Program-made: the position numbers and the translations under genes
In this document: in pieces, positions 1 to 64,000 of the stretch
How positions within the stretch are numbered: position 1 is the stretch's first letter
How the letters are laid out: the number at the start of each line of letters is the position of its first letter
Assembly: GCF_016775155.1 (NCBI RefSeq)
Contig: NZ_JAEUGD010000043.1
Span: forward strand, 1 to 64,000
Length of the DNA stretch: 64,000 nucleotides
Source of the DNA: Fulvivirga marina
Lineage (GTDB): Bacteria; Bacteroidota; Bacteroidia; Cytophagales; Cyclobacteriaceae
Reading direction: 5' to 3'
The notes under the pieces: generated by a model
Database searches by the model: none
Told to the model about the DNA's origin: nothing
Seen by the model: only the letters and a program-made list of their open reading frames with translations

Positions 1-60
1 GCTAACTGGCATATTTTGAACCGTAATCACTGGCATAAACACTCCGAAATCAGTGGCATA
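1..60. mobile_element. Terminal repeats of an IS21-like insertion sequence (partial)
   Basis: Three copies of a TGGCATA motif lie in direct orientation at 6-13, 30-37 and 53-60, spaced 23-24 bp. The last two share the longer context AATCA(C/G)TGGCATA. Multiple short direct repeats at the element ends are a hallmark of IS21-family elements, and my recollection is that Bacteroidota IS21 ends carry this kind of motif. No transposase is visible, so the element would extend left of the window. The exact end of the element is not determined. Confidence 0.45.
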
Positions 61-100
61 TTTCAAAACGTTATATCCATCTGCTTGGGGAGATTTTCTG

Positions 101-190
101 TTATGAGGTAGTTTCTTTCGAATATTCCTGCGCAATTGATGTAATTTGCTCTTTGTCAAATTGGGGGTTTGTGGACTTGGGAATGTGCAT
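101..190 (-). CDS. Short ORF downstream of dprA-like gene, possible truncated operon member
   Basis: A 29-codon frame starts with ATG 19 bp after the stop of the DprA-like gene on the same strand and ends just before the IS21-like repeats. It begins MHIPKSTNPQFDKEQ and has no recognisable domain. The position, strand and spacing fit a further gene of the helicase/PRTase/DprA operon whose 3' part was lost when the insertion sequence arrived. It could equally be a chance frame; 29 codons is too short to decide. Confidence 0.3.
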   Translation of the reverse strand: MHIPKSTNPQFDKEQITSIAQEYSKETTS

Positions 191-209
191 ATCTGTGAAT
201 TAGAGGCCT

Positions 210-1457
210 TTAAATTACTATTCTAATGTTCATTTTGGGGTTTATCATAAAGGATAACGGTTTACTGGTTTTAATAAGAAAATCTCTCTCCGTACCCATT
301 TTTAACCACTCATCCAATTGACTATTTGTAAGTTTTAATTCCTCCTTCATCTCTTTTTTGGTAACAGTTTTATTTTTGAAATGGTCAATCAGTTTTACTA
401 AAAATAAGTCAAATAAAGAAGCTTCTTTAATTTTGATTTGGAATTCACTTCTATTTAAGTCTAATGTAGTTTTATTCTTTTCGCCTTCTGAGGGCGTCTC
501 TGAATTTGATAAGGAGAACAGTTCAAGTTCATTAAATTTAGAATGATGTTCAGTTAATTTGGATATATTCCAGTCATCATTGATTGAGAGTTTTTTAGCT
601 CCCATTTTTACTATCTCATTATTTCCTTTTCCATCATTATTGATCACCCAAATGGGAACCCAACCCTTCTTAATGTTTTCTTTTGCTCCTTCCCATGTTC
701 CTCCTTTAATATCTGATTTCATAACAATAGTTGCCTCAGATTGAGTATAAATTAGCTTATTCCTGGCCATTGCATTACCCACATTAAAGCCAGCCTCAGG
801 ATTGTATGGTGAAGCCAAACAGAGTTGTTTTTTGATGATGAATTTTCTGAAAATACTCGAAGTGGATTTCTTAATTAATGAGTCGGCCACAAAACCTAGT
901 GAAAAACCGCCAGCTTCTAAAGCTCCTAACATTGCTGCTTCATCGACCCCTATTGCCCCTCCAGAGACTACTCCGAATTTATCTCTAGTAATTTTCGAAC
1001 CTATTCTCTTTGTGTCGTTTAATTCTTGTTCACTGGACTTTCTTGCCCCGACCACCCCAATATAACTTTGGTTAAGAAGTTCAATCCTGCCGATCCCAAA
1101 TAATATTGGAGGAGCATTTTCCTTTAGTTTATTTTTAATCCTTTTAGGATATTCACTATCACCTCTGTTAATGATCCAAATCCCTGCTTTTGACCATTTG
1201 TCTAGTGCTATTGCTAAGCTAGATTTTCGATCTAATAAAAAGTTTATTCGTTCTGAAGAAATAGTCTTGTCTCGTAAATTATCGAGCAATTCGGCACTAT
1301 TCTGAGCTAAAAAGTCCTCTGGGTTTATTCCTTTAGTTTGTAGAAATCTAACAAATCGGTTCCATTCGGTAGTTGTCAATGGTTTCAGGTTTCTATCTGA
1401 GTTCTTAGCAAAGTAAGATGTAAATAATAATATAGCCTTTGTTCTATCTGTAACCAT
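210..1457 (-). CDS. DprA/Smf-like SLOG-fold protein of a putative defence cassette
   Basis: This 415-residue protein carries a DprA-type Rossmann (SLOG) domain at about residues 95-300: GVVGARKSS near 134, SGGAIGVDEAA at 165-175 (canonical DprA has SGxAxGID), GNAMARNKLI near 227 (canonical RNR) and KGGTWEGA at 251-258. The last 50 residues look like a winged helix, as in many DprA proteins. Classical DprA loads RecA on incoming single-stranded DNA. Here the gene starts 4 bp after the RecQ-PRTase stop and is not near competence genes. The pairing with a PRTase recalls ShosA, the DprA-like antitoxin of ShosTA, so a regulatory or antitoxin role is inferred. The motifs diverge from housekeeping DprA, so I do not assign dprA. 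Confidence 0.85.
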   Translation of the reverse strand: MVTDRTKAILLFTSYFAKNSDRNLKPLTTTEWNRFVRFLQTKGINPEDFLAQNSAELLDNLRDKTISSERINFLLDRKSSLAIALDKWSKAGIWIINRGDSEYPKRIKNKLKENAPPILFGIGRIELLNQSYIGVVGARKSSEQELNDTKRIGSKITRDKFGVVSGGAIGVDEAAMLGALEAGGFSLGFVADSLIKKSTSSIFRKFIIKKQLCLASPYNPEAGFNVGNAMARNKLIYTQSEATIVMKSDIKGGTWEGAKENIKKGWVPIWVINNDGKGNNEIVKMGAKKLSINDDWNISKLTEHHSKFNELELFSLSNSETPSEGEKNKTTLDLNRSEFQIKIKEASLFDLFLVKLIDHFKNKTVTKKEMKEELKLTNSQLDEWLKMGTERDFLIKTSKPLSFMINPKMNIRIVI

Positions 1458-1461
1458 AGTT

Positions 1462-3555
1462 TTAATTAGCTGATGTTGAAGTTAATGTTGCAGGGTATAC
1501 AATGCCGCTTCCTGCAGCTCTTAGTAATGCAGTTGCGATTGTCAATGTCCACCCAGAATCAATGGCATCATCAATTAGTAGTACGGGTTCCTCAATTCTA
1601 ACATTATTACCTATTTCAAAAATACCATCCAAATTTTTACACTGAAAGTAACTATTTTCTTGTTCTTTTTGAGGAGCTGTTTCCTCGATTTTATTGATTA
1701 CAGGAATGAATGGTATGCCAAGCTTGACGGCAACTCTATTCGAAAATGATGGAACTAAATCAGGGTGCCTATGGGATGGTATGCAGGTAACCCAAGTAGG
1801 TGAAGGAGAAGGCTTCCATCTTTTGTTGATCATTTCTACAAATGCTTCAACTAATTCATCTCTAAAGTGATTATTGTGTTTATCTAGTGCTACAATTTTT
1901 CCCCACCCGGCATCACCCCACCTTGATAAAGTTTTTCCAATCTCCCCCCGCAAATTCAATGGTAGGTTGCCTGCTAATTCGTATTTAGATAATGCGTCAT
2001 ATTGAATACGAGTTTTCAATTTTATATCGAATTCAGAATGCTTTAAAAATAGAGCTGCCTCTACGCCATTTTGGTGAGTAACTTCTTCGTGTAATTTACT
2101 ATTTGTGCAATTGACACATTTTCCACAGTTAGATTTATTGGGATCATCTAGTGAATCTTGTAGGTATCTCATTAAACATCTATTGTGTTCAATGTACTCT
2201 TTGACTTCCTCCCACTCATTAACGCGTTGACTTGTTAATCTTAGAATCTTTTCAGAGTCCATTTCATAATCTACAGCCGCTCTTTTCCATTTGCTTCCAA
2301 TTTTTACAATTGGTGAAGTTTCTTCAACTTTGAGGTATTTTAGAACTTGCTCTATTTGCCCTTGTCTTAAATTGAGTTCCTTCATCAGTTCGGGCACCGA
2401 TAAACCATCGTGTTCATCCAGTTTATTCAAAATTGCAGTAACGCGCTCTCTAGGTGGAAATGCGGACCGTCTGAAATACTCATGTATTTTGTCATCCTCT
2501 TGTCCAGATAAAAGTATTCCATATGCTTGGTCTATTGCTCGTCCAGCTCTTCCAACCTGCTGATAATAGGAAATAATTGAATTAGGGGCTTGGTAATGTA
2601 CGACAAATCCTAAATCAGGTTTGTCATAACCCATTCCCAGAGCAGAAGTTGCAACTAAGACCTTAATTTCATTATTGAATAAGACATCTTCAACGTACTG
2701 TCTGTATGTGTTAGAATCCTCAAAATTGTCATCAATCGCTCCGGAATAATAGTATGCAGCTTCAATATCGCATTCGATCAACCAATCAGTGACAATGTGT
2801 GCATCTCTTTTTGTTAAAGTATATATTATTCCGCTTCCAGGAAGTCTTTCAATATTTTCCTTTAACCAAGCCAATCTTGAAGCTTGATCTTTGAGCTTTA
2901 TATTTTGTAAAGAGATACTTTTCCTGGTAAGCGCACCTCTTATAATCTCTATATTACCAAGCTGTGAAACGATATCCTCGCATACTCTGTCATTAGCTGT
3001 TGCGGTAGTTCCAAGAATTGGCATACCATCAGGCATAAATTTTAATATGCTTATTATTCTCCGATAATCAGGCCTAAAGTCATGACCCCAATCAGAAATA
3101 CAATGAGCTTCATCAACAACAAATAAACCGATTCTATCAGCTATTGGTCTTAATACATTATCCATAAAACTTTCATTTGAAAGTCTCTCAGGCGAGATCA
3201 ATAGAGCATCTATTTCATTGTTGAGTACGGCTTGTTTGTGAGCTTCCCAATCAGATATATTAGTTGAATTAATTGAAACTGCATTTATTCCTAGTCTTTC
3301 AGCTGCATCAACTTGATTTCTCATGAGTGCGAGCAATGGTGAAATAATAATGGTAGTACCTTTACCTTGATCTCTCAAAATTCTTGTACTAATGAAATAA
3401 ACAGAGCTTTTTCCCCATCCCGTTCTCTCTATAACAAGTAGCTTCTTTCGACCATTTACTAAACTGTCAATAGCTTCCCACTGACCTTCTCTAAATTCAG
3501 CAGAAGGATCATTTATAGCCTTTCTTAATAATTTTAACCCTTCCTCTTTAGTCAT
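1462..3555 (-). CDS. RecQ-type helicase fused to C-terminal ComF-like phosphoribosyltransferase
   Basis: A 697-residue fusion. The helicase part shows Walker A TGWGKSS (45-51), DEAH (148-151) inside the RecQ signature DEAHCISDWGHDFRP, TTATAN (183-188) and motif VI QQVGRAGR (332-339). Cysteines 460, 477, 480 and 483 have the same spacing as the E. coli RecQ zinc site. A likely winged helix (about 370-425) lies before the zinc cluster rather than after it, and there is no HRDC domain. The C-terminal 140 residues are a type I PRTase with PRPP-binding loop VLLIDDAIDSGWT (658-670), as in ComFC. The gene overlaps the XRE gene by 8 bp. It is probably an anti-phage effector or nucleic-acid processing enzyme; the PRTase substrate is unknown. 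Confidence 0.92.
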   Translation of the reverse strand: MTKEEGLKLLRKAINDPSAEFREGQWEAIDSLVNGRKKLLVIERTGWGKSSVYFISTRILRDQGKGTTIIISPLLALMRNQVDAAERLGINAVSINSTNISDWEAHKQAVLNNEIDALLISPERLSNESFMDNVLRPIADRIGLFVVDEAHCISDWGHDFRPDYRRIISILKFMPDGMPILGTTATANDRVCEDIVSQLGNIEIIRGALTRKSISLQNIKLKDQASRLAWLKENIERLPGSGIIYTLTKRDAHIVTDWLIECDIEAAYYYSGAIDDNFEDSNTYRQYVEDVLFNNEIKVLVATSALGMGYDKPDLGFVVHYQAPNSIISYYQQVGRAGRAIDQAYGILLSGQEDDKIHEYFRRSAFPPRERVTAILNKLDEHDGLSVPELMKELNLRQGQIEQVLKYLKVEETSPIVKIGSKWKRAAVDYEMDSEKILRLTSQRVNEWEEVKEYIEHNRCLMRYLQDSLDDPNKSNCGKCVNCTNSKLHEEVTHQNGVEAALFLKHSEFDIKLKTRIQYDALSKYELAGNLPLNLRGEIGKTLSRWGDAGWGKIVALDKHNNHFRDELVEAFVEMINKRWKPSPSPTWVTCIPSHRHPDLVPSFSNRVAVKLGIPFIPVINKIEETAPQKEQENSYFQCKNLDGIFEIGNNVRIEEPVLLIDDAIDSGWTLTIATALLRAAGSGIVYPATLTSTSAN

Positions 3556-3742
3556 TTTCTGCCTTTATTAATTCTTTGGGACTGACTTGTAATATCTTGG
3601 CAATCTCAAAAAGTACGGCTAGCCTAGGTTGTTGCCTGTTTTGCACATATCCATTAACCATGTTGTAGCTTTTTCCAAGTTGTTTAGCCAACCAAATCTG
3701 TTTAATACCCTTATCTTCTAAAACTTCCTTTATTCGGTTCAT
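3548..3742 (-). CDS. XRE/Cro-CI family transcriptional regulator
   Basis: A 64-residue single-domain helix-turn-helix protein (IKQIWLAKQLGKSYNMVNGYV is the turn region), lacking any extra domain. It is the first gene of the minus-strand cassette and its stop overlaps the helicase start by 8 bp, so the two are translationally coupled. An inverted repeat, GAACCAA-N10-TTGGTTC, lies 19 bp upstream, fitting autorepression of the operon. Such small XRE repressors commonly lead defence and toxin-antitoxin operons; no other target is visible here. Confidence 0.9.
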   Translation of the reverse strand: MNRIKEVLEDKGIKQIWLAKQLGKSYNMVNGYVQNRQQPRLAVLFEIAKILQVSPKELIKAEND

Positions 3743-4048
3743 TTCAGTTTAAAATTATGTGAACCAAGATAGTATTTTTGGTTCTAAATATCTTGTTTTT
3801 TAATATATAAATAGTTCGAAATATCTATATTGAGCGTGAGAATGTTCCAGCTCTTTTGGTTTTTCAGAGTTGATGTTATGGTGACAAAAACCAAATGCGC
3901 TATATTGTATGGAGGACCTACACCATGACTAGCCCCTAACAAAGTGTATAATAATAGGAGGCTTAATTAATCCACTCTTTATAAAGAGTACTTTGACAAA
4001 GGCTGATGGCATAGCTTAGTACAATATTTGTAAGCAACCTTTAATTCT
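3743..4048. other. Intergenic region between defence cassette and next gene
   Basis: Beyond the operator candidate this 306-bp stretch contains a perfect 16-bp palindrome ACTCTTTATAAAGAGT at 3974-3989, about 60 bp before the following small gene. No coding frame with family resemblance was seen. The palindrome could be an operator or the remains of an element boundary. Confidence 0.5.
3761..3826. promoter_or_regulatory. Operator candidate upstream of XRE-helicase-dprA operon
   Basis: A perfect inverted repeat with 7-bp arms GAACCAA (3761-3767) and TTGGTTC (3778-3784) is followed by two direct copies of GTTC(T/G)AAATATCT at 3781-3793 and 3814-3826. The site lies directly upstream of the XRE start at 3742 on the minus strand. 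A dyad plus repeated half-sites is what a small Cro/CI-type autorepressor would bind. Binding is inferred from position only. Confidence 0.5.
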
Positions 4049-4264
4049 ATGACCAGCAACCATTCCATCAACAGCCGCCCCGATTTAGAAGTATTTTATG
4101 AATCTGTCGAGATTTCACGTTTCAAGAGCAACCTAAGGTGTGTGCTGTTTGATTACTTAAGTGTCAAACATTACGACTTGATACCAGACTTTGAGAGTTT
4201 TATGCAGGACATGAATTCTTTGTTTGACTTCCTTGATTCATTGGAGAAAATCGAGCGCTCTTAA
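4049..4264 (+). CDS. Small hypothetical protein, 71 aa
   Basis: An ATG frame of 71 codons encodes an acidic, Phe- and Asp-rich peptide (DLIPDFESFMQDMNSLFDFLDSLEK near the C-terminus) predicted to be helical. There is no signal peptide, membrane segment or recognised domain. It sits alone between the defence cassette and the TetR gene, 60 bp after a 16-bp palindrome. It may be real, but similarity evidence is lacking. Confidence 0.45.
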   Translation: MTSNHSINSRPDLEVFYESVEISRFKSNLRCVLFDYLSVKHYDLIPDFESFMQDMNSLFDFLDSLEKIERS

Positions 4265-4318
4265 ACTATCTCCTATCCGAGGCATCTTATTGATCAGTAA
4301 GATATTTTCATGTCAATA

Positions 4319-4359
4319 TTAGACAGACTTGTCTAATCAAATTCTTTTATTTATGTTTG
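4319..4359 (+). promoter_or_regulatory. TetR promoter with NemR-type operator
   Basis: A dyad TTAGACA-GACT-TGTCTAA occupies 4319-4336. Its core TAGAC-N6-GTCTA matches the operator type known for NemR-like TetR regulators. A Bacteroidota -7 element TATGTTTG (TAnnTTTG) lies at 4352-4359, with a TTG-type -33 element inside the dyad about 20 bp upstream. Repressor binding would cover the -33 element, so autorepression of the TetR gene at 4379 is likely. Confidence 0.65.
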
Positions 4360-4378
4360 GCCAATCAAATCGTAAATA

Positions 4379-4900
4379 ATGAAGGTTCGAGATAAACTGA
4401 TATACACTGCAGCCCGGCTGTTTCACAGACATGGCTATAACTCTACGGGGATTAACCAGATCATCGAAGAAGCGGAAATTGCCAAAGGTAGTTTCTACTA
4501 CAACTTTAAGTCGAAGGAAGATCTCTGCATAGCCTACTTAGAGTTTCGTCATACTTATTGGTTTACCAAGCTTCGCCAATATGTGAAGAAACATGCGGGA
4601 GAGAGCAGTGAAGTTTTATGTGCATTTGACTTTTTGGTGTCTATGAATGAACTGGAAAACTTTAGAGGCTGCAGTTTCCTCAATATACTTTCTGAACTCA
4701 ACGAAAATGATTCGAAAATCCTTGAAGTAATCCGAAGTCATAAAAGCGACTTAAGAGATTATATCAAAACCCTGGTGAGTCCTGGTATAAGTGATCATGT
4801 GTATTTGCTGTTTGAAAGTTCGATTATAGAAAGTCAGTTGTTCAAGGATCAGTGGCCAATTATTAAATCTAAAAATATAGTTCAATCCCTAATTAACTAA
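4379..4900 (+). CDS. TetR/AcrR family transcriptional regulator
   Basis: A 173-residue regulator with the TetR N-terminal DNA-binding domain: helix-turn-helix at residues 23-45, ending in the typical [13 protein letters not shown]. The ligand domain contains [11 protein letters not shown], a Cys-containing segment placed like the GC(x)LxNLxxE segment of NemR/AcuR-like regulators, which may sense electrophiles or oxidants. It is followed 4 bp later by an NTF2-like gene, so the two form an operon behind a NemR-type operator. The inducer is not deducible from sequence. Confidence 0.92.
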
Positions 4901-4904
4901 AGCT

Positions 4905-5318
4905 ATGGAAGTGAAAAAACCATTACCGCCATTCACGCACGAAACAGCAATGCAGAAAGTGCAAATGGCAGAAGACGCATGGAATTCCAGGAATCCGGAG
5001 AAGGTATCTCTTGCCTACTCTGTAGATACCGAGTGGAGGAACAGAGATAAATTTATCAAGGGCAGAGAGGGCGTAGTTCAGTTCTTATCTGATAAGTGGA
5101 ATAAAGAGCTTGACTATAAACTCAAGAAAGAACTATGGGCATTTACCGACAATAAAATTGCTGTACGTTTCGAGTATGAATATCATGATACGAACGGGCA
5201 ATGGTACCGAGCCTATGGAAATGAGAATTGGGAGTTTGATGAATACGGATTTATGAAAAAGCGATATGCCAGCATCAATGATCTGCCGATAGATGAAAAA
5301 GACAGAAGGATGAAATAA
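4905..5318 (+). CDS. NTF2-like superfamily protein (DUF1348)
   Basis: A 137-residue cytosolic protein of the SnoaL/NTF2 fold. It begins with the DUF1348 hallmark of a helix ([17 protein letters not shown]) followed by [13 protein letters not shown] and a conserved [16 protein letters not shown] strand pair; the C-terminus RRMK is close to the usual family end. No catalytic function is established for DUF1348. It is co-transcribed with the preceding TetR gene, which probably controls it. TetR plus DUF1348 pairs are common in Bacteroidota, so a stress-linked enzyme role is a reasonable inference. Confidence 0.9.
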
Positions 5319-5897
5319 AAGTCACTCTTATTATAGTTTTTGTGAGGCTTGAGATAGTAATAGGTGTTTTATTAGGCTATTTATTTTTTGCATTTATAAA
5401 AACAGGTTCCATTTTTCTTCCGCCACGCCGTGCTTGTCCATTTCACTGCGTGCTATAGTAAATAAAAAATAGAATGAACGATTTATTCAGCCATAAATAT
5501 GCTTTTAAACGTATTTATGGTCTTTGTGCATCGGGGCTATCAGTATTAGTTCTTCACACCTGATCTGTGTGCAGATTACATGGCACAGTGCAGAAACTTA
5601 GTTTCTCCAGCAGTTCTTATTCATATAATACCCGTCACAACTACTTTCTTTTTTTACTTTATTCTAGTGGTACCGGGTTTAACTCCGGGGTCAAATGACG
5701 CTGGAAAATTATAACTAAACTGATTAAGCTCAATAAAGTTTTCCAATTCTTTAGCGTAATTGATTGATTTGCAGATTGCTTGTGCTGTAACAGAAATTGT
5801 AAAATTTAATAGTCTTGGATTTAGTAAGTTCAAGTCATAGTGTCGACTTTTGAGTCATAAGCACCCAAAAATTAAAGTGTAAAACCAATGTTTTTGA
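5319..5897. other. 579-bp intergenic region with one hairpin
   Basis: No supported gene was found. A stem with 9-bp arms CCATAAATA (5491-5499) and TATTTATGG (5512-5520) is present. A minus-strand frame from about 5859 to 5654 has no stop but also no ATG and no recognised motif, so I do not call it. The start of the downstream Crp gene is at the far end. Confidence 0.5.
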
Positions 5898-6491
5898 ATG
5901 GAAACCGATGTGGATATCAGTAAGGTTGTCGAAACCATTAGTGCCAGCTATACTCCTTTAACCGATGCATGCCAAGGCGACCTGGTTCGGGCACTTAAAA
6001 TTTTGCGTTTCGACCGGTCTGCTACCCTTGTTAAGGAAGGGCAATATGCGGATAAAACCTATTTTATTGTAGAGGGCTGCGCCAGGGCTTATTATCTAAA
6101 AGATGGTAAAGATATTACAGATTGGTTCGCATTCGAGGGCGAGTTTATAAGCTCCATTAACAGCTTTTTTCTTGATGTGCCAAGTCCTCACTTCATAGAG
6201 ATATTGGAGCGGGGAATTTTGCTGGAGCTTTCAAGAGATAAAATCACTATACTTTCTGATAAGTACCACGATTTTGAAAGACTGGTCAAAACAGTAGTAA
6301 CCAAAACGCTGCTTCAGCTTCAGCAACGTGTTGTCTCTATCCAGTTCGAGACGGCACAACAGAAGTATGAAAACCTTTTGGGGGTTCAGCCGGGAATTAC
6401 GCAGAGAGTACCTCTGACGCATATAGCCTCATTTTTGGGCATTACCCTGGAGACCTTAAGCAGAATCCGCAATCCTAAAAACGGAATTTGA
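5898..6491 (+). CDS. Crp/Fnr family transcriptional regulator
   Basis: A 197-residue regulator: N-terminal cyclic-nucleotide-binding-like beta roll (GQYADKTYFIVEGCARAYYLKDGKDITDWF is the characteristic turn, residues about 48-77), a dimer helix, then a C-terminal winged helix ending VPLTHIASFLGITLETLSRIR. This form, with a short C-terminus and no Fe-S cysteines, is widespread in Bacteroidota. The gene is followed 56 bp later by a membrane protein gene, a possible target. The effector is unknown. Confidence 0.93.
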   Translation: METDVDISKVVETISASYTPLTDACQGDLVRALKILRFDRSATLVKEGQYADKTYFIVEGCARAYYLKDGKDITDWFAFEGEFISSINSFFLDVPSPHFIEILERGILLELSRDKITILSDKYHDFERLVKTVVTKTLLQLQQRVVSIQFETAQQKYENLLGVQPGITQRVPLTHIASFLGITLETLSRIRNPKNGI

Positions 6492-6547
6492 TCTATGTCA
6501 AATGCTGACTAGAGTTGATGCCTGATCTTTGCCCAAAAACAAGAAAT

Positions 6548-7159
6548 ATGAAGCGAATTCACTATTTATCTGGCATAACCATTACCGTGTTCATTGGGCT
6601 GCACTTATTTAATCATGTGGTTGGCATTTTCGGTGCGGATAAACACATCGAAGTCATGACCGTATTACGACATTTTTATCGCAACCTTTTTGCTGAGATA
6701 ATACTTCTGTCGGCCGTTCTGGTTCAAATAATTTCGGGCATTTCCCTATTTGTCAGAGGAAGAAAGCATGCAACCAACGACTTTGAAATGCTACACCTTT
6801 GGACAGGAATTTATATGGCGGTTTTTCTGATCATTCATTTGAGTGCTGTAATTACAGGCAGGTTTGTCTTAAACCTGGATACTAATTTCTATTTTGGAGT
6901 GGCTGGTTTGAATACCTTTCCTCATAATATGTTTTTCATTCCATATTATGGCCTTGCAATCCTTTCATTTTTTGGCCATATAGCGGCTATTCATAAAAGG
7001 AAAATGAAACAACCCATACTCGGTGTGTCTCCATCTGCTCAGTCCGTGGCAATTCTAGTATCGGGAGCAGTATTGACCCTATTGATATTTTATGGTCTTA
7101 CCAATCAGTTTCATGGGGTGCCAATACCGGATGAATATGGTGTGCTTGTCGGGAAATAA
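6548..7159 (+). CDS. Multi-pass membrane protein, possible haem-binding
   Basis: About 203 residues with five hydrophobic segments. I place the start at the ATG giving MKRIHYLSG; upstream TTG and ATG codons at 6515 and 6518 would add 10-11 polar residues. Histidines sit inside membrane helices (GLHLFNHVVG, MLHLWTGIYMAVFLIIHLS), reminiscent of b-type haem ligands in succinate dehydrogenase membrane anchors, though no Sdh gene is near. It follows a Crp regulator on the same strand. The function is unassigned; haem binding is inference. Confidence 0.75.
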   Translation: MKRIHYLSGITITVFIGLHLFNHVVGIFGADKHIEVMTVLRHFYRNLFAEIILLSAVLVQIISGISLFVRGRKHATNDFEMLHLWTGIYMAVFLIIHLSAVITGRFVLNLDTNFYFGVAGLNTFPHNMFFIPYYGLAILSFFGHIAAIHKRKMKQPILGVSPSAQSVAILVSGAVLTLLIFYGLTNQFHGVPIPDEYGVLVGK

Positions 7160-7248
7160 ATTTTGTGTTTGAGAGGGGTAAAGGTTTTTGATACTGACAT
7201 AGGGTTGACACAGGCGTGGATTAGTATTGTATAAATCAATATTATCCT

Positions 7249-8127
7249 ATGAAAAAATTATTACTTATGTCGGTGACCTGCCTGTTAATGTTAGGTGGAG
7301 CCTACGGTCAAAACTCAGTCTCAATGAAGAAAGAACAAGTCAAGATCAATGACCAGGTGAAGATAAGCTATCTTCAAAGCGGTAGTGGAGACATTACTTT
7401 GCTTTTTTTGCATGGCTGGTGCATTAATAGCGGCTATTGGAAAAATCAGATTACTCACTTTAGCAAAGACTATAGCGTATATGCCATGGATTTGCCGGGC
7501 TTTGGTGAATCTACTGCCAAAGGGAGAACCTCATGGACAATAAAGGAGTATGCAGAAGATGTTGAAGGCTTTATAAAAAAGAAGGGTCTGAAGAATGTGG
7601 TGCTGGTTGGTCATTCTATGTCGGGAAATATCATGTTGCATGTGGCTATTGATCTGCCAGTCCAGGTCATCGGGGTTGTGGGTGTTGATAACTTCAAATA
7701 TGTTGGCGTTGAGTTTTCGCCTGAGGATACGAAATATATGACCGATTACTTTGAGGCTCTGGAAAGTGATTTCGGTAAAAATGCACCAACATACTCTGAG
7801 AAGACCTTGTTTCATCTTTCTACTCCACCAGAGGTAAAGAAAGCTGTGATGACAGACATTGCGAACACTGATCCGGCAATTGGTCTTAAATCTCTAAAGG
7901 ATCTGATGCAAGGCTTTCAAGATGTGCCCAAGCTACTTGAGAAGTTACCGCTGAAACTATATCTTATCAATAGTTCTGCTACATCAACTTACGAGGAAGG
8001 GCTTAAAAAATATTCAAGGAATGATTTCCATATCGAGTTCATTGGAGACACGGGTCATTATCCGATGGTGGAAAACCCGACAGTCTTCAACGAAGCATTA
8101 GATAATATTTTGGCATCTGTTAAGTAA
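7249..8127 (+). CDS. Secreted alpha/beta hydrolase
   Basis: A 292-residue protein with a signal peptide (MKKLLLMSVTCLLMLGGAYG, cleavage before Gln). The hydrolase core shows the oxyanion region LLFLHGWCINSGYW, the strand YAMDLPGFGES, the nucleophile elbow GHSMSG (Ser near residue 125) and the catalytic His in GDTGHYPMVE near the C-terminus. It is likely an esterase or related hydrolase acting in the periplasm; the substrate is not predictable. It stands alone, with a short dyad just past the stop (8134-8157) that may help termination. Confidence 0.9.
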   Translation: MKKLLLMSVTCLLMLGGAYGQNSVSMKKEQVKINDQVKISYLQSGSGDITLLFLHGWCINSGYWKNQITHFSKDYSVYAMDLPGFGESTAKGRTSWTIKEYAEDVEGFIKKKGLKNVVLVGHSMSGNIMLHVAIDLPVQVIGVVGVDNFKYVGVEFSPEDTKYMTDYFEALESDFGKNAPTYSEKTLFHLSTPPEVKKAVMTDIANTDPAIGLKSLKDLMQGFQDVPKLLEKLPLKLYLINSSATSTYEEGLKKYSRNDFHIEFIGDTGHYPMVENPTVFNEALDNILASVK

Positions 8128-8435
8128 TGAAGACGAAGTTTGTCAAATTTAACTTCGATTATCAATGTGCCTTGAAGGAATTTTCATTCCCGACTTGGGA
8201 CAGAGTTCTCCACTTGAAACAGAACATGTTCTTGTTTAACCTCCAAATACGCTTTTTCAAGACAATCATATGTTGGCATAGCAATTGTTTTTATTAAAAC
8301 GGTTAGGTTGAACAAGCTGTTATTTCGTTTTTAGTTGGTTTTAACGAAAACAGTCAGAAGCCGCTCTCTGGTAAAGGGCGGCTTTTTTTTGGTTATATCT
8401 TAATCAAATATTTTTTAAATACCATATAGTAGTTA
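8128..8435. other. 308-bp intergenic region containing the repeat copy
   Basis: The stretch holds a 7-bp-arm dyad right after the hydrolase stop (CGAAGTT 8134-8140, AACTTCG 8151-8157), a perfect 12-bp palindrome AGAACATGTTCT at 8221-8232, and then copy 1 of the duplicated block with its terminator. No coding frame is supported. Confidence 0.6.
8275..8390. repeat. Duplicated non-coding block, copy 1, ending in a terminator-like hairpin
   Basis: This block recurs at 9261-9374 at a constant offset of 986 bp. The longest identical pieces are CGGTTAGGTTGAACAAGCT (8300-8318) and TTTTAGTTGGTTTTA (8329-8343). It ends with a GC stem (AGCCGC ... GCGGCT) followed by eight T residues, a good intrinsic terminator reading on the plus strand. 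It lies 45 bp upstream of the 8436 gene. Confidence 0.75.
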
Positions 8436-9083
8436 ATGGGTGAATTGAGGAGTTTTAGAAGATTTTCTGACCTGGCTTTATCAGAAGATCTAGTGCAATT
8501 ATTTTTAAGCAATGGAATTGAATATAAGTTGGTTGAGGTTGGGTCACCGGTTGATACAACATTTGGTGGCGGAGCCCAAGCAGTGGTGCATGAAATAAAA
8601 ATTTATCAGCGTGACTTTGAAAAAGCCCGTAATATTCTGTCTGCTCATGCTGAGGTAATGATGCTTAATGTAGATAAAACTCACTACTTATTTGATTTTA
8701 CAAATGAGGAACTCTATGATGTGCTGTTAAAGCCTGATGAGTGGAGTGAGTTGGACCATATGCTGTCAACTAAAATTCTTAGGGATAGAGGAGAAAATAT
8801 AAGCAAGGACTTAATTGCTTCACTCAAAACTCAAAGGTTGGCTGACCTGACTGAACCTGAAGCAAGTCAAATGGGCTGGGTCTACGCCGGCTATTTCTTC
8901 TCTTTAATAGGTGGGCTGTTGGGGCTGTTGATGGGATGGCAGATATGGAATGGAACCAAGACTCTTCCGGGCGGAAAGAAGGTGTATTCTTATTGTCACT
9001 CTGACCGGAAACATGGCCGGAACATCTTCCTTATCGGGCTGGTTATTTTTCCTGTTGTAATTATATCAAGCCTATTGTCATAA
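8436..9083 (+). CDS. DUF2007-like domain membrane protein
   Basis: A 215-residue protein. The N-terminal 75 residues resemble the DUF2007 putative signal-transducing fold (EDLVQLFLSNGIEYKLVEVG, then EIKIYQRDFEKARNIL), a ferredoxin-like domain often found with small membrane segments. The C-terminal third holds two transmembrane helices (YAGYFFSLIGGLLGLLMGW, and the last 20 residues) separated by a Gly/Lys/His-rich loop. No signal peptide is present, so the DUF2007 part faces the cytoplasm. The gene is bracketed by the two copies of a duplicated terminator block. Function unknown. Confidence 0.8.
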   Translation: MGELRSFRRFSDLALSEDLVQLFLSNGIEYKLVEVGSPVDTTFGGGAQAVVHEIKIYQRDFEKARNILSAHAEVMMLNVDKTHYLFDFTNEELYDVLLKPDEWSELDHMLSTKILRDRGENISKDLIASLKTQRLADLTEPEASQMGWVYAGYFFSLIGGLLGLLMGWQIWNGTKTLPGGKKVYSYCHSDRKHGRNIFLIGLVIFPVVIISSLLS

Positions 9084-9690
9084 AGGTATTCGAAAGTAGA
9101 GAGAGCTGCTTCTGTTGCACATGACTTTACAGATATTACGACTCTCTTATCTTGTTCTCGGAAAAAGAATAAGCCCAAAACCGGGACTAGTTTTTATATT
9201 GGGATTTTTGATTGTTAACATTTCCTTACAAGCATGCAACTTATATTATATGCAACTATTGGTATGGCAATTACCTTTATTTAATCGGTTAGGTTGAACA
9301 AGCTATTATCATAGTTTTAGTTGGTTTTAGCGTGAAACAGTAAAAGACCGCTTTTTGTAAAGGCTGGCTTTTTTATGATAATAAACAAAAGCTCAATATA
9401 AACGAAATAACGTGTTTTAATATAAAATAACATATTTTAATAAACCATGTACAAAACTTTGTACATGAAATTGGGTATATAACCGTTCCTTTTCATTCGA
9501 TATAACGTAAACATATGTTTATATTAAATAACGTATACTAGTGCGAAAGAGCACTATTTTGTACCCTCTATTTTCTCACCCGAACAGTAAGTTGTGTCAA
9601 TTGGCTAAAGCTAACCCTTCTTATTTATTTTTCAATTAAGGACTTGTCTATAAGACTGGTGTTAGTTCAAAAATATCATTAAATTGAAAT
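9084..9690. other. 607-bp intergenic region rich in palindromes and short direct repeats
   Basis: After repeat copy 2 the sequence carries two direct 18-mers differing at 2 positions, AAATAACGTGTTTTAATA (9405-9422) and AAATAACATATTTTAATA (9425-9442), phased at 20 bp. Then come a 22-bp dyad (arms CATGTACAAA and TTTGTACATG, 9446-9467), a 14-bp palindrome TAAACATATGTTTA (9508-9521) and another AAATAACGTAT near 9527. No gene is supported here. It may be the control region of the 9691 gene. Confidence 0.6.
9261..9374. repeat. Duplicated non-coding block, copy 2
   Basis: This is the second copy of the block at 8275-8390, in the same orientation, 986 bp downstream. It keeps CGGTTAGGTTGAACAAGCT (9286-9304) and TTTTAGTTGGTTTTA (9315-9329). 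Its terminal stem is imperfect and its T run shorter than in copy 1, so copy 2 looks more degraded. Confidence 0.75.
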
Positions 9691-10263
9691 ATGGAGGTTG
9701 CAGAGGTTCAAAAGCAATACATTAGAGAGCTACTGATCAAGGGCCGTAAAATTGAAGCTATTAAATATCTTCGAACTAACTTCGATTTAACCCTAAAAGA
9801 TGCCAAGCGATTGGCTGAACTGATTGATGAGGACATAGCGGAAGGTGAGTATATTAGAAAACCCGGGCCATTTCGTAGTGGTGGTGTTAGTGCTCTCACC
9901 TATGTTTTCGGTTTAATTGGGGCTATTATGCTGGGTATAGGTGTTTATCTATACTTATCGCACCGCAACTTTGTTAAGGAGGCCGAACAGACCGTGGCTG
10001 TGGTAATTCATAATCCTTCCCAGCCTGTATTTGAGTACAAGTTTGAAGGCCAGACTTACACCTACTATTCTAATATTGAATCTCAACCGCCCAGCTACTC
10101 TGTGGGAGAGGAGGTCTGGGTTTATGTTAACCCTGATGACCCACATGATGTGCTTATCAACACCTTCATGGATCGCTGGTTTGTAATTACCCTTGTAGGG
10201 GGTATGGGTGTTATCTTTTCAAGCGTCAGTCTGCTTGTTTTCTTTCTAACCCGATTACGCTAG
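9691..10263 (+). CDS. L7/L12-C-domain-like plus DUF3592 membrane protein
   Basis: A 190-residue protein. Residues about 8-45 (LLIKGRKIEAIKYLRTNFDLTLKDAKRLAELID) match the C-terminal fold of ribosomal protein L7/L12, a module seen in several small bacterial membrane proteins. A transmembrane helix follows (about 68-90), then a DUF3592 beta domain (TVAVVIHN ... GQTYTYYSN ... GEEVWVYVNPDDPHDVLI) and a final transmembrane helix. The DUF3592 part probably faces the periplasm. A palindrome-rich region lies upstream. The stop is one base from the convergent cupin gene. Function unknown. Confidence 0.82.
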   Translation: MEVAEVQKQYIRELLIKGRKIEAIKYLRTNFDLTLKDAKRLAELIDEDIAEGEYIRKPGPFRSGGVSALTYVFGLIGAIMLGIGVYLYLSHRNFVKEAEQTVAVVIHNPSQPVFEYKFEGQTYTYYSNIESQPPSYSVGEEVWVYVNPDDPHDVLINTFMDRWFVITLVGGMGVIFSSVSLLVFFLTRLR

Positions 10264-10264
10264 A

Positions 10265-10627
10265 TTATATCCAGTCCAATTCCTTCACAGTTAGATCAGA
10301 CTCTACCTCGCCGGTATGCGCCGTTGATTTAGGTTCAAATAGCATAACATGACATTCCTGTTCGGCAACAGGTAAGTGCTCAACTCCTTTTGGTACTACA
10401 AACATTTCTCCTTCATTCAAATCAACTTTACCGTCTCTGAAATATAATGTCATACTGCCTTTGATGATCAAAAACATTTCATCTTCATTAGCATGGCTAT
10501 GCCATACCATTTCTCCTTTTATCTTGGCAAGCTTAACATACTGTCCGTTCAGTTCACCTACAATCTTGGGAGTCCAGTGTGCAGAGAACAGAGAGAATTT
10601 TTCTTTGAGGTTTACTTTTGGTTTCAT
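10265..10627 (-). CDS. Cupin domain protein
   Basis: A 120-residue single cupin barrel. The metal motif 1 is HSHANEDEMFLIIKG, with His, His and Glu ligands, and motif 2 is GVEHLPVAEQECHVMLFEP. Stand-alone cupin_2 proteins of this size are usually small metal-dependent enzymes or sugar/ligand-binding proteins; the substrate cannot be told. It is convergent with the DUF3592 gene and appears monocistronic. Confidence 0.9.
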   Translation of the reverse strand: MKPKVNLKEKFSLFSAHWTPKIVGELNGQYVKLAKIKGEMVWHSHANEDEMFLIIKGSMTLYFRDGKVDLNEGEMFVVPKGVEHLPVAEQECHVMLFEPKSTAHTGEVESDLTVKELDWI

Positions 10628-10838
10628 AATCTTTCAGTCAATAAATGTTGACTTAAGGTACTGGTTTTGTAATAACTTTCACCAATAACCTACCAATTAG
10701 TCATTTGCAGGACCTCCGTTTATATAAGAGAATGAGACGTTTGTCAGAAATAATCGTCTATTCGGCATTAGGCCTTAGCAGGCATGTAACTATTGCAGAT
10801 AATAGCAGTAATAACTTGTAAGGTCTAAAACTCTAACA

Positions 10839-13490
10839 ATGAGGCTTCTTCTTATTTTTATCGTAATTATATCAGTATTTTCCTCTGGGTTTGCTCAAGA
10901 ACCCGATGTCAAGTCTTATACCACCCAACGCATAGTGGGAGAGCCGCCTAAGATAGATGGTAAGGTACAAGATAGAGCCTGGGAGCAGGTACCCTGGGGA
11001 GGAGGTGATTTTACACAACGCATTCCTGATGACGGTGCAGCTCCTTCCGTTCAAACTCAGTTTAAGATTCTCTACGATGCTAAAAACCTTTATGTCTTGT
11101 TCAAAAACCTTGATTCTGAACCTGACAAAATAGTTGATCGCATGTCAAGAAGAGATGGTTTTGAGGGAGATTTTGTGGAGGTGAATATCGATAGCTATTA
11201 TGATAAAAGAACGGCATTTTCATTTACAGCTTCCGTTTCTGGTGTAAAGGGTGATGAATATGTGTCTAATAACGGAAACAACTGGGACAGCAATTGGGAC
11301 CCTATCTGGTATCTTAAAACGAGTATAAATGAAGAGGGATGGATTGCGGAGATGAGGATTCCATTAAGTCAGTTGCGCTTTGCTGATAAACCCGAGCATA
11401 TCTGGGGTTTGCAGATTACTCGCCGGTTTTTTAGGAATAATGAACGTTCTAACTGGCAATATATACCACAAGATGCAGCCGGTTGGGTTCATTTGTTTGG
11501 TGAACTGAGAGGAATAAAGGGGATAAGGCCACAGAAGCAGCTGGAAATACAGCCTTATGTACTGGCTAAAACTGAGCGGTTTCAAAAGGAAGAGGGTAAT
11601 CCTTATGCTACAGGTAGCTCATCAGATATTGATTTTGGACTGGATGCAAAAATTGGTATTACCAGTGATATTACTTTGGATTTGACGGTAAACCCTGATT
11701 TTGGACAGGTAGAGGCAGACCCGTCGCAAGTTAACTTATCGGCATTCAGGCTCTTTTTTCCTGAGCAGCGCCCTTTTTTTATTGAAGGAAATAATATCCT
11801 GACTTTTCCGGTTTCCAGCTCTGATAACAACAATCTTTTTTACTCACGGAGAATAGGCCGAAAACCGCAACAAACCATAGATACGGATGACGATGATCTG
11901 GATGGAGACGGAGAGGCTGATGACGATGAAGTGGAGGAGTTTGTTAAGGCCGGTAGCAATTCCCGTATTCTGGGTGCTGCTAAAGTTACAGGTAAAAATA
12001 AGAATGGTTTTTCCTGGGGTATCTTGGAGTCAGTAACGGCTATTGAGAAAGCAGAAGTTGATAGCCTGGGGTATACCCGTGAGGAAACGATAGAGCCTCT
12101 AACCAACTATTTTGTAGCAAGGGCTCAACAGGATATCAATAAGGGTAATACGCTTGTTGGAGGAATGTTTACTGCTACTAATCGTAAAATAGAAGATCCG
12201 CGGCTGGACTGGCTTCATAAATCGGCCTATACTGCTGGTGTGGATTTTACCCATTATTGGCTTCAGCGTACATACTTCATTTCCTCCAAAGTGGTTTTAA
12301 GTAAGGTAGAGGGAAGCGAGGAAGCAGTAACCTCTACCCAGAAATCTTCTGAGAGGTTTTTTCAGCGTGCTGATAATCGTCATACAAAACTTGATACTAC
12401 ACGAAATGAGCTAACAGGTACTGGTGGAACACTGATTTTTGGAAAACGAAGCGGAAAAATTGTTTATGATGCAGGCTTTAGCTGGTTGTCTCCAGAGTTA
12501 GAGTTAAATGATATTGGCTTTTTAGGTCAAACGGATATGATGACTCAGTGGCTGTGGGTTCAATATAGGAAGCTGAAGCCTTTTGGAGCTTTCAGGTGGC
12601 TTCGCGTTAACTTTAATCAGTCCTCGTCCTGGGATTTTGGAGGTGTCAGTACCAAAAAGGATTTTAATATGCGGACGAACTTTGAGTTCAAAAACTTTTG
12701 GTCTGGGGGTGCTGGTTTTTATTTACGTAGCGATGCAGTCTCCAATGCCGATTTACGTGGGGGACCTGCTATTACCTATCCCGGTAGGTTTGAGTATTGG
12801 GCCTGGATAATGACTGACCCCAGAAAGAAGTTTAGTATGGAAGTAAATCCATGGTGGGGTTTTGGGTTTGACAACAATCAAAAAACCAGAGGTTTATGGC
12901 TCAATTTTGTGTTTCGCCCAAGTAATGCATGGAATATTTCCCTTAATCCAAGCATACGGAGTAATGTGGATGAAATGCAATATGTAACTACTGTTAGTGA
13001 CTTGGGGCAGGACCGCTATATCATAGCTCAAATAGATCAGACTACTTATAACATGTCTTTTCGGATGACCTACATGATAACTCCAAACCTGTCCATTCAA
13101 TATTGGGGACAGCCCTTTGCATCATCAGGAAGCTATTCTGCTTTTAAGAAAGTGACTACTCCTGCTGCGGAGAACTATAATAACAGGTTTGCCGCTGTTA
13201 GAACAGTGTATGACTCTGAAAATGATGAGTATTTGATTGACGAAAACTTCGACAGTCAAAAAGATTATACCATAGAAAACCCCGACTTCAATTTTGCTCA
13301 ATTCCGCTCCAACATGGTCCTTAGATGGGAATATATTCCAGGCTCTACCCTATTCCTGGTCTGGACACAAAACAGGTCAGAATCACCAGGCAACGAGAGT
13401 CATTCTTTTTCCCACCTTTATGAAGGCTTGTTTAACAAGAAGCCTCGTAACACATTTATTTTAAAATACACCTACCGCTTTATTTTGTAA
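10839..13490 (+). CDS. DUF5916 outer-membrane protein with N-terminal CBM9-like domain
   Basis: An 883-residue secreted protein with a signal peptide (cleavage near GFAQ at 20). Residues about 25-220 form a CBM9-like beta sandwich (PPKIDGKVQDRAWEQV, LYDAKNLYVLFKN, DGFEGDFVEVNIDSYYDKR). The remainder is the DUF5916 domain (NPDFGQVEADPSQVNLSAF, then FFPEQRPFFIEG), with many aromatic-ended strands and a C-terminal Phe-containing strand typical of outer-membrane barrels. An Asp-rich insertion (DTDDDDLDGDGEADDDEVE, near 346-365) may bind calcium. Family members are proposed to have surface roles in Bacteroidota; no enzyme activity is established. Confidence 0.9.
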   Translation: MRLLLIFIVIISVFSSGFAQEPDVKSYTTQRIVGEPPKIDGKVQDRAWEQVPWGGGDFTQRIPDDGAAPSVQTQFKILYDAKNLYVLFKNLDSEPDKIVDRMSRRDGFEGDFVEVNIDSYYDKRTAFSFTASVSGVKGDEYVSNNGNNWDSNWDPIWYLKTSINEEGWIAEMRIPLSQLRFADKPEHIWGLQITRRFFRNNERSNWQYIPQDAAGWVHLFGELRGIKGIRPQKQLEIQPYVLAKTERFQKEEGNPYATGSSSDIDFGLDAKIGITSDITLDLTVNPDFGQVEADPSQVNLSAFRLFFPEQRPFFIEGNNILTFPVSSSDNNNLFYSRRIGRKPQQTIDTDDDDLDGDGEADDDEVEEFVKAGSNSRILGAAKVTGKNKNGFSWGILESVTAIEKAEVDSLGYTREETIEPLTNYFVARAQQDINKGNTLVGGMFTATNRKIEDPRLDWLHKSAYTAGVDFTHYWLQRTYFISSKVVLSKVEGSEEAVTSTQKSSERFFQRADNRHTKLDTTRNELTGTGGTLIFGKRSGKIVYDAGFSWLSPELELNDIGFLGQTDMMTQWLWVQYRKLKPFGAFRWLRVNFNQSSSWDFGGVSTKKDFNMRTNFEFKNFWSGGAGFYLRSDAVSNADLRGGPAITYPGRFEYWAWIMTDPRKKFSMEVNPWWGFGFDNNQKTRGLWLNFVFRPSNAWNISLNPSIRSNVDEMQYVTTVSDLGQDRYIIAQIDQTTYNMSFRMTYMITPNLSIQYWGQPFASSGSYSAFKKVTTPAAENYNNRFAAVRTVYDSENDEYLIDENFDSQKDYTIENPDFNFAQFRSNMVLRWEYIPGSTLFLVWTQNRSESPGNESHSFSHLYEGLFNKKPRNTFILKYTYRFIL

Positions 13491-13669
13491 GAGGGTGTCG
13501 GTATTAAGCTCTCCCTTTTTAGCTTTTGTTAATAATCTACTGTAAATCAGAGAGTATTGTGCTTAGTGAGGCGGTCTGAAAGAGCAACAAAAAAGCTTGA
13601 AAGACATGTTTTTCACCAGAATACTGCTTATCTTATATATTCATTTTGAATATTGTTTAAGAAAACGGT

Positions 13670-15664
13670 ATGAGAGTCATACTTGGAGCCCGCATTTTGT
13701 TTTCACTAATTTCTCTATCCTTTGGTATTGTAGCTGATGCTTAGGATGAGGATATAGATCAGTATTTTGAAATGTCTGTGGATGAACTTATAAACCTTGA
13801 GATTTCAGTCGCATCAAAAAGTGCAGAAGCCTATATTAATTCTCCTTCTTCTGTTTATGTATTTACCGCCATGGAAATTGAGCGTATGGGAGCAAGGTCG
13901 GTGGAAGAGTTGCTTAACTATGTCCCTGGTTATTTTACAGGTTTGGATATAGAGCAGGGTAAAGCTTATCGTACGGGTGCCAGAGGTAGAAGTACAGCAC
14001 TTTCAGAGTCAGTTTTATTTTTGGTCAATGGAAGCCAGCTCAATGATCTATACACGGGTGGTGTTTCTATTATCAATAGGCTTGTTCCCGTTGAAAATAT
14101 TAAGCAAATAGAAGTAATAAGAGGACCAGGATCTTCTTTATATGGTTCCAATGCCTTTCTTGGGGTTGTAAATATTGTAACGAAAAAAAACATCAATGAC
14201 ATACAGCTTTCTTACGGCAATTTTCAAAGTGTGTCGGTGGCCGGCAATTTTTCTAAGAGCTATGAGAATGTGGATATCAACGCATTTGTTAAGGGCTTTT
14301 CTAACGACGGCTACGAGTTTGACGATTTTACGGATCTTGTAGGAAGGACTTCGGATATGACAGATCAGGAGCGAGGTTTTGACGCTATGCTCGGGGTGAG
14401 TTATAAGGGATTAAAGTTGGAAATGCGTCATCATGAACGTGAATTTAAAGGTTATTATGGGTTAGGGGGTGTTGCGGACTTCAATAATTCCGAGGAGTCA
14501 TTTCAAACTATGGTAAACCTAATATACACCTTACAGTTTACGGAGAAACTAAAGTTCAACTTCAAAGTTGGTAGAAGGGTTGAAACATGGAAAACCAAGG
14601 CGGTAATATTTCCTGCTGGCTACGATGGGTGGACAGAGGACTTTTTTGCAGGGCCATTTATGAAGAGTTCGGCCATTAATTTAAATGCAGATGCCACACA
14701 GTTACTAAGTGAAAAAAATGAACTGCTCGCGGGGTTTTCTTATGAGCGCGCAGGAATTTCCAAGGCGGTATCGCTGACCACCCATGACTATAGGGAACTT
14801 AACTATTTTGGTGGTATACGTGAATACGAATTACCGTTCAACAATATAGACGATATGCGGTATGTTTTAGGTTTTTTTATTCAGGATAAGCATACCTTCA
14901 ACAAATACCTAAAAGTAACTTATGGTGCCAGGATAGACAATTACAGCGATTTTGGAACTAGTTTTAACCCCCGAGGAGCGGTAATTGGAAACACTCCATG
15001 GAAAGGTATAGTTAAAGTCATGTATGGTCAGGCATTCAGGGCACCAAATTATCTTGAGCTCTATGATCAGAATAACCCCGTTGATTATGGCAACACTGCA
15101 CTGGACCCGGAGAAAATAAAGACTATTGAGATTGCCTACACACAAAGCTTTGATGTGTTTTCTGCTTCAGCCACGTACTTTAATAATACTATTGAAAACC
15201 TGATTTTTCTTGATCCGGAAGCACCACCGGTTCAGGTAGAAAATAACCCCTTACTTGCACCCACGTTCTATAATTTGCCTAAGGATATTCATACCTCAGG
15301 GATTGAGTTAGGAATGATCTATAGACCATTTCACAAGTTTACCTTTACAGGTACATTTACGAAGCTAATGGATGATTTTGCTTATATGCCAAAGCAAATG
15401 ATCTCTGCCAGAGCTAACATAAGATTTGGAAGGTTCAACTTCAATTTTAATGGGATATATCATGGAGAAATCAAGGAAGTAAGCAATCAGTCTGGATACC
15501 TGGTTTTAAACAGCAGGCTACAGTTCAAATATGAAGACCTGACACTGTTTGGGAGCGTTAATAATTTAACGGATAAAATTTACAGAACGCCCACTACGCT
15601 TTCTGACGTAGGTGTCGTGAACCGTGGCCGCCTATTGTCATTTGGCTTAAAAATAAATTTTTAG
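13670..15664 (+). pseudogene. TonB-dependent receptor interrupted by an amber stop after its signal peptide
   Basis: The reading frame starts at 13670 with a clear signal peptide (MRVILGARILFSLISLSFG...), reaches TAG at 13742-13744, and continues in the same frame for about 640 residues. After the stop come the SVDELINLEISVASKS motif, the plug domain (VPVENIKQIEVIRGPGSSLYGSNAFLGVVNIVTKK) and a 22-strand-type barrel ending in LLSFGLKINF. Signal peptides in this window often end Ala-Gln, so the TAG probably replaced CAG (Gln) by one C-to-T change. An internal ATG at 13772 would give a protein without a signal peptide, which could not reach the outer membrane. The ligand is unknown; the plug resembles BtuB/siderophore-type receptors. 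Confidence 0.88.
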
Positions 15665-15666
15665 GT

Positions 15667-15881
15667 TTAGGCCATCTTATATTCTTCATGCTGGAATTTA
15701 ATATGAGCGTTAAAATACACCTAGGAAGAATCAGCGCTAATAGAGTTATTCATACAGGTAGTTCTACATTGTAATATTGATAAATATCCACACTTTCGGA
15801 GAACTCCATTTCAAGTAATTCGTTTGCGTTGTCATAGCCAATTGAAGCAATGACGCTGGAATTAACCAGTTTTCTTTTCAT
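15667..15881 (-). pseudogene. KTSC domain protein, degenerate
   Basis: From ATG at 15881 the minus strand reads MKRKLVNSSVIASIGYDN, then LLEMEFSESVDIYQYYNVELP, an evident KTSC domain (SS..I..IGYD, F..G..Y.Y..V). The frame stops at 15750 after 43 codons. In a neighbouring frame the missing end follows: SADSS, a TAG codon, VYFNAHIKF and a final stop at 15667; the family normally has Ala-x-Ser-x-Gly-x-Tyr-Phe-Asn here. One frameshift and one nonsense codon therefore break the gene. KTSC proteins are small and of unclear role, sometimes tied to RNA binding or lysyl-tRNA synthetase. Confidence 0.8.
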
Positions 15882-15905
15882 ATTTTGCTACTAAAGAAAA
15901 TTATA

Positions 15906-16790
15906 ATGCAGATAGAAATTCCCCTTCCTGAGCATTTTAGTTATCAAGAATGCCTCTGGTATCTGGATAGAGGTCTTGATGAATGTCTTTACAGGATTGA
16001 AAACGAAATAGTATACAAAGCTGTTTCCTTCAATGACAAAAAGGCTTTGATAAAGATATCGGCTAGTCCTCAGGCATTACAGGTAAATACATTGACACAG
16101 AGTAGTAGCATACCGGACGAAGCTATTGTCAACTATGTAAATACTTGGTTTGATTTGGGTAGAGACCTTAGTGATTTTTATACTTTGGCAGCGAATGACC
16201 CTTTGCTTAGTCAATTGTTAGCAAAGTACTCAGGCCTTAGGCTCATAGGGATCAATGATCTTTTTGAGGCGCTTTGCTGGTCTGTTATTGGTCAGCAGAT
16301 CAACCTAAAGTTTGCCTATAAATTGAAAAGAGCTCTGGTGGAAAGGTTTGGTAGCTATCAAGATTTCGGCGGACAACGATATTACTACTTTCCGTCTCCG
16401 GCAGAGTTGTCTGCTGTCACTAAGCAGGACCTTTTGGCCATACAGTTTTCGAGGCAAAAGGCTGATTATGTGCTTAATTTGGCCGAAATGTTTGATGCAG
16501 GTAGAATTTCTAAAAGCCACTTGCAGCAACTTAGCTTTAGAGATGCCTTGGCCGAGCTGTCCAAACTTCACGGTATCGGAGCCTGGACCGCTAACTATGT
16601 GTCAATGCGCTGTCTTAGGTTTGTGGAGGCTTTTCCTATGGGTGATGCAGGCTTACAAAATGCTATACGCAGCTTGTGGGGACAAAAGGAAAAACCCACT
16701 GCTTTGCAGCTACGGGAGCTTTCTGACCAATGGGCAGGCTGGCAGGCATATGCGACTTTGTATTTATGGAGATCTTTAAGCGAAAGATAG
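15906..16790 (+). CDS. alkA: DNA-3-methyladenine glycosylase II (AlkA-like)
   Basis: About 294 residues from the ATG at 15906; a TTG seven codons upstream is less likely. The HhH-GPD glycosylase fold is clear: FEALCWSVIGQQINLKFAYKLKRAL, then the helix-hairpin-helix LHGIGAWTANYVSMRCL followed by the catalytic Asp in FPMGDAGLQNAI. It removes alkylated purines from DNA in base excision repair. An N-terminal AlkA-type domain precedes the HhH part. It is convergent, 14 bp apart, with another DNA glycosylase gene, making a repair pair. Confidence 0.92.
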   Translation: MQIEIPLPEHFSYQECLWYLDRGLDECLYRIENEIVYKAVSFNDKKALIKISASPQALQVNTLTQSSSIPDEAIVNYVNTWFDLGRDLSDFYTLAANDPLLSQLLAKYSGLRLIGINDLFEALCWSVIGQQINLKFAYKLKRALVERFGSYQDFGGQRYYYFPSPAELSAVTKQDLLAIQFSRQKADYVLNLAEMFDAGRISKSHLQQLSFRDALAELSKLHGIGAWTANYVSMRCLRFVEAFPMGDAGLQNAIRSLWGQKEKPTALQLRELSDQWAGWQAYATLYLWRSLSER

Positions 16791-16804
16791 TATAAATGTT
16801 GCTT

Positions 16805-17479
16805 TTACTCGATCGTACGACTGAGTTGATTATAATACTCTTGTATAAATTCGTTCAGTCTTTTTAGGCGATACTGCATGATCCACCTTGGATGAGGCAG
16901 GGGAATGATCTCTTTAAACAGCTTGTGTTTGGCATTTAGCTTTTTAAGATAAGCAATATTCTTGCCCATGCCCAAGCTAAAAGCCGTGTCCTTAGCTCCA
17001 AATTCAATTTGCTTTTTCATCTCCTCCACTATATAGTCTTCAAGGCACTCCTGTAAAGCAGGGATGTCGTAATAATTGAGATTTTTGCCATCTTTTACAA
17101 AGCCGAGCGGAGATACGGATGTGAAATAAAAGTTTTTATAAAATATCTCTGGTCCTCCTATTGCATGGATCATTTGATAAATAAACCTCGATGACAACTC
17201 TTGTTTTGGATCAAAGTTATTTTCAATATTCAGTTCCTCTTTAAGTCTGATCGGGTCAGTAAAGGGTATGCCTGTTGAGCCACCTCCAAAGCGACCTGGG
17301 TTTATTCCAATCAAAAACGTACGGGAGTGGTTATCATTAAAATACTTGTGATAGAATGTTTCCAGAATAGCACTTACGTATTCGCGGTCAAAGGGGTAAA
17401 GCACCTCCACACTATCGGGCAATTGCTGTGGTATGGAAACACTGGCATAATACTCAAGAATTTTTTCTGCATAGGTCAT
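16805..17479 (-). CDS. SMUG2-type uracil-DNA glycosylase (DUF4918)
   Basis: A 224-residue protein with the family 3 uracil-DNA glycosylase motif 1 GINPGRFGGGSTGIPF (residues 58-73) and motif 2 PLPHPRW near 195, corresponding to the GMNPGPFGxxQTGVPFG and HPS elements of SMUG proteins. Bacteroidota members annotated DUF4918 belong to the SMUG2 branch. It would excise uracil or xanthine from DNA. It lacks a signal peptide and lies tail to tail with the alkA-like gene. Confidence 0.85.
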   Translation of the reverse strand: MTYAEKILEYYASVSIPQQLPDSVEVLYPFDREYVSAILETFYHKYFNDNHSRTFLIGINPGRFGGGSTGIPFTDPIRLKEELNIENNFDPKQELSSRFIYQMIHAIGGPEIFYKNFYFTSVSPLGFVKDGKNLNYYDIPALQECLEDYIVEEMKKQIEFGAKDTAFSLGMGKNIAYLKKLNAKHKLFKEIIPLPHPRWIMQYRLKRLNEFIQEYYNQLSRTIE

Positions 17480-17653
17480 ATCGTAAAGCTATAGAAAACA
17501 GCCAAACTGTTAAACACTTACCTGTGTCATTTCAGCTTTTATCATCATCTGCCCGACCGAAGAGTTGACCCGTTTATCAAAATATATTAAGCTCATTGCA
17601 ACCTTTACTCCGGAAAGCTGCGTCTTATGGTGTAGGTCAAACAACAAATAAGT

Positions 17654-18055
17654 ATGAAAATTCTAACAATACTGGTAGCCCTGCTATTGGCTGGCACGGC
17701 TTATGCAAATGTAAATGATGACAAAGATTTAGCTGCGAAAAAGAAGATAGCCATTGTTAATAATGAAGAGGCCAAATATAAATTGGTCTACCTTAACGAA
17801 AGCCAAGGTACCGTATTAATCAATATTTTTAATAAAGAGGGAGCAAAGGTTCATATCCAGAAGGAAATGAACGAAGAAGTGTTTGCTCAGCAATTTGATT
17901 TTGCTCCTTTAGGTACATATACCATATGAAATGGAGCACCCTGATGGCACTGTTGAGGTTTCAGAAGGGCTTACAACATGAAGAACATCAAGACTTCTTC
18001 TTTCAAATTCGATGTTGCTGATAATACTGATACCATAACAATGGTTACTCAATAA
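17654..18055 (+). pseudogene. Small secreted beta-sandwich protein, two frameshifts
   Basis: The frame begins with a signal peptide (MKILTILVALLLAGTAYA) and a domain like small secreted Bacteroidota proteins (KLVYLNESQGTVLINIFNKEG, then QQFDFAPLGTYT), but stops at 17929. The next frame immediately continues YEMEHPDGTVEVSEGLTT, and a return to the first frame gives MKNIKTSSFKFDVADNTD to TAA at 18055. One extra A near 17925 and a compensating indel near 17980 explain this. As it stands only a 91-residue truncated product is made. Confidence 0.75.
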
Positions 18056-18104
18056 GTTTGTTTTGTTTAGGTAATGGGGCTGCACCGTGAAATACCGGCC
18101 AGCC

Positions 18105-19548
18105 TCATTTTTTTTTCTCCTGTACAACTTCTTCGTACTTCTCTTTTAAGATATCCAAGGCCAGATCTATGCTTTCAAGGTGAGCTCTAAATGCCAAGAT
18201 GGCAAACCTTAACTTATAGGTTCCATCAATAGTTGTTGTGGATAAAAAAACGCGACCATCGTCATGTATTTTTTTAGCAACCTCCTGATTAAACTTGTTC
18301 GGGTCTTCTTTATGGGGCATAAACCTAAAAGTGATCACAGTCAGTTCGGGCTCAGGCCCTACCTCTATACTGGGAATTTTTTGAAGTTGTAAATAGAGGT
18401 ACCTCGTCAGCAATAGCTTTTCATCAAGTGCTGACCTGAATGGGTTCACTCCATGGATCATAAGAGGTAACCACATACGTAAGCCCCTAAAATGTTTCGT
18501 TAATTCTGGAGAAACATTCATCAGCTAGGCTCGAGATATCCTGCATGTAACTGGCTTTATAGGTAAAGCTATTTCTGAGTGCTTCACCGTTTTTGACAAT
18601 GACTACACCTATTCCATATGGAAGAAAAAGGCCTTTATGTGGGTCCATCACCAGAGAGTCTGATCTCTCAATCCCGTGGAATTGCCTTTTCCCATAGTCT
18701 GTGAGCATAAAGAAGCCCCCATAAGCGGCATCTATATGGAACCACATTTCGTGTTTTTGGGCAATCTGTGCCATGTCATTTAGAGGGTCAATTGCGCCGG
18801 TATCAGTAGTACCTGCTGATCCTACCAGAAGCCACGGCTTTAGGCCATTTTTAATGTCGAATGCTATAGTTTCTTTGAGAGCGTCCATATCCATTTTAAA
18901 CCTATCGTTAAGAGATATGTGACGAACCTGACACTCCTTAAGGCCTGCAATGTGAATGGCCTTATTTATGCAATGATGGGCCTGCTTTGATAAGTAAATC
19001 ACATGTCGAGAGATGTTGTGTGCACGTATATCAGCGGTGTCACGGGCTGCCACAATAGCAGTCAGGTTGGCAATACTGCCTCCAGATGCTAAATTTCCTA
19101 GGGCGGATTCCGGATAGCCTACAAGCTCTTTCATCCAATTGATCAGGTGGTTTTCCATACGCACTGCACCAGAATTGGCAAAAAATACCCCGGCATAACG
19201 GTTGGTAATATCCGCCCAATAATCACCCAGGGAAGAACTATAAATCCCCCCTCCGGGAATATACCCAAAGTGTCCACCTGACGCAGGGTTCAACCCCTCC
19301 CTATCTACACTTTTTGCTATCAGCTCTATAGCCTTCTCAAGTTCGATAGGGTTGTCGGAAATAGGTTGTTTTGTGAGGTCAATACCAGTATCATGTACTT
19401 GAAAAGCAGGAATTTTTTCCAGGTCGTGAATATTTTCAAGGAATTGCTCCGTATAATTAACTATGGCTTCACGGAGTGTACATCGTTGTTCGGCATTGGG
19501 CTCTATAGCTTTGGCCTGTTCTTCATAAGCTTTTATCTGATCTCGCAT
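18105..19548 (-). pseudogene. PLP-dependent group II decarboxylase, frameshifted
   Basis: The first 353 codons (19548 to 18487) encode the PLP fold of aromatic-amino-acid/glutamate decarboxylases: NLASGGSIANL near 152-162, HIDAAYGGFF near 271-280 and the PLP lysine in MDPHKGLFLP (Lys305). The frame then runs into ECFSRINETF and stops. The expected continuation NVSPELTKHFRGLRMWLPLM is in another frame beginning at 18521 and runs to 18105 with a complete C-terminal domain (138 codons). A short deletion in the repetitive GATGAATG context near 18520 explains the break. The C-terminal domain is needed for dimerisation and activity, so both fragments are probably inactive. Confidence 0.85.
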
Positions 19549-19594
19549 GACGTCAAATTTGTTTTATATTTCTTAACTTTTAAAAAACTTTGAT

Positions 19595-19816
19595 GTGAAC
19601 TGGTTATTGTTGTTTGTGTCGTTGGTACTGATCCTTCAGGTTGTTATGTTTTTCATGATCAGGGCTAAGCGAAAAAAGGATAAGCGGGACAATGTTATAG
19701 AAAAATATAATATACGAACCCCTGCAGATGCCTTTCGCCTTTTGCAAAATCCTGACCTTCCTGAAGATGATCTCAGAAAGATAGAGGAACTTTACAGGAA
19801 AGATATGGAGTCTTAG
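19595..19816 (+). CDS. Small single-pass membrane protein, 73 aa
   Basis: An N-terminal hydrophobic helix (WLLLFVSLVLILQVVMFFMI, residues 3-22) is followed by a basic stretch (RAKRKKDKR) and a helical cytoplasmic tail (TPADAFRLLQNPDLPEDDLRKIEELYRKD). It is the first gene of a plus-strand run with the 19870 gene (53 bp gap) and coaX. The basic residues after the helix fit an N-out, C-in topology. Function unknown. Confidence 0.7.
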   Translation: MNWLLLFVSLVLILQVVMFFMIRAKRKKDKRDNVIEKYNIRTPADAFRLLQNPDLPEDDLRKIEELYRKDMES

Positions 19817-19869
19817 CAATAGTTCTGAATTTCAAGCAAACTATATAAGCCTTAAACTATTAACAATTC

Positions 19870-20469
19870 ATGCTTTCATCTACAGAAGTAAGATGGTTCT
19901 TTGAAGGGGCGCTTCCAAAGGCGATGTCTGACTGGTTTAACTTTTTTGAGCCGTTTTTTCAGGCTCCCAGAACGGATTATTATTTGAGTAACACAGACCA
20001 GGCCCGCATGGGAATTAAGCTGAGAGAAGGTCAGATACAGATCAAATGTTTGACCGCTGAAATGGGCGAGGAATATTATGCCAATGCTACAGGTAAAGTG
20101 GCACGATATGAGAAGTGGAACTTTCCTGTAGTAAGCAATGAAGAGTGGGGAACATTGGTAGCCAGACCGGAAGTTTGGCTACCTGTTAAAAAAGAGAGGA
20201 AAATGCTGAGATTTACACTGGGAGGGGGTTTTCCTGACAGGGTTGATAAAGATGAAATTGTAGAGAATGGCTGTGAGGTTGAGCTTTCTGAAATAGAAAT
20301 AATCGATAAAACTTTCTGGTCTCTGGCTTTTGAAGCCTTCGGATCATTGGCCGATATGAACCTCCAAAAGACCACTCATGATATTTTTGAAAAAAAAGTA
20401 TGTCCAATCTTCCTAGATAAGGAAAATTCTTTTGGATATGCCCGATTGATCCACGATATTCAAAGTTAA
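19870..20469 (+). CDS. Hypothetical protein upstream of coaX, CYTH-like pattern
   Basis: A 199-residue soluble protein starting STEVRWFFEGALP, with repeated charged strands (YYLSNTDQARMGIKLREGQIQIK, WLPVKKERKMLRFTLGG, CEVELSEIEI). The alternating Arg/Lys/Glu strands recall CYTH/triphosphate-tunnel folds, but I cannot identify the family. The stop is separated from the coaX start by one base, so the two are translated from one message. Confidence 0.65.
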   Translation: MLSSTEVRWFFEGALPKAMSDWFNFFEPFFQAPRTDYYLSNTDQARMGIKLREGQIQIKCLTAEMGEEYYANATGKVARYEKWNFPVVSNEEWGTLVARPEVWLPVKKERKMLRFTLGGGFPDRVDKDEIVENGCEVELSEIEIIDKTFWSLAFEAFGSLADMNLQKTTHDIFEKKVCPIFLDKENSFGYARLIHDIQS

Positions 20470-20470
20470 T

Positions 20471-21217
20471 ATGTTATTAGCAGCAGATATAGGAAACACA
20501 AATGTTGTTTTTGGCCTTTACAAAGAGGGTCAATGGCAAGAGGTTTGGAGAATTGACACCAAGGATGAGGCCCAGGGCAAGTTGTATCATTCTTTAAACA
20601 AGCATGTTAAACATCCCGATCAGGTAAGTGACATTGTTATCAGTAGTGTAGTCCCTTTCTTCACTCCTATGCTTACTAAACAGCTGGAACAGAAGTTTGG
20701 AGTAATCCCTTACATTATTGGACCGCAAAGTTATAATCCCCTACCGTTGGAAGTACTGAGCCCTGAGCAAATTGGAACTGACTTGGTTGCTGATGCTACG
20801 GCGGCATACCACATGTTCAATGATGATTGTATGGTGGTGGACTTTGGTACTGCCCTCACATTTATTGTTGTGGCTGACAAGAAAATAAAAGGTGTAAATA
20901 TCGCTCCTGGCTTAAAAACAGCCATGAAGGCGCTGGCGGGTAATGCTGTCAAACTACAGGAAATACCATTAAAGTTACCGGGTTCTGTTATTGGTGTAGA
21001 TACTACAACTGCGATACAATCGGGTATATTATGGGGCTACGTTGGCCTTGTTGAAAAGATGATTGAGCGTATTGAGAATGAATTGTCCTCCGAGTTAAAA
21101 ATAGTGGCCACCGGTGGTTTGTCAAAAGTACTGAAGCCTTTACATGATCAGTTTGATGCTGTAGAGCCGTACTTGACACTGGATGGAATGAGGCTGATTT
21201 ACGACGCAAGTAAATAA
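20471..21217 (+). CDS. coaX: Type III pantothenate kinase
   Basis: A 248-residue CoaX with the ASKHA phosphate motif at the N-terminus (LLAADIGNTNVVFGLY), the catalytic GTDLVADATAAY region, VVDFGTALTFIVV, and a final ATGG. It phosphorylates pantothenate as the first step of coenzyme A synthesis in the cytoplasm. Length and motifs are complete. It is the last gene of a three-gene run and is followed by a dyad at 21242-21271. Confidence 0.95.
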   Translation: MLLAADIGNTNVVFGLYKEGQWQEVWRIDTKDEAQGKLYHSLNKHVKHPDQVSDIVISSVVPFFTPMLTKQLEQKFGVIPYIIGPQSYNPLPLEVLSPEQIGTDLVADATAAYHMFNDDCMVVDFGTALTFIVVADKKIKGVNIAPGLKTAMKALAGNAVKLQEIPLKLPGSVIGVDTTTAIQSGILWGYVGLVEKMIERIENELSSELKIVATGGLSKVLKPLHDQFDAVEPYLTLDGMRLIYDASK

Positions 21218-21241
21218 AAAGTGAAATCTTTTTGAAAAGAA

Positions 21242-21271
21242 ATCAGGTGCTCAGACCCCTGAATACCTGAT
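21242..21271. terminator. Hairpin between convergent coaX and M61 peptidase
   Basis: Arms ATCAGGT (21242-21248) and ACCTGAT (21265-21271) enclose a smaller TCAG/CTGA stem. It lies between two convergent genes, so a shared terminator is plausible, although no strong T run follows. Confidence 0.4.
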
Positions 21272-21324
21272 AATTCCAATTTTAACGAACCTGCTGATCA
21301 GCGTTATAATTATTAGTAAAGGCT

Positions 21325-23142
21325 TTATTTAGCTTCTAACCAGTCTTCCCTTGTTTCCTTTTGAGCTTTACTCAATTTTTTACCCTGGAGTTCTATAAGT
21401 GTTGTTTTGTATGCAGGGTCACTTTCCATTTGCATAATGGTTTCTTTTCTCTCTCCACCCCTTTCATAGACTACTGTTACCGTACTGTTTATCTCATGCT
21501 CTTTGAGTATATCAGAAATATTGGTAGTGTCTGATAAGACGTGCTCACCGATTGAAAGAATGTAGTCTCCATTCTCAACACCTGCTTTATATAGAGGGCT
21601 TTGTTGATGAGGATTGGTTACAACCTTCATTTTGCTATCATTAGACTTGACATATGCGCCGAGGTAAGGTGTACTTGGTTTGGCCTTTTCAAAAATAACT
21701 CCAGCAGTATTCATTAGAACTTTGTAATCAGGCATATTGCTTTGATAAATATATTGAGTGAAGAACGTGCTAGCAAAATCTTCCCCTGCATACTCTGTCA
21801 AAGTATTTTCAAGATCTTTAACAGTATAAGGAATCTCGTTTTTTCCAAACTTTTTCCACATCAATTGCATATAACCATCTAAGGTCAGGTTCTTTTTCTG
21901 ATTTCTTAAAGATAAGTCAAGAGCAAGGCCTAATACACTTCCATAGGAATAATAAGAAACAAAAGTATTGGTCCAGTTGACAGGGTCAACAGAGCGGGCA
22001 GCGTCAACAAATGGTGCCTGATAGCTCATTTCAATAGGATTGAAATATTTCAATGCGGGAGAATTCCAGACATAGTTTAGTGAGCCGGCCAGACCTTCTA
22101 CATAGGCTTCACGTGTAATAACTCCTGCTCTGCATAAGATGAGGTTAGTATAGTAGCTGGTAAAACCTTCTGCAAACCAAAGCTCGCCTGACATATTGGC
22201 TGAGGTATAGTCGAAGGGTTCCAGTGCTAATGGCCTGATCCGCTCTACGTTCCACGCATGGAAATATTCATGAGAAACCGTGCCAATATTATTTTCCATT
22301 CCCCCTTCCGCAAGTCCTTCCACGTCAGTCAGGATCGTCGAGTTTCTGTGCTCCATGCCATCTCCTGATACATTAGCCAGATAGCAACCCAAAAAAGTAT
22401 AGGTTCCAAAGTCATAATCGGGAAGCTCTCCGAAAACGGCTTTTTCCTGTGCTACGATATTTTTTACTTTATCTACATAGGTATCAAAGTCCGCATCAGA
22501 TCCTTTATGGTGTAAAATGAACCTTATATTATACGTTTTACCGTTTGATTCCTCTGTAAATTCGCGTATAGAGTAATTGCTAATTTCTGTGGGACTATCC
22601 ATAAAATAATGAAGGTTCGGTGCATAGTATGTGTTTTTGTCGAGTTGTTTGAGTTGGGTTGCTACTTTCCAATTCAGGTCTTCACGTACATTAAAAGTAA
22701 CTTTTATCGGCCTGAGTGCAAGGCGGGGGGCATACATGAATGTTGCCGGAATATTGAGGTGAGCATGAGTTTCATCTACTTGTGTATAAGTGCCATCTCC
22801 CCTGTTTCCATAAAGTGTGTAGGTAACAATCACTGTACCATCATGGCCTGATACATCCCATTGATATGGGTTAGGTCTGGTCACCTGCAGATTGTTGCCT
22901 CTGCTGTCAGTTGCTTTTACATGATAAACATTTTTGGCAAACTCATGAAGTGCATACCTACCAGGAGATGTTCGGCTCATTCTAAGTTCGAGCACTTTAT
23001 TTTCGAGTCCGGTAAAATGGGCTTTGACAGTGGCTTCATGATGAACCGCATTATCAAAAGAAATCTCATAAACGTTGTGCGTCTGAGCCATGGACAAGCT
23101 GCTGACCATTAAAAGTAAAACCAAAGAGTACAGCGATCGCAT
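21325..23142 (-). CDS. M61 family metallopeptidase with PDZ domain (secreted)
   Basis: A 605-residue protein with a signal peptide cleaved near MAQ (residue 20). The N-terminal beta domain (about 25-200) is followed by the gluzincin-like catalytic domain with HEYFH (291-295; His291, Glu292, His295) and the third ligand Glu325 in WFAEGFTSYY. A PDZ domain lies near 495-570 (GAYVKSNDSKMKVV, LYKAGVENGDYILSIG). M61 enzymes are periplasmic glycyl aminopeptidases. The gene is monocistronic and complete. Confidence 0.93.
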   Translation of the reverse strand: MRSLYSLVLLLMVSSLSMAQTHNVYEISFDNAVHHEATVKAHFTGLENKVLELRMSRTSPGRYALHEFAKNVYHVKATDSRGNNLQVTRPNPYQWDVSGHDGTVIVTYTLYGNRGDGTYTQVDETHAHLNIPATFMYAPRLALRPIKVTFNVREDLNWKVATQLKQLDKNTYYAPNLHYFMDSPTEISNYSIREFTEESNGKTYNIRFILHHKGSDADFDTYVDKVKNIVAQEKAVFGELPDYDFGTYTFLGCYLANVSGDGMEHRNSTILTDVEGLAEGGMENNIGTVSHEYFHAWNVERIRPLALEPFDYTSANMSGELWFAEGFTSYYTNLILCRAGVITREAYVEGLAGSLNYVWNSPALKYFNPIEMSYQAPFVDAARSVDPVNWTNTFVSYYSYGSVLGLALDLSLRNQKKNLTLDGYMQLMWKKFGKNEIPYTVKDLENTLTEYAGEDFASTFFTQYIYQSNMPDYKVLMNTAGVIFEKAKPSTPYLGAYVKSNDSKMKVVTNPHQQSPLYKAGVENGDYILSIGEHVLSDTTNISDILKEHEINSTVTVVYERGGERKETIMQMESDPAYKTTLIELQGKKLSKAQKETREDWLEAK

Positions 23143-23261
23143 TATTTTTAAGATATTTAAAGTTGAAGTAACTAAGCTAGCGAAAAAATTATATTTACCA
23201 CAGATGATTAGGCAGGAGCAATCAATACAACTTTTTCCTAGTTGAGTTGTTACTTCTCCAC

Positions 23262-23449
23262 ATGCCTACGTTAGTGTATTGCTTTACATGTCCATATTGT
23301 GGGGAGCAAATTTCGATGACATTAGACATACCTGTTCCCCAACAAGGTTATATTGAAGACTGTGAGGTGTGTTGTATCCTATCAGAATAAAATATGATGT
23401 TGATGGAAAAGATCTCATATCTTTCATGGCAGCGTCAATTGAACAATAA
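23262..23449 (+). pseudogene. CPXCG cysteine-rich zinc-ribbon protein, frameshifted
   Basis: The frame reads MPTLVYCFTCPYCGEQISMTLDI, with YIEDCEVCC, the hallmark of the CPXCG Cys-rich family (two CxxC pairs for zinc), then stops at 23390. The missing C-terminal strand PIRIKYDVDGKDL follows in another frame and ends at 23449. The family usually has Cys-Cys-x-Pro-Ile here, so loss of a single A in TGTTGT(A)ATCCT near 23376 explains the break. The zinc motifs are kept but the last third of the protein is lost. Confidence 0.85.
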
Positions 23450-23451
23450 TG

Positions 23452-24045
23452 TCAGGCCCCTCGGCGCTGCCTATATGAGTAGTAGCTTAACACTACTTTT
23501 ATGGCTTCTTCAATAGCTTTGTTTATAGGCATTAGAGTTTGGCCCAGGTCAGTGTCTATAGCACGTAGCTGAAAGTAAAAATTACGCATAATAGGCACTG
23601 GCTGCTTATCGGCAATGTGCTTTATTGATACTGAGTGTGCTTCAGGAAACTCTGTTTTAATCGTTTTACAAGTAATCAGTTGCGGGACTCCTTGTTTATC
23701 AAGCATAGCTGAGAAGCCAAAAAGCCTGCAAATAAGCCCTCTTTGGTTGTATTGATTACAAAAACCTCTGTCTCCTTCACTTACAAAAGGAAGGAAGGCT
23801 TTACAATTAGCCATTTCCGGTTCAGCGCGTAATTCTTCAAACCATTTATAGGCCTGACCACTTTTATAAAGCTGGTACGCTAATGGAAGAAATTCTAACG
23901 GGGTTGCAGCTATATCAGGTTTTTTACAACATGCACCACATCCGCTCAGACACTTCATTCCCGTGGACTCCTGAAAGGTAGCCACTTCCCTCTCCAGGCT
24001 CGCGAACACCCGTTCGATAGCCTGAACTTTACGATAGATTGACAT
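23452..24045 (-). CDS. YkgJ family cysteine-cluster protein
   Basis: About 197 residues from the ATG at 24045; a TTG eight codons upstream is possible. It shows the YkgJ zinc/iron-chelating pattern: CLSGCGACC, then CxxF region CKAFLPFV, FCNQYNQRGLICRLFGF and a late Cys. Family members are proposed to bind Zn or an Fe-S cluster; the biochemical role is unknown. The stop lies 2 bp from the end of the convergent CPXCG pseudogene. Confidence 0.88.
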   Translation of the reverse strand: MSIYRKVQAIERVFASLEREVATFQESTGMKCLSGCGACCKKPDIAATPLEFLPLAYQLYKSGQAYKWFEELRAEPEMANCKAFLPFVSEGDRGFCNQYNQRGLICRLFGFSAMLDKQGVPQLITCKTIKTEFPEAHSVSIKHIADKQPVPIMRNFYFQLRAIDTDLGQTLMPINKAIEEAIKVVLSYYSYRQRRGA

Positions 24046-24208
24046 TTTACTGCTAAAAAAGCGCCGCAAATCTAATCACGAAGTGTTAAAATTAGTTGTG
24101 TTTGTATTAAAAATTATTCGGGTAAGTAACCTTGTTGTTTTTGTCTTCACTAAAGCCTAGCGGAACCTGAAAAGCTATTAGAGTAAGGATAAATTAAGTG
24201 CAAGAACC

Positions 24209-24461
24209 ATGAAAAAGAAGTTTTAACCTAAACGACCTAAAAGTAAAGAGCTTCATTACATCAATGAGGGGTAGTGAAGAGCATACTGTCAAAGGAGGAG
24301 GAACACTTGTGATAGGGTGTACAGGCGCTATTACCTGTGGAGGGGCATTGCCACCTCCTACCAACAATACCTCATGCTGTCTGGACACCCAAGTGGAGCT
24401 ATATGTAAGGGTTGGCATACCATGCTTTACTGGGATGGTTGTGGAAGTATATAATTTCTAA
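24209..24461 (+). pseudogene. Class I lanthipeptide-type precursor, frameshifted in the leader
   Basis: The ATG at 24209 gives MKKKF and then a stop. Removing one T from the TTTT run at 24221-24224 restores NLNDLKVKSFITSM, the leader characteristic of Bacteroidota class I lanthipeptides (LKVKSFxTS). The frame then continues GSEEHTVKGGG, a double-glycine-type cleavage region, and a core with five Cys and many Ser/Thr (IGCTGAITCGG, NNTSCCLDT, IPCFTG). The intact downstream frame begins at an internal ATG at 24264. No LanB, LanC, protease or transporter is within the window, so this is an orphan, probably inactive precursor. Confidence 0.75.
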
Positions 24462-25129
24462 CAATGATCAAGGCCGCAACAGAATTGTAAAAAAACCCAA
24501 AATATGTCATTGCATATTTAAGGTACTTCAGAGGAGCACTCTATGCCTCCCATTATATGCCAACAGCTAGTGCGTAGAGTAATTCCCGGTCTTGGTTCAT
24601 ATGTGAAATCAGTCTCTTTATTTTCTGATTAGAAAGTTAGGCTAATGGGGTAAATAATACCGTTAGTAATAATATACACCACTCAAACCGGTATAAACTC
24701 CTACAAACGGATCTCGGTCATCATCTACTTCAAAAAGAGGATTGTCAGAAAAATTGGGTTTTCCATAAACTTTAAATTGATCAGGCTTACTCAAATAATG
24801 GGGTTGAACTTGGTATTATTAATCGGTTCGGGTCCTTCAGGCACATATCTACCCAAAATACTGTATTCTTTTCAGAGTATGGTCGATAAACTCATCTGAA
24901 TCATGATTTTTGACGAAAAAGTGATTTCCGGGTCTATTTGGGTGTCATGGTTAGCTTGTAAGGGGTTCTGAGACTCTTAATTGGCAAGGGCGGAAACTCA
25001 TTCATACTACAGAGGTACAGCCACTAATTGAAATGATTATAAATTACTTTTTCATCAAACATCTTGAGGATTTGCAGTATTATTAACTATAGATTTATAA
25101 CTAAATTTAGTAGGGAAACATAATTAACT
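24462..25129. other. 668-bp region between lanthipeptide remnant and ferritin
   Basis: Apart from the broken gene at 24663-24960 the stretch holds no supported gene. The 24462-24660 part shows nothing recognisable. About 60 bp upstream of ferritin is an AT-rich stretch suitable for a promoter, but no clear TAnnTTTG element was found. Confidence 0.5.
24663..24960 (-). pseudogene. Remnant of an unidentified gene with several frameshifts
   Basis: Reading the minus strand and changing frame twice gives a continuous protein-like string: FFVKNHDSDEFIDHTL, then RYVPEGPEPINNTKFNP, then SKPDQFKVYGKPNFSDNPLF and DRDPFVGVYTGLSGVYYY with TAA at 24663. Each piece has coding-like composition while no single frame is open. 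I cannot name the family; it looks like the C-terminus of a secreted or surface protein. Start and extent are approximate. Confidence 0.5.
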
Positions 25130-25693
25130 ATGGCTAAACAAATTATTACTTCAAAGAGATCTTTAACAGAAGAAACAGAGAAAAAACTTAACAAACAGAT
25201 TTTGATGGAAGGTCTATCTTCAGCGAGCTATTTATCAATGGCTTCCTGGTGCGATACCCGTGGGTACATCAAGTCAGCACAGTTTTTATACAACCATTCA
25301 GAAGAAGAAAGACAGCACATGCTAAAGCTGTTTGCCTATGTTAACAATGCTGGTGGGCATGCACTTCAGCCTGAGATAACCAATATCAAACATGATTTTG
25401 ATTCTTTGAGAGAGGTTTTTGAAGATATACTTGCCCATGAAATTGAGGTAACACATTCTATCAATGAATTGGTAGAACATTGTTTCAACGTTAAAGACTT
25501 TACAACCTTCAATTTCCTTCAATGGTATGTTACTGAACAGCGTGAAGAAGAAACACTGGCTCGCCGGGCAGTAGAATTATTCGATATTATCGGGGAAGAA
25601 GGCATTGGTCTTTGGACGATAGATCAGGAAATCGCCAAGTTAGAGAATAATGGAACTGAAACAGGCCTTGAGTCAGAAGCTGGTGGCCTTTAA
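25130..25693 (+). CDS. ftnA: Ferritin
   Basis: A 187-residue non-haem ferritin. The ferroxidase centre residues are visible: Glu in LNKQILMEGLSSASYL (note that the usual Tyr-Tyr region is ASYLSMASWC), HSEEERQHMLKLFAYVNNAGG with Glu and His, and the later EQREEE. It stores iron as a 24-mer in the cytoplasm. The C-terminal tail is slightly extended. It overlaps by 4 bp with a convergent 2Fe-2S ferredoxin-like gene, a neighbour with an obvious iron link. Confidence 0.93.
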   Translation: MAKQIITSKRSLTEETEKKLNKQILMEGLSSASYLSMASWCDTRGYIKSAQFLYNHSEEERQHMLKLFAYVNNAGGHALQPEITNIKHDFDSLREVFEDILAHEIEVTHSINELVEHCFNVKDFTTFNFLQWYVTEQREEETLARRAVELFDIIGEEGIGLWTIDQEIAKLENNGTETGLESEAGGL

Positions 25694-25962
25694 CCCTTCA
25701 AAGTATCTGCTGCTTTACATTGGGCAAGCAGACTATCAAGATCATTCTCCTTCACCTTATGGTGAAGGGAGTTGTTCAATATTACATTAGGACCCTTTTT
25801 ACAATGGCCCATACATTTTGTTTTTATTACTTCTACAGATGACTTTAAGTTACTGTTTTTAACCTTTCCACTAAGTAGCTTTTCGAGTCTTTTGCTGCCG
25901 TTCTTTTTACAATCCTTAGCGGAGCAAACAAAAATATATTGTGTTGATTTGGTGTTTTCCAT
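25690..25962 (-). CDS. Thioredoxin-like [2Fe-2S] ferredoxin protein
   Basis: A 90-residue protein with the thioredoxin-fold ferredoxin pattern: FVCSAKDCKKNGS (Cys-x4-Cys) and VIKTKCMGHCKKGPNVIL (Cys-x3-Cys), the four ligands of a [2Fe-2S] cluster. Its partner and redox role are unknown. It converges on ferritin with a 4-bp stop overlap. Confidence 0.9.
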   Translation of the reverse strand: MENTKSTQYIFVCSAKDCKKNGSKRLEKLLSGKVKNSNLKSSVEVIKTKCMGHCKKGPNVILNNSLHHKVKENDLDSLLAQCKAADTLKG

Positions 25963-26175
25963 GAGTTATTACAAGATAACAGAAATACTGTAAATAAATT
26001 CCTGATTTGACTAGTTATCTGTTTTCAATATTTACCTCTTCCTCTCTTGCAGATGTAGGTATCAATATCAAGGTTGGAGATAAACTTTGAAAAAAGTTTT
26101 TTCTCAAAACCATTACTGACATAGGGTTGTCACTACCTCTGTTTTTCTTTGTAATAAACTATAAAGAAAATAACC

Positions 26176-26673
26176 ATGACAATGATTAAAGCACTTTTAA
26201 CGGAACTTGAGAAAGAGGCACAAACTACCCGTAAAATGTTAGAGAGGATACCAGATGCCAAGTTTCAATGGCAGCCACATACCAAAAGCATGACCTTACT
26301 CAATCTTGCAACCCATATTGCCGAACTTCCTGGCTGGATCACCACGACACTTACTACGGATGAATTGGATTTGGCGGAAGTGCCCTATGTGGCTCCTGTT
26401 CTAAATAGCACTGAGGAACTGATGACATTGTTTGAAGATAAGCTTAAGGAAGGCAAAAGCCAGTTGGAGGAGGCGAATGAGGAGCGTTTCAACGATACAT
26501 GGATACTGCGTGAGGGCAATCAGGTATATTCTTCCGATACTAAAGCAGAAGTGTTGAGAATGGTCTACTGTCAAATAGTACACCACCGAGCTCAGCTAGG
26601 GGTGTACCTGAGGCTACTGGATGTACCAATCCCCGGAAGTTACGGGCCAAGTGCAGATGAGGTGAGTTTTTAA
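26176..26673 (+). CDS. DinB family protein
   Basis: A 165-residue four-helix-bundle protein of the DinB/YfiT superfamily. The three metal-ligand histidines are in place: LLNLATHIAELPGW, then QIVHHRAQLGVYLRLLDVPIPGSYGPS. The ending PGSYGPSADE is typical for DinB_2 members. Some relatives act as thiol-dependent transferases; the specific reaction is unknown. A short membrane-protein frame follows 25 bp later. Confidence 0.9.
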   Translation: MTMIKALLTELEKEAQTTRKMLERIPDAKFQWQPHTKSMTLLNLATHIAELPGWITTTLTTDELDLAEVPYVAPVLNSTEELMTLFEDKLKEGKSQLEEANEERFNDTWILREGNQVYSSDTKAEVLRMVYCQIVHHRAQLGVYLRLLDVPIPGSYGPSADEVSF

Positions 26674-26697
26674 TTAAAAAATACAGACGTACATTGA

Positions 26698-26808
26698 ATG
26701 AAGCAAAAATTGAAAACACTTGAAAAAATATTGAATGGGGAGGGCATCCTGTTATTGGGTATAGGAGTTGCCGTTTTACTGATATATCTTGTAATAAAAT
26801 ATCGGTAA
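26698..26808 (+). CDS. Small single-pass membrane protein, 36 aa
   Basis: A 36-codon ATG frame: charged start MKQKLKTLEKILNGEG followed by a helix of 17 hydrophobic residues (ILLLGIGVAVLLIYLVI) and the basic end KYR. It lies 25 bp after the DinB stop and is followed by a hairpin terminator at 26835. Position and clean topology support a real tiny gene, but there is no family evidence. Confidence 0.5.
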   Translation: MKQKLKTLEKILNGEGILLLGIGVAVLLIYLVIKYR

Positions 26809-26834
26809 TGAGTGCCCCTTCTTGTGTTTGATTG

Positions 26835-26870
26835 ACGGCTATCTTTTTAATTAGAGAGGTAGCCGTTCTA
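26835..26870 (+). terminator. Intrinsic terminator after the DinB/small-protein genes
   Basis: Arms ACGGCTA (26835-26841) and TAGCCGT (26860-26866) extend inward by weaker pairs; a TCTATTTGTT tail follows. It is placed 27 bp after the small ORF stop. Confidence 0.65.
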
Positions 26871-27079
26871 TTTGTTGCTCAGTTGATGGGTTTTAGAGGC
26901 ATTTGTTTGGCGAATATATAACTTCAATTTAAGCTTATGCAGATTAAACCCATAATTATAACTCAAAACTTGCCCAACCATGAGATAGGGATTCCTTTTT
27001 AAATTATCGCCTGATAAGGCAAACAAATTTTTCAAATTACGTTAGTAGAAAGGTCTAACTTAACTACCGAATCATATCC
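26871..27079. other. Upstream region of the ABC exporter
   Basis: This is an AT-rich stretch between the terminator and the ABC transporter start. I see no gene and no clear promoter element. Together with the small ORF and terminator it makes up the 406 bp between the DinB and ABC genes. Confidence 0.4.
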
Positions 27080-28816
27080 ATGAGTAAATCAAAAGTTACC
27101 ATAGGTCACGTTTTTAAAACGATCGTGTGGCCTAGGCGAAAGCATATATCTATTGGTCTGATACTAATAATCATAAGCCGTCCGGCGGGACTCGTTTTGC
27201 CCTATGCGAGTAAATACCTGATGGATGATGTTATTGCAAAAAGTGATATGAAGAAGTTAAAATTTCTGCTTCTGGTCGTTGCCGGAGCCGTATTAGTGCA
27301 GGCGGTTACTTCATTCGCGTTAACGCAAATTTTAAGTGTAGAAGCACAAAACCTCATTGCCAAGTTGCGAGCCAAGGTTCAACGCCACATTATCAAGCTC
27401 CCTATACGGTTTTTTGACAATACTAAAACGGGAGAGTTGGTATCGCGTATTATGACGGATGTCGAAGGAGTTAGAAATATCGTAGGTACAGGGCTTGCTC
27501 AATTGTTTGGGGGTGTTCTTACCTCGGTGATCTGTTTGGTTTTATTGATCAACATCAGCCCCATGATGACTTTATATGTTTTGGTTCCTGTGGCTGTCTT
27601 TGGTGTTATTTCTCTTAAGGCTTTTGGATATATCAGACCGATATTTCGGGAACGTGGTGTGATCAATGCTGAAGTAACAGGCAGGTTAACGGAAACACTT
27701 GGTGGCGTGCGTGTGATCAAGGGGTTCAATGCCGAGGAGCAGGAAATAAAGACTTTTGAAACGGGGGTCAACAAACTATTTCTGAACATCAAGAAAAGCT
27801 TGACTTCTACCAGCCTTGTTACTAGCTCAGCTACACTTTTGTTGGGACTTGCCTCTACAGGCATTATGGGTATTGGAGGCTATATGATCATGCATAATGA
27901 CCTTTCTTTTGGGGATTTTCTTGCCTTTACTCTCTACCTGGGTTTCATGATTGCTCCTATTGTCCAGATGAGCAATATCGGGAGTCAGTTAACCGAAGCT
28001 TTCGCGGGATTGGATCGTACCGAAGAAATTCTGAATACACCTCTTGAGGATGATGAAGTTTCTCGAACTGAGCGTATTGACAATATACGAGGAGAGATCA
28101 ACTTTAAAGATGTTTCATTTGCGTATGAAGAAGGGAAGGCGGTAGTCAAGAATATAAGTTTTAAAGCTCCTCCTGGCTCAGTTACTGCCCTTGTCGGGAC
28201 GTCTGGCTCAGGTAAAACCACTATTGCCGGCTTGGCTGCTTCATTTCTCACCCCCCTCAGTGGTACAGTTACCGTTGACGGTGTTGACCTGAGTAAAGTT
28301 AAGTTGGATAGCTTCAGAAGTCAGTTGGGAGTGGTTTTGCAGAACGACTTTTTATTTGAAGGGACCATTCGTGACAATATTTTATTCCCTCGCCCTGATG
28401 CTAGTGAAGAGCAGCTGCACAATGCGGTGAAGGCCGCTCATGTAGATGAATTTACTGACAGGTTTGAAGACGGTCTGGATACTCTGATTGGAGAAAGGGG
28501 GGTTAAGCTCTCCGGCGGTCAGCAACAGCGAATCGCCATCGCCAGGGCTATATTGGCCGATCCCAAGGTGTTGATACTTGATGAAGCCACATCAAATCTG
28601 GACATGGAGAGTGAGGCATACATACAGGAAAGTCTAAAAGAACTTATGCAGGGACGTACTACTTTTGTGATTGCGCACCGATTGAGTACCATTAGGCAGG
28701 CAGATCAGATACTGGTAATAGAGAAGGGTGAAATTGTGGAGCAAGGACAGCATGATGAGTTGATCGAGAGAGAAGGTAGATATCATCAGTTATATACTTA
28801 TCAAGCCAGAATTTAA
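27080..28816 (+). CDS. ABC transporter, fused permease and ATPase (exporter type)
   Basis: A 578-residue half-transporter. Six transmembrane helices occupy about residues 20-310; the ATPase follows with Walker A GTSGSGKTT (373-381), Q-loop VVLQNDFLFEG, signature LSGGQQQRIAIARA and Walker B VLILDEATSNLD, then the H-loop IAHRLST. The architecture is that of MsbA/LmrA-like homodimeric exporters for lipids or drugs. No adjacent partner gene suggests a substrate. Confidence 0.93.
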   Translation: MSKSKVTIGHVFKTIVWPRRKHISIGLILIIISRPAGLVLPYASKYLMDDVIAKSDMKKLKFLLLVVAGAVLVQAVTSFALTQILSVEAQNLIAKLRAKVQRHIIKLPIRFFDNTKTGELVSRIMTDVEGVRNIVGTGLAQLFGGVLTSVICLVLLINISPMMTLYVLVPVAVFGVISLKAFGYIRPIFRERGVINAEVTGRLTETLGGVRVIKGFNAEEQEIKTFETGVNKLFLNIKKSLTSTSLVTSSATLLLGLASTGIMGIGGYMIMHNDLSFGDFLAFTLYLGFMIAPIVQMSNIGSQLTEAFAGLDRTEEILNTPLEDDEVSRTERIDNIRGEINFKDVSFAYEEGKAVVKNISFKAPPGSVTALVGTSGSGKTTIAGLAASFLTPLSGTVTVDGVDLSKVKLDSFRSQLGVVLQNDFLFEGTIRDNILFPRPDASEEQLHNAVKAAHVDEFTDRFEDGLDTLIGERGVKLSGGQQQRIAIARAILADPKVLILDEATSNLDMESEAYIQESLKELMQGRTTFVIAHRLSTIRQADQILVIEKGEIVEQGQHDELIEREGRYHQLYTYQARI

Positions 28817-29055
28817 TGATTATACTTTTTAGCTGTTGACCTCTACAGTTCTGGTCAGTCGTAGCTTTTTCTTACACGAGTATAATGTATTAATAAAAGC
28901 AGAGGTCATGTCCTTCCCGATATGCTCCCTAAGTCATTTTTACCGAAGCCTTATGTTTATTCATCTATTTTGAGATCGGGAAATAAGTAAAATATACAAA
29001 GAGTACTTCCTAAATAGGTCTATAATGGCCATCTTGGGAGGCAAATTTTAATTGT

Positions 29056-29781
29056 ATGCTTAAAAAAACACTAATCCTGCTATCTATATTGGCTGTGGCA
29101 GCTTTTATGTTATATAGCTGGTATGACAAGCCCTTACCAGAGGGTGTTGAGGGGCCGGAGGCTGAGCTTTTGGCTGATAAAATGTTGAAAGCTGTAAACT
29201 TTGAGGCTTGGGATAGTACTGTGGCTGTTAAGTGGTCTTTCTATAGAGGGCATGACTTTTTATGGGATAAAAAGCGGGATCTTGTTGAAGTGAAGTGGGA
29301 CGACATGCGGGTGCTTTTAAATACTAACAGTCAATCTGGAAAAGCATTTCAGGGAGGTATTTTACTATCTGGAAATGAGGCAATTGATGCTTTACAAATG
29401 GCGTGGGAATATTTTACTAATGATTCCTTCTGGCTGGCGGCTCCCTTTAAGGCTAGGGACCCTGGCACTAAAAGAAGCATAGTAAAAACCGAGCATGGAG
29501 ATGCACTGCTTGTACAATATACTTCAGGGGGTGTAACTCCAGGAGACAGCTACCTTTGGTTATTAAATGAAGATGGCCTTCCGGTAGCCTGGAAGTTATG
29601 GGTTAAAATTATACCGCTTGGGGGCATGAAGTTTAGCTGGGATGGCTGGCAAACTTACACCACTGGTGCACGCATTTCTTCATTTCATCACGGGGTGGTG
29701 AATGTAGAAGTGTCAGGGGTAGAGCTTGCCATGAGTGCTGCAGACCTTAATAATGGACATGATCCATTCGCAGAAATGTAA
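29056..29781 (+). CDS. Hypothetical exported protein, 241 aa
   Basis: An N-terminal hydrophobic segment (LILLSILAVAAFMLYSW) serves as signal anchor. The rest is a beta-rich domain with many Trp (FEAWDSTVAVKWSFYRGHDFLWD, YLWLLNEDGLPVAWKLWVKIIP, GMKFSWDGWQTY). The pattern resembles LolA/outer-membrane lipoprotein-sorting-like folds, but I do not recognise a named family. It converges on gldB with 4 bp between the stops. Confidence 0.75.
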   Translation: MLKKTLILLSILAVAAFMLYSWYDKPLPEGVEGPEAELLADKMLKAVNFEAWDSTVAVKWSFYRGHDFLWDKKRDLVEVKWDDMRVLLNTNSQSGKAFQGGILLSGNEAIDALQMAWEYFTNDSFWLAAPFKARDPGTKRSIVKTEHGDALLVQYTSGGVTPGDSYLWLLNEDGLPVAWKLWVKIIPLGGMKFSWDGWQTYTTGARISSFHHGVVNVEVSGVELAMSAADLNNGHDPFAEM

Positions 29782-29785
29782 TCTC

Positions 29786-30802
29786 TTACTTACGTTCTGG
29801 GCGGTAATTTGAGTTATTAAAAACTTTTCTGGGATCAGGCTCTTGCATCAGTTCTTGCAAGGTTACTTCTTCCTCTTCCATGTATTGCTTAACAATTTGC
29901 CAGCCCACCCAGGTTGCAATTCTTCCAGGGGCCTTCTCCCCTATTTCAAAGGTCTTAGGGCGTTCATCAATATACTTCTTCTTCACCATATGATTTGTTT
30001 CATACAGCAATTGATTTTCAAGAAAATGAGCCCAAATGATATCCTGGTTTTTTCTGGCCCCATCAATTTCATCGCTTGAATACCAGATCAGGACACTGTC
30101 TGGCGTGCATGGCATCATGTGCTTGGCGAAGTAGAAAGATTTGCCGTAGCCTATCATGTCGGCAAGTATAGTTTTATCTGAAACATCCGTTTTGTTAAAC
30201 ATGGGGGATATACCATAAAGTAGCATCACTGAGGGCATAATGTACTGAGGTCTGTACCTTTCAAGCATATAACCATAGAGGCCTAGTGGGCGATATTTGG
30301 CACTGTCTCCGAGGTAATAATCCAATCCTATAACGATCAGTGAATCAGAGACAAAAAGATCATGATCCAGTCCAGTGGCGATGGTTTGTATCTTTGGAGT
30401 CTTGAAATCAGGATAATAATATTTTAAGTTAGCAAAAGCTGTCGAAATATCAGCTTTAAGCTCACTAAGGTCACCGAATACCCGGCCTATCTCACTTTTT
30501 AAAGTATCTATATGCGGATTTTGGAATCTTTTATACAGAGCTTCCATCATGATGGAGTCATCAGGGTATTGATTTCTTTTAAGAAAAATCTCAGTAATTA
30601 CCGGGTTATCTTTTAGGAATTGCCTGAGATCGGCTCGGCTTTTTACACCCAACAGGTCATCCTCAAGCCGTTCTATTTCTACATTTATTTCGATATTGCT
30701 TATATCAGGCTGATAGACACATTCGTTACTTTCATTATTACATGATGACAACCATAAGATAAAAAGGGCAGGTATTAATAAAAGTCGGAGGCTTTTTTCC
30801 AT
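29786..30802 (-). CDS. gldB: Gliding motility lipoprotein GldB
   Basis: A 338-residue lipoprotein: signal sequence then lipobox LWLSSC. The body shows GldB features: NIEINVEIERLEDDLLGV near the N-terminus, FLKDNPVITEIFL, and the C-terminal DUF2268-like helix region with FLENQLLYETNHMVKKKYIDERPKT and GRIATWVGWQIVKQYM. GldB is required for gliding and T9SS function in Bacteroidota. It is divergent from a PorT-like barrel gene with 77 bp between the starts. Confidence 0.88.
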   Translation of the reverse strand: MEKSLRLLLIPALFILWLSSCNNESNECVYQPDISNIEINVEIERLEDDLLGVKSRADLRQFLKDNPVITEIFLKRNQYPDDSIMMEALYKRFQNPHIDTLKSEIGRVFGDLSELKADISTAFANLKYYYPDFKTPKIQTIATGLDHDLFVSDSLIVIGLDYYLGDSAKYRPLGLYGYMLERYRPQYIMPSVMLLYGISPMFNKTDVSDKTILADMIGYGKSFYFAKHMMPCTPDSVLIWYSSDEIDGARKNQDIIWAHFLENQLLYETNHMVKKKYIDERPKTFEIGEKAPGRIATWVGWQIVKQYMEEEEVTLQELMQEPDPRKVFNNSNYRPERK

Positions 30803-30879
30803 GATTAAACTATTCGCTTATTTTGTCGTTAGTGTTTTTTACTATTGAACATGCTAAATAACTAAAAAATTATAGATTC

Positions 30880-31509
30880 ATGAGAAAAATTCTGTTGATG
30901 ATCATATTCTTATGTGTTGTTACTACTGGTTTTTCCCAGTTTCAGCTTGGCTTCAAATTTAGTCCAACTATTTCAACAAACAGAATAGATGCTAAGTCAG
31001 ATACAGTTTCATTCAGTACTGATGGAGCAGGTTTACGTTTTGTTGCCGGCCCTATTGCCGATTTTCAGCTTACGGATAATTATTTTGTGAGCACGGGCTT
31101 ACTGCTTGTTTCTAAAAGAGCAGGACTAAAAGCAAAACAGGTAACAGGTACAGAGGTGGAGGAGTATTCTTTGCAGTATATTCAGATACCACTTACGTTA
31201 AAACTTTATACAAATGAGGTGGCTCTCGACAAACGGATATATTTCCAGATGGGAGCCACCATGGAAGTAAATGTGAAAGAAGACCCCAAGAAAGATCGCT
31301 ATTACTATGTTGAGGATTTTAAGCTTTTTGATTCTTCACTGTTGATTGGTGTAGGATTGGAATATAAGGTTGGTTTGAACACTATTGTGTTTGGTGGATT
31401 TTCCTATAGTCGTGGTCTTTTAAACACTATTGGGGATCAGGTGAGACTTGATGACGACATCACTTTTAAAAATGATTATCTGGCGCTCGATTTGGGCATC
31501 AAATTCTGA
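30880..31509 (+). CDS. PorT-like outer-membrane beta-barrel protein
   Basis: A 209-residue protein with a signal peptide cleaved near FSQ (residue 20) and eight predicted amphipathic strands (FQLGFKFSPTIS, RFVAGPIADFQL, NYFVSTGLLLVSKRAGL, YSLQYIQIPLTLKLYT), ending LALDLGIKF. The YIQIPLTLK segment is typical of the PorT/OMP_b-brl_2 family. PorT is a T9SS component; position next to gldB supports a motility or secretion role, but many paralogues exist, so the exact name is withheld. Confidence 0.85.
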   Translation: MRKILLMIIFLCVVTTGFSQFQLGFKFSPTISTNRIDAKSDTVSFSTDGAGLRFVAGPIADFQLTDNYFVSTGLLLVSKRAGLKAKQVTGTEVEEYSLQYIQIPLTLKLYTNEVALDKRIYFQMGATMEVNVKEDPKKDRYYYVEDFKLFDSSLLIGVGLEYKVGLNTIVFGGFSYSRGLLNTIGDQVRLDDDITFKNDYLALDLGIKF

Positions 31510-31619
31510 TTAGGGTATATTAGGTCATTTATTCAGTCATCCGGATACGCTTTCTGGGTGGCTTTTTTTATCTTCACCCAGTTAGTATTACCCATAACTA
31601 CTGGTAGAAATTTAAAAAT

Positions 31620-32555
31620 ATGTCGTTACATAAAGTAGGTATAGCACAGTATTCGGCTCACTACCTCAACCTTGAGAAAAGCTTGGTCCGGCTTGAGCAA
31701 ATTGTGGAACAGGCAGCCTCAGAAAATATGGAATTACTTGTTTTTGGTGAAACCTGGCTTTCCGGTTACCCTGTATGGCTAGATCATTGTCCTGAAGTGG
31801 CGCAATGGGATAGTGCAGCTACCAAAGCGGCTTACCTTAAATTACGCCAAAGCAGTATAGAAATTCCTGGCAGGGAGACTCGGCGGATTGGTGCTTTAGC
31901 TCAAAAGTATGGCATGTCGATAGTTATTGGAGTGAACGAGGTGGTTAAAAAAGGCAGGGGTAGCGGTACGGTATATAATGCATTGCTGACATTTAATAAT
32001 CAGGGAAAGTTGGCTAACCATCACCGAAAGCTTGTACCTACATATACCGAGCGAATGATCTATGGTTTGGGAGACGGCCATGGGTTGCAGGTGGCAGAAA
32101 CTTCAGTAGGTAACGTGGGGGCTTTGGTTTGCTGGGAGCACTGGATGCCCTTGACTCGACAGAGCCTACATGATGAGGCTGAGGATATTCATGTAGCTGT
32201 ATGGCCAACTGTACATGAAGAACATCTTATAGCCAGTAGGCAATATGCTTTTGAAGGAAGGTGCTTTGTTTTGGCAGCGGGACAAATGATGAGAGCATCT
32301 GAATTTCCTCAGGAACTGTCACTGCCGGAGGAACTCATCAATGATCCTGACAAGCTGGTACTTTGTGGAGGAAGTTGCATTATTGATCCTCGAGGAGAGT
32401 TTGTGGTAGACCCTATGTATGAAGAAGAAGGGCTTGTAACTGCTGAAATAGACCTTTCTGAGCGAGTAAAAGAACAAATGACACTGGATGTGAGCGGGCA
32501 CTATCAACGGGCGGATATTTTTGATTTTCAGGTTGATAAACAAAGAAAGGCATGA
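31620..32555 (+). CDS. Nitrilase family carbon-nitrogen hydrolase
   Basis: A 311-residue enzyme with the full catalytic triad: Glu44 in LLVFGETWLSGYP, Lys137 in HHRKLVPTYTER and Cys171 in GALVCWEHWMPL. The CWEHWMPL sequence is typical of true aliphatic/aromatic nitrilases rather than amidases. It would convert a nitrile to its acid and ammonia. The stop overlaps the next gene's start by 4 bp, so it is coupled to the HTTM membrane protein. Confidence 0.93.
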   Translation: MSLHKVGIAQYSAHYLNLEKSLVRLEQIVEQAASENMELLVFGETWLSGYPVWLDHCPEVAQWDSAATKAAYLKLRQSSIEIPGRETRRIGALAQKYGMSIVIGVNEVVKKGRGSGTVYNALLTFNNQGKLANHHRKLVPTYTERMIYGLGDGHGLQVAETSVGNVGALVCWEHWMPLTRQSLHDEAEDIHVAVWPTVHEEHLIASRQYAFEGRCFVLAAGQMMRASEFPQELSLPEELINDPDKLVLCGGSCIIDPRGEFVVDPMYEEEGLVTAEIDLSERVKEQMTLDVSGHYQRADIFDFQVDKQRKA

Positions 32556-33865
32556 CTTTTACACAAAAACTATTTCGTCCGGTTGATAATAGTCCCCTTA
32601 TCCTTTTTAGGATCGTTTTTGGCTTGCTTATATTTTTAGAAGCTTGGGGAGCTATCCTAACCGGGTGGGTAAGAAGGGCTTTTATAGAGCCTCAATACAC
32701 TTTTCCATTTTTAGATTTCCCATGGTTACAGCCATTACCTGGCTATGGCATGTATGTTTATTATATCGTAATGGGTATAGCTGGTTTAATGGTTTTATTT
32801 GGGTTCTATTACCGGCTAGGTATTGGGATTTATACTATTATGTGGTCAGCTGTGTATTTTATGCAGAAGACCAACTATAATAATCATTACTATCTTCTGG
32901 TGTTATTATGTCTGCTGATGTGTTTGGTTCCTGCACATAGATATGCATCAATAGATGCCACAAGACACCCTGAGAAAAAAAGCCTTACCTGCCCACAATG
33001 GTGTTTATGGATTTTTGCAATACAAACTAGCATTGTATATATCTATGCTTCAGTGGCAAAGATGTATCCTGATTGGATCGCGGCTAAGCCAATTAGTATA
33101 TGGTTTGATTATAAAAGCGACTATTTTCTAATCGGCCCACTTCTGGCTGAAGAGTGGTTTCAACATGTCATTGCATATGGAGGTATTCTGTTTGACCTGC
33201 TTATTGCACCTGGACTTATCTGGAAGAAAACCAGAAAATATGCATTTATTGCCTCAATATTTTTCCACTTGTTTAACTCCATCATTTTTCAGGTAGGTGT
33301 GTTCCCATATATGGGAATTGCTTTAGGTGTATTTTTCTTTGAGCCAACAGTTATACGCAAGGTTTTCTTCAAAAAGAAACCCATAGCAGAGCACGTTGAT
33401 ATATACAGGCCAAAAATTGCCTGGGTTTATATTATAGGCTTGTACTTCATTATGCAAATATCATTACCATTACGTCATTGGCTGTTTCCCGGCAATGTGC
33501 ACTGGACTGAGGAGGGCCATCGTCTCTCATGGCACATGATGCTTAGAGTAAAGTCAGGCTATGTATTTTTTAGGGTGGTAGATGAGGAAACAGGCCGGAA
33601 ATGGAAAGTGAATCCAACTCAATATTTGACCTACAAACAATCCAGGGCTATAGCTACTCGTCCGGATATGTGTTGGCAATTTGTGCAGATTTTAAAATCT
33701 GATTATGCCCAAAGAGGATTCCCTGATGTTGCGATTTATGCAGTAGGGAAAGTCAGTTTAAATGGAAGAGAGCAACAGCCGCTTTATGATGAAAGTGTGG
33801 ATTTGACTAAAGTTAAGTGGAGGCGATTTGGCCATTCCGAATGGCTACTTAGTATGACAGAGTAG
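32552..33865 (+). CDS. HTTM / vitamin K-dependent gamma-carboxylase-like membrane protein
   Basis: A 437-residue protein with many membrane helices in the first 290 residues and a soluble C-terminus. The helix pattern NNHYYLLVLLCLLMCLVPAHRYASID and IQTSIVYIYASVAKMYPDWI matches the HTTM domain shared with gamma-glutamyl carboxylase (VKGC). The C-terminal part, W(H)MMLRVKSGYVFFRV, fits the VKGC tail. Bacterial members lack a proven function. The 4-bp overlap with a nitrilase gene suggests they act on a shared substrate or pathway. Confidence 0.88.
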   Translation: MTFTQKLFRPVDNSPLILFRIVFGLLIFLEAWGAILTGWVRRAFIEPQYTFPFLDFPWLQPLPGYGMYVYYIVMGIAGLMVLFGFYYRLGIGIYTIMWSAVYFMQKTNYNNHYYLLVLLCLLMCLVPAHRYASIDATRHPEKKSLTCPQWCLWIFAIQTSIVYIYASVAKMYPDWIAAKPISIWFDYKSDYFLIGPLLAEEWFQHVIAYGGILFDLLIAPGLIWKKTRKYAFIASIFFHLFNSIIFQVGVFPYMGIALGVFFFEPTVIRKVFFKKKPIAEHVDIYRPKIAWVYIIGLYFIMQISLPLRHWLFPGNVHWTEEGHRLSWHMMLRVKSGYVFFRVVDEETGRKWKVNPTQYLTYKQSRAIATRPDMCWQFVQILKSDYAQRGFPDVAIYAVGKVSLNGREQQPLYDESVDLTKVKWRRFGHSEWLLSMTE

Positions 33866-33933
33866 ATAATAAAGTTGTGTTACAGTACATGGTAAGTCTT
33901 AGTGAGCTTTAAGTGTGAATTTTTATAAAAAGG

Positions 33934-34003
33934 AAAAGAAGCCTGAATAAACCCTAATTTTCTAAATTTTGATATCCTGGGTTTTGAGCAGGCCTCTTCT
34001 TTT
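33934..34003. terminator. Bidirectional terminator-like stem between convergent genes
   Basis: The left arm (AAAAGAAGCCTG..., 33934-33954) and the right arm (...CAGGCCTCTTCTTTT, 33979-34003) pair over a long, slightly imperfect stem flanked by A/T runs. It lies between the HTTM gene (plus) and the PepSY-like gene (minus), the expected place for a shared terminator. Confidence 0.6.
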
Positions 34004-34027
34004 GCGAAAAGTGTTGCTTACAATTAA

Positions 34028-34330
34028 TTATCCGTCAAGTTCTTTACCCTCAGCGCTGAACTTTTTCTTTTCAGGTGCTCCCTGCGGGCTTGTGAAGTGT
34101 ACTTCATAAACCGTTTTGCTTGTTTTAGGGTCAATTACCTTATATACTTTGGAGGCTTTCCAGTCAGCGTAGTCAGAAGAAATTGTTTCAGAAACAGAGG
34201 AAGGTACCTCTGTCATTCTAATCTCAACTTTCTCATCCTGTTTTTCTACCTGTGCGACGGCTGTTGTGCTCAATGCTGCGGTTCCTGCAATGATCATTGA
34301 AGCGGCTATTGTTCTAATTAACGTTTTCAT
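34028..34330 (-). CDS. PepSY-like small secreted protein
   Basis: A 100-residue protein with a signal peptide (MKTLIRTIAASMIIAGTAALSTTAVA) and a mature domain matching the small PepSY-like/DUF2874 type (VPSSVSETISSDYADWKASKVYKVIDP, VYEVHFTSPQG, KKKFSAEGKEL). Such proteins are periplasmic and thought to modulate proteases or bind metals. It has no operon partner. Confidence 0.82.
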   Translation of the reverse strand: MKTLIRTIAASMIIAGTAALSTTAVAQVEKQDEKVEIRMTEVPSSVSETISSDYADWKASKVYKVIDPKTSKTVYEVHFTSPQGAPEKKKFSAEGKELDG

Positions 34331-34526
34331 ATTTATTTACTTTTTTATTGGTTGGTTAAAAATTTAAAATGTTTGATAACCATCCGTTCAGAACCATGCC
34401 AGACCATTAGAGAGATCGTAATTATTTGATTTTCATGCTTTTAACCTGAAGTCTTAGTGGTGGTAGTATTTTAAACTGTTGAATTTTTCTACATGTCGTT
34501 GGGGTTTGGAGAGGAAATAAATTACA

Positions 34527-35531
34527 CTATTCTACAGTGTCATACGGCTGAAGTTTCAACACTTCTTCTATAAAGCTGAATGTTTCCTGTCTTACAGACT
34601 CAAGGTCTTCAGAGGTTAGGTATGAACCGATTACGTGGTGGTTTACCTCTGAAAAAGCCACTTTTCTTTTAAGAGATTCAGGAGTGCCCAACTGGTCATA
34701 CATCTCAAGCATTGCCGGTACAGAGACAGTGTTATCCTGTGCGCTATCATTTTTATAATAATACCCTAAAAATACAGGCTGGGTAACTGTAGCAAAGGTT
34801 TTTGTAGTCATTGTCTCTTCAATAAGTTCTTCGAGATGTGTAAGCGCTTCCAAGCGATAGCCGTTGGTCCAGTACTGTTCTCTTTCAGGATCTATTTCCC
34901 ATCGGTTATAGTTACTCCCTTTTACCAGTCTTGCCAACTGCAACCCCCATGGTTCATCGAGCAACCAGGAGTTGGGGTCATAGATCTTTACGTTGGGCGA
35001 ATAGAGAATTAAACCAGCAATGTCCGGGTCATTTTCGGCAAGGTACAGTGCAAACGTACCTCCTGTAGAAGTGGCAAGTATAATTAAATGTTCACCAAGC
35101 TGCTTGGCTACTGCAATGGCTTTTTTGGCTGAATTCAGAAGCTTATCTGCAGTAAGATCTATCATAGGCTCCTTATCAGCTACGCCATGACCATAGAGTC
35201 GAGGTAAATACAGGTTGCAGCCATATCTTTTGGCAATTTCCTTATGCAACGGTGCCCCCTCTCCCTGACTCGCAGAGAACCCATGTAGATATACAATGCT
35301 ATATGGAGTTTTTTTATAGGCAGAGTCAGCCCAGATTATGGTTGATTCATTATCAGGCTTTATATTTGGAGTCTGCTCTTCATGCCTTTTTATGTCTTCC
35401 TCCAGAGTGCGCAGATCTGTTGCAACTGTAGGCAGATCTTTGGTCAATTGAGGAGACTCTACCTGAGGTCCTAAAAAGTATGCGGCGCATATGAATAAAA
35501 CTATTATTGATATCCATTTGACTGCTTTCAT
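34527..35531 (-). CDS. Membrane-anchored alpha/beta hydrolase (esterase/aminopeptidase-like)
   Basis: A 334-residue protein with an N-terminal membrane anchor (WISIIVLFICAAYFLGP). The fold shows the oxyanion loop IVYLHGFSASQGE, YLPRLYGHG and the nucleophile elbow ATSTGG (Ser within LIILATSTGGTFALYLAE), with Asp and His later (VNHHVIGSYLTSEDLE). It resembles serine aminopeptidase_S33/monoacylglycerol lipase-like enzymes. It starts 28 bp after the preceding YCII gene on the same strand, probably one operon. Confidence 0.87.
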   Translation of the reverse strand: MKAVKWISIIVLFICAAYFLGPQVESPQLTKDLPTVATDLRTLEEDIKRHEEQTPNIKPDNESTIIWADSAYKKTPYSIVYLHGFSASQGEGAPLHKEIAKRYGCNLYLPRLYGHGVADKEPMIDLTADKLLNSAKKAIAVAKQLGEHLIILATSTGGTFALYLAENDPDIAGLILYSPNVKIYDPNSWLLDEPWGLQLARLVKGSNYNRWEIDPEREQYWTNGYRLEALTHLEELIEETMTTKTFATVTQPVFLGYYYKNDSAQDNTVSVPAMLEMYDQLGTPESLKRKVAFSEVNHHVIGSYLTSEDLESVRQETFSFIEEVLKLQPYDTVE

Positions 35532-35559
35532 GGGATAGTATTATAAATGATTGAGAACG

Positions 35560-36210
35560 TTAATTTTCACAAAAAGAGCCTTTTCCAACCCAAATTGTTT
35601 TAAGCTCTGGTTGAAGGATACCATTTTTAACCGCCGGGTCAGACATAATCACCTCGGGTTCAACTTCACCCTTCATGATCAGGATGCTTCCGTCATCATT
35701 ATCAAAGACGCCTTCCGAAATTACATTTCCTGTCTTTACTATCTCATGGCTATATCGATCATGCTTTAGAAACCACTCTGGTGCCTGCTGAACATTAAAT
35801 TTTGTAATATGTGACTGATACCTGATGAAGGTATAAAAAACCATTTTCGTATCTTCACTTACTTTGCAAATTCCTCCGGATCTCGGGGTCCATGGAAGAA
35901 TCTCTATTCTGTATCTGTGGGCTTTTATTGCGGGGTCTGTGTTTATCCATTCTCTGGCTTCTGAAATGGAGTTTGTATTCAAAATGAAGATACCTCCCCC
36001 CCCTTCGAATGGGCCTGCGACTAGTAATTTGTCTTCAGAAGAGAGTCGCTGAATATTAGCCATATGTCCTTTTTGCAGACTGTCCATTGCTTGTTCTGAA
36101 AGAACTTCTTTCTCAGGGTTGCTATGCAGAAAAACAAACATGTACTTTTCCTGAGCATGCGCATTCCATACCCAAGTAATCAGTGCCAGTAACAGTATCA
36201 ATTTATTCAT
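35560..36210 (-). CDS. Secreted protein with two YCII-like domains
   Basis: A 216-residue protein with a signal peptide cleaved at HAQ. Two ferredoxin-like YCII units follow each other: the first about residues 22-105 (YMFVFLHSNPEKEVLSE, KLLVAGPFEGGGGIFILN, AREWINTDPAI) and the second about 122-216 (WFLKHDRYSHEIVKTGNVISEGVF, SILIMKGEVEPEVIMSDPAVKNG). YCII proteins are usually cytoplasmic single domains; export is unusual. Function unknown. Likely co-transcribed with the hydrolase downstream. Confidence 0.85.
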   Translation of the reverse strand: MNKLILLLALITWVWNAHAQEKYMFVFLHSNPEKEVLSEQAMDSLQKGHMANIQRLSSEDKLLVAGPFEGGGGIFILNTNSISEAREWINTDPAIKAHRYRIEILPWTPRSGGICKVSEDTKMVFYTFIRYQSHITKFNVQQAPEWFLKHDRYSHEIVKTGNVISEGVFDNDDGSILIMKGEVEPEVIMSDPAVKNGILQPELKTIWVGKGSFCEN

Positions 36211-36445
36211 TATCCAACCTTATCATATAAACGATATACTATTTTTAGTGGTAAACTCCACCTAATTTAATTATTTAAAACCTCTAACGCTTATATATAA
36301 ACGGCAATTTATCGTTTTTCACTCAATTTACAGTAAGCGGAATAAAAACTGAAGTGGTGGAGGTTACACCAACACGGTTTTACTTATGATTTTAATTAAC
36401 TACAACAGGGTCATAGGCTTGATGCACTTTCGAGTGGCATTGATA

Positions 36446-37597
36446 CTAAAGCTCTAGTATCCGATCAACCAATAAAGATATCTGGTCTGCATTATTGTAT
36501 AAATGAGGTGATATCCTCACGGCATCACCTCTGACAGAAACATGTATGTTGTCACGAGCCATGAGTTCTTTTAACCTTGCTGTATCCAGTCCTTTAGTTG
36601 CTCTTATCCCGAATAGATGTTGGGCTCGGTATTGATCATTCTCGAAGATATAGGGGGTTCCCTTTAAACGGTTAAGTGCATCCTTTGTGATGTTGTGGCA
36701 ATAAGTCTGGATGTTTTCTGGTCCCCAGGTATTGATTTGTCTAACTGCTTCGAGCATCATTGGGACCAGAATAAAATTGCTATGCTCTCCAACTTCGTAC
36801 CTAAGTGAACCGGGCTGGTAGCTATCCTGATAATTAACAAGTCCTGAAAAATCTTCGCTTTTAGCTCGGTTGATCCAGTTTTCTTCCAGAGGCTCACCAT
36901 TGTCAAAGGCTTTGCCATAGTATGCAAGGCCAATAGAATAAGGACCCAAAAGCCATTTGTATCCAGCGCAGATCAAAGCATCAGGTTGAATATCATTTAT
37001 ATTGAATGGAAGTGCACCTACTGACTGGGTGCCATCAATAATAAGCAGGGCTCCTACTTCTTGGGTCTTTTTTCTGATAGCTTTTAAATCATATAATGTA
37101 CCATCAGCCCAGTGCACGTGTGTCATTGCTACCAGTTTGGTGTTTTCATCAATAGACTCTAATATTTTTTCGTTCCATGCTTTACCTCTTCCTTCAGTTA
37201 GCTTTGGAGCTTTAACTGTTCTCAGTTCTGCGCCGTTTTTATCAACCAAGCTCTTCCAGGGATAATAGTTACTGGGGAATTGTTCTTCCATAACTATTAT
37301 ATTCTGGCCTTTGCTAACGTCCACATTTTTGGCAACTGTCGAGATTCCGTAAGATGCGGAAGGTATAATTACTATGCGGTTATGATCTTCAGTGCTAATG
37401 AGCTTGCCGAATTCCTCTCTAAGTATTTCGGTGTTTTTGAAAAAGTCTGACGGAGAAATGGATGTTGGGTTGCTTTTTCCTTTTATACCCATTATTCCGG
37501 CTTCTTCCACACGCTTTAACAACGGAGACATGTATGCACAATTCAAATAAATGTGATCTTTTGGAAGAGAGAATAATTTAGACTGATTGGTTAGCAT
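36446..37597 (-). CDS. Aminotransferase class V family PLP enzyme
   Basis: A 383-residue fold type I PLP enzyme. It begins LPKDHIYLNCAYMSPLLKRV, has the substrate/cofactor segment HVHWADGTLYDL, the PLP aspartate in LLIIDGTQSVGALPF and the PLP lysine in ICAGYKWLLGPYSIGLAYY. This is the cysteine desulfurase/kynureninase-like branch, but there is no catalytic Cys loop typical of IscS. The substrate is unknown. It is monocistronic. Confidence 0.9.
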   Translation of the reverse strand: MLTNQSKLFSLPKDHIYLNCAYMSPLLKRVEEAGIMGIKGKSNPTSISPSDFFKNTEILREEFGKLISTEDHNRIVIIPSASYGISTVAKNVDVSKGQNIIVMEEQFPSNYYPWKSLVDKNGAELRTVKAPKLTEGRGKAWNEKILESIDENTKLVAMTHVHWADGTLYDLKAIRKKTQEVGALLIIDGTQSVGALPFNINDIQPDALICAGYKWLLGPYSIGLAYYGKAFDNGEPLEENWINRAKSEDFSGLVNYQDSYQPGSLRYEVGEHSNFILVPMMLEAVRQINTWGPENIQTYCHNITKDALNRLKGTPYIFENDQYRAQHLFGIRATKGLDTARLKELMARDNIHVSVRGDAVRISPHLYNNADQISLLVDRILEL

Positions 37598-37665
37598 GTT
37601 AAGTTGGTTTCGTAGATCCTAAAATAAGTGTAAACGAAGATTTATTTATAGGGTTTAATAAGTAT

Positions 37666-38580
37666 TTATTTGAGGTTCAGCGAGTCTCTAAGGTAACTGT
37701 CCGTAATATTATTTTTCGCCCAATAATCAATATGTAAAGTTCTGTCTAATGTGGCAGACGTAGTTAACTCTTTGCCTCCTATTCCTTTATAGGTTTCTTC
37801 CCATGAAAGTATTTGGTATGGAAATTCTTTACTAAAATGGATGGACAATGCTCGCTCGGGGTAGTAAATTTGATATGTTATGTGGTCGGTTTTCTCCTGT
37901 AAACTGGCCGAGGCTATGAGTGGTTTTAGGTCTTTGTGCTTTAAACGGGTGAAGAAAAGTCCGGGTATTATTTTTACTTTCCCAACGGGCAGGGATTTGT
38001 AGTCGAGCCGTATTTGATTCCACACCTGATCCTCCAGTAATGCCGTTTCAACAGAGACCTCCTGATCTCCCTCGCTTTCAAAGTAAGAAAATGATTTTAA
38101 GCGGTATTTCTTTTTTTCAAGGTTCATCTGGCTGTATACATGTCCGCACCATTCTTGGCTGGACATTGTAACCTTAAGTGTTTTTGGGTAATGATATCTG
38201 TCAACAGGAGTGAATGCGGAGAGCATCATAGAATAAGGGTAAATGCCTGTGGTAAACTTTTTGGTAAAGTTCAATTTCATTACAGTTACTTCATCATCTT
38301 TGGTCTCTTTAGGAACATCCAGTTTCACTTGCTTAGATTTGGAAAATGGTTCGGTGACAAAGATGAATACTGCCTTTCCTTCATGTACTTCTCCATACCT
38401 CGACTGTTTTAAATTATATGATGCTACCTCAGCTTTGCCGGAATACCAGTACTCGCTAAACTGCTCGTTTTTATAAAGCTTTTGCAATCGTTTTGCCTTT
38501 GGAGTATCTATAGGCTGCTGGCAGCCCCAAAGCCCGGAATAGACCAGAGTAAATACAATAATATGAAGTGAGGATTTCAT
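37666..38580 (-). CDS. Lipoprotein of unknown function
   Basis: About 304 residues from the ATG at 38580, where MKSSLHIIVFTLVYSGLWGC forms a proper lipoprotein signal with Cys20; an upstream frame start would add 18 residues before it. The mature part is beta-rich (FSEYWYSGKAEVASYNLKQSRYGE, EWCGHVYSQMNL). Similar Bacteroidota proteins have sometimes been labelled septum formation inhibitor Maf, which I regard as a misannotation. Outer-membrane or periplasmic location is likely. Confidence 0.8.
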   Translation of the reverse strand: MKSSLHIIVFTLVYSGLWGCQQPIDTPKAKRLQKLYKNEQFSEYWYSGKAEVASYNLKQSRYGEVHEGKAVFIFVTEPFSKSKQVKLDVPKETKDDEVTVMKLNFTKKFTTGIYPYSMMLSAFTPVDRYHYPKTLKVTMSSQEWCGHVYSQMNLEKKKYRLKSFSYFESEGDQEVSVETALLEDQVWNQIRLDYKSLPVGKVKIIPGLFFTRLKHKDLKPLIASASLQEKTDHITYQIYYPERALSIHFSKEFPYQILSWEETYKGIGGKELTTSATLDRTLHIDYWAKNNITDSYLRDSLNLK

Positions 38581-38726
38581 GATTTTACATTTTAGAGCCA
38601 AGTGTTTTTTAGGCTGCAAGTGGTTAACTAACAACTACTTTAAAAATCAGTATAAAATAAGTTTACTGCAGTCGTGTCCTTTACATTTTTATAAATTTCT
38701 ATATTTACCCTTTCGAATAAAAACAT

Positions 38727-40259
38727 ATGTCTGAACAAAAAGTAAAAAAAGACAAAGGCTCAAAGAGGTATGTGTATCTGGTTATTCTGGTAGCTTCCTT
38801 CATAGCAGCCTATGTCTATACCTTCGATTCTAAGCTGGCTATGTTAGGCGATAATGCCAGTTATTACATATTAGGTAAAGCTCTGTCTCAAGGTGAAGGT
38901 TATGTTAGTATTAATAGCATCAGCCATAGGCCTAACAACCATTATCCTCCTGGTTACCCAGCTATTATCAGTACCATATTATTGTTTACCAAAGCGATCA
39001 CTCCTATAAAGATACTGAATGGTATTTTTTTTATTTTGGGGCTCTGGCTTTTTTTTGACTTAATAAATAAGGTGACCGATAATGAAGCATTTGCGTTTAC
39101 AGCAACCTTTATGGCACTTTTAAACTCACACATGCTGTGGTACTCATCCATTATGATGTCGGAAATACCATTTTTCTTCTTTAGCACCCTGTCGCTCTGG
39201 GCTTTTGTAAATATCGATCAGGAGAAGTGGTTGTGGAAGGATCCGTATTTGATTCTTTGCATTATTACTATGATAATCTCATATTACATCAGGTCTCTGG
39301 GGATTGCCCTTCTTGGAGGGTATATATTATACTTTATTTTTCAAAAAAAATGGAAGCCGATTCTTGGTTTTTTTATTGCTTTTGTAGTAGGGGCTCTTCC
39401 TTGGTTTATTCGCAGTCAAAAGCTGGGGGGAGGCTCATATATGAAGCAACTGGGTATGATTAATCCATATCAGCCAGCATTGGGCAAGGCGGATTTTGGT
39501 GATTTTGTCGATCGGTTCTTTAGCAACTTTTCACGCTACATTACTTTTGAGATTCCCAGTGCAATATTTCCTTTGAAGGAACCGGAGTATGGCTCATCAT
39601 ACAGTGCAGAAGATTGGCTCCTTGGAGTGGTTATAGTGGGCTTGTTTTTCTATGGTGTATTCTCTTTGCCAAAGTATCGTTGGTTGATCTTGGGGTACAC
39701 ACTCGGTACACTAGCCATTTTGATGATATGGCCTGATGTCTGGATTGGTGTCAGGTTTATTGTGCCGCTCATACCACTGTTTACACTTGGGTTTTTGTAT
39801 GGTCTGTACGATGGTATTTTGAAATTGAGAGGGTTGCTTTCGTTTAAAAAACCTGTCTCACCCTACCTGTTACTGGCTTTTTCCCTGTTATATATAAAGC
39901 CTGTTAATGCCATTCATGATCAGGCAAGGGTTCCTTATATGCCAGGGTGGAGAAACTATTTTGAAATAGCCAAATGGGTAGACAGAAACTTGGAGGAAGG
40001 TGTGGTAGTGAGTTGCGGTAAGCCATCGCTGTTTTATCTTTATGCAGATACATACACGAGAAGGTACAAATTTGCGCAGGACCCTAAAGAGTTGATTGCA
40101 GATTTGGAGAAGCATGCGGTGGACTATGTTGTGATCGATCAGGTTTATGGGAATACTATACGTTACCTGCTTCCAGCTGTTCGTCAGTACCCTGAGCGCT
40201 TTGAGCAGGTTTATCATTTGAAAAATCCGGATACCTTTCTTCTTAAATTTAAGCGATAA
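38727..40259 (+). CDS. Polytopic glycosyltransferase (GT39/ArnT-like)
   Basis: A 510-residue membrane protein with about ten hydrophobic helices. The first periplasmic loop carries DNASYYILGKALSQGEGYVS followed by NHYPPGYPAII, the acidic and Pro-rich signature of PMT/ArnT-type enzymes that use lipid-linked sugars. The final 110 residues are soluble. TAA at 40257-40259 abuts the ATG of a GT2 gene, which could make its polyprenyl-phosphate sugar donor. Confidence 0.88.
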   Translation: MSEQKVKKDKGSKRYVYLVILVASFIAAYVYTFDSKLAMLGDNASYYILGKALSQGEGYVSINSISHRPNNHYPPGYPAIISTILLFTKAITPIKILNGIFFILGLWLFFDLINKVTDNEAFAFTATFMALLNSHMLWYSSIMMSEIPFFFFSTLSLWAFVNIDQEKWLWKDPYLILCIITMIISYYIRSLGIALLGGYILYFIFQKKWKPILGFFIAFVVGALPWFIRSQKLGGGSYMKQLGMINPYQPALGKADFGDFVDRFFSNFSRYITFEIPSAIFPLKEPEYGSSYSAEDWLLGVVIVGLFFYGVFSLPKYRWLILGYTLGTLAILMIWPDVWIGVRFIVPLIPLFTLGFLYGLYDGILKLRGLLSFKKPVSPYLLLAFSLLYIKPVNAIHDQARVPYMPGWRNYFEIAKWVDRNLEEGVVVSCGKPSLFYLYADTYTRRYKFAQDPKELIADLEKHAVDYVVIDQVYGNTIRYLLPAVRQYPERFEQVYHLKNPDTFLLKFKR

Positions 40260-40976
40260 ATGAGTATAACTAAATTATCCGTAGTAATTCCGGTATATAA
40301 TGAAGGCAGAACCATTCACAAAATACTTGACAAAGTAAAAGCGGTACATCTGATCAATGACATCGAGAAGGAAGTGGTAATAGTTAATGATGCTTCTACT
40401 GATGATAGTGAAATTAAGGTTCGGGAGTATATGAGTGCAAACCCGGAACTTGATATTCAATATTATGCCCAAGACAAAAACATGGGCAAAGGCGCCGCAC
40501 TTCATCGTGGTATAAAGGAGGCTACGGGCGAATACCTCGTAATACAGGATGCTGACTTGGAATATGACCCCGATGAATATAACTTTTTGCTCAAGCCAAT
40601 TGTTAATGGTGTTGCAGATGTGGTTTATGGTAGTAGGTTTCTGGGAGGCAATCCTCACAGAATTTTATTCTTTTGGCATTCAATAGGCAACAAAATATTA
40701 ACATTTCTGTCAAATATGTTTACTAACTTGAACTTGACAGACATGGAGACTTGTTATAAACTCATTGAAACGAAAACGGCTCAGAATTTGAACCTGAAGG
40801 AAAGACGATTTGGGTTCGAACCAGAAGTAACAGCAAAACTTTCCAAGGTAAAGGGTATCCGTATTTATGAAGTAGGGATTTCTTATTATGGACGTACCTA
40901 TGCAGAGGGCAAAAAAATAAATTGGAAAGATGGGTTTAGAGCAATTTATTGTATATTCAAATATAACCTGTTTTAA
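40260..40976 (+). CDS. GT2 family glycosyltransferase (dolichyl-phosphate-mannose-synthase-like)
   Basis: A 238-residue GT-A enzyme: [18 protein letters not shown] at the N-terminus, the nucleotide-sugar Asp in [10 protein letters not shown], and the catalytic metal motif [19 protein letters not shown] and [15 protein letters not shown] are typical of the DPM1-like clade. It would transfer a sugar to polyprenyl phosphate. Its start codon directly follows the GT39-like stop, so the two act together in cell-surface glycosylation. Confidence 0.93.
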
Positions 40977-41038
40977 CTTTCTGGTTACTTCTCAGCAATA
41001 AGTCTTATTAAATATCACACATTTTAGAGAGCGTTAGG

Positions 41039-41311
41039 ATGATAGAAGCGAAAATATACCGGGGCATAGAATATGTTAGGATAAGTGAGTTGCCGGAAGA
41101 CCAAAAAACGTCTATTAAGAATTGGGTTAATATGGATGTGGTCATAAAGATTCAGACTGAGACAGTATTAATGTCTGATTGTATCCTTTTTAAGGATTAT
41201 GAATTTTGGTTTAAAAAAATTCATACCAGTGCCGTAACTACTGAAGAAGTCAGCATGATAAAGTCAGAATTTAAAACCAAGAAACCCTTCGGAGGCCTGG
41301 CGTTTGACTAA
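41039..41311 (+). CDS. Hypothetical protein, 90 aa
   Basis: A 90-residue soluble protein (IEYVRISELPEDQKTSIKNWVNMDVVIKIQTE, MIKSEFKTKKPFGGLAFD) with mixed alpha/beta character. No domain is recognised. It overlaps the convergent VOC gene by 4 bp and follows the GT2 gene by 62 bp. The composition is coding-like and it is likely real. Confidence 0.65.
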   Translation: MIEAKIYRGIEYVRISELPEDQKTSIKNWVNMDVVIKIQTETVLMSDCILFKDYEFWFKKIHTSAVTTEEVSMIKSEFKTKKPFGGLAFD

Positions 41312-41700
41312 CCCCAGACACCTTCAGGAACAAATTCAAGGACATTGCCCTCTGGGTCATTGAAATAGAAAGATTCCTGGCCAGTTTTCCACACCAGTTT
41401 ATCAATGATAGTGATGCCTAGTGCTTTTATTTTTTCTTTCACTGCATCGTAATCTTTCTGACTGACTTCAAAAGCATAGTGCTGGTTTCCTTCTGCAAAA
41501 TGAGGTGGAGGTGAATCTTTATGTTTGCTATCATCAGGGTTGAAGCAGAGTAAAACAGAAGAACCTGCTCTAAAAAAAATGTGTCTGTTTTGAGCATAAT
41601 GTATTATTTCAAGACCCAATTTGATATGATAAAAATCTTTGGCTCCCTCAAGATCTTTAATGTACAAGCAAGTTTCTTTAATTTTAATAATTTCTTTCAT
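41308..41700 (-). CDS. VOC family (glyoxalase/bleomycin-resistance fold) protein
   Basis: A 130-residue vicinal-oxygen-chelate protein with two betaalphabetabetabeta units: IKETCLYIKDLEGAKDFYHIKLGLEII at the start, HYAFEVSQKDYDAVKEKI and ESFYFNDPEGNVLEFVPEGVW at the end. Metal ligands His and Glu are present in the expected strands. The substrate is not predictable. Confidence 0.9.
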   Translation of the reverse strand: MKEIIKIKETCLYIKDLEGAKDFYHIKLGLEIIHYAQNRHIFFRAGSSVLLCFNPDDSKHKDSPPPHFAEGNQHYAFEVSQKDYDAVKEKIKALGITIIDKLVWKTGQESFYFNDPEGNVLEFVPEGVWG

Positions 41701-41843
41701 AAAAGCCGTTTAATCATTGAATTGGTGATTTTTCTTATAACGTTCAGAAGTTGTTGTAGGTTAATTTTATCTTACTTTCTTTTAAATACACGGCCTTATG
41801 TGATCAGGGGTCTAAAACTAACTGAAATTAACAGGATGAAGGG

Positions 41844-41873
41844 CTTTCCTTTAAAGCGATTATTCTAACTTTG
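41844..41873 (+). promoter_or_regulatory. Promoter of the CLC channel gene
   Basis: A -7 element TAACTTTG (TAnnTTTG consensus) at 41866-41873 has a TTTC -33-like element at 41844-41847, 18 bp upstream. A start site near 41880 would give a leader of about 23 nt before the GTG start. Confidence 0.55.
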
Positions 41874-41902
41874 CGCACAATTAACTCGATATTAAAGATA
41901 TA

Positions 41903-43684
41903 GTGAAAAATGACGGGCTGCTGGTTAAGTTTCTTATATGGCGTGTGAAGCATGTCAGTAACAAGAACTTTGTTCTTTTCCTGGCCGGTATCATTGGCCT
42001 AATTGCCGGTGTTGCAGCAGTTACTCTTAAGGAGAGTGTTCACTTCATACAAAATCAGCTTATTAGTGAGTTTGCCATAGAGAATGGTAACTATTATTAT
42101 CTGGGTTTCCCTTTGGTAGGTATTTTAATTACCGTGGTGATTTCCAGGTTTTTGCTCCGTGAAAACCTTGGACATGGTATAACTCAGATTCTTTATGATA
42201 TTGCCAAAAATTCCGCATTGATCAAAAGATCTAAAATGTTTTCCAGAATGGTCACCAGTGCCATAACTGTTGGTTTTGGAGGATCGGTAGGACTGGAGGC
42301 TCCGATAGTTGTTACTGGCTCAGCAATAGGCTCTAATGTTGGAAGAGCTATGCATCTTAACTATAAGAAAAGAACAATTTTAATTGGTTGTGGAGCAGCA
42401 GGGGCCATTTCGGCAATATTTAACTCTCCTGTTGCAGGGGTTATCTTTAGCATGGAAGTTATTATGGCAGATGTAACTATTGCTATGTTTATCCCTTTGC
42501 TTATTGCTTCTGTTACCGGAGCACTTGTTTCTCTTAGCCTTTTGGGCGATGATGTGTTGTTTTCATTTAAACTGATAGATAGCTTCACGGCTTCTGACAC
42601 CCCTTACTATATATTGCTCGGTATTTTCTGCGGGTTGGTCTCAGTATATTTTACTAGAATGACGTACATGGTAGAGGGGTTAATAGCCAAAGTAAAGGAT
42701 AGGTTCGGAAGGGCTATAGTAGGCGGGATATTACTCGGCTTCGTTATCTTCCTTTTCCCTCCTATGTATGGAGAGGGCTATAATACCATTAAGTTGCTAT
42801 TAGCAAATAGAGAGTTAGAGATACTGCATACAAGCCCTTTCTTTAATGAAATCGATAATGTTTACATTGTTTTTGGTTTTATTTTTGGGGTGATCCTGAT
42901 GAAGCCAATTGCTTCAGCATTAACGATAGGCTCAGGTGGTAGTGGAGGTATATTTGCCCCATCTCTATTTTTGGGAGGAGTTACGGGTTTTATGTTTGCC
43001 ACTGTGCTTAATGTCATTACTTGGGGAGATGCCAATGTTAGTACCAGTAACTTTACTCTTGTTGGCATGTGCGGTGTAATGAGTGGTGTGCTTTATGCAC
43101 CATTAACAGCTATATTCTTAATAGCAGAAATTACAAGTGGCTATGAGCTATTTGTACCGTTGATGTTGGTGTCGGCTATTTCGTTCAGTACTTCATCATT
43201 TTTCGAAAAGCATTCACTTTATACTAAGCATTTGATCGAACGAGGAGACCTGATCCAGTACGATAAAGATCGACAGGTTTTGAGCCAGATTGATTTGCTC
43301 AAGATCATTGAAAAGGATCTTCTTACCATCCAGCCAGAGGCAACATTGGAACAGCTCGTAAATCTGGTGAGAATATCAAAGCGTAATATCTTTCCGGTTG
43401 TAAATGAAAACCAGGAACTCGTAGGTGTTGTGACCTTGGATGACATTAGGAACATCATGTTTGATAAAGAAAAGCAAAAGGATACAGTGGTGAAAAACTA
43501 TATGCATAGTCCTCCTGCATTCGTATCCTCTCATGAAAATATGCAATCAGTAATGAGTAAGTTTGAGATTTCTGGGGCTTGGAATTTGCCAGTGATTGAC
43601 CACGGAAAGTACGTTGGTTTTTTGTCTAAGTCTAGAATTTTTAATACCTACCGAAAGAAGTTGATCCGTCATAATAGAGAATGA
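41903..43684 (+). CDS. CLC-type chloride channel/transporter with CBS pair
   Basis: A 593-residue protein starting with GTG. The CLC core shows GGSVGLEAP (126-134, Glu132 in the position of the gating glutamate) and GSGGSGGIFAPSLFLGG. The soluble C-terminus holds two CBS domains (about 465-590: LLTIQPEATLEQLVNLV, VGVVTLDDIRNIMF, then a second copy). CBS pairs bind adenine nucleotides. It would move chloride, or exchange it for protons, across the inner membrane. A possible origin of replication lies immediately downstream. Confidence 0.94.
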   Translation: MKNDGLLVKFLIWRVKHVSNKNFVLFLAGIIGLIAGVAAVTLKESVHFIQNQLISEFAIENGNYYYLGFPLVGILITVVISRFLLRENLGHGITQILYDIAKNSALIKRSKMFSRMVTSAITVGFGGSVGLEAPIVVTGSAIGSNVGRAMHLNYKKRTILIGCGAAGAISAIFNSPVAGVIFSMEVIMADVTIAMFIPLLIASVTGALVSLSLLGDDVLFSFKLIDSFTASDTPYYILLGIFCGLVSVYFTRMTYMVEGLIAKVKDRFGRAIVGGILLGFVIFLFPPMYGEGYNTIKLLLANRELEILHTSPFFNEIDNVYIVFGFIFGVILMKPIASALTIGSGGSGGIFAPSLFLGGVTGFMFATVLNVITWGDANVSTSNFTLVGMCGVMSGVLYAPLTAIFLIAEITSGYELFVPLMLVSAISFSTSSFFEKHSLYTKHLIERGDLIQYDKDRQVLSQIDLLKIIEKDLLTIQPEATLEQLVNLVRISKRNIFPVVNENQELVGVVTLDDIRNIMFDKEKQKDTVVKNYMHSPPAFVSSHENMQSVMSKFEISGAWNLPVIDHGKYVGFLSKSRIFNTYRKKLIRHNRE

Positions 43685-44360
43685 TCAGGTGTAATTTCTC
43701 TACCTTTCAGTTGCGGTTGACATAAAATTTTGATTTTCACGAATTAAGCCTTGTATAATTCATCTAATTAGTTAATTTCGCAGCCCGCGTTTTGTGGATT
43801 CAAAGTTGTCCACAAAGCATACATTAAAATTTGCATGTATAAATTATTGATTTACAGCAATTTATGTGTTCGGCAAGCTCTGCTGTTGATAACTTTGTCA
43901 TTTTGTGGATAAGTTTTTGTTGATTTTGTGGATTCTTTATTTAGTCAAATCTTCCCTTCCATTTTCAGGTAAAAGCTAACAATGAAGGTTATTTTATTAC
44001 TCAAAACATACATTACTATAACAGAGTAATTGTGATTAATTGCTTTACCTTAGTCAGCCATTTATGCCGCTCAACCCATATCGTGCTATCCATCCATAAT
44101 ATTATGCTATGTTTAATTCAGTATTATTACAATGTAAAGTGTACTCAAGTTAATCTAGAATTACCCGAAAGCAACAATCTTTAAATAGTACAATGTTTAT
44201 AGCTTTGTTCTAATCATGTTTTTATGTGTAGATTGGTGTTGTTGGCTTTATGGCTAGGCTAACAATGCGCTTTGGCAACCGCGGCCATAAAAATAACGTT
44301 ATGTATTTTACTGTTCGGTTGCATTAATTGTGCATTCGATGAATTAATTATCTTTAACTT
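43685..44360. other. 676-bp gene-free AT-rich region with DnaA-box cluster (candidate oriC)
   Basis: Against the consensus TTATCCACA the region contains TGTGGATAA (43904-43912, perfect on the minus strand), TTGTCCACA (43806-43814, one mismatch), TGTTGATAA (43884-43892, one mismatch on the minus strand) and TGTGGATTC twice (43793-43801 and 43927-43935, two mismatches). All lie within 143 bp, next to AT-rich sequence suited to unwinding. No gene is found in the whole region. Whether this is the origin or a titration site cannot be told without skew analysis. Confidence 0.5.
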
Positions 44361-44837
44361 ATGAACAAAAACAACATCTTATTTTTTCTTTTGTTTATTC
44401 TAGGGGTTCCTGGCTATGCGCAAAAGGCGGAGGTAATAAAATTTGACAGACTCGAAGCTCTGATTAGCCAGGAAAGCGAGAAGGTTATGGTTATTAACTT
44501 TTGGGCTACGTGGTGTGGACCATGTGTTAAAGAGCTTCCTTACTTTAAAAAACTTGATGCTGAAAACGAAGATGTTAATGTATATTTGATCAGTCTTGAT
44601 TTTGTAGAGAAACTTGATCGTGTAAATGCATTTATTGAAAGGAAGGAGTTGGTTTCACCGGTTCTCCTTTTGGATGAAATGGATTATAATTCATGGATAG
44701 ATAAAGTAGATGAAAGCTGGTCAGGTGCGATCCCGGCAACATTGGTAATTAATGCAGCTACCGGTCAAAGAAAATTTGTTGAGAAAGAGCTTGAAGAAGG
44801 TGAACTTGAAAAACTAATTGCAGAATTGTCAAACTAA
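44361..44837 (+). CDS. TlpA-like periplasmic thioredoxin-fold protein
   Basis: A 158-residue protein with a signal peptide cleaved near YAQ (residue 20) and the redox site NFWATWCGPCVKELPYF. It keeps the cis-Pro loop (AIPATLVI). It would reduce or resolve disulfides in the periplasm. The next thioredoxin-fold gene follows 13 bp later, so the two form an operon. Confidence 0.92.
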   Translation: MNKNNILFFLLFILGVPGYAQKAEVIKFDRLEALISQESEKVMVINFWATWCGPCVKELPYFKKLDAENEDVNVYLISLDFVEKLDRVNAFIERKELVSPVLLLDEMDYNSWIDKVDESWSGAIPATLVINAATGQRKFVEKELEEGELEKLIAELSN

Positions 44838-44850
44838 ACCATTTAATACC

Positions 44851-45462
44851 ATGCTAAAGTTGAAATTGTTTTCATTGTTACTATTTGTGGTGTTTTTTGC
44901 CGGAAATAAAATTAATTCGGGATATCAGGTTGGAGATACGGTTAAGGACTTTGAGCTTAAAAACGTTGATGGGGAAATGCTGGCACTGTCAGACTTTGAA
45001 GACGAAAACGGGGTGATTCTAATTTTTGACTGTAATACTTGTCCGTATTCGCAGGCGTATAGAGAGCGTATAAAATCGCTTCACGCTAACTTTAAGTCAA
45101 AAGGCTACCCAGTATTGGCGATTAATCCCAATGATCCGGGAAGATCTCCCGGAGATGCATTTGACAAAATGGTGGCCTATGCTAAAGAGAATGGTTATAA
45201 GCACGATTATCTACAAGATGTAGATCAGTCTGTAGCCAGGGCATTTGGTGCTACTAATACTCCTCATGTGTTTGTTTTGAAAAACAACAAAGGAGCCTTT
45301 AAGGTTGCTTATGTCGGAGCTATTGATAACAATACCAAAGATGCAGCAGCGGCTGATAAGAAATATGTTGAAGATGCAGTTAATGCTCTTTTAAAAGGAA
45401 AGGAACCGGCTACTAATAAAACAAAGGCTATAGGCTGTACTATTAAATGGAAGGAAGCATAG
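44851..45462 (+). CDS. Secreted peroxiredoxin-like thioredoxin-fold protein
   Basis: About 203 residues from the ATG at 44851; an alternative start 33 bp upstream would overlap the previous gene. The signal region LFSLLLFVVFFAG precedes an AhpC/TSA-type fold with a CNTCPYS active site (FDCNTCPYSQAYRERI) in place of the usual TxxC. TNTPHVFVL holds the cis-Pro. Such proteins are commonly called redoxins. A strong terminator follows. Confidence 0.9.
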   Translation: MLKLKLFSLLLFVVFFAGNKINSGYQVGDTVKDFELKNVDGEMLALSDFEDENGVILIFDCNTCPYSQAYRERIKSLHANFKSKGYPVLAINPNDPGRSPGDAFDKMVAYAKENGYKHDYLQDVDQSVARAFGATNTPHVFVLKNNKGAFKVAYVGAIDNNTKDAAAADKKYVEDAVNALLKGKEPATNKTKAIGCTIKWKEA

Positions 45463-45486
45463 CTTAAATAATATTCTTTAAAATCG

Positions 45487-45530
45487 AGGTCCGCTAAAAA
45501 AACAAAAGTTTACATTTGGCGGACCTTTTA
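45487..45530 (+). terminator. Intrinsic terminator after the thioredoxin operon
   Basis: Perfect 8-bp arms AGGTCCGC (45487-45494) and GCGGACCT (45519-45526) are extended by A/T pairs and followed by TTTTAATT. TACATTTG at 45511-45518 inside the loop also fits a TAnnTTTG -7 element for the gene at 45553. Confidence 0.75.
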
Positions 45531-45552
45531 ATTACCTCTTAAATTTACAGAA

Positions 45553-46068
45553 ATGGCCAAACCCAATTTATTATCTGTTCCATCATTCTACCAGAAATAT
45601 GTGGAAAGAATAGATGAAGAAGAGTTGATCCCCGCTTTGATAAATAGTGGTAACCTAACCATAGATATGATCAAGTCTATTCCGGAAGCCTCTGGTGACT
45701 ATCGCTATGCTGAAGGTAAATGGAGCATAAAAGAAGTTCTTGTTCATTTGATCGATGCGGAGCGCGTTTTTGCATACCGTGCACTAAGGTTTGGCAGAGG
45801 TGATAAAACAGAGCTTTCTGGTTTTGAAGAAAACAATTATGCCATAGCGTCAAACGCAAATACCCGCAAACTTTATAAAATTATTGAAGAATATAACAAT
45901 GTAAGGGCTGCTACTATTGACCTGTTCAGTAGTTTCGATGTAGAAGCTCTGGCCCGGACCGGTTTGGCAAACGGGTCTGAAATATCTGTCAATGCTATTG
46001 GTTTCGTGATAGCAGGCCATGAGACTCACCATAGAAATGTGTTGAGTGAACGCTATTTTTCAAAGTAA
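45553..46068 (+). CDS. DinB family protein
   Basis: A 171-residue DinB-superfamily four-helix protein. Metal-ligand histidines appear in WSIKEVLVHLIDAERVFAYRALRFGRGD and near the end in GHETHHRNVLSERY. The ALRFARGD-like segment is typical of this subgroup, which is common in Bacteroidota. It is distinct from the DinB gene at 26176. The reaction is unknown. Confidence 0.9.
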   Translation: MAKPNLLSVPSFYQKYVERIDEEELIPALINSGNLTIDMIKSIPEASGDYRYAEGKWSIKEVLVHLIDAERVFAYRALRFGRGDKTELSGFEENNYAIASNANTRKLYKIIEEYNNVRAATIDLFSSFDVEALARTGLANGSEISVNAIGFVIAGHETHHRNVLSERYFSK

Positions 46069-46091
46069 CAGACGTTTCGTAATTTGCCCCT

Positions 46092-47393
46092 ATGAAATTT
46101 AACCTGGCTTTGGTGGCTGTTTTGGCAATGGCCGCCTGTTCCTGTGCATCTATTAAAGGCAAGAAACAGATCCTGAATTCAGTTAAAGCTTTTGAAGCCA
46201 GGTATCAACACCACTCCGGTTTGGTAATATACGACATTGAAAGTGGTGACTATATTTTAGATTATCATGGAGATAAATACTTTACTCCTGCTTCTAATAC
46301 TAAAATACTCACTCTTTTAGCTTCATTAAAAACCTTAGGAGATTCTATCCCCGGCCTTTATTATCTTGAAAGTGGTGATTCGCTCATTTTTTGGGGAACA
46401 GGAGACCCATCCCTGCTTAATGCAAATCTGCCTGAAGGCCCGGTGTTTAAATTTCTAAATAATACCGACAAGCAGCTATACTTTTCTTCATCCAACTATT
46501 TTGATGAGCACTTTGGACCTGGTTGGGCCTGGGATGATTACTTGTACACCTTTTCTGCGGAAAAATCACCATTACCCATTTATGGAAACCTTTTCACCGT
46601 CAGTAAATCTAATAAAGATACCCACCTTAAACTTGAACAACCCTTTTTTAAGCAATTCTTTTGGCTTGGAGACACGGTTAGGACTGAGAATGTCTTGCTT
46701 CGTGACATAAGCTCAAATAACACCTTTTATTTTCCTTCTTCAGTGGAAAGTGGTTTTAATGAGCAAATACCTTTCCACTATAGCGATTACTTCTTAGCCT
46801 CAGCTTTGGCGGATACTCTGAATCAAAAAGTTAATTTGGTAAGCTACTCTCTGCCGGATAACTATAAAACGATATATAGCATTCCGTCAGATTCCGCCTA
46901 TAAAGTGATGATGCAAGAGAGTGATAATTTCATTGCTGAGCAGCTTATGTTAATTAATGCAGGTATACTTACGGATTCACTAAACACAGAAAGAGCTATA
47001 GACTATTCAGTAAATCACTACCTACAACAAATACCAGACGAACCTGTTTGGGTTGATGCTTCAGGTCTCTCGAGATATAACCTTTTTACCCCTCGCTCTA
47101 TGGTATGGGTATGGAATGAGCTGTATAAAAACTATAACCCTGACCGGCTTTTCGCATTGCTTTCGGTTGGAGGGCAATTCGGAACGCTGAAAAAATATTA
47201 TAAAAATGCTACGCCATATATATTTGGAAAAACGGGAACGTTAAGTAATAACCATAACATAAGTGGCTTTTTGAAAACAAAAAAAGGCAAGCTTTATATT
47301 TTTGCCTTTATGAATAATAATTACCCTACCAAGGCAGCTGTTATTAAAAAAGAAATGGAGCGGATCTTGTATAAAGTCTACCTGAACAATTAA
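46092..47393 (+). CDS. dacB: D-alanyl-D-alanine carboxypeptidase (PBP4 type, S13)
   Basis: A 433-residue lipoprotein or signal-peptide protein (MAACSC) with the three penicillin-binding motifs: SNTK (68-71), SDN (277-279) and KTG (380-382). This is the DacB/PBP4 arrangement, acting on peptidoglycan stem peptides in the periplasm. A GH3 hexosaminidase gene follows 10 bp later, so both may remodel or recycle cell wall. Confidence 0.9.
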   Translation: MKFNLALVAVLAMAACSCASIKGKKQILNSVKAFEARYQHHSGLVIYDIESGDYILDYHGDKYFTPASNTKILTLLASLKTLGDSIPGLYYLESGDSLIFWGTGDPSLLNANLPEGPVFKFLNNTDKQLYFSSSNYFDEHFGPGWAWDDYLYTFSAEKSPLPIYGNLFTVSKSNKDTHLKLEQPFFKQFFWLGDTVRTENVLLRDISSNNTFYFPSSVESGFNEQIPFHYSDYFLASALADTLNQKVNLVSYSLPDNYKTIYSIPSDSAYKVMMQESDNFIAEQLMLINAGILTDSLNTERAIDYSVNHYLQQIPDEPVWVDASGLSRYNLFTPRSMVWVWNELYKNYNPDRLFALLSVGGQFGTLKKYYKNATPYIFGKTGTLSNNHNISGFLKTKKGKLYIFAFMNNNYPTKAAVIKKEMERILYKVYLNN

Positions 47394-47403
47394 CCAATTC
47401 TAC

Positions 47404-48492
47404 ATGAAGAAGACCCTGATTACTATATTTTTAATATCCTTTGTTTTTATTCAGTTAAGAGCGCAAAGTGTTGACAGCCTTGATTTTAAAATCGGTCAGA
47501 TGCTAATAGTAGGATATCCTAAGCAGGACATTAAACCTACTGAACAAACTATCAGTGATATTGAAGAAGGCAGGATTGGAGGTATCATTTTATTCGAAAA
47601 AAATATAAAACCTTCCAACTCTTACATAAAACTGAAGCAGCTAACCTGGAGTCTTCAGGAAAAGGCCCCAATTCCTTTATTTATAGCTATCGACCAAGAA
47701 GGCGGGCGTGTTAATAGACTAAAAGAGAAATATAGTTTTCCGAAAAGCGTTTCTGCAGAATACCTTGGAGACTTGGGTAATGTTGACAGCACTCGTTTTT
47801 ATGCTGAAATAACAGCTTCAACTCTTGCTGGTCTGGGCTTCAATGTTAACTTCGCTCCTGTTGTAGACCTGTCAACTTATAAAAACAACCCTGTAATTGC
47901 TAAAATAAAAAGGGCATACAGTGATAATCCGGATAGTGTGGTCCGTCATGCTGCAGTAGTAATTGATACTCACCGCAAGTATGGCGTTATTTCTGTTCTC
48001 AAACACTTCCCGGGACATGGCAGCTCACATGCAGATACTCACTTGGGTATTGCAGATGTAACAGACTATTGGCAGTCGAAGGAGCTTGTCCCTTATAAGA
48101 ATTTATTAGAACAGGATAAAGTCGATGCAATTATGACTGCGCATATTGTCAACAAAAAACTAGACAAAGCAGGGAACCCAGGGACACTTTCAAAGGCTAT
48201 AATGACAGATATTCTGAGAGATAGCCTTAGTTATGATGGTGTGATATTCTCGGACGATATGCAGATGCATGCTATTGCTAAACACTATGGGCTCGAAAAA
48301 GCTATCAAGCTATCCATACAGGCAGGGGTTGATGTTCTTATGTTTAGTAATAATATTCAGGGAAGTGAAAACCGTACCGTTGATACGGTTCATAAGATTA
48401 TCAGAAGCCTGGTAGAGAAAGGTGAAATTAGTACTGAGAGAATTGATAAGTCATACGACAGGATAGTTAAGCTGAAATCAATGTTTAATTAA
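47404..48492 (+). CDS. Beta-N-acetylhexosaminidase, GH3 (NagZ-like, exported)
   Basis: A 362-residue GH3 enzyme with a signal peptide cleaved at RAQ. It shows AIDQEGGRVNRLKE, the KHFPGHGSSHADTHLG loop bearing the catalytic His/Asp dyad of bacterial NagZ enzymes, and the nucleophile Asp in GVIFSDDMQMHAI. It removes N-acetylglucosamine from muropeptides. Cytosolic NagZ lacks a signal; here export points to periplasmic wall turnover with the preceding carboxypeptidase. Confidence 0.92.
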   Translation: MKKTLITIFLISFVFIQLRAQSVDSLDFKIGQMLIVGYPKQDIKPTEQTISDIEEGRIGGIILFEKNIKPSNSYIKLKQLTWSLQEKAPIPLFIAIDQEGGRVNRLKEKYSFPKSVSAEYLGDLGNVDSTRFYAEITASTLAGLGFNVNFAPVVDLSTYKNNPVIAKIKRAYSDNPDSVVRHAAVVIDTHRKYGVISVLKHFPGHGSSHADTHLGIADVTDYWQSKELVPYKNLLEQDKVDAIMTAHIVNKKLDKAGNPGTLSKAIMTDILRDSLSYDGVIFSDDMQMHAIAKHYGLEKAIKLSIQAGVDVLMFSNNIQGSENRTVDTVHKIIRSLVEKGEISTERIDKSYDRIVKLKSMFN

Positions 48493-48531
48493 TATAAAAT
48501 CAAAAGCAAACCTAAGAACATATTTTAAAAT

Positions 48532-49338
48532 ATGACAGAACCATACCATATCATAGAAGCAGAAGGAAAGAATGTTCCTGTTTTGATTAGTGTACCGCAT
48601 AGTGGAACACTTTTTCCGGATAATATCAAAGACCACTACAATCAAAAACTTATTGCTGCGCCTGATGATACAGATTGGTTTGTACATAAGCTTTATGATT
48701 TTGCGCCGGAGATGGGGATCACTATGATCACCGCTACTTACAGCCGGTGGGTGATAGATCTTAACCGTGATCCGGAAAGTGCTCCTCTTTATGATGATGG
48801 ACGAATTATTACGGAATTGTGTCCAAGCGCATCATTTGCGGGAGAGCCTATTTACCAGGATCATCACATGCCTAACAGAAACGAGATAGACAGAAGACTT
48901 GAAACCTATTACTGGCCGTATTACAATAAAATAACGGAACTGCTAAACGGGCTAAAAGAGCAGTTTGGAAAGGTACTTTTCTGGGATGCGCACTCTATTC
49001 GTCAGTATGTACCTTTGATCAGAAAGGAAATTTTCCCTGATTTGATTTTGGGTGACAATAATGGTAAAACAGCTGATAATGAGTTAATTGAAACAGCATT
49101 GTCTACTTTAAAAACCAAGCGACTTAAAGTTGAGCACAACCATCCTTTTAGAGGAGGTCACCTGACCAGATACTTTGGCAAGCCGGAACAAAGCCAACAT
49201 GCTCTGCAGTTGGAAATGACAAAAATCAACTATATGGATAATAAAGAAGTTCATTATGATATTGAGCGAGCAGGTAATATGAGAACTTTACTGAAAAAGA
49301 CTTTTGAAAACCTTATTAAAAAAATAGATACTCTATAG
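48532..49338 (+). CDS. hutG: N-formylglutamate amidohydrolase
   Basis: A 268-residue enzyme of the N-formylglutamate amidohydrolase family: VPVLISVPHSGTLFP, AAPDDTDWFV, ATYSRWVIDLNRDP and the metal/catalytic WDAHSIRQYVP. It hydrolyses N-formyl-glutamate to glutamate and formate. The stop TAG directly abuts the ATG of the formimidoylglutamate deiminase gene, which supplies its substrate. Confidence 0.9.
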   Translation: MTEPYHIIEAEGKNVPVLISVPHSGTLFPDNIKDHYNQKLIAAPDDTDWFVHKLYDFAPEMGITMITATYSRWVIDLNRDPESAPLYDDGRIITELCPSASFAGEPIYQDHHMPNRNEIDRRLETYYWPYYNKITELLNGLKEQFGKVLFWDAHSIRQYVPLIRKEIFPDLILGDNNGKTADNELIETALSTLKTKRLKVEHNHPFRGGHLTRYFGKPEQSQHALQLEMTKINYMDNKEVHYDIERAGNMRTLLKKTFENLIKKIDTL

Positions 49339-50712
49339 ATGAAAACGTACAAGTTCAAAGGTATCTTACAGAGCAATGGCTGGATAGAGAATGCCTGTGT
49401 AACAATTGATAATGAGGGGGTTATAAAGGAAATTTCAACGGATGATATAGATGGAGCCGAAAAGGTAAATGGTTTTGCTGTTCCTGGCTTTCAAAATGCT
49501 CATAGTCATGCTTTTCAATATGCTATGGCAGGTATAGCAGAACGTCATGAAAATGCTGAAGCTGCTGATGATTTCTGGACTTGGCGAGAAGCTATGTATC
49601 AACTTGCCCTTACCATGTCTCCTAAAGATATTGAGCATGTTGCTACGATGCTGTACGCTGAAATGGTGAGACATGGCTATACTCATGTTGCAGAGTTTCA
49701 TTACTTACATCATGATAAGAATGGAAAACCTTATGGAAACCTGGCGGAGCACGGTGAGAGGTTGGTAGCAGCGGCCAAAAAGGCCGGAATTAAGATTACT
49801 TTGGTGCCAATGTTTTATCAAAAGGGAGGGTTTGGAGCAGAACCTCAACTCCGGCAACGTAGGTTCATCTCCCCTACGCTTGATTCATACTTCAAATTGC
49901 TGGAAGCATCTAAACAGGCTGCCAGATTATATAATGGAGCAACAGTAGCTTTTGGTATTCACTCTTTGAGAGCAGTACAGCCTGATGATATAATTACTAC
50001 TATTAATGAGGGACCCAAAGGAATTCCTTTTCATATCCACATATCGGAACAGCTTAAGGAGATTGAAGATGCTAAGGAATATTTAAAAATGCGACCTGTA
50101 GAGTGGTTGCTAAATAACACGGATGTTAACGAAAACTTTCATCTGGTACATGCAACACACCTGTTAGAAGCTGAAGTTAGTGGCGTAGCTCAGGCGGGTG
50201 CTCATGTTGTTCTTTGTCCTTCAACCGAAGGAAACCTTGGAGATGGCATATTTCCCTTGAAGAGCTTCCAAAAGCAAGGGGGGCGTTGGTCTATAGGTAC
50301 GGATAGTCATGTTGGACTTAACCCATTGGAAGAGCTCAGAATATTAGATTATGGACAAAGACTGACTTCACATCAAAGAAATACTTTTATAGACAATATC
50401 GAGCCAGATAGTGGGGCTTATGGTTACAAGCATGCTCTTATAGCAGGAAGAAAGGCTATGGGTAATGATTGTGAGCAATACTTTATGGAGGGAGCAGCTT
50501 TTGATGCTGTTGTTTATGATGCCTCTGCAGCTTTGCTTGCCTCATCATCTGTAAGCAATTTGTTGTCAACCATTGTTTATTCTGGTGACGCGACAATGAC
50601 TTTAGGAACTATGGTCAACGGGAAGTGGGTAGTGAAAAACAATGAGCACAAGCTAAAGGCCGAGATAACCGAAAATTTTATTTCTTGCATAAAAAAATTA
50701 AACATAAGGTAA
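49339..50712 (+). CDS. hutF: Formimidoylglutamate deiminase
   Basis: A 457-residue amidohydrolase-superfamily enzyme with the zinc-binding HSHAFQYAMAG, HSLRAVQPDDI, HIHISEQLKEI and the late GTDSHVGLNPLEELR. Sequence motifs match HutF, which converts N-formimino-L-glutamate to N-formyl-L-glutamate and ammonia. With hutG it completes the HutF-HutG branch of histidine breakdown. hutH, hutU and hutI are not in the window. Confidence 0.93.
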   Translation: MKTYKFKGILQSNGWIENACVTIDNEGVIKEISTDDIDGAEKVNGFAVPGFQNAHSHAFQYAMAGIAERHENAEAADDFWTWREAMYQLALTMSPKDIEHVATMLYAEMVRHGYTHVAEFHYLHHDKNGKPYGNLAEHGERLVAAAKKAGIKITLVPMFYQKGGFGAEPQLRQRRFISPTLDSYFKLLEASKQAARLYNGATVAFGIHSLRAVQPDDIITTINEGPKGIPFHIHISEQLKEIEDAKEYLKMRPVEWLLNNTDVNENFHLVHATHLLEAEVSGVAQAGAHVVLCPSTEGNLGDGIFPLKSFQKQGGRWSIGTDSHVGLNPLEELRILDYGQRLTSHQRNTFIDNIEPDSGAYGYKHALIAGRKAMGNDCEQYFMEGAAFDAVVYDASAALLASSSVSNLLSTIVYSGDATMTLGTMVNGKWVVKNNEHKLKAEITENFISCIKKLNIR

Positions 50713-50804
50713 CAGAGATTTGTAATATGGAGATGAGCTAAGTGTTCATATCGGAGCGGTTGAGTTGTTGTATATTGACAAAGCAATTTTAAAATTATAT
50801 ACCT

Positions 50805-51251
50805 ATGAAACTACAAGTTTATTTGTCAGGTGAGATCCATTCAGGTTGGAGGGAGGAGCTCATCAACGAGGCTGAGAGACAATTACTTCCCGTTGACTTT
50901 TTAGCCCCGGTATTAAATCATGATGCCAGTGATAATGTTGGTGTTGAAATTCTGGGAGCTGAAGAGAGCAACTTCTGGAAAGACCACAAAGCTGCAAAGA
51001 TCAATGCAATTCGTATTAAAAACAGCATTGAAAAGGCAGATGTTGTAGTGGTTAAATTTGGGGATAAGTACAAGCAATGGAACGCTGCTTTTGATGCAGG
51101 TTATGCTGCAGCTCTTGGTAAATCATATATTGTAGTGCACTCTAAAGAGTTTACTCATGCTCTGAAAGAAGTTGATGCTCAGGCTATGGCCGTAGCTGAA
51201 AATATTGAGCAGGTACTTAAAATCCTGGAATACATAACACTACCCGAATAG
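50805..51251 (+). CDS. ytoQ: YtoQ family protein
   Basis: A 148-residue protein matching YtoQ: VYLSGEIHSGWREELI, LPVDFLAPVLNHDASDNVG, KDHKAAKINAIRIKNSIEKADVVVVKFGDKYKQWNAAFDAGYA. The fold resembles nucleoside 2-deoxyribosyltransferases, so a nucleotide-related activity is possible, but none is established. Single gene, adjoining the convergent DUF1566 gene. Confidence 0.88.
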   Translation: MKLQVYLSGEIHSGWREELINEAERQLLPVDFLAPVLNHDASDNVGVEILGAEESNFWKDHKAAKINAIRIKNSIEKADVVVVKFGDKYKQWNAAFDAGYAAALGKSYIVVHSKEFTHALKEVDAQAMAVAENIEQVLKILEYITLPE

Positions 51252-52262
51252 TTATTCCTTTCGGATACACCTGCATTTTTTCTCTTGGTTTTTCGCTTGG
51301 TCATTGGGCTGACCCGTACGCATGTCAATAATATATGCCATGTTATTGGCTGTTTCGCTTGATGTCCAGTACTCTTCAAGTGTATAGTCCGCTATTAGGT
51401 AGCTTTGCTTAAATATAGCGTCTAATTCTGCACGTGATGGGAGATACCAATCATCATATCCAAAGGCATTCAGGTCTGCGCAAATCTTGGCGGCATAATT
51501 GCCAGAACCATAGGTGCCTACTAATATTTCCGTGTTTGTTTTGCCATCATAATCCGAGGTTGCTCCTGTATTTTGGAAGGGACCAAAAACAACATTGTCG
51601 GCATTATCAATTGGGTGGGCATAAATATATGAGCCTCTAAAAATTATAGGTACTGGCTGCTCTGGGTTTGGTGCCTGAGAATTTTCTGTGGGTAATACTA
51701 CGGTATTGCCATTCGAAATTGATAATTTATTCCCATTAAGCGATAAAGTCTGCTGTGGCAGTTGGATGGCATTACCACTGGTGATCTTTAGTTCATTTCC
51801 GCTCAAGCTTAATGTTTGTATTTCATTTTGAGCATCAGCATCAGCGTCGTCTACATTATCGGCAGATTTGGCATGAAGAGCGTAAGGAACGGTCATTAAT
51901 TGGCTTTCTCCTAAAAGTGTAAAATTAGACCCCCCATTTTCATCCATTTCAATTTTTATGAAATGCTCATCACTGGCCCATTTAATGCTATCGAAGGTTT
52001 TGAATATAGGGTTGCCTTTACCTATGGCAAGGTTTACAACACCAAACTCATCGGTAACTGTAGTATGGAACTCTGAGAATACACGCTCCCTGTTCAAAGC
52101 TGATTTCAAAATAGTAACTAAAAAAGACACCTTTCTACTGGCAATAATCTGACCGTTTTCACTTTGAATAACAGCCTGATACCTGAAGGAGTCATTTCCC
52201 TGAGCAACCAAATCCGGGGAGATTATAATGAATAATAATAATACAGAGGCTAACTTATTCAT
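51252..52262 (-). CDS. Secreted protein with Lcl/DUF1566 C-terminal domain
   Basis: A 336-residue exported protein (signal peptide, VAQ). The N-terminal part is a Bacteroidota-type beta domain (FRYQAVIQSENGQII, VNLAIGKGNPIF). A linker has two copies of LSLxGNxLxIxxGNxxxLP (about 150-195). The C-terminus is the Lcl/DUF1566 fold (ICADLNAFGYDDWYLPSRAELDAIF, YWTSSE). It is the second gene of a pair; its start overlaps the preceding T9SS protein gene by 8 bp. Confidence 0.85.
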   Translation of the reverse strand: MNKLASVLLLFIIISPDLVAQGNDSFRYQAVIQSENGQIIASRKVSFLVTILKSALNRERVFSEFHTTVTDEFGVVNLAIGKGNPIFKTFDSIKWASDEHFIKIEMDENGGSNFTLLGESQLMTVPYALHAKSADNVDDADADAQNEIQTLSLSGNELKITSGNAIQLPQQTLSLNGNKLSISNGNTVVLPTENSQAPNPEQPVPIIFRGSYIYAHPIDNADNVVFGPFQNTGATSDYDGKTNTEILVGTYGSGNYAAKICADLNAFGYDDWYLPSRAELDAIFKQSYLIADYTLEEYWTSSETANNMAYIIDMRTGQPNDQAKNQEKKCRCIRKE

Positions 52263-52776
52263 TGATATAAGCTTTAATAATTTTGTACTTCATGTTTTGT
52301 TTTGGGCTTTGACTTTCAACAACAAGGAGGTACACCCCGGGAGTATAATTGGAAATATCCAGCTTTTTGACCTGAAGCATATTTTCAGCTGTCCATGTTT
52401 CCAATAGTAGGCCTTGTGAATCAAAAAACTTGAATTTTAAATCGTTTATAGAGGTATTGTATAAAATATTTACAAACTCATCAGCTGGATTGGGATATAT
52501 ACTGAGTTTGGGATTGAACAGTTGCTCAGTACCTGTAACTGTAGCACTGACACCAGGCTGTATAAAGCCCTGCTGTATACGTACATTATTAACTCTTGAG
52601 GTTGCTCCTGTAATTTCCCCAATTGTCCAGAGAGTTTTGAAGGAATTGCTATGATATGACCCTCCAGCAGGAGAAATTAAAGTAGTAAGTTGGCTTTGCC
52701 CATGGCAAAAGCCACCAAACAACAGTAGGTTTAGGGTGAAGAATATTCTTGTCATGATAATCAAAGCCATATACAT
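52255..52776 (-). CDS. Secreted protein with T9SS type A sorting domain
   Basis: A 173-residue protein: signal peptide, a short region (SYHSNSFKTLWTIGEITGAT) and a C-terminal type A sorting domain (LSIYPNPADEFVNILY, GLLLETWTAENMLQVKKLDISNYTPGVYLLVV, ending KIIKAYINE). The sorting domain routes cargo through the type IX system to the surface. Co-transcribed with the DUF1566 gene, with an 8-bp overlap. Confidence 0.9.
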   Translation of the reverse strand: MYMALIIMTRIFFTLNLLLFGGFCHGQSQLTTLISPAGGSYHSNSFKTLWTIGEITGATSRVNNVRIQQGFIQPGVSATVTGTEQLFNPKLSIYPNPADEFVNILYNTSINDLKFKFFDSQGLLLETWTAENMLQVKKLDISNYTPGVYLLVVESQSPKQNMKYKIIKAYINE

Positions 52777-52949
52777 TGGCTATAAGTCAATGTATATCAA
52801 TATATACTGAGTGAAAAAGGCATGTAACCTTTGATGTACCTTATCTTTAAAAATCGCATTTTTTGACTTTTGAACATTTATGTTCTTGTTGGAATTATTA
52901 GAATAGGCTGGTTTTATGTAAGTTGATAGAATATTAAGAGGCCACTCCT

Positions 52950-54236
52950 ATGGCTAAACAAGTTTTTATTGTATTAGTAGTCGCTTTTGGCATAAGCATT
53001 ACCCTTCATGGACAGGTGGTGGATACAACCCAAACAGCCACTGATTTGGTTAATAATATACTTTTGGGTAACGGTGTGCAGGCTGGGAACATTAGGTTTA
53101 CCGGTCAGAAACATGCTATTGGTTTCTATGAAGACCATACCGCGCAAATAGGTATCGAAAAGGGAATATTATTAACTTCTGGTAATGCCCTTTTTATTGT
53201 AGGTCCCAATAAGTCTCCTCGCTCTGGTTGGGCTAGTGATGCTCCTGGAGACCCTGAACTCGATATAATTGCTCGTGGGAAGACATATGATGCTTCGGTG
53301 CTTGAGTTTGATTTTGTAACCGCTTCTGAAAACCTGACTTTTCAATTTGTTTTTGCCTCTGAGGAGTATCTTGAGTATGTTGGGTCAAAGTTTAATGACG
53401 TATTTGCTTTTTTTATTGAAGGGCCGGGCCTGGAAAAAATGAATATTGCCATGCTTCCTGATGGTATTACTCCTATTACCGTTAATACGGTAAACAATAA
53501 ATTGAACAACCAGTATTACGTTGATAATACTTATATAAACACCACGGATCCTTTTATTTGGGATGTAAGAAATCGCAAGGTTATTGAAAATAAGAACTAC
53601 CTACATGAAGAGATTCCTCCAAAGTATAACATTCAATTCGATGGTTTTACCAGAGTTTTGGAGGCTAGGTGTACGGTAATACCCAATCAGGTATACCATA
53701 TTAAAATAGCAATAGCTGATGTTGGAGATGGTATTTTGGATTCTGGAGTTATTCTTAAAGGAGGTTCATTTCAAAGTTCTGGGGACCTGGTTGTACAGCT
53801 GGATAGGCACTTTAAAGAGGATATTATACCTAAAACAGCACAAAGCAGGCGCCCTGACTTTGCGAACTCAGAGAGACAACAAACAAGAAGTATACCCAAA
53901 GAAATTATACTGGGGAATATAGAATTTGAATTTGATGAATACCGAGTGCCTGTTGGGGCTAAGCATACACTAACTACAGCCATCAATGAATGGTATAAAA
54001 AACCGGAGGGTAAAATTCATGTAATCGGACATACTGATAGCTGGGGTACCGATAATTACAATGTAGTACTTTCGCACAATCGCTCCAAAGCTGTTGCACG
54101 TGCGCTGGAAGGGCTTGGTATACCTGATAGTCAGTTAGTTATTCATTTCTATGGTGAAAAGAGGCCTTTAAAAACTAATAGTACTACAGAAGGAAGAGCG
54201 AGGAACAGGCGTGTAGAACTGATTTTAAGCTACTAG
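52950..54236 (+). CDS. Choice-of-anchor L domain fused to OmpA-type peptidoglycan-binding domain
   Basis: A 428-residue exported protein (signal near HGQ). Residues about 28-265 form a choice-of-anchor L domain (AQIGIEKGILLTSGNA, LEFDFVTASENLTFQFVFASEEY, VFAFFIEGPG, VYHIKIAIADVGDGILDSGVIL). The C-terminal 115 residues are an OmpA domain (IHVIGHTDSWGTDNYNVVLSHNRSKAVARALEGLGI, ARNRRVELIL). Choice-of-anchor L proteins usually carry a sorting domain for surface anchoring; here peptidoglycan binding replaces it. Monocistronic, overlapping the convergent DUF1684 gene by 4 bp. Confidence 0.87.
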   Translation: MAKQVFIVLVVAFGISITLHGQVVDTTQTATDLVNNILLGNGVQAGNIRFTGQKHAIGFYEDHTAQIGIEKGILLTSGNALFIVGPNKSPRSGWASDAPGDPELDIIARGKTYDASVLEFDFVTASENLTFQFVFASEEYLEYVGSKFNDVFAFFIEGPGLEKMNIAMLPDGITPITVNTVNNKLNNQYYVDNTYINTTDPFIWDVRNRKVIENKNYLHEEIPPKYNIQFDGFTRVLEARCTVIPNQVYHIKIAIADVGDGILDSGVILKGGSFQSSGDLVVQLDRHFKEDIIPKTAQSRRPDFANSERQQTRSIPKEIILGNIEFEFDEYRVPVGAKHTLTTAINEWYKKPEGKIHVIGHTDSWGTDNYNVVLSHNRSKAVARALEGLGIPDSQLVIHFYGEKRPLKTNSTTEGRARNRRVELILSY

Positions 54237-54844
54237 TGTGACTTAAATGCTTTGACCCCTGCTAGTACTTTTGTTCTGACCCTATTTTGCCTTGGCACCA
54301 AAGGACATGAGTATTTTTTATTGTAAGCGCAATATGGATTGTATGCTCTATTGAAATCAAGAACAACCGTGTCTGCTTCAGGAATGGTTAGGCCGAGATA
54401 CCTTCCTCCTCCATATGTCTCCTCACCATTGGAGAGGTCAGTGAACGGTAAAAAAAGATAATCCTTGTATTCCTCAGTTTCTTTCAGTTCATGGCTTTGA
54501 TAAACCTCTAGTACAAACTCCTGACCATTGAGCTCAAAATGAGCTTCACCATACTTTTCATAAATGGGAGACCGGGTGGTGGTGGTTGCCATTTTAAATG
54601 GTTTTTGATCTGGAGTTCGTACAAACTTGGCCACAATACGATACTTGAGGTCTATAGGAAAGAAATCAAGAGATTTAAATGTTTCCAGGTCTTGTTTCGT
54701 TAAAGGGCTTTCCTCTGGGTTAGCAAATTCTTCGTTAAGTTCTTTATGGAATTCTTCAATCTCTTTGGTGAGTTCATTGGATTGGCCATGTGATGTTAGA
54801 AAGCAAGTTGAAAACAGGGCAGTAATCAGTATATTTTTGATCAT
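54233..54844 (-). CDS. DUF1684 family exported protein
   Basis: A 203-residue protein with a signal peptide (HGQ) and the DUF1684 core: FFPIDLKYRIVAKFVRTPDQKPFKMATTT, YEKYGEAHFELNGQEFVLEVYQS, FLPFTDLSNGEETYGGGRYLGL, and VVLDFNRAYNPYCAYNKKYSCPLVPRQNR. The conserved NPYCAY...CP segment is diagnostic. Function unknown. It starts 18 bp after the LEA-2 gene on the same strand. Confidence 0.92.
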   Translation of the reverse strand: MIKNILITALFSTCFLTSHGQSNELTKEIEEFHKELNEEFANPEESPLTKQDLETFKSLDFFPIDLKYRIVAKFVRTPDQKPFKMATTTTRSPIYEKYGEAHFELNGQEFVLEVYQSHELKETEEYKDYLFLPFTDLSNGEETYGGGRYLGLTIPEADTVVLDFNRAYNPYCAYNKKYSCPLVPRQNRVRTKVLAGVKAFKSH

Positions 54845-54862
54845 AATGATTTGTTGAGTTAA

Positions 54863-55318
54863 TTAAATACGAACATGGTCTTCATAGTCGACAGGTACTT
54901 TAATGGGTAAGCCATGTAATGACACCCTAATGAATCCTTTATAATGCACTTTGACCTTCTTTCCGCCAAGAATGCTGATTACGCTCTTCAGGAATCCCAT
55001 CTGTTTCATATCAAAGGTGGCATCCAGTGGCACTTTGAACTCAGAGTTTGCCGGGATCAAAGTCTTTACAGAGTGGTTGATGGTGCCAATTTTGTTGCCC
55101 TCTACCTCAACATCCACGGCAACTTTTTTAAGCTTCATCTTTACACCATTGGGATTATAAAAATAAGCATTGGCGTTAAGGTATGCTTTGGAACCGGTCA
55201 CTTTTGTAACTTCAATATTACCTACCCTTCTAAATACAGGAGCATCTTCTGGGCGTTTACAGCCATAAGTAAATAACACAATAGACAACAGCAATAACAG
55301 CGGCAGTTTATATTTCAT
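54863..55318 (-). CDS. LEA type 2 family lipoprotein
   Basis: A 151-residue lipoprotein (lipobox FTYGC) with one LEA-14/WHy immunoglobulin-like domain: GNIEVTKVTGSKAYLNANAYFYNPNGVKMKLKKVAVDVEVEG, then KTLIPANSEFKVPLDATFD. Bacterial members are implicated in stress tolerance without proof. First gene of a minus-strand pair with DUF1684. Confidence 0.88.
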   Translation of the reverse strand: MKYKLPLLLLLSIVLFTYGCKRPEDAPVFRRVGNIEVTKVTGSKAYLNANAYFYNPNGVKMKLKKVAVDVEVEGNKIGTINHSVKTLIPANSEFKVPLDATFDMKQMGFLKSVISILGGKKVKVHYKGFIRVSLHGLPIKVPVDYEDHVRI

Positions 55319-55463
55319 ATTTTAAAAGGGTATAGAGTTTATGCTCAAAACTAAGCATGTAATAGACGTTAGCTTAATAAGTTTGTTACTTTCTAAACTA
55401 TAATCATACTAAATTATTTTAAAAGCCACACCACGATTGTAAATTTACAGTGTTACTACTTCG

Positions 55464-56096
55464 ATGAACATTTCCACTGATTACTTGGAATTTATAGCTG
55501 ATGGATTAGCTAGCCAGGATTATGCAATTGTTGATAACTTTCTTCCTATGGAGGAGGTTCATGACATTTTGAAAGTTTTTTCCCTGCATCAGGATCACGA
55601 TCTTTTTAGGAGAGCCGGTATCGGTAAGGATGATAACCTGCAATATGACAGAAGTATTCGCGGTGATTATATCAAATGGGTAAACCCTAAACATGCTCTT
55701 CCTCCGGTGAAGAGGTTTTTGGATAAAATAGACAGTTTAAAAGATTATCTAAATAGGACATGCTTTTTGGGGATACAAGATTATGAAACGCACTTTACCA
55801 TTTACCCTCCCGGCTCATTTTACAAAAGACACCTCGATCAGTTTAAAAATGATGGAGCTAGAAAAATATCTTTTATCTGCTATCTGAATACTGAATGGGA
55901 GCCAGGAGACGGAGGAGAGTTAAGGCTTTACTTTGGCAATGAAATTAAGGATGTTGCCCCTACTGCAGGTAAACTGGCATGTTTTAGAAGCGAGATTATA
56001 GAGCATGAGGTATTGTTATCTAAAAAGGACAGGTTTAGCCTGACAGGTTGGATGTTGAACTTGCCTTGGGGTTTAGAGTTTGTAGTAGATAAGTAA
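55464..56096 (+). CDS. 2OG-Fe(II) oxygenase (prolyl-hydroxylase-like)
   Basis: A 210-residue enzyme with the HxD...H iron triad: His123 and Asp125 in YPPGSFYKRHLDQF and His181 in SEIIEHEVLLSKKDR, with Arg190 positioned to bind 2-oxoglutarate. FICYLNTEWEPGDGGELRLYF is typical for bacterial prolyl-4-hydroxylase-like proteins. The substrate is unknown; ribosomal or elongation-factor targets are known for relatives. Confidence 0.9.
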   Translation: MNISTDYLEFIADGLASQDYAIVDNFLPMEEVHDILKVFSLHQDHDLFRRAGIGKDDNLQYDRSIRGDYIKWVNPKHALPPVKRFLDKIDSLKDYLNRTCFLGIQDYETHFTIYPPGSFYKRHLDQFKNDGARKISFICYLNTEWEPGDGGELRLYFGNEIKDVAPTAGKLACFRSEIIEHEVLLSKKDRFSLTGWMLNLPWGLEFVVDK

Positions 56097-56141
56097 GCTA
56101 TCAGAGTGACTGTAAAGGCACTCATTTTGGTTTCCACTTCG

Positions 56142-57251
56142 CTATTTTGGAAATAGTGTCTTATCTATATTTGGTATTACCTTCAAAGCATTTTTGTAAT
56201 AGAGCTTTTTCAAAACTTCATCATCTAGGTTCAGGCCGTACATTCTCCAGAATGCGTGGTATCTTTTATAATATGGAAAATACTCGTCATCAGTTTCAAG
56301 TATTCGGAAATAGGTATAATATTCTTCAGGGTTCCAACTGTCTTTACCAAACATTACCCTGTCTTGATACTTGGTCAGGAATTTCTTTGCCATGCGAGGC
56401 TGTCGACCCAGTTCGGCAATAACAGCACCTATTTCAGTATACATGTTGGGGTATTTATCCATAAGCGTGCCAAGCTTTGCTAAATTATTGCCATACCAAC
56501 CTAGGTGGGCATTGATAAAGGTAGTGTTTGGGTGCTTTTCAAATAAGTGATGTTGCTCTCCGATAATTTGTTCCCATGGGGCAGGGTCAGAATCAGACCT
56601 TTTTCTACCGGGGCGTACCTTTAATTCCAGCCACCTTTCATTTTGTTCGTCATGAGACTCCCAAAAAGGCTTAGGATCTGCTGCATGTATTAATACAGGG
56701 ATACCTAATTCGCCACATTTTTCCCAAACAGGGTCAATTCGAGGGTCGTCGATGGTTATTCGCTGGCCGTTGATTACAGCCATAGTTTGACTCTTATATA
56801 TTTTGAGTCCATTAGCTCCTAGCTGAACATCATTTTCAATCTGTTTTACAGTGCGCTCAGTCCAGCCTGACTCATTAATACTGCTGATGTCAATATTTGT
56901 AAATACAACAAAACGTTTTGGAGCTGTTTTCTTTACATTTTCAAGGCTACCTATCAGGTGTTTTTCAGAGCCTCTTCCTCTACCGCTGAGGTTAACCATA
57001 ACCGACATATTGAGCTTGTCCATTTCTTCCACTACCTCAGTAAGGTCTTGGTTAGGCATATTAAACTGGTGGTTGTGTACGTCTATGAATGGATACTTTG
57101 CCTGTTTTATGATATGCTCTGGTACGACCAGTGTGGAGGGAGGATCATATTTTTCCCAATCCATCTGCAGCTCATTTTGGGTGGGGTTGTTTTGACCTTT
57201 ACAGTGAAAAAAAACGGTTAAAAGGAAGAAAAACGGTATAGATCGATACAT
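56142..57251 (-). CDS. Exported amidohydrolase (TIM-barrel, amidohydrolase_2)
   Basis: About 369 residues from the ATG at 57251 (a TTG two codons upstream is less likely), with a lipoprotein-type start (FFHC). Metal motif VHNHQF appears near 60, followed by VLIHAADPKPFWES, FINAHLGWYGNNLAKLG and FGKDSW. This is the aminocarboxymuconate-semialdehyde-decarboxylase-like branch. The reaction is unknown, and an exported location is unusual for it. Confidence 0.87.
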   Translation of the reverse strand: MYRSIPFFFLLTVFFHCKGQNNPTQNELQMDWEKYDPPSTLVVPEHIIKQAKYPFIDVHNHQFNMPNQDLTEVVEEMDKLNMSVMVNLSGRGRGSEKHLIGSLENVKKTAPKRFVVFTNIDISSINESGWTERTVKQIENDVQLGANGLKIYKSQTMAVINGQRITIDDPRIDPVWEKCGELGIPVLIHAADPKPFWESHDEQNERWLELKVRPGRKRSDSDPAPWEQIIGEQHHLFEKHPNTTFINAHLGWYGNNLAKLGTLMDKYPNMYTEIGAVIAELGRQPRMAKKFLTKYQDRVMFGKDSWNPEEYYTYFRILETDDEYFPYYKRYHAFWRMYGLNLDDEVLKKLYYKNALKVIPNIDKTLFPK

Positions 57252-57322
57252 ATGCAAGCAGTTTTATGCTTACTTCAAACGGATTACCCTATAAGAGGTT
57301 ATGATAACCGCCACAATAAACT

Positions 57323-58057
57323 CTATAGTTTAATGGCATTTTCTATAGAGCCTAGGGAATAGGCCCTGGCCAGTGCTTTTTGATTTATAATATTCGAGGC
57401 TTCTTTAGATCTCATGCCACTATTACAGAAAACAATGACATCCTTGCCGTGATATATATTATTATCAGTGAGCGTGGTAATGGGAATATTTAGGGCGCCT
57501 GTGATCACCTGTTTTTCATGCTCTTGAGGAGTTCTTACATCAACAAGCAAGGCCCCATTCATTCGAAGTTCTCTTGCCTTCGAAAGGGTAATATTGTTCC
57601 CGTACCCCAGAAAGGCATAAAACTTTTCATACAACCAACAGGCCACACAGAAGTGAGTAAGAATTGCAGCAAGCTGAAGCAAGATCAAAAGGCCTCCTGT
57701 GAAGAGACCCACCGAATAAAAGCCATTGAATAGTAAGAGTCCTGTAGTAAGGTTAAAAATTGTATTCATCAGACTGGAGTATCTTCTGGGCAGTGGATTT
57801 ACGGCAGGCAATTTTTTTTGATAGATAGGCGCAATTACCCTGTTGTAAATGGCATCCATGGGATGATATTTTTTTGAAGCAAACCCCATTATGCCAAGGG
57901 TAGCCAAACTGAAATAAATTAATGGTTGGTTTAATAGTAGGCCTGTTATTACTAGTGTAAGGCAAAAAACAGGCATAAACCTAACATAGTAATTTATGGC
58001 GCTCAGTTCATCAAGGGAGCAGGACGAGAACCCTTGCTGTATTAAATAGCGATTCAT
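57323..58057 (-). CDS. DUF4395 membrane domain fused to rhodanese domain
   Basis: A 244-residue protein. Residues 1-150 form a DUF4395 membrane unit with four helices (CSLDELSAINYYVRFMPVFCLTLVITGLL, HFCVACWLYEKFYAFLGYG). The C-terminal 85 residues are a rhodanese domain with VDVRTPQEHEKQ and the active-site loop VFCNSGMRSKEAS (Cys in the expected position). Fusion of the two makes a membrane-tethered sulfurtransferase plausible. Divergent from the TPR gene. Confidence 0.88.
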   Translation of the reverse strand: MNRYLIQQGFSSCSLDELSAINYYVRFMPVFCLTLVITGLLLNQPLIYFSLATLGIMGFASKKYHPMDAIYNRVIAPIYQKKLPAVNPLPRRYSSLMNTIFNLTTGLLLFNGFYSVGLFTGGLLILLQLAAILTHFCVACWLYEKFYAFLGYGNNITLSKARELRMNGALLVDVRTPQEHEKQVITGALNIPITTLTDNNIYHGKDVIVFCNSGMRSKEASNIINQKALARAYSLGSIENAIKL

Positions 58058-58180
58058 AGGTAAATTAGGTTGAATGAGGTTCAGATATATACCTATATAT
58101 GGGCAGAGGTAATCGGAATTGAGCCGGGTTTTTTCGGAGGAAACTTTTCTTTGAAAGGAATGAAAGAGGGGTTAAAAACG

Positions 58181-58215
58181 TAAAAGAGCTGTTAGGTTAT
58201 TTGACAGCTCTTTTA
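58181..58215. terminator. Perfect 12-bp-stem hairpin in a divergent intergenic region
   Basis: Arms TAAAAGAGCTGT (58181-58192) and ACAGCTCTTTTA (58204-58215) are perfectly complementary with an 11-nt loop. It has the shape of a bidirectional terminator but lies upstream of both flanking genes, where no terminator is needed, so it may end an unannotated transcript. Confidence 0.45.
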
Positions 58216-58365
58216 GCTTATTTTGTTTAGGAAATCATCAAAGGGGACATGTTAAAAAATTTAAATAGTAACGCCTTTTTAGATGTTAAATAAACTATGT
58301 GAAAATAAATTTATTATTTGCAACTCGTTGTTTTTGCGGTTATCACTATTTTGTTTGAAATCACC

Positions 58366-58373
58366 TATATTTG
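58366..58373 (+). promoter_or_regulatory. -7 promoter element of the TPR gene
   Basis: TATATTTG fits the TAnnTTTG consensus exactly and lies 30 bp upstream of the ATG at 58403. It supports that start over the ATG at 58283. No convincing -33 element at the usual distance was found. Confidence 0.5.
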
Positions 58374-58402
58374 ATGTCATTGGAATGATTAATCAATTGC
58401 CT

Positions 58403-59515
58403 ATGAAAGCTCTGAGTGTTATTATTTTAATTTTGTCTCCTATTCTGTGCATAGCCCAGTCTGCTGAAGAGTTATACACTAAAGCCTTAAAGAGTATTGA
58501 AAATGAAGATTACAAGGAGGCAGTTTCTATATTGACCAAGGCTGTTGAGGCGAATAGTAAATATAAAGAAGCTTATAACCAAAGGGGGTTTTCGAAAAAT
58601 CAATTAGGTGATTTTTATGGTGCCATTGGCGATTATAACATTGCCCTGGAGGTAGACTCTACCTTTGCAGATGCGTTGGTCAACCGTGGAGAGGCAAAGT
58701 TTAACCTTGGGGATGATTATGGAGCCATGGAGGACTATGACAAGGCCATAAAGTATGACTCTAAATCTGCACGAGCATATACCAACAGGGGCTTTGCTAA
58801 ATACAACCTTGAAGACCTACAAGGTGCATATTTTGATTTCTCCAAAGCCATTGAGTTGGATCCTAATGATGCTGATAAATACTTCAATCGTGCGGTTGTA
58901 AAAGCCGAGCTTGAAGAGTATATCAGTGCAATTGATGATTATAATAAATCCATCTCTCTTGATCCGTCAGATCCTGATGCTTATAACTATTTAGGTGTGG
59001 CTCAATATAATATTGGTGAAGTGGAAAAGGCCATAGAAGGATATAATAAATCTATTGAAATGGATGCATCTGACCCTGTCAAATTTGAAAACCGAGCTTT
59101 GGCAAAAAGTACACTTGAAGATTACGAAGGAGCACTGGCTGATTATAATAAATCAATCGAGCTATTTAATGAAGATCCTGATACTTATAATTTGAGAGGA
59201 GTAGTAAAGTATAATCTTGAAAACCATGAAGGTGCTATTGAAGACTACAATATGGCTGTTGAGCTCGACCCATACAACCCCGTTTACTATGATAACAGAG
59301 CATTATCAAAAATGGCACTTGAAGATTATAAAGGTGCTATCCAAGATTATTCATATTCAATAGAGTTGTTCCCAACCGACCCTGAGACCTTCCACCAGCG
59401 AGGCTTAGCCAAAATACAAAAAGGTGATAAATATGATGGGTGCCTCGATCTTAATACAGCGGTGGAGCTAGGTTCCGAAGAGGCAAAGGCTTCTGTTAAA
59501 GAGTATTGTAAATAA
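58403..59515 (+). CDS. Exported TPR-repeat protein
   Basis: About 370 residues from the ATG at 58403, where a signal peptide (LSVIILILSPILCIAQ) begins; a frame start 120 bp upstream would precede the promoter. The mature protein is made of about ten 34-residue tetratricopeptide repeats with the recurring pattern AxxDYNKSIELDPxDPxxYxNRGxAKxxLEDYxGA. Such solenoids mediate protein-protein contacts in the periplasm or at the outer membrane. Partner unknown. Confidence 0.92.
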   Translation: MKALSVIILILSPILCIAQSAEELYTKALKSIENEDYKEAVSILTKAVEANSKYKEAYNQRGFSKNQLGDFYGAIGDYNIALEVDSTFADALVNRGEAKFNLGDDYGAMEDYDKAIKYDSKSARAYTNRGFAKYNLEDLQGAYFDFSKAIELDPNDADKYFNRAVVKAELEEYISAIDDYNKSISLDPSDPDAYNYLGVAQYNIGEVEKAIEGYNKSIEMDASDPVKFENRALAKSTLEDYEGALADYNKSIELFNEDPDTYNLRGVVKYNLENHEGAIEDYNMAVELDPYNPVYYDNRALSKMALEDYKGAIQDYSYSIELFPTDPETFHQRGLAKIQKGDKYDGCLDLNTAVELGSEEAKASVKEYCK

Positions 59516-59551
59516 TTCACTTTAATATATAAAATCAATAGGTGTAGACAC

Positions 59552-61111
59552 CTATTTTTTGCGTGCCTTTGCTAGGTCACTAATAGATTGAATGCCTAAA
59601 CTTTCTGCCTGTTTTTTCCTCATCATTAATGCAAAAGTATTGTTGAAACCAAGGGGAGGAAGCCAAACAATGTTATATTGCTTTTTAAACTCCTTGCTTA
59701 CAAAATCGAAAACCTTGTCCTTATGGTATGGGATATTAACGTCCTTGTTGGGCTTTAGTATTACAAGCAGCCCGGTGCCTGTGTACTCTGGATAAATGTC
59801 TATTTCTCCTGTATCCAAAGCATCAAAGAGTAATTTGGTTCCTCCAAAACCGAGCTTTAGGTCAACGGTGAGTCCTGTTTTGTTTTCAATAATAATTTTG
59901 AAAATGTGAGCCAGAATATAGCTTTCAGTAAAATTTTTTGATCCTATAAGCACATCTGGGTTGCCTGAAAGAGAAGCTTCAACCGGAAACCCTTTACTTT
60001 TTAGAAAACCCATGGCCACCTCTCGGATATCTACTCCTTTTTCATCTACCAGGAAGTTCATTCGAGCCATTTCCTCATCTGAAATTGTGTTTGCTAGCTC
60101 ACTTAGTGCTACTGCTATTCTGGGGTGTTTGTCCAGAGTCTTTTGGTGTATGATTGGAGATGCATGATATGGGGGGAAATAATTCTTATCATCTCTTAAT
60201 TTATAGAGATTGAAAGCTTCAATTCTTCCGTCGGTAGAAAAGCCACTGATTACATCAACGTGCTTGCTTTTAACGGCTTGGTACATCAGCCCAATTTCCA
60301 TTTCTTTTACTTCGAGGTCAAGGCTATAGGCTTCTTTTAGGCCCAGATAACCATCTCCACGCTCAATAAACTCAGACGGGAAACCCGCAACAAATCGAGC
60401 TGATTCAGTCTGTCCACTTAGGCTATACCAAGTTATAAAAAGAAGACTGGCCACCGCTGTGATTAATATAGGCTTAATAAGCTTATAAATGTGTTTTTGA
60501 ATATGGCTCATTAATGTATCAAAGAATAGAGCCATTAAGGCCGCAGGGATAGCGCCGGCAAGTATCATATGTGGGTTATTGGTACTAAGGCCACGAAAAA
60601 TAAATTCACCCAAGCCGCCTGCTGCTATCAATGCGCATAGGGTGGCAACCCCTACATTAATAACAAAAGCCGTACGAATGCCAGCAAAGATTACTGGCAT
60701 GGCTAATGGTAACTCTACTTTTATTAGCACCTGCTGAGGGGACATACCCATACCTATAGCGGCTTCTTTTATGGCAGGATCTATTTCAGCTATTCCAATA
60801 TAGGTGTTTCTAACTATTGGAAGGAGAGCGTATAAAAACAAGGCTACAATAGCTGGCACAACTCCTATCCCCAGAAAAGGAATGAGGAATCCTAGTAATG
60901 CCACACTGGGTACTGTTTGTATGGCATTAACAAAACCTATGATTGGAGATGAGAGTTTTCTCTTTTTACTTATAAAAATACCCAAAAATAAACCCATAGC
61001 TGTGGCAATTGCCAGTGAAATCAGGCATAGCCATAGGTGCTCCAGGATTTGATCCAGCAGTTCTTGCTGGTGAGATTTTATAAACGACTTGAACTGATAA
61101 ATTTGATCCAT
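59552..61111 (-). CDS. Osmoprotectant ABC permease fused to substrate-binding protein with swapped lobes
   Basis: About 519 residues from the ATG at 61111 (a TTG seven codons upstream is possible). Residues 1-200 are the permease with six helices and the EAA loop (EAAIGMGMSPQQVLIKVELP, near 116-136). The remainder is an OpuCC/ProX-type glycine-betaine binding protein, but its segments come in the order FPSEFIERGDG (244), STDGRIEAF (292), YFPPY (311), then IGSKNFTES (389) and FNNTFAL (489). In OpuCC the IGSKNFTE half comes first. The halves are circularly permuted, with the break at the lobe hinge. No ATPase gene is near; it must be encoded elsewhere. Confidence 0.88.
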   Translation of the reverse strand: MDQIYQFKSFIKSHQQELLDQILEHLWLCLISLAIATAMGLFLGIFISKKRKLSSPIIGFVNAIQTVPSVALLGFLIPFLGIGVVPAIVALFLYALLPIVRNTYIGIAEIDPAIKEAAIGMGMSPQQVLIKVELPLAMPVIFAGIRTAFVINVGVATLCALIAAGGLGEFIFRGLSTNNPHMILAGAIPAALMALFFDTLMSHIQKHIYKLIKPILITAVASLLFITWYSLSGQTESARFVAGFPSEFIERGDGYLGLKEAYSLDLEVKEMEIGLMYQAVKSKHVDVISGFSTDGRIEAFNLYKLRDDKNYFPPYHASPIIHQKTLDKHPRIAVALSELANTISDEEMARMNFLVDEKGVDIREVAMGFLKSKGFPVEASLSGNPDVLIGSKNFTESYILAHIFKIIIENKTGLTVDLKLGFGGTKLLFDALDTGEIDIYPEYTGTGLLVILKPNKDVNIPYHKDKVFDFVSKEFKKQYNIVWLPPLGFNNTFALMMRKKQAESLGIQSISDLAKARKK

Positions 61112-61228
61112 TAGGGCATTTGATTCATACAATCATTTGATATTCTACGGTTTATGCTAGGGGTTTCATACTTGTTATAGTACTCAGAATACTTCATAGC
61201 ATTAAAATTGAGCATATTTTATTAATGT

Positions 61229-61265
61229 CCACCTTTTTGTCAACCAAAAAGCCCACCTTTTTGTC
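61229..61265. promoter_or_regulatory. Direct repeat plus dyad between opu-like fusion and GAF sensor gene
   Basis: CCACCTTTTTGTC occurs twice (61229-61241 and 61253-61265, period 24 bp). Between them CTTTTTG (61233-61239) and CAAAAAG (61245-61251) also form a dyad. The site lies in the divergent spacer, about 118 bp upstream of the permease start and about 127 bp upstream of the GAF gene. It looks like a tandem transcription-factor site. Confidence 0.5.
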
Positions 61266-61391
61266 TAGTAGCATATAAAAAAACTATGTCGTAAAACTCT
61301 TATCATCGCAGTCTGGTTCAAACTCATTAACTGATAGAATTCCTCAAACTAACAGATTAATGAGGATGTGAAAGTTAATGTATGAAATGTG

Positions 61392-63581
61392 ATGACAAAA
61401 TTGAAGGTTAACTTATTGGGGAAATTTGCCATTACTTATATGGTATTGCTTGTAATGGCGCTAGCTGTAGTTTATGCTCTCTATTTTAAGCATAAAGAAA
61501 TGAAGATGCTGGGTTATGAAGTTCAGGAAGTACAAATGCCGACAATTTGGCTTTTAAGGGAATTTGAGGTGTTGCTTTTTGAATCGCAGAATACAGGTAT
61601 TGCTCATGATAAGATAGCTAATAAATATAGCACGCTTAAAAAAGAATATAAGAATCTTGTTGCTGTCATAGGGAAAGATGAAAGTTCTGAGAAGTTCCTG
61701 AATACATTTGAAGCTCTACTGATATCAAGGGAAGAGTTAATAAAGCTATTAACCGTTAGTGAATCGGGAACTTCTGAGTTAACAAGCATATCGGTGGATA
61801 ACATCAAGAGGAAAATTGAAAATCGGGTTTCCAATATAAAGAAAATGCTTGAAGGCGTGATTCAGGCACAGGAGCGGAAGGTCTCTTCAGTTGTGGTTGA
61901 AATGGAACGTGCGGATGATGTTTTAGTTGTTTTGGTAATCCTTCTGCTCCTGATTTTTATTATTGGATGTCTACTTTCACTTTATCATGTAAGAGAGAAA
62001 CTATATAAACCTCTTACCCAATTGAGGAATATCATTGTCGCCATCAGTGAAGGAAAATTGGTTAACGCAGATTTTAAAATTGGTCAGGATCAGGTAATGA
62101 CCAACGCTCTGGTCAACTTGATTAATGATCTTAAGGAACGAACTGCATTTGCTGTAGCCATAGGCAACGGCAATTATGACAATGATATAGAGCTTAGGAG
62201 TGAGGATGACGGAATGAGTAGGGCGTTGCTTGAGATGAAAGAAAATCTCAAGCGAAATGCGAAAGAGGAAAAACAAAGAAACTGGATAGTTTCTGGCCTT
62301 GCGCAATTTGCGGATATCATACGCAGCAAAACAGACCTTAAATTGTTGGCTAACAGTATTATTAGCGAAATGGTAAAATATACCAATTCCAATCAGGGGG
62401 CACTTTTTATTGTCGAAGGTAATGATGAGGGAGACGCTTACCTTAAAATGGCAGCCTGTTATGCATGGGATAAAAAGCGGTTTGTTGATAAGGAAATCCA
62501 GCTGGGAGAAGGGTTAACAGGTGAGTGTTGGCAAGAGGGTGAGCCTATATTCATCACTCAAGTTCCACAAGAGTATGTCCACATTACCTCTGGTTTGGGT
62601 GAAGCTACACCAGGCTGTGTTTTTATAGCTCCATTAAAAGTAAATGAGGATACCTATGGTATTCTGGAGCTTGCAACATTTAGGCCATATGAGGAATATG
62701 AGCGTGAATTTATACTTAAAGTAAGTGAAAATATTGCTTCTGCTATTTTCAGTGCCAAGATGAATACACAAACTCAAAACCTTCTGGAACTGAGTCAACA
62801 ACAGGCAGAAGAAATGAGAGCGTCAGAAGAGGAGTTAAGGCAGAATATGGAAGAACTGCAGTCTACCCAGGAAGCTGCAGAAAGAAGAAACGTTGAGTTG
62901 GAGAGAGCGGGCATACAGGCTGAAGCCCAAAAGCAGTCCATGTCCAGAATGCTTGAGAAGCTTAAGGAAAAGGAAAAACAAAGCGATGAACAGAGGCAGC
63001 AGTTGAGAGTACAGGGGGAAGAGCTACTTCAGAACATGGAAAAACTGAGGGTCACTCAGGAGGCTGCTGAGAAAAGAAATGCGGAATTAGAACGTTCAAA
63101 TGCCCAGGCTGAGGCTCAAAAGCAAACTATGAGCAAAATGCTTGAGAGGCTTAGGCAAAAGGAAAACGAAAAACAGGAACAGACGGAACAGTTAAAGGCC
63201 CAGGAGGAGGTGTTGCGACAGAATATGGAGGAACTGCAGCGTGCGCAGGAAGTGGCTAATAAGAAAAACCTTGAACTTGAACGCGCAAATGCCCAAGCAG
63301 AGGCTCAAAAGCAATCTATGGCCAGAATAATTAGTAAGCTCAGGGAAACGGAAAGGCAGAATAAAGAACAGGCGAAAGAATTGAGAGCGCAAGAAGGAGC
63401 GTTACGTCAGAGTATGGAAGAACTTTTGGCCGTGCAAGAGGAGAAGGAAAGAGCAAGAAAAGTAGAAGAATCAAAATCAGTAGAGGTTCAAAAGAAACTA
63501 ACACAAGAGCTGGTAGCTAAATTAAAAACAGCTGAAGAGGAAGTGAAACGGCTTAGGTCTATGAACCAAAGTCAGAATTAA
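61392..63581 (+). CDS. Membrane GAF-domain sensor with HAMP and 63-residue-repeat coiled coil
   Basis: About 729 residues (ATG at 61392; a GTG one codon earlier is possible). Two membrane helices (about 13-33 and 177-198) enclose a helical periplasmic sensor; HAMP-like linkers follow (200-295), then a GAF domain (about 310-455; GEGLTGECWQEGEP, GVxxAPLKVNEDTYGILELA). The last 270 residues are coiled coil: (E)ELRQNMEELQ-like units begin near 480, 543, 606 and 669, exactly 63 residues (nine heptads) apart. No histidine-kinase, cyclase or methyl-accepting output domain is present. Output probably passes to partner proteins. Confidence 0.88.
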   Translation: MTKLKVNLLGKFAITYMVLLVMALAVVYALYFKHKEMKMLGYEVQEVQMPTIWLLREFEVLLFESQNTGIAHDKIANKYSTLKKEYKNLVAVIGKDESSEKFLNTFEALLISREELIKLLTVSESGTSELTSISVDNIKRKIENRVSNIKKMLEGVIQAQERKVSSVVVEMERADDVLVVLVILLLLIFIIGCLLSLYHVREKLYKPLTQLRNIIVAISEGKLVNADFKIGQDQVMTNALVNLINDLKERTAFAVAIGNGNYDNDIELRSEDDGMSRALLEMKENLKRNAKEEKQRNWIVSGLAQFADIIRSKTDLKLLANSIISEMVKYTNSNQGALFIVEGNDEGDAYLKMAACYAWDKKRFVDKEIQLGEGLTGECWQEGEPIFITQVPQEYVHITSGLGEATPGCVFIAPLKVNEDTYGILELATFRPYEEYEREFILKVSENIASAIFSAKMNTQTQNLLELSQQQAEEMRASEEELRQNMEELQSTQEAAERRNVELERAGIQAEAQKQSMSRMLEKLKEKEKQSDEQRQQLRVQGEELLQNMEKLRVTQEAAEKRNAELERSNAQAEAQKQTMSKMLERLRQKENEKQEQTEQLKAQEEVLRQNMEELQRAQEVANKKNLELERANAQAEAQKQSMARIISKLRETERQNKEQAKELRAQEGALRQSMEELLAVQEEKERARKVEESKSVEVQKKLTQELVAKLKTAEEEVKRLRSMNQSQN

Positions 63582-63645
63582 AAATGTGTAAATCAGAGAA
63601 TCTTATATGAGTAGTTATTGACAGAAATTTTGATCAAAATCAGGT

Positions 63646-64000
63646 ATGATAACCAAGGAATTATTTGCTATAAAGTTTGAAACAGATGATAAAAGTGGAT
63701 CTGGGTTTCTGCTGCAAGAGATAAATTCCCTGCTGCTAATTTGTAAAGGCCCGGTTTTGAAGGAAGAGTTCAAGTTAATTATTGAAGAGGGGATTAAACA
63801 AATAGAAAGAACCAAGGTAAGAACCTGTATCGCCGATTTCGGTCTAATGAATATAGGCGGAAATGCCAGTCATGTAAAAAATGATTTTCACGAAAATGTT
63901 TCAGCAGTTGGGGTAACGGAATTAGCCATTGTATTACCTATCAACTCAACTAATGGAGAGTGCATTCAAAATGCCAGCGAGTCTCAGGCGCAAGCCCCAG
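63646..64000 (+). CDS. Hypothetical protein, 3' end cut by window
   Basis: An ATG frame of 118 codons runs off the window edge. It starts MITKELFAIKFETDDKSGSG and continues GFLLQEINSLLLICKGPVLKEEF, RTCIADFGLMNIGGNASHV, a mixed alpha/beta pattern. I do not recognise the domain; the fold could be STAS-like. It follows the GAF sensor by 64 bp on the same strand and may belong to its signalling pathway. Confidence 0.65.
   Translation, partial: MITKELFAIKFETDDKSGSGFLLQEINSLLLICKGPVLKEEFKLIIEEGIKQIERTKVRTCIADFGLMNIGGNASHVKNDFHENVSAVGVTELAIVLPINSTNGECIQNASESQAQAP

Follow-up and report, generated by a model that had tools for sequence, protein, structure and literature searches.

A PsyrTA toxin–antitoxin pair of Fulvivirga marina in a probable hairpin-bracketed operon cassette

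Positions 210–3742 of the stretch of Fulvivirga marina DNA analysed here (64,000 nucleotides, hereafter the window) probably represent a PsyrTA toxin–antitoxin defence pair together with an XRE gene, carried as one operon cassette that is bracketed by two hairpin elements, HP5' and HP3'. The sequence itself shows membership in PsyrTA, the order of the genes, a PRPP loop that is intact, compensatory pairing within HP5' and the bracket on the 5' side; the 3' bracket of the window is weakly supported. Similar brackets demonstrably recur around other operons for defence and metal resistance. PsyrTA itself is known; what is apparently new is the hairpin-bracketed package. The features are as follows:

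1..79, no strand assigned: dispersed repeat at the contig end, with further copies in the source genome
98..107, minus strand: CTCATAACAG, perhaps the left half of a disrupted attC-like site (position only, by eye)
137..199, minus strand: HP3' hairpin element, degenerate, 3' bracket (model R2, E=0.00031)
210..1457, minus strand: psyrA (rqlI-like), DprA-type antitoxin, 415 aa (PADLOC PDLC03927, Pfam DNA_processg_A)
1462..3555, minus strand: psyrT (rqlH-like), RecQ-type helicase with C-terminal PRTase, 697 aa, predicted toxin/effector (PDLC03928, TIGR00614)
1546..1581, minus strand: PRPP-binding loop LLIDDAIDSGWT of the PRTase domain, residues 659–670, with residues invariant in alignment A1
3548..3742, minus strand: small XRE/Cro-type regulator, 64 aa (Pfam HTH_3/HTH_26), with homologues in other HP5' modules and in locus L044
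3828..3943, minus strand: HP5' hairpin element, bracketing the cassette on its 5' side (model R1, E=3.6e-18)
3938..3940, minus strand: GTT, apparent left junction of the insert (alignment to the same-genus genome G408, junction set by eye)

An ORF scan returned the three minus-strand genes, with an overlap of 8 bp (3548–3555) between the XRE gene and psyrT and a gap of 4 bp (1458–1461) between psyrT and psyrA; these coordinates confirm the layout given in an earlier note on this DNA. The profile searches proposed there called both PsyrT (E=6.6e-298 to PADLOC PDLC03928, covering residues 3–696) and PsyrA (E=4.9e-130 to PDLC03927), with the PADLOC ShosA models far weaker on the psyrA product (1e-26 and 2e-11). 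Pfam places HTH_3/HTH_26 in the 64-aa protein, DEAD and Helicase_C in the 697-aa protein and DNA_processg_A in the 415-aa protein. PsyrT exceeds the cut-off of NCBIfam recQ_fam TIGR00614 (236 bits, cut-off 219.8), and its residues 604–686 give a weak adenine-PRTase match (20 bits against an NCBIfam cut-off of 243), in line with the fusion of a RecQ helicase to a PRPP-loop PRTase that had been read from the letters. PsyrA reaches 85.6 bits against TIGR00732 (dprA), under the cut-off of 191, and is therefore indeed a diverged DprA. The sequence hallmarks of PsyrTA are present, namely a RecQ-like helicase and a C-terminal PRTase in one protein, intact PRPP-pocket aspartates and a DprA-like partner directly downstream, with the toxin gene first.

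In alignment A1 (24 sequences, the window protein included), the PRPP-loop residues D662, D663, S667 and T670 are invariant, and the DDAID motif is present. The helicase motifs are mostly conserved. Zinc-type cysteines are seen by inspection in the window protein but have been lost from a subgroup of relatives (L017–L023).

In ShosTA, the PRTase toxin is a separate protein, whereas the PRTase of the window is fused to a RecQ helicase, and the ShosA models score far below PsyrA. The likeness lies in a DprA-like antitoxin with a PRTase partner, as described in the accessible part of the ShosTA report (PMC9122126). Membership of ShosTA or ComF was ruled out by model scores and domain layout; hence, of the earlier reading as a ShosTA-like or ComF-derived anti-phage module, the PRTase/DprA toxin–antitoxin defence type and the single polypeptide stand, the family is PsyrTA according to PADLOC, and ComF is left as an analogy, one that the authors of the RqlHI study also draw in the part available (PMC4670107). 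On sequence grounds, the RecQ-PRTase/DprA-like pair is the already known PsyrTA with the architecture of RqlHI, matching it in the fusion followed directly by the DprA-like gene and in full-length PADLOC matches of both proteins, and the cassette can accordingly no longer count as a new system (PADLOC; PMC4670107, in part). What the window adds are the hairpin brackets and an XRE gene that shares 8 bp with psyrT; neither figures in the available part of that study (PMC4670107).

The published RqlHI work, as far as the available part goes, comprises toxicity, interaction and operon data, describes a genotoxic PRTase domain that is restrained by the DprA-like protein and reports that a change in the PRPP pocket of RqlH relieves toxicity (PMC4670107). 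By analogy, the helicase part of PsyrT would act on DNA, its PRTase part would be the genotoxic effector and PsyrA would bind and restrain PsyrT; a phage trigger may relieve this restraint and lead to abortive infection. In another study, expressed PsyrTA caused a growth defect and protection was undetectable under the conditions given in the part available (PMC12409345).

A PsyrA-like gene lies near PsyrT in 28 of 30 sampled loci (window included) and in 81 of 86 further PsyrT loci, a set drawn from plasmids (4), genomes (80) and viruses (2). The distribution of PsyrTA is patchy, with no match at E<=1e-60 in the 14 other same-genus genomes. As for the neighbourhoods of homologues, which the earlier note had wished to see listed, some relatives are embedded in operons of type I restriction or BREX, and scans covering 150 of 154 neighbours found restriction genes adjoining relatives. 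Phage carriage of PsyrTA was considered and rejected: the viral scan with PsyrT returned no relatives and that with the C-terminal alignment two, and 17 phage records match the helicase part of PsyrT only.

The small protein upstream had been taken for a repressor guarding expression; its XRE/Cro-type HTH is supported by Pfam, but it is no general part of PsyrTA. A homologue was found by phmmer in one of the 86 further PsyrTA loci (L044) and in none of the 29 other PsyrTA loci of the phylum sample, which rules out a general third PsyrTA gene; likewise, ten short upstream ORFs at PsyrTA loci scanned with Pfam yielded an HTH in L044 only. Five other HP5' modules with differing genes are headed by XRE homologues (40–53 of 64 residues identical), from which we infer that XRE may be a portable front-end regulator of bracketed modules.

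Model R1 of HP5' was built from 11 sequences with the window copy among them; the window match is thus non-independent, and the recurrence of HP5' therefore rests on the other copies. R1 found the element in 51 of 395 phylum-sample genomes; within the genus, 10 of 15 genomes carry it, with 21 copies that include the 11 from which R1 was built. In 50 of 52 modules, the first gene behind HP5' that encodes 100 aa or more runs in the same direction as the element (the median gap being 64 bp), and such genes often belong to restriction-modification, abortive-infection or metal-resistance functions; methyltransferase and specificity families are found near HP5' 11/52 times downstream versus 2/48 upstream (p=0.011; sums over 25 families per table, window module among the 52). 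Many copies also adjoin assorted chromosomal genes. Across 54 distinct copies, found with R1, which itself contains the structure, 96.0% of the pair cells form, double changes occur at 11 of 16 pairs and covariation amounts to 0.364; shuffled controls give 0.108, and slid versions no more than 0.129. The 41 copies picked by the pairing script gave much the same values. It is on this covariation that the structure rests; the window HP5', folded as a single sequence, is unremarkable (z -1.24). A known RNA family was ruled out, as Rfam has no match at HP5'. The single copy tried gave no match in phage records, and an exact 17-base HP5' core occurs in seven viral contigs, of which R1 accepts one (L167). 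HP5' is absent at E<=0.01 from 12 other PsyrTA loci, and the brackets are therefore no feature of PsyrTA.

HP3', of the same hairpin type, follows psyrA, and its match starts 11 nt downstream of the final base of the psyrA stop; across the window, L044 and L300, the distance from the last stop is 9–11 nt. In HP3', the inner stem is shifted by one base. Model R2 was built without the window sequence, and its best match in the 64 kb is this element (E=0.00031; next best 0.26), although the match is weak (24.7 bits, mismatched pairs) and was not reported in the genome-wide R2 search at E<=0.001. A same-strand HP3' lies within 12 kb after HP5' in 13 of 21 same-genus copies, against 0.04 expected and 0 on the opposite strand. 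Because seven of these 13 partners had built R2, the count was repeated without such copies, giving 6 of 14 (0.02 expected). The HP3' rows for bracketed modules omit mirror-strand matches overlapping stronger ones, R2 matches on HP5' itself and a weak, same-strand downstream match in L265 (E=7.5e-4). In L044, weak HP3' and HP5' stand at places matching the window, and plasmid p1 of Flammeovirga kamogawensis has a clean HP5'/HP3' bracket; on the Arenibacter plasmid pSMS7, HP5' is followed by an IS4 transposase gene, with no HP3' in the stretch read. The bracketed cassettes are operons of 1.2–11.4 kb, and their cargo in related bacteria includes restriction, toxin–antitoxin and metal-resistance operons.

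Around these brackets lie integron-like features. Inverted repeats resembling attC occur upstream of HP5' in 25 of 54 loci versus 181 of 1620 shuffles at a threshold of 16, one of five (29 of 54 loci fall below it), and in 12 of 54 versus 32 of 1620 at a threshold of 20. Recombinase homologues lie upstream in 10 of 60 loci and downstream in none; in 9 of the 10, the recombinase runs in the direction of the module. Among the 48 nearest genes upstream of HP5', 6 are phage integrases, and the downstream table of 25 families, counted as 0 in the integrase test, implies at most 1. In arrays of relatives, a tyrosine recombinase precedes same-orientation cassettes with defence cargo and attC-like repeats between them, the attC-like sites lying outside the brackets at 45–75 nt from HP3'. 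These arrays recall integrons (IntI, attI, attC); unlike in integrons, the cassettes are operons with paired hairpins and the recombinase mostly shares the direction of the module. The L274 recombinase also lacks the IntI-specific additional domain, aligning with IntI4 (2a3v) in two blocks with 20 residues where IntI4 has 63, and three recombinases reach 190–211 bits against a TIGR02249 cut-off of 265. The window also differs from integrons in lacking an adjoining attC-like site, with a score of 4 upstream of HP5' that 21 of 30 shuffles equal and an empty attC scan of positions 1–5400; a recombinase homologous to that of L274 occurs at E<=1e-40 in 9 of 15 genus genomes but not in the genome of the window. 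A guess by eye would make CTCATAACAG, some 45 nt beyond the actual HP3' hairpin, the left half of a broken site. The window copy gives the impression of a lone, stray cassette that has no recombinase of its own.

As to the surroundings, synteny with G408 holds beyond the GTT junction, with the match running from position 3973. The contig ends on the left inside the repeat, which has eight further whole or partial copies in its own genome (two at other contig ends) and may be the margin of a mobile element with multiple copies; no transposase was recognised alongside the two interior copies. The mobile setting that the earlier note had seen is supported, but not the island: the ten ORFs to the right have no PADLOC match at E<=0.001, the left side ends in the repeat and the context looks like a hairpin-bracketed cassette rather than an ordinary island. 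Tn7-like transposons reportedly also carry defence systems (PMC8649781); here, unlike there, the boundaries are hairpins and attC-like sites.

What the hairpins do can be read in several ways. A possible though somewhat doubtful reading takes them as regulatory or insulating structures (insulators, terminators, leader RNAs) that travel with accessory operons, the attC/recombinase neighbourhood being where such operons collect. The short co-directional spacing of HP5', the tight distance of HP3' from the last stop, the many HP5' copies beside assorted chromosomal genes and the missing upstream repeat in the window all agree with it, yet neither window element scores as an intrinsic terminator, arms and internal loop are kept phylum-wide before different operons, seemingly beyond what an insulator needs, and the enrichment of attC-like repeats and recombinases is left unexplained. 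A further reading, which we consider unlikely, makes the hairpins the paired ends of a family of non-autonomous transposons (an HUH transposase might, for instance, recognise them) by which operons move without the integron-like recombinase. In its favour, the hairpins come in same-orientation pairs with a conserved asymmetric internal loop and enclose variable cargo; against it, no transposase is among the 25 Pfam families that recur most often in the nearest genes of either side, and the array attC-like sites lie outside the brackets. Very improbable is a role of the locus in DNA repair or competence (ComFA/ComFC/DprA-like) instead of defence: its RecQ, PRTase and DprA parts recall the transformation machinery, a point also raised in the available part of the RqlHI report (PMC4670107), but PsyrTA is the best family by a wide margin, its distribution is patchy and relatives sit in type I restriction and BREX operons or next to restriction genes.

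For the cassettes as a whole, brackets and attC-like sites may mark units dealt out in related genomes by an integron-integrase-like tyrosine recombinase. We tentatively propose, with slightly less than even confidence, a so far undescribed, phylum-wide integron-like traffic system that would move defence and metal-resistance operons as cassettes with matched HP5'/HP3' inside attC-like sites; XerA/IntI-like recombinases that lack the IntI domain would serve it and a portable XRE regulator would head some of the cassettes, the hairpins acting as functional ends (single-strand recognition or insulation) and PsyrTA being one payload of many. Integrons have been reported in this phylum, apparently Bacteroidota (PMC8618304 and PMC9668308, both in part), and IntegronFinder 2.0 names, in the part available, a single complete integron in a Bacteroidetes genome, that of Salinibacter ruber M1 (PMC9024848). 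No description of hairpin-bracketed cassettes was found in the open-access literature, bioRxiv being outside the scope (including PMC8352920 and the available parts of PMC9024848, PMC8618304, PMC8138268 and PMC9668308). If the cassettes are true mobile units, they would represent a mostly uncharted route by which multi-gene defence and metal-resistance operons spread in the phylum, and R1 and R2 would offer a direct handle on it, as any operon between a matched HP5' and HP3' becomes a candidate defence or stress module, even where its genes are unknown.

The three-gene, minus-strand layout proposed in the earlier note was borne out exactly, and Pfam and NCBIfam agree in recognizing a RecQ-type helicase, a DprA-type protein and an XRE regulator. 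In PADLOC, the 697-aa protein matches PsyrT across its full length (E=6.6e-298); the 415-aa protein is identified as PsyrA (E=4.9e-130), with ShosA models as its next antitoxin matches (1e-26 and 2e-11). Residues D662, D663, S667 and T670 of the PRPP loop are invariant in an alignment of 24 sequences that includes the window. The architecture of the pair is identical to that of RqlHI, for which PMC4670107 describes that RqlH alone is genotoxic, that this toxicity maps to the PRTase domain (truncations and pocket mutants), and that RqlI restrains RqlH, with which it interacts and forms an operon; the likeness of RqlHI to ComF and DprA was already remarked in the same paper. According to PMC9122126, the antitoxins of ShosTA, SyrTA and RqlHI are DprA homologues, and PMC12409345 reports for expressed PsyrTA no detectable protection along with a growth defect. 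In terms of defence, the locus adds a further member to the known PsyrTA type.

At E<=1e-60, PsyrT occurs in 32 of 395 sampled genomes of the phylum (the window's own counted) and, within the genus, only in the window's genome (15 genomes, same threshold). A PsyrA-like gene is present in 28 of the 30 loci returned from the phylum sample; of 86 further loci, drawn from plasmids (4), genomes (80) and viral records (2), 81 have one, and several loci scored without PsyrA end at a contig or locus edge. The psyrT gene is interrupted by stops or split in the relatives L029, L030 and L031, which may indicate that the toxin is often lost. A scan of nearest neighbours (150 of 154 neighbours, >=100 aa, E<=1e-15) returned type I specificity subunits for at least 4 of 75 upstream and type I restriction subunits for at least 6 of 75 downstream positions, as well as one match each to HamA, DruE and PtuA among the matches listed. 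On the E. coli plasmid NZ_OX030731.1 (locus L040), PsyrTA is nested in a type I restriction operon, with the S subunit on one side and the R subunit on the other, and on the Acinetobacter plasmid NZ_CP090068.1 (L042) it is inserted into a BREX cluster, flanked by pglX and by a DUF262 gene that is followed by pglZ. The nesting seen in L040 recurs in L060, L066 and L078, whose restriction subunits are 86-97% identical to that of L040, and these four may represent a stable composite system. The PsyrTA family, with relatives that adjoin other defence genes, therefore looks accessory and defence-associated; among the ten right-hand neighbours in the window, PADLOC found no match.

The operon in the window is accompanied by two hairpin elements, HP5' before and a weakly matching HP3' after it:

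3828-3943, minus strand: HP5', matched by its covariance model R1
137-199, minus strand (the expected one): HP3', the best match of its model R2 in the entire 64 kb (E=0.00031; next 0.26)

With the window's own sequence (3800-3972) as query, ten matching places were found across six further genus genomes, and by translation reading the genes behind them, L149 excepted, encode restriction/methylation functions, an AbiE-type pair, a PLD-type protein and TOTE-type primases. R1, built on 11 copies including that of the window, detects 21 copies in 10 of the 15 genus genomes (the 11 model-building ones included); in the phylum sample it has matches to 51 of 395 genomes, representing 40 of 171 genera. 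Sixty copies were taken with flanks, namely 20 of the 21 genus copies and the best 40 of 80 non-own phylum rows (from the top to E=2e-8, one at a contig start omitted), and yielded 54 distinct downstream modules. Downstream, the first gene of >=100 aa is co-directional in 50 of 52 cases at a median gap of 64 bp; upstream, 40 of 48 nearest genes share the direction. Downstream Pfam families are led by N6_Mtase (7/52), followed by ResIII, DEAD and HTH_3 (5 each), SWI2_SNF2 and Eco57I (4 each) and HSDR_N (3), and those upstream are mixed, apart from phage integrases (6/48). By inspection, several modules (L220, L221, L226, L227, L244, L245, L253, L295, L297) are metal-resistance-like operons encoding HMA-type, CusA-like and thioredoxin-like proteins, and the cargo therefore extends beyond defence alone. 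One single-contig genome carries two HP5' pairs in opposite orientation, both with 11.4 kb spacing (G059:C1:562297-573812 and 805708-817223), apparently a duplicated metal-resistance array. HP5' is also found on a contig classed as viral (IMGVR_UViG_3300025644_000026; L167 3287-3398, R1 E=2.9e-17).

In HP5', the outer stem varies, the asymmetric internal loop is conserved, and the inner stem reads TTTGGTTTT/AAAACCAAA. In the full set of 54 distinct copies, pairing holds in 96.0% of cells and double changes are seen at 11 of 16 pairs, with a covariation of 0.364 as compared to 0.108 (sd 0.010) for shuffles and <=0.129 for slid versions. The copy in L255 (4469-4601, minus) carries a loop insert of ~45 nt with both stems intact. 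HP3', the other hairpin, shares this architecture and lies behind the modules on the same strand. R2, built from 19 copies without that of the window, finds it at E<=1e-10 within the fetched stretch of 16 of 54 modules, 12 of which are model-building loci, and two further weak matches occur in L265 (7.5e-4) and the window (2.5e-3 in the module search); opposite-strand matches are only mirror images of same-strand ones. After removal of two HP3' rows (one HP5', one strand duplicate), 13 of 21 HP5' copies in the 15 genus genomes have a same-strand HP3' within 12 kb downstream (E<=0.001) vs 0.04 expected, or 6 of 14 vs 0.02 when the seven R2-building partners are set aside, and none has one on the opposite strand within that distance. 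On plasmid p1 of Flammeovirga kamogawensis, HP5' (E=5.9e-21) is followed by an HTH gene, an N-6 methylase, an S subunit, an ATP-binding protein and HP3' (E=3.4e-18), which begins 9 nt beyond the last stop. In the second plasmid match, Arenibacter pSMS7, HP5' (6.6e-14) precedes an IS4 transposase gene, no HP3' was found in the stretch examined, and upstream, on the other strand, there is a gene whose annotation reads tyrosine recombinase/integron integrase.

In the window, HP3' begins 11 nt beyond the psyrA stop. The Bacteroidales MAG locus L044 has its best R2 match 10 nt beyond psyrA (E=0.021) and its best R1 match ~80 nt before the XRE gene (E=0.04, filters off); these two matches of L044 and the HP3' match of the window are singly weak, and their positions agree. 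R1 had no match at E<=0.01 on 12 PsyrTA loci (L044 included), and the brackets are therefore not a property of PsyrTA. The apparent left junction at GTT (3938-3940), located by eye against same-genus synteny, fits the insertion of a single cassette. The hairpin script found no such element on either strand across 58 kb of the window beyond the locus. The window's genome holds a second bracketed cassette (L298, G000:C6:8042-19613; 11.4 kb from HP5' to HP3'), in which translation reading points to an AbiE-like pair together with type I restriction genes; a strong attC-like repeat lies upstream of it.

An XRE homologue precedes psyrT in just one of 86 loci (phmmer), that of L044, whose PsyrT is 73% identical within the C-terminal query and whose XRE and psyrT genes overlap by 8 bp as in the window. 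By translation reading, the closest relative in the phylum sample (66%) has an ImmA/IrrE-type peptidase-like ORF at this position; in this locus (L039 6222-8030), a sigma-factor-like ORF, a small ORF and the ImmA/IrrE-like ORF precede psyrT in place of XRE. In five other modules, whose following genes differ from psyrTA, a regulator sharing 40-53 of 64 residues with that of the window lies 83-97 nt from the preceding HP5', and the XRE regulator therefore seems to travel along with the hairpin-bracketed package.

Longer stretches from relatives are arranged as HP5', operon, HP3', attC-like repeat and next cassette, with 45-75 nt between HP3' and attC (L291, L295, L296, L297), a recombinase at the array head (L291, L295) and interspersed small cassettes free of hairpins (L291, L292); in 108 kb of window strand, the scan used for these arrays gave two attC-like and no hairpin matches. 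Upstream of HP5', 25 of 54 loci have an attC-like inverted repeat scoring >=16, vs 181 of 1620 dinucleotide-shuffled sequences (p=3e-10). A recombinase homologue is found in the upstream flank of 10 of 60 HP5' loci (the two queries counted; in one locus on the opposite strand), in none of the 60 longer downstream flanks and, at E<=1e-40, in 9 of 15 genus genomes. These recombinases resemble both integron integrases and XerA: for NF040815, those of L274, L247 and L220 score above, at and below the cut-off, all three are below it for TIGR02249, and the recombinase of the relatives' arrays differs from IntI in lacking the IntI-specific insert. Bacteroidota are counted among integron-bearing phyla in PMC8618304 and PMC9668308, and the IntegronFinder 2.0 paper (PMC9024848) gives a single complete integron by name for a Bacteroidetes genome. 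A full integron reading of the window itself is weighed against by the lack of an attC-like repeat upstream of its HP5', by the repeat on its left side and by a search of its genome that found no homologue of the recombinase at E<=1e-40. The packaging of the locus is a variation on integron-like cassettes, and it is on this packaging that the interest of the locus rests, PsyrTA being a known type.
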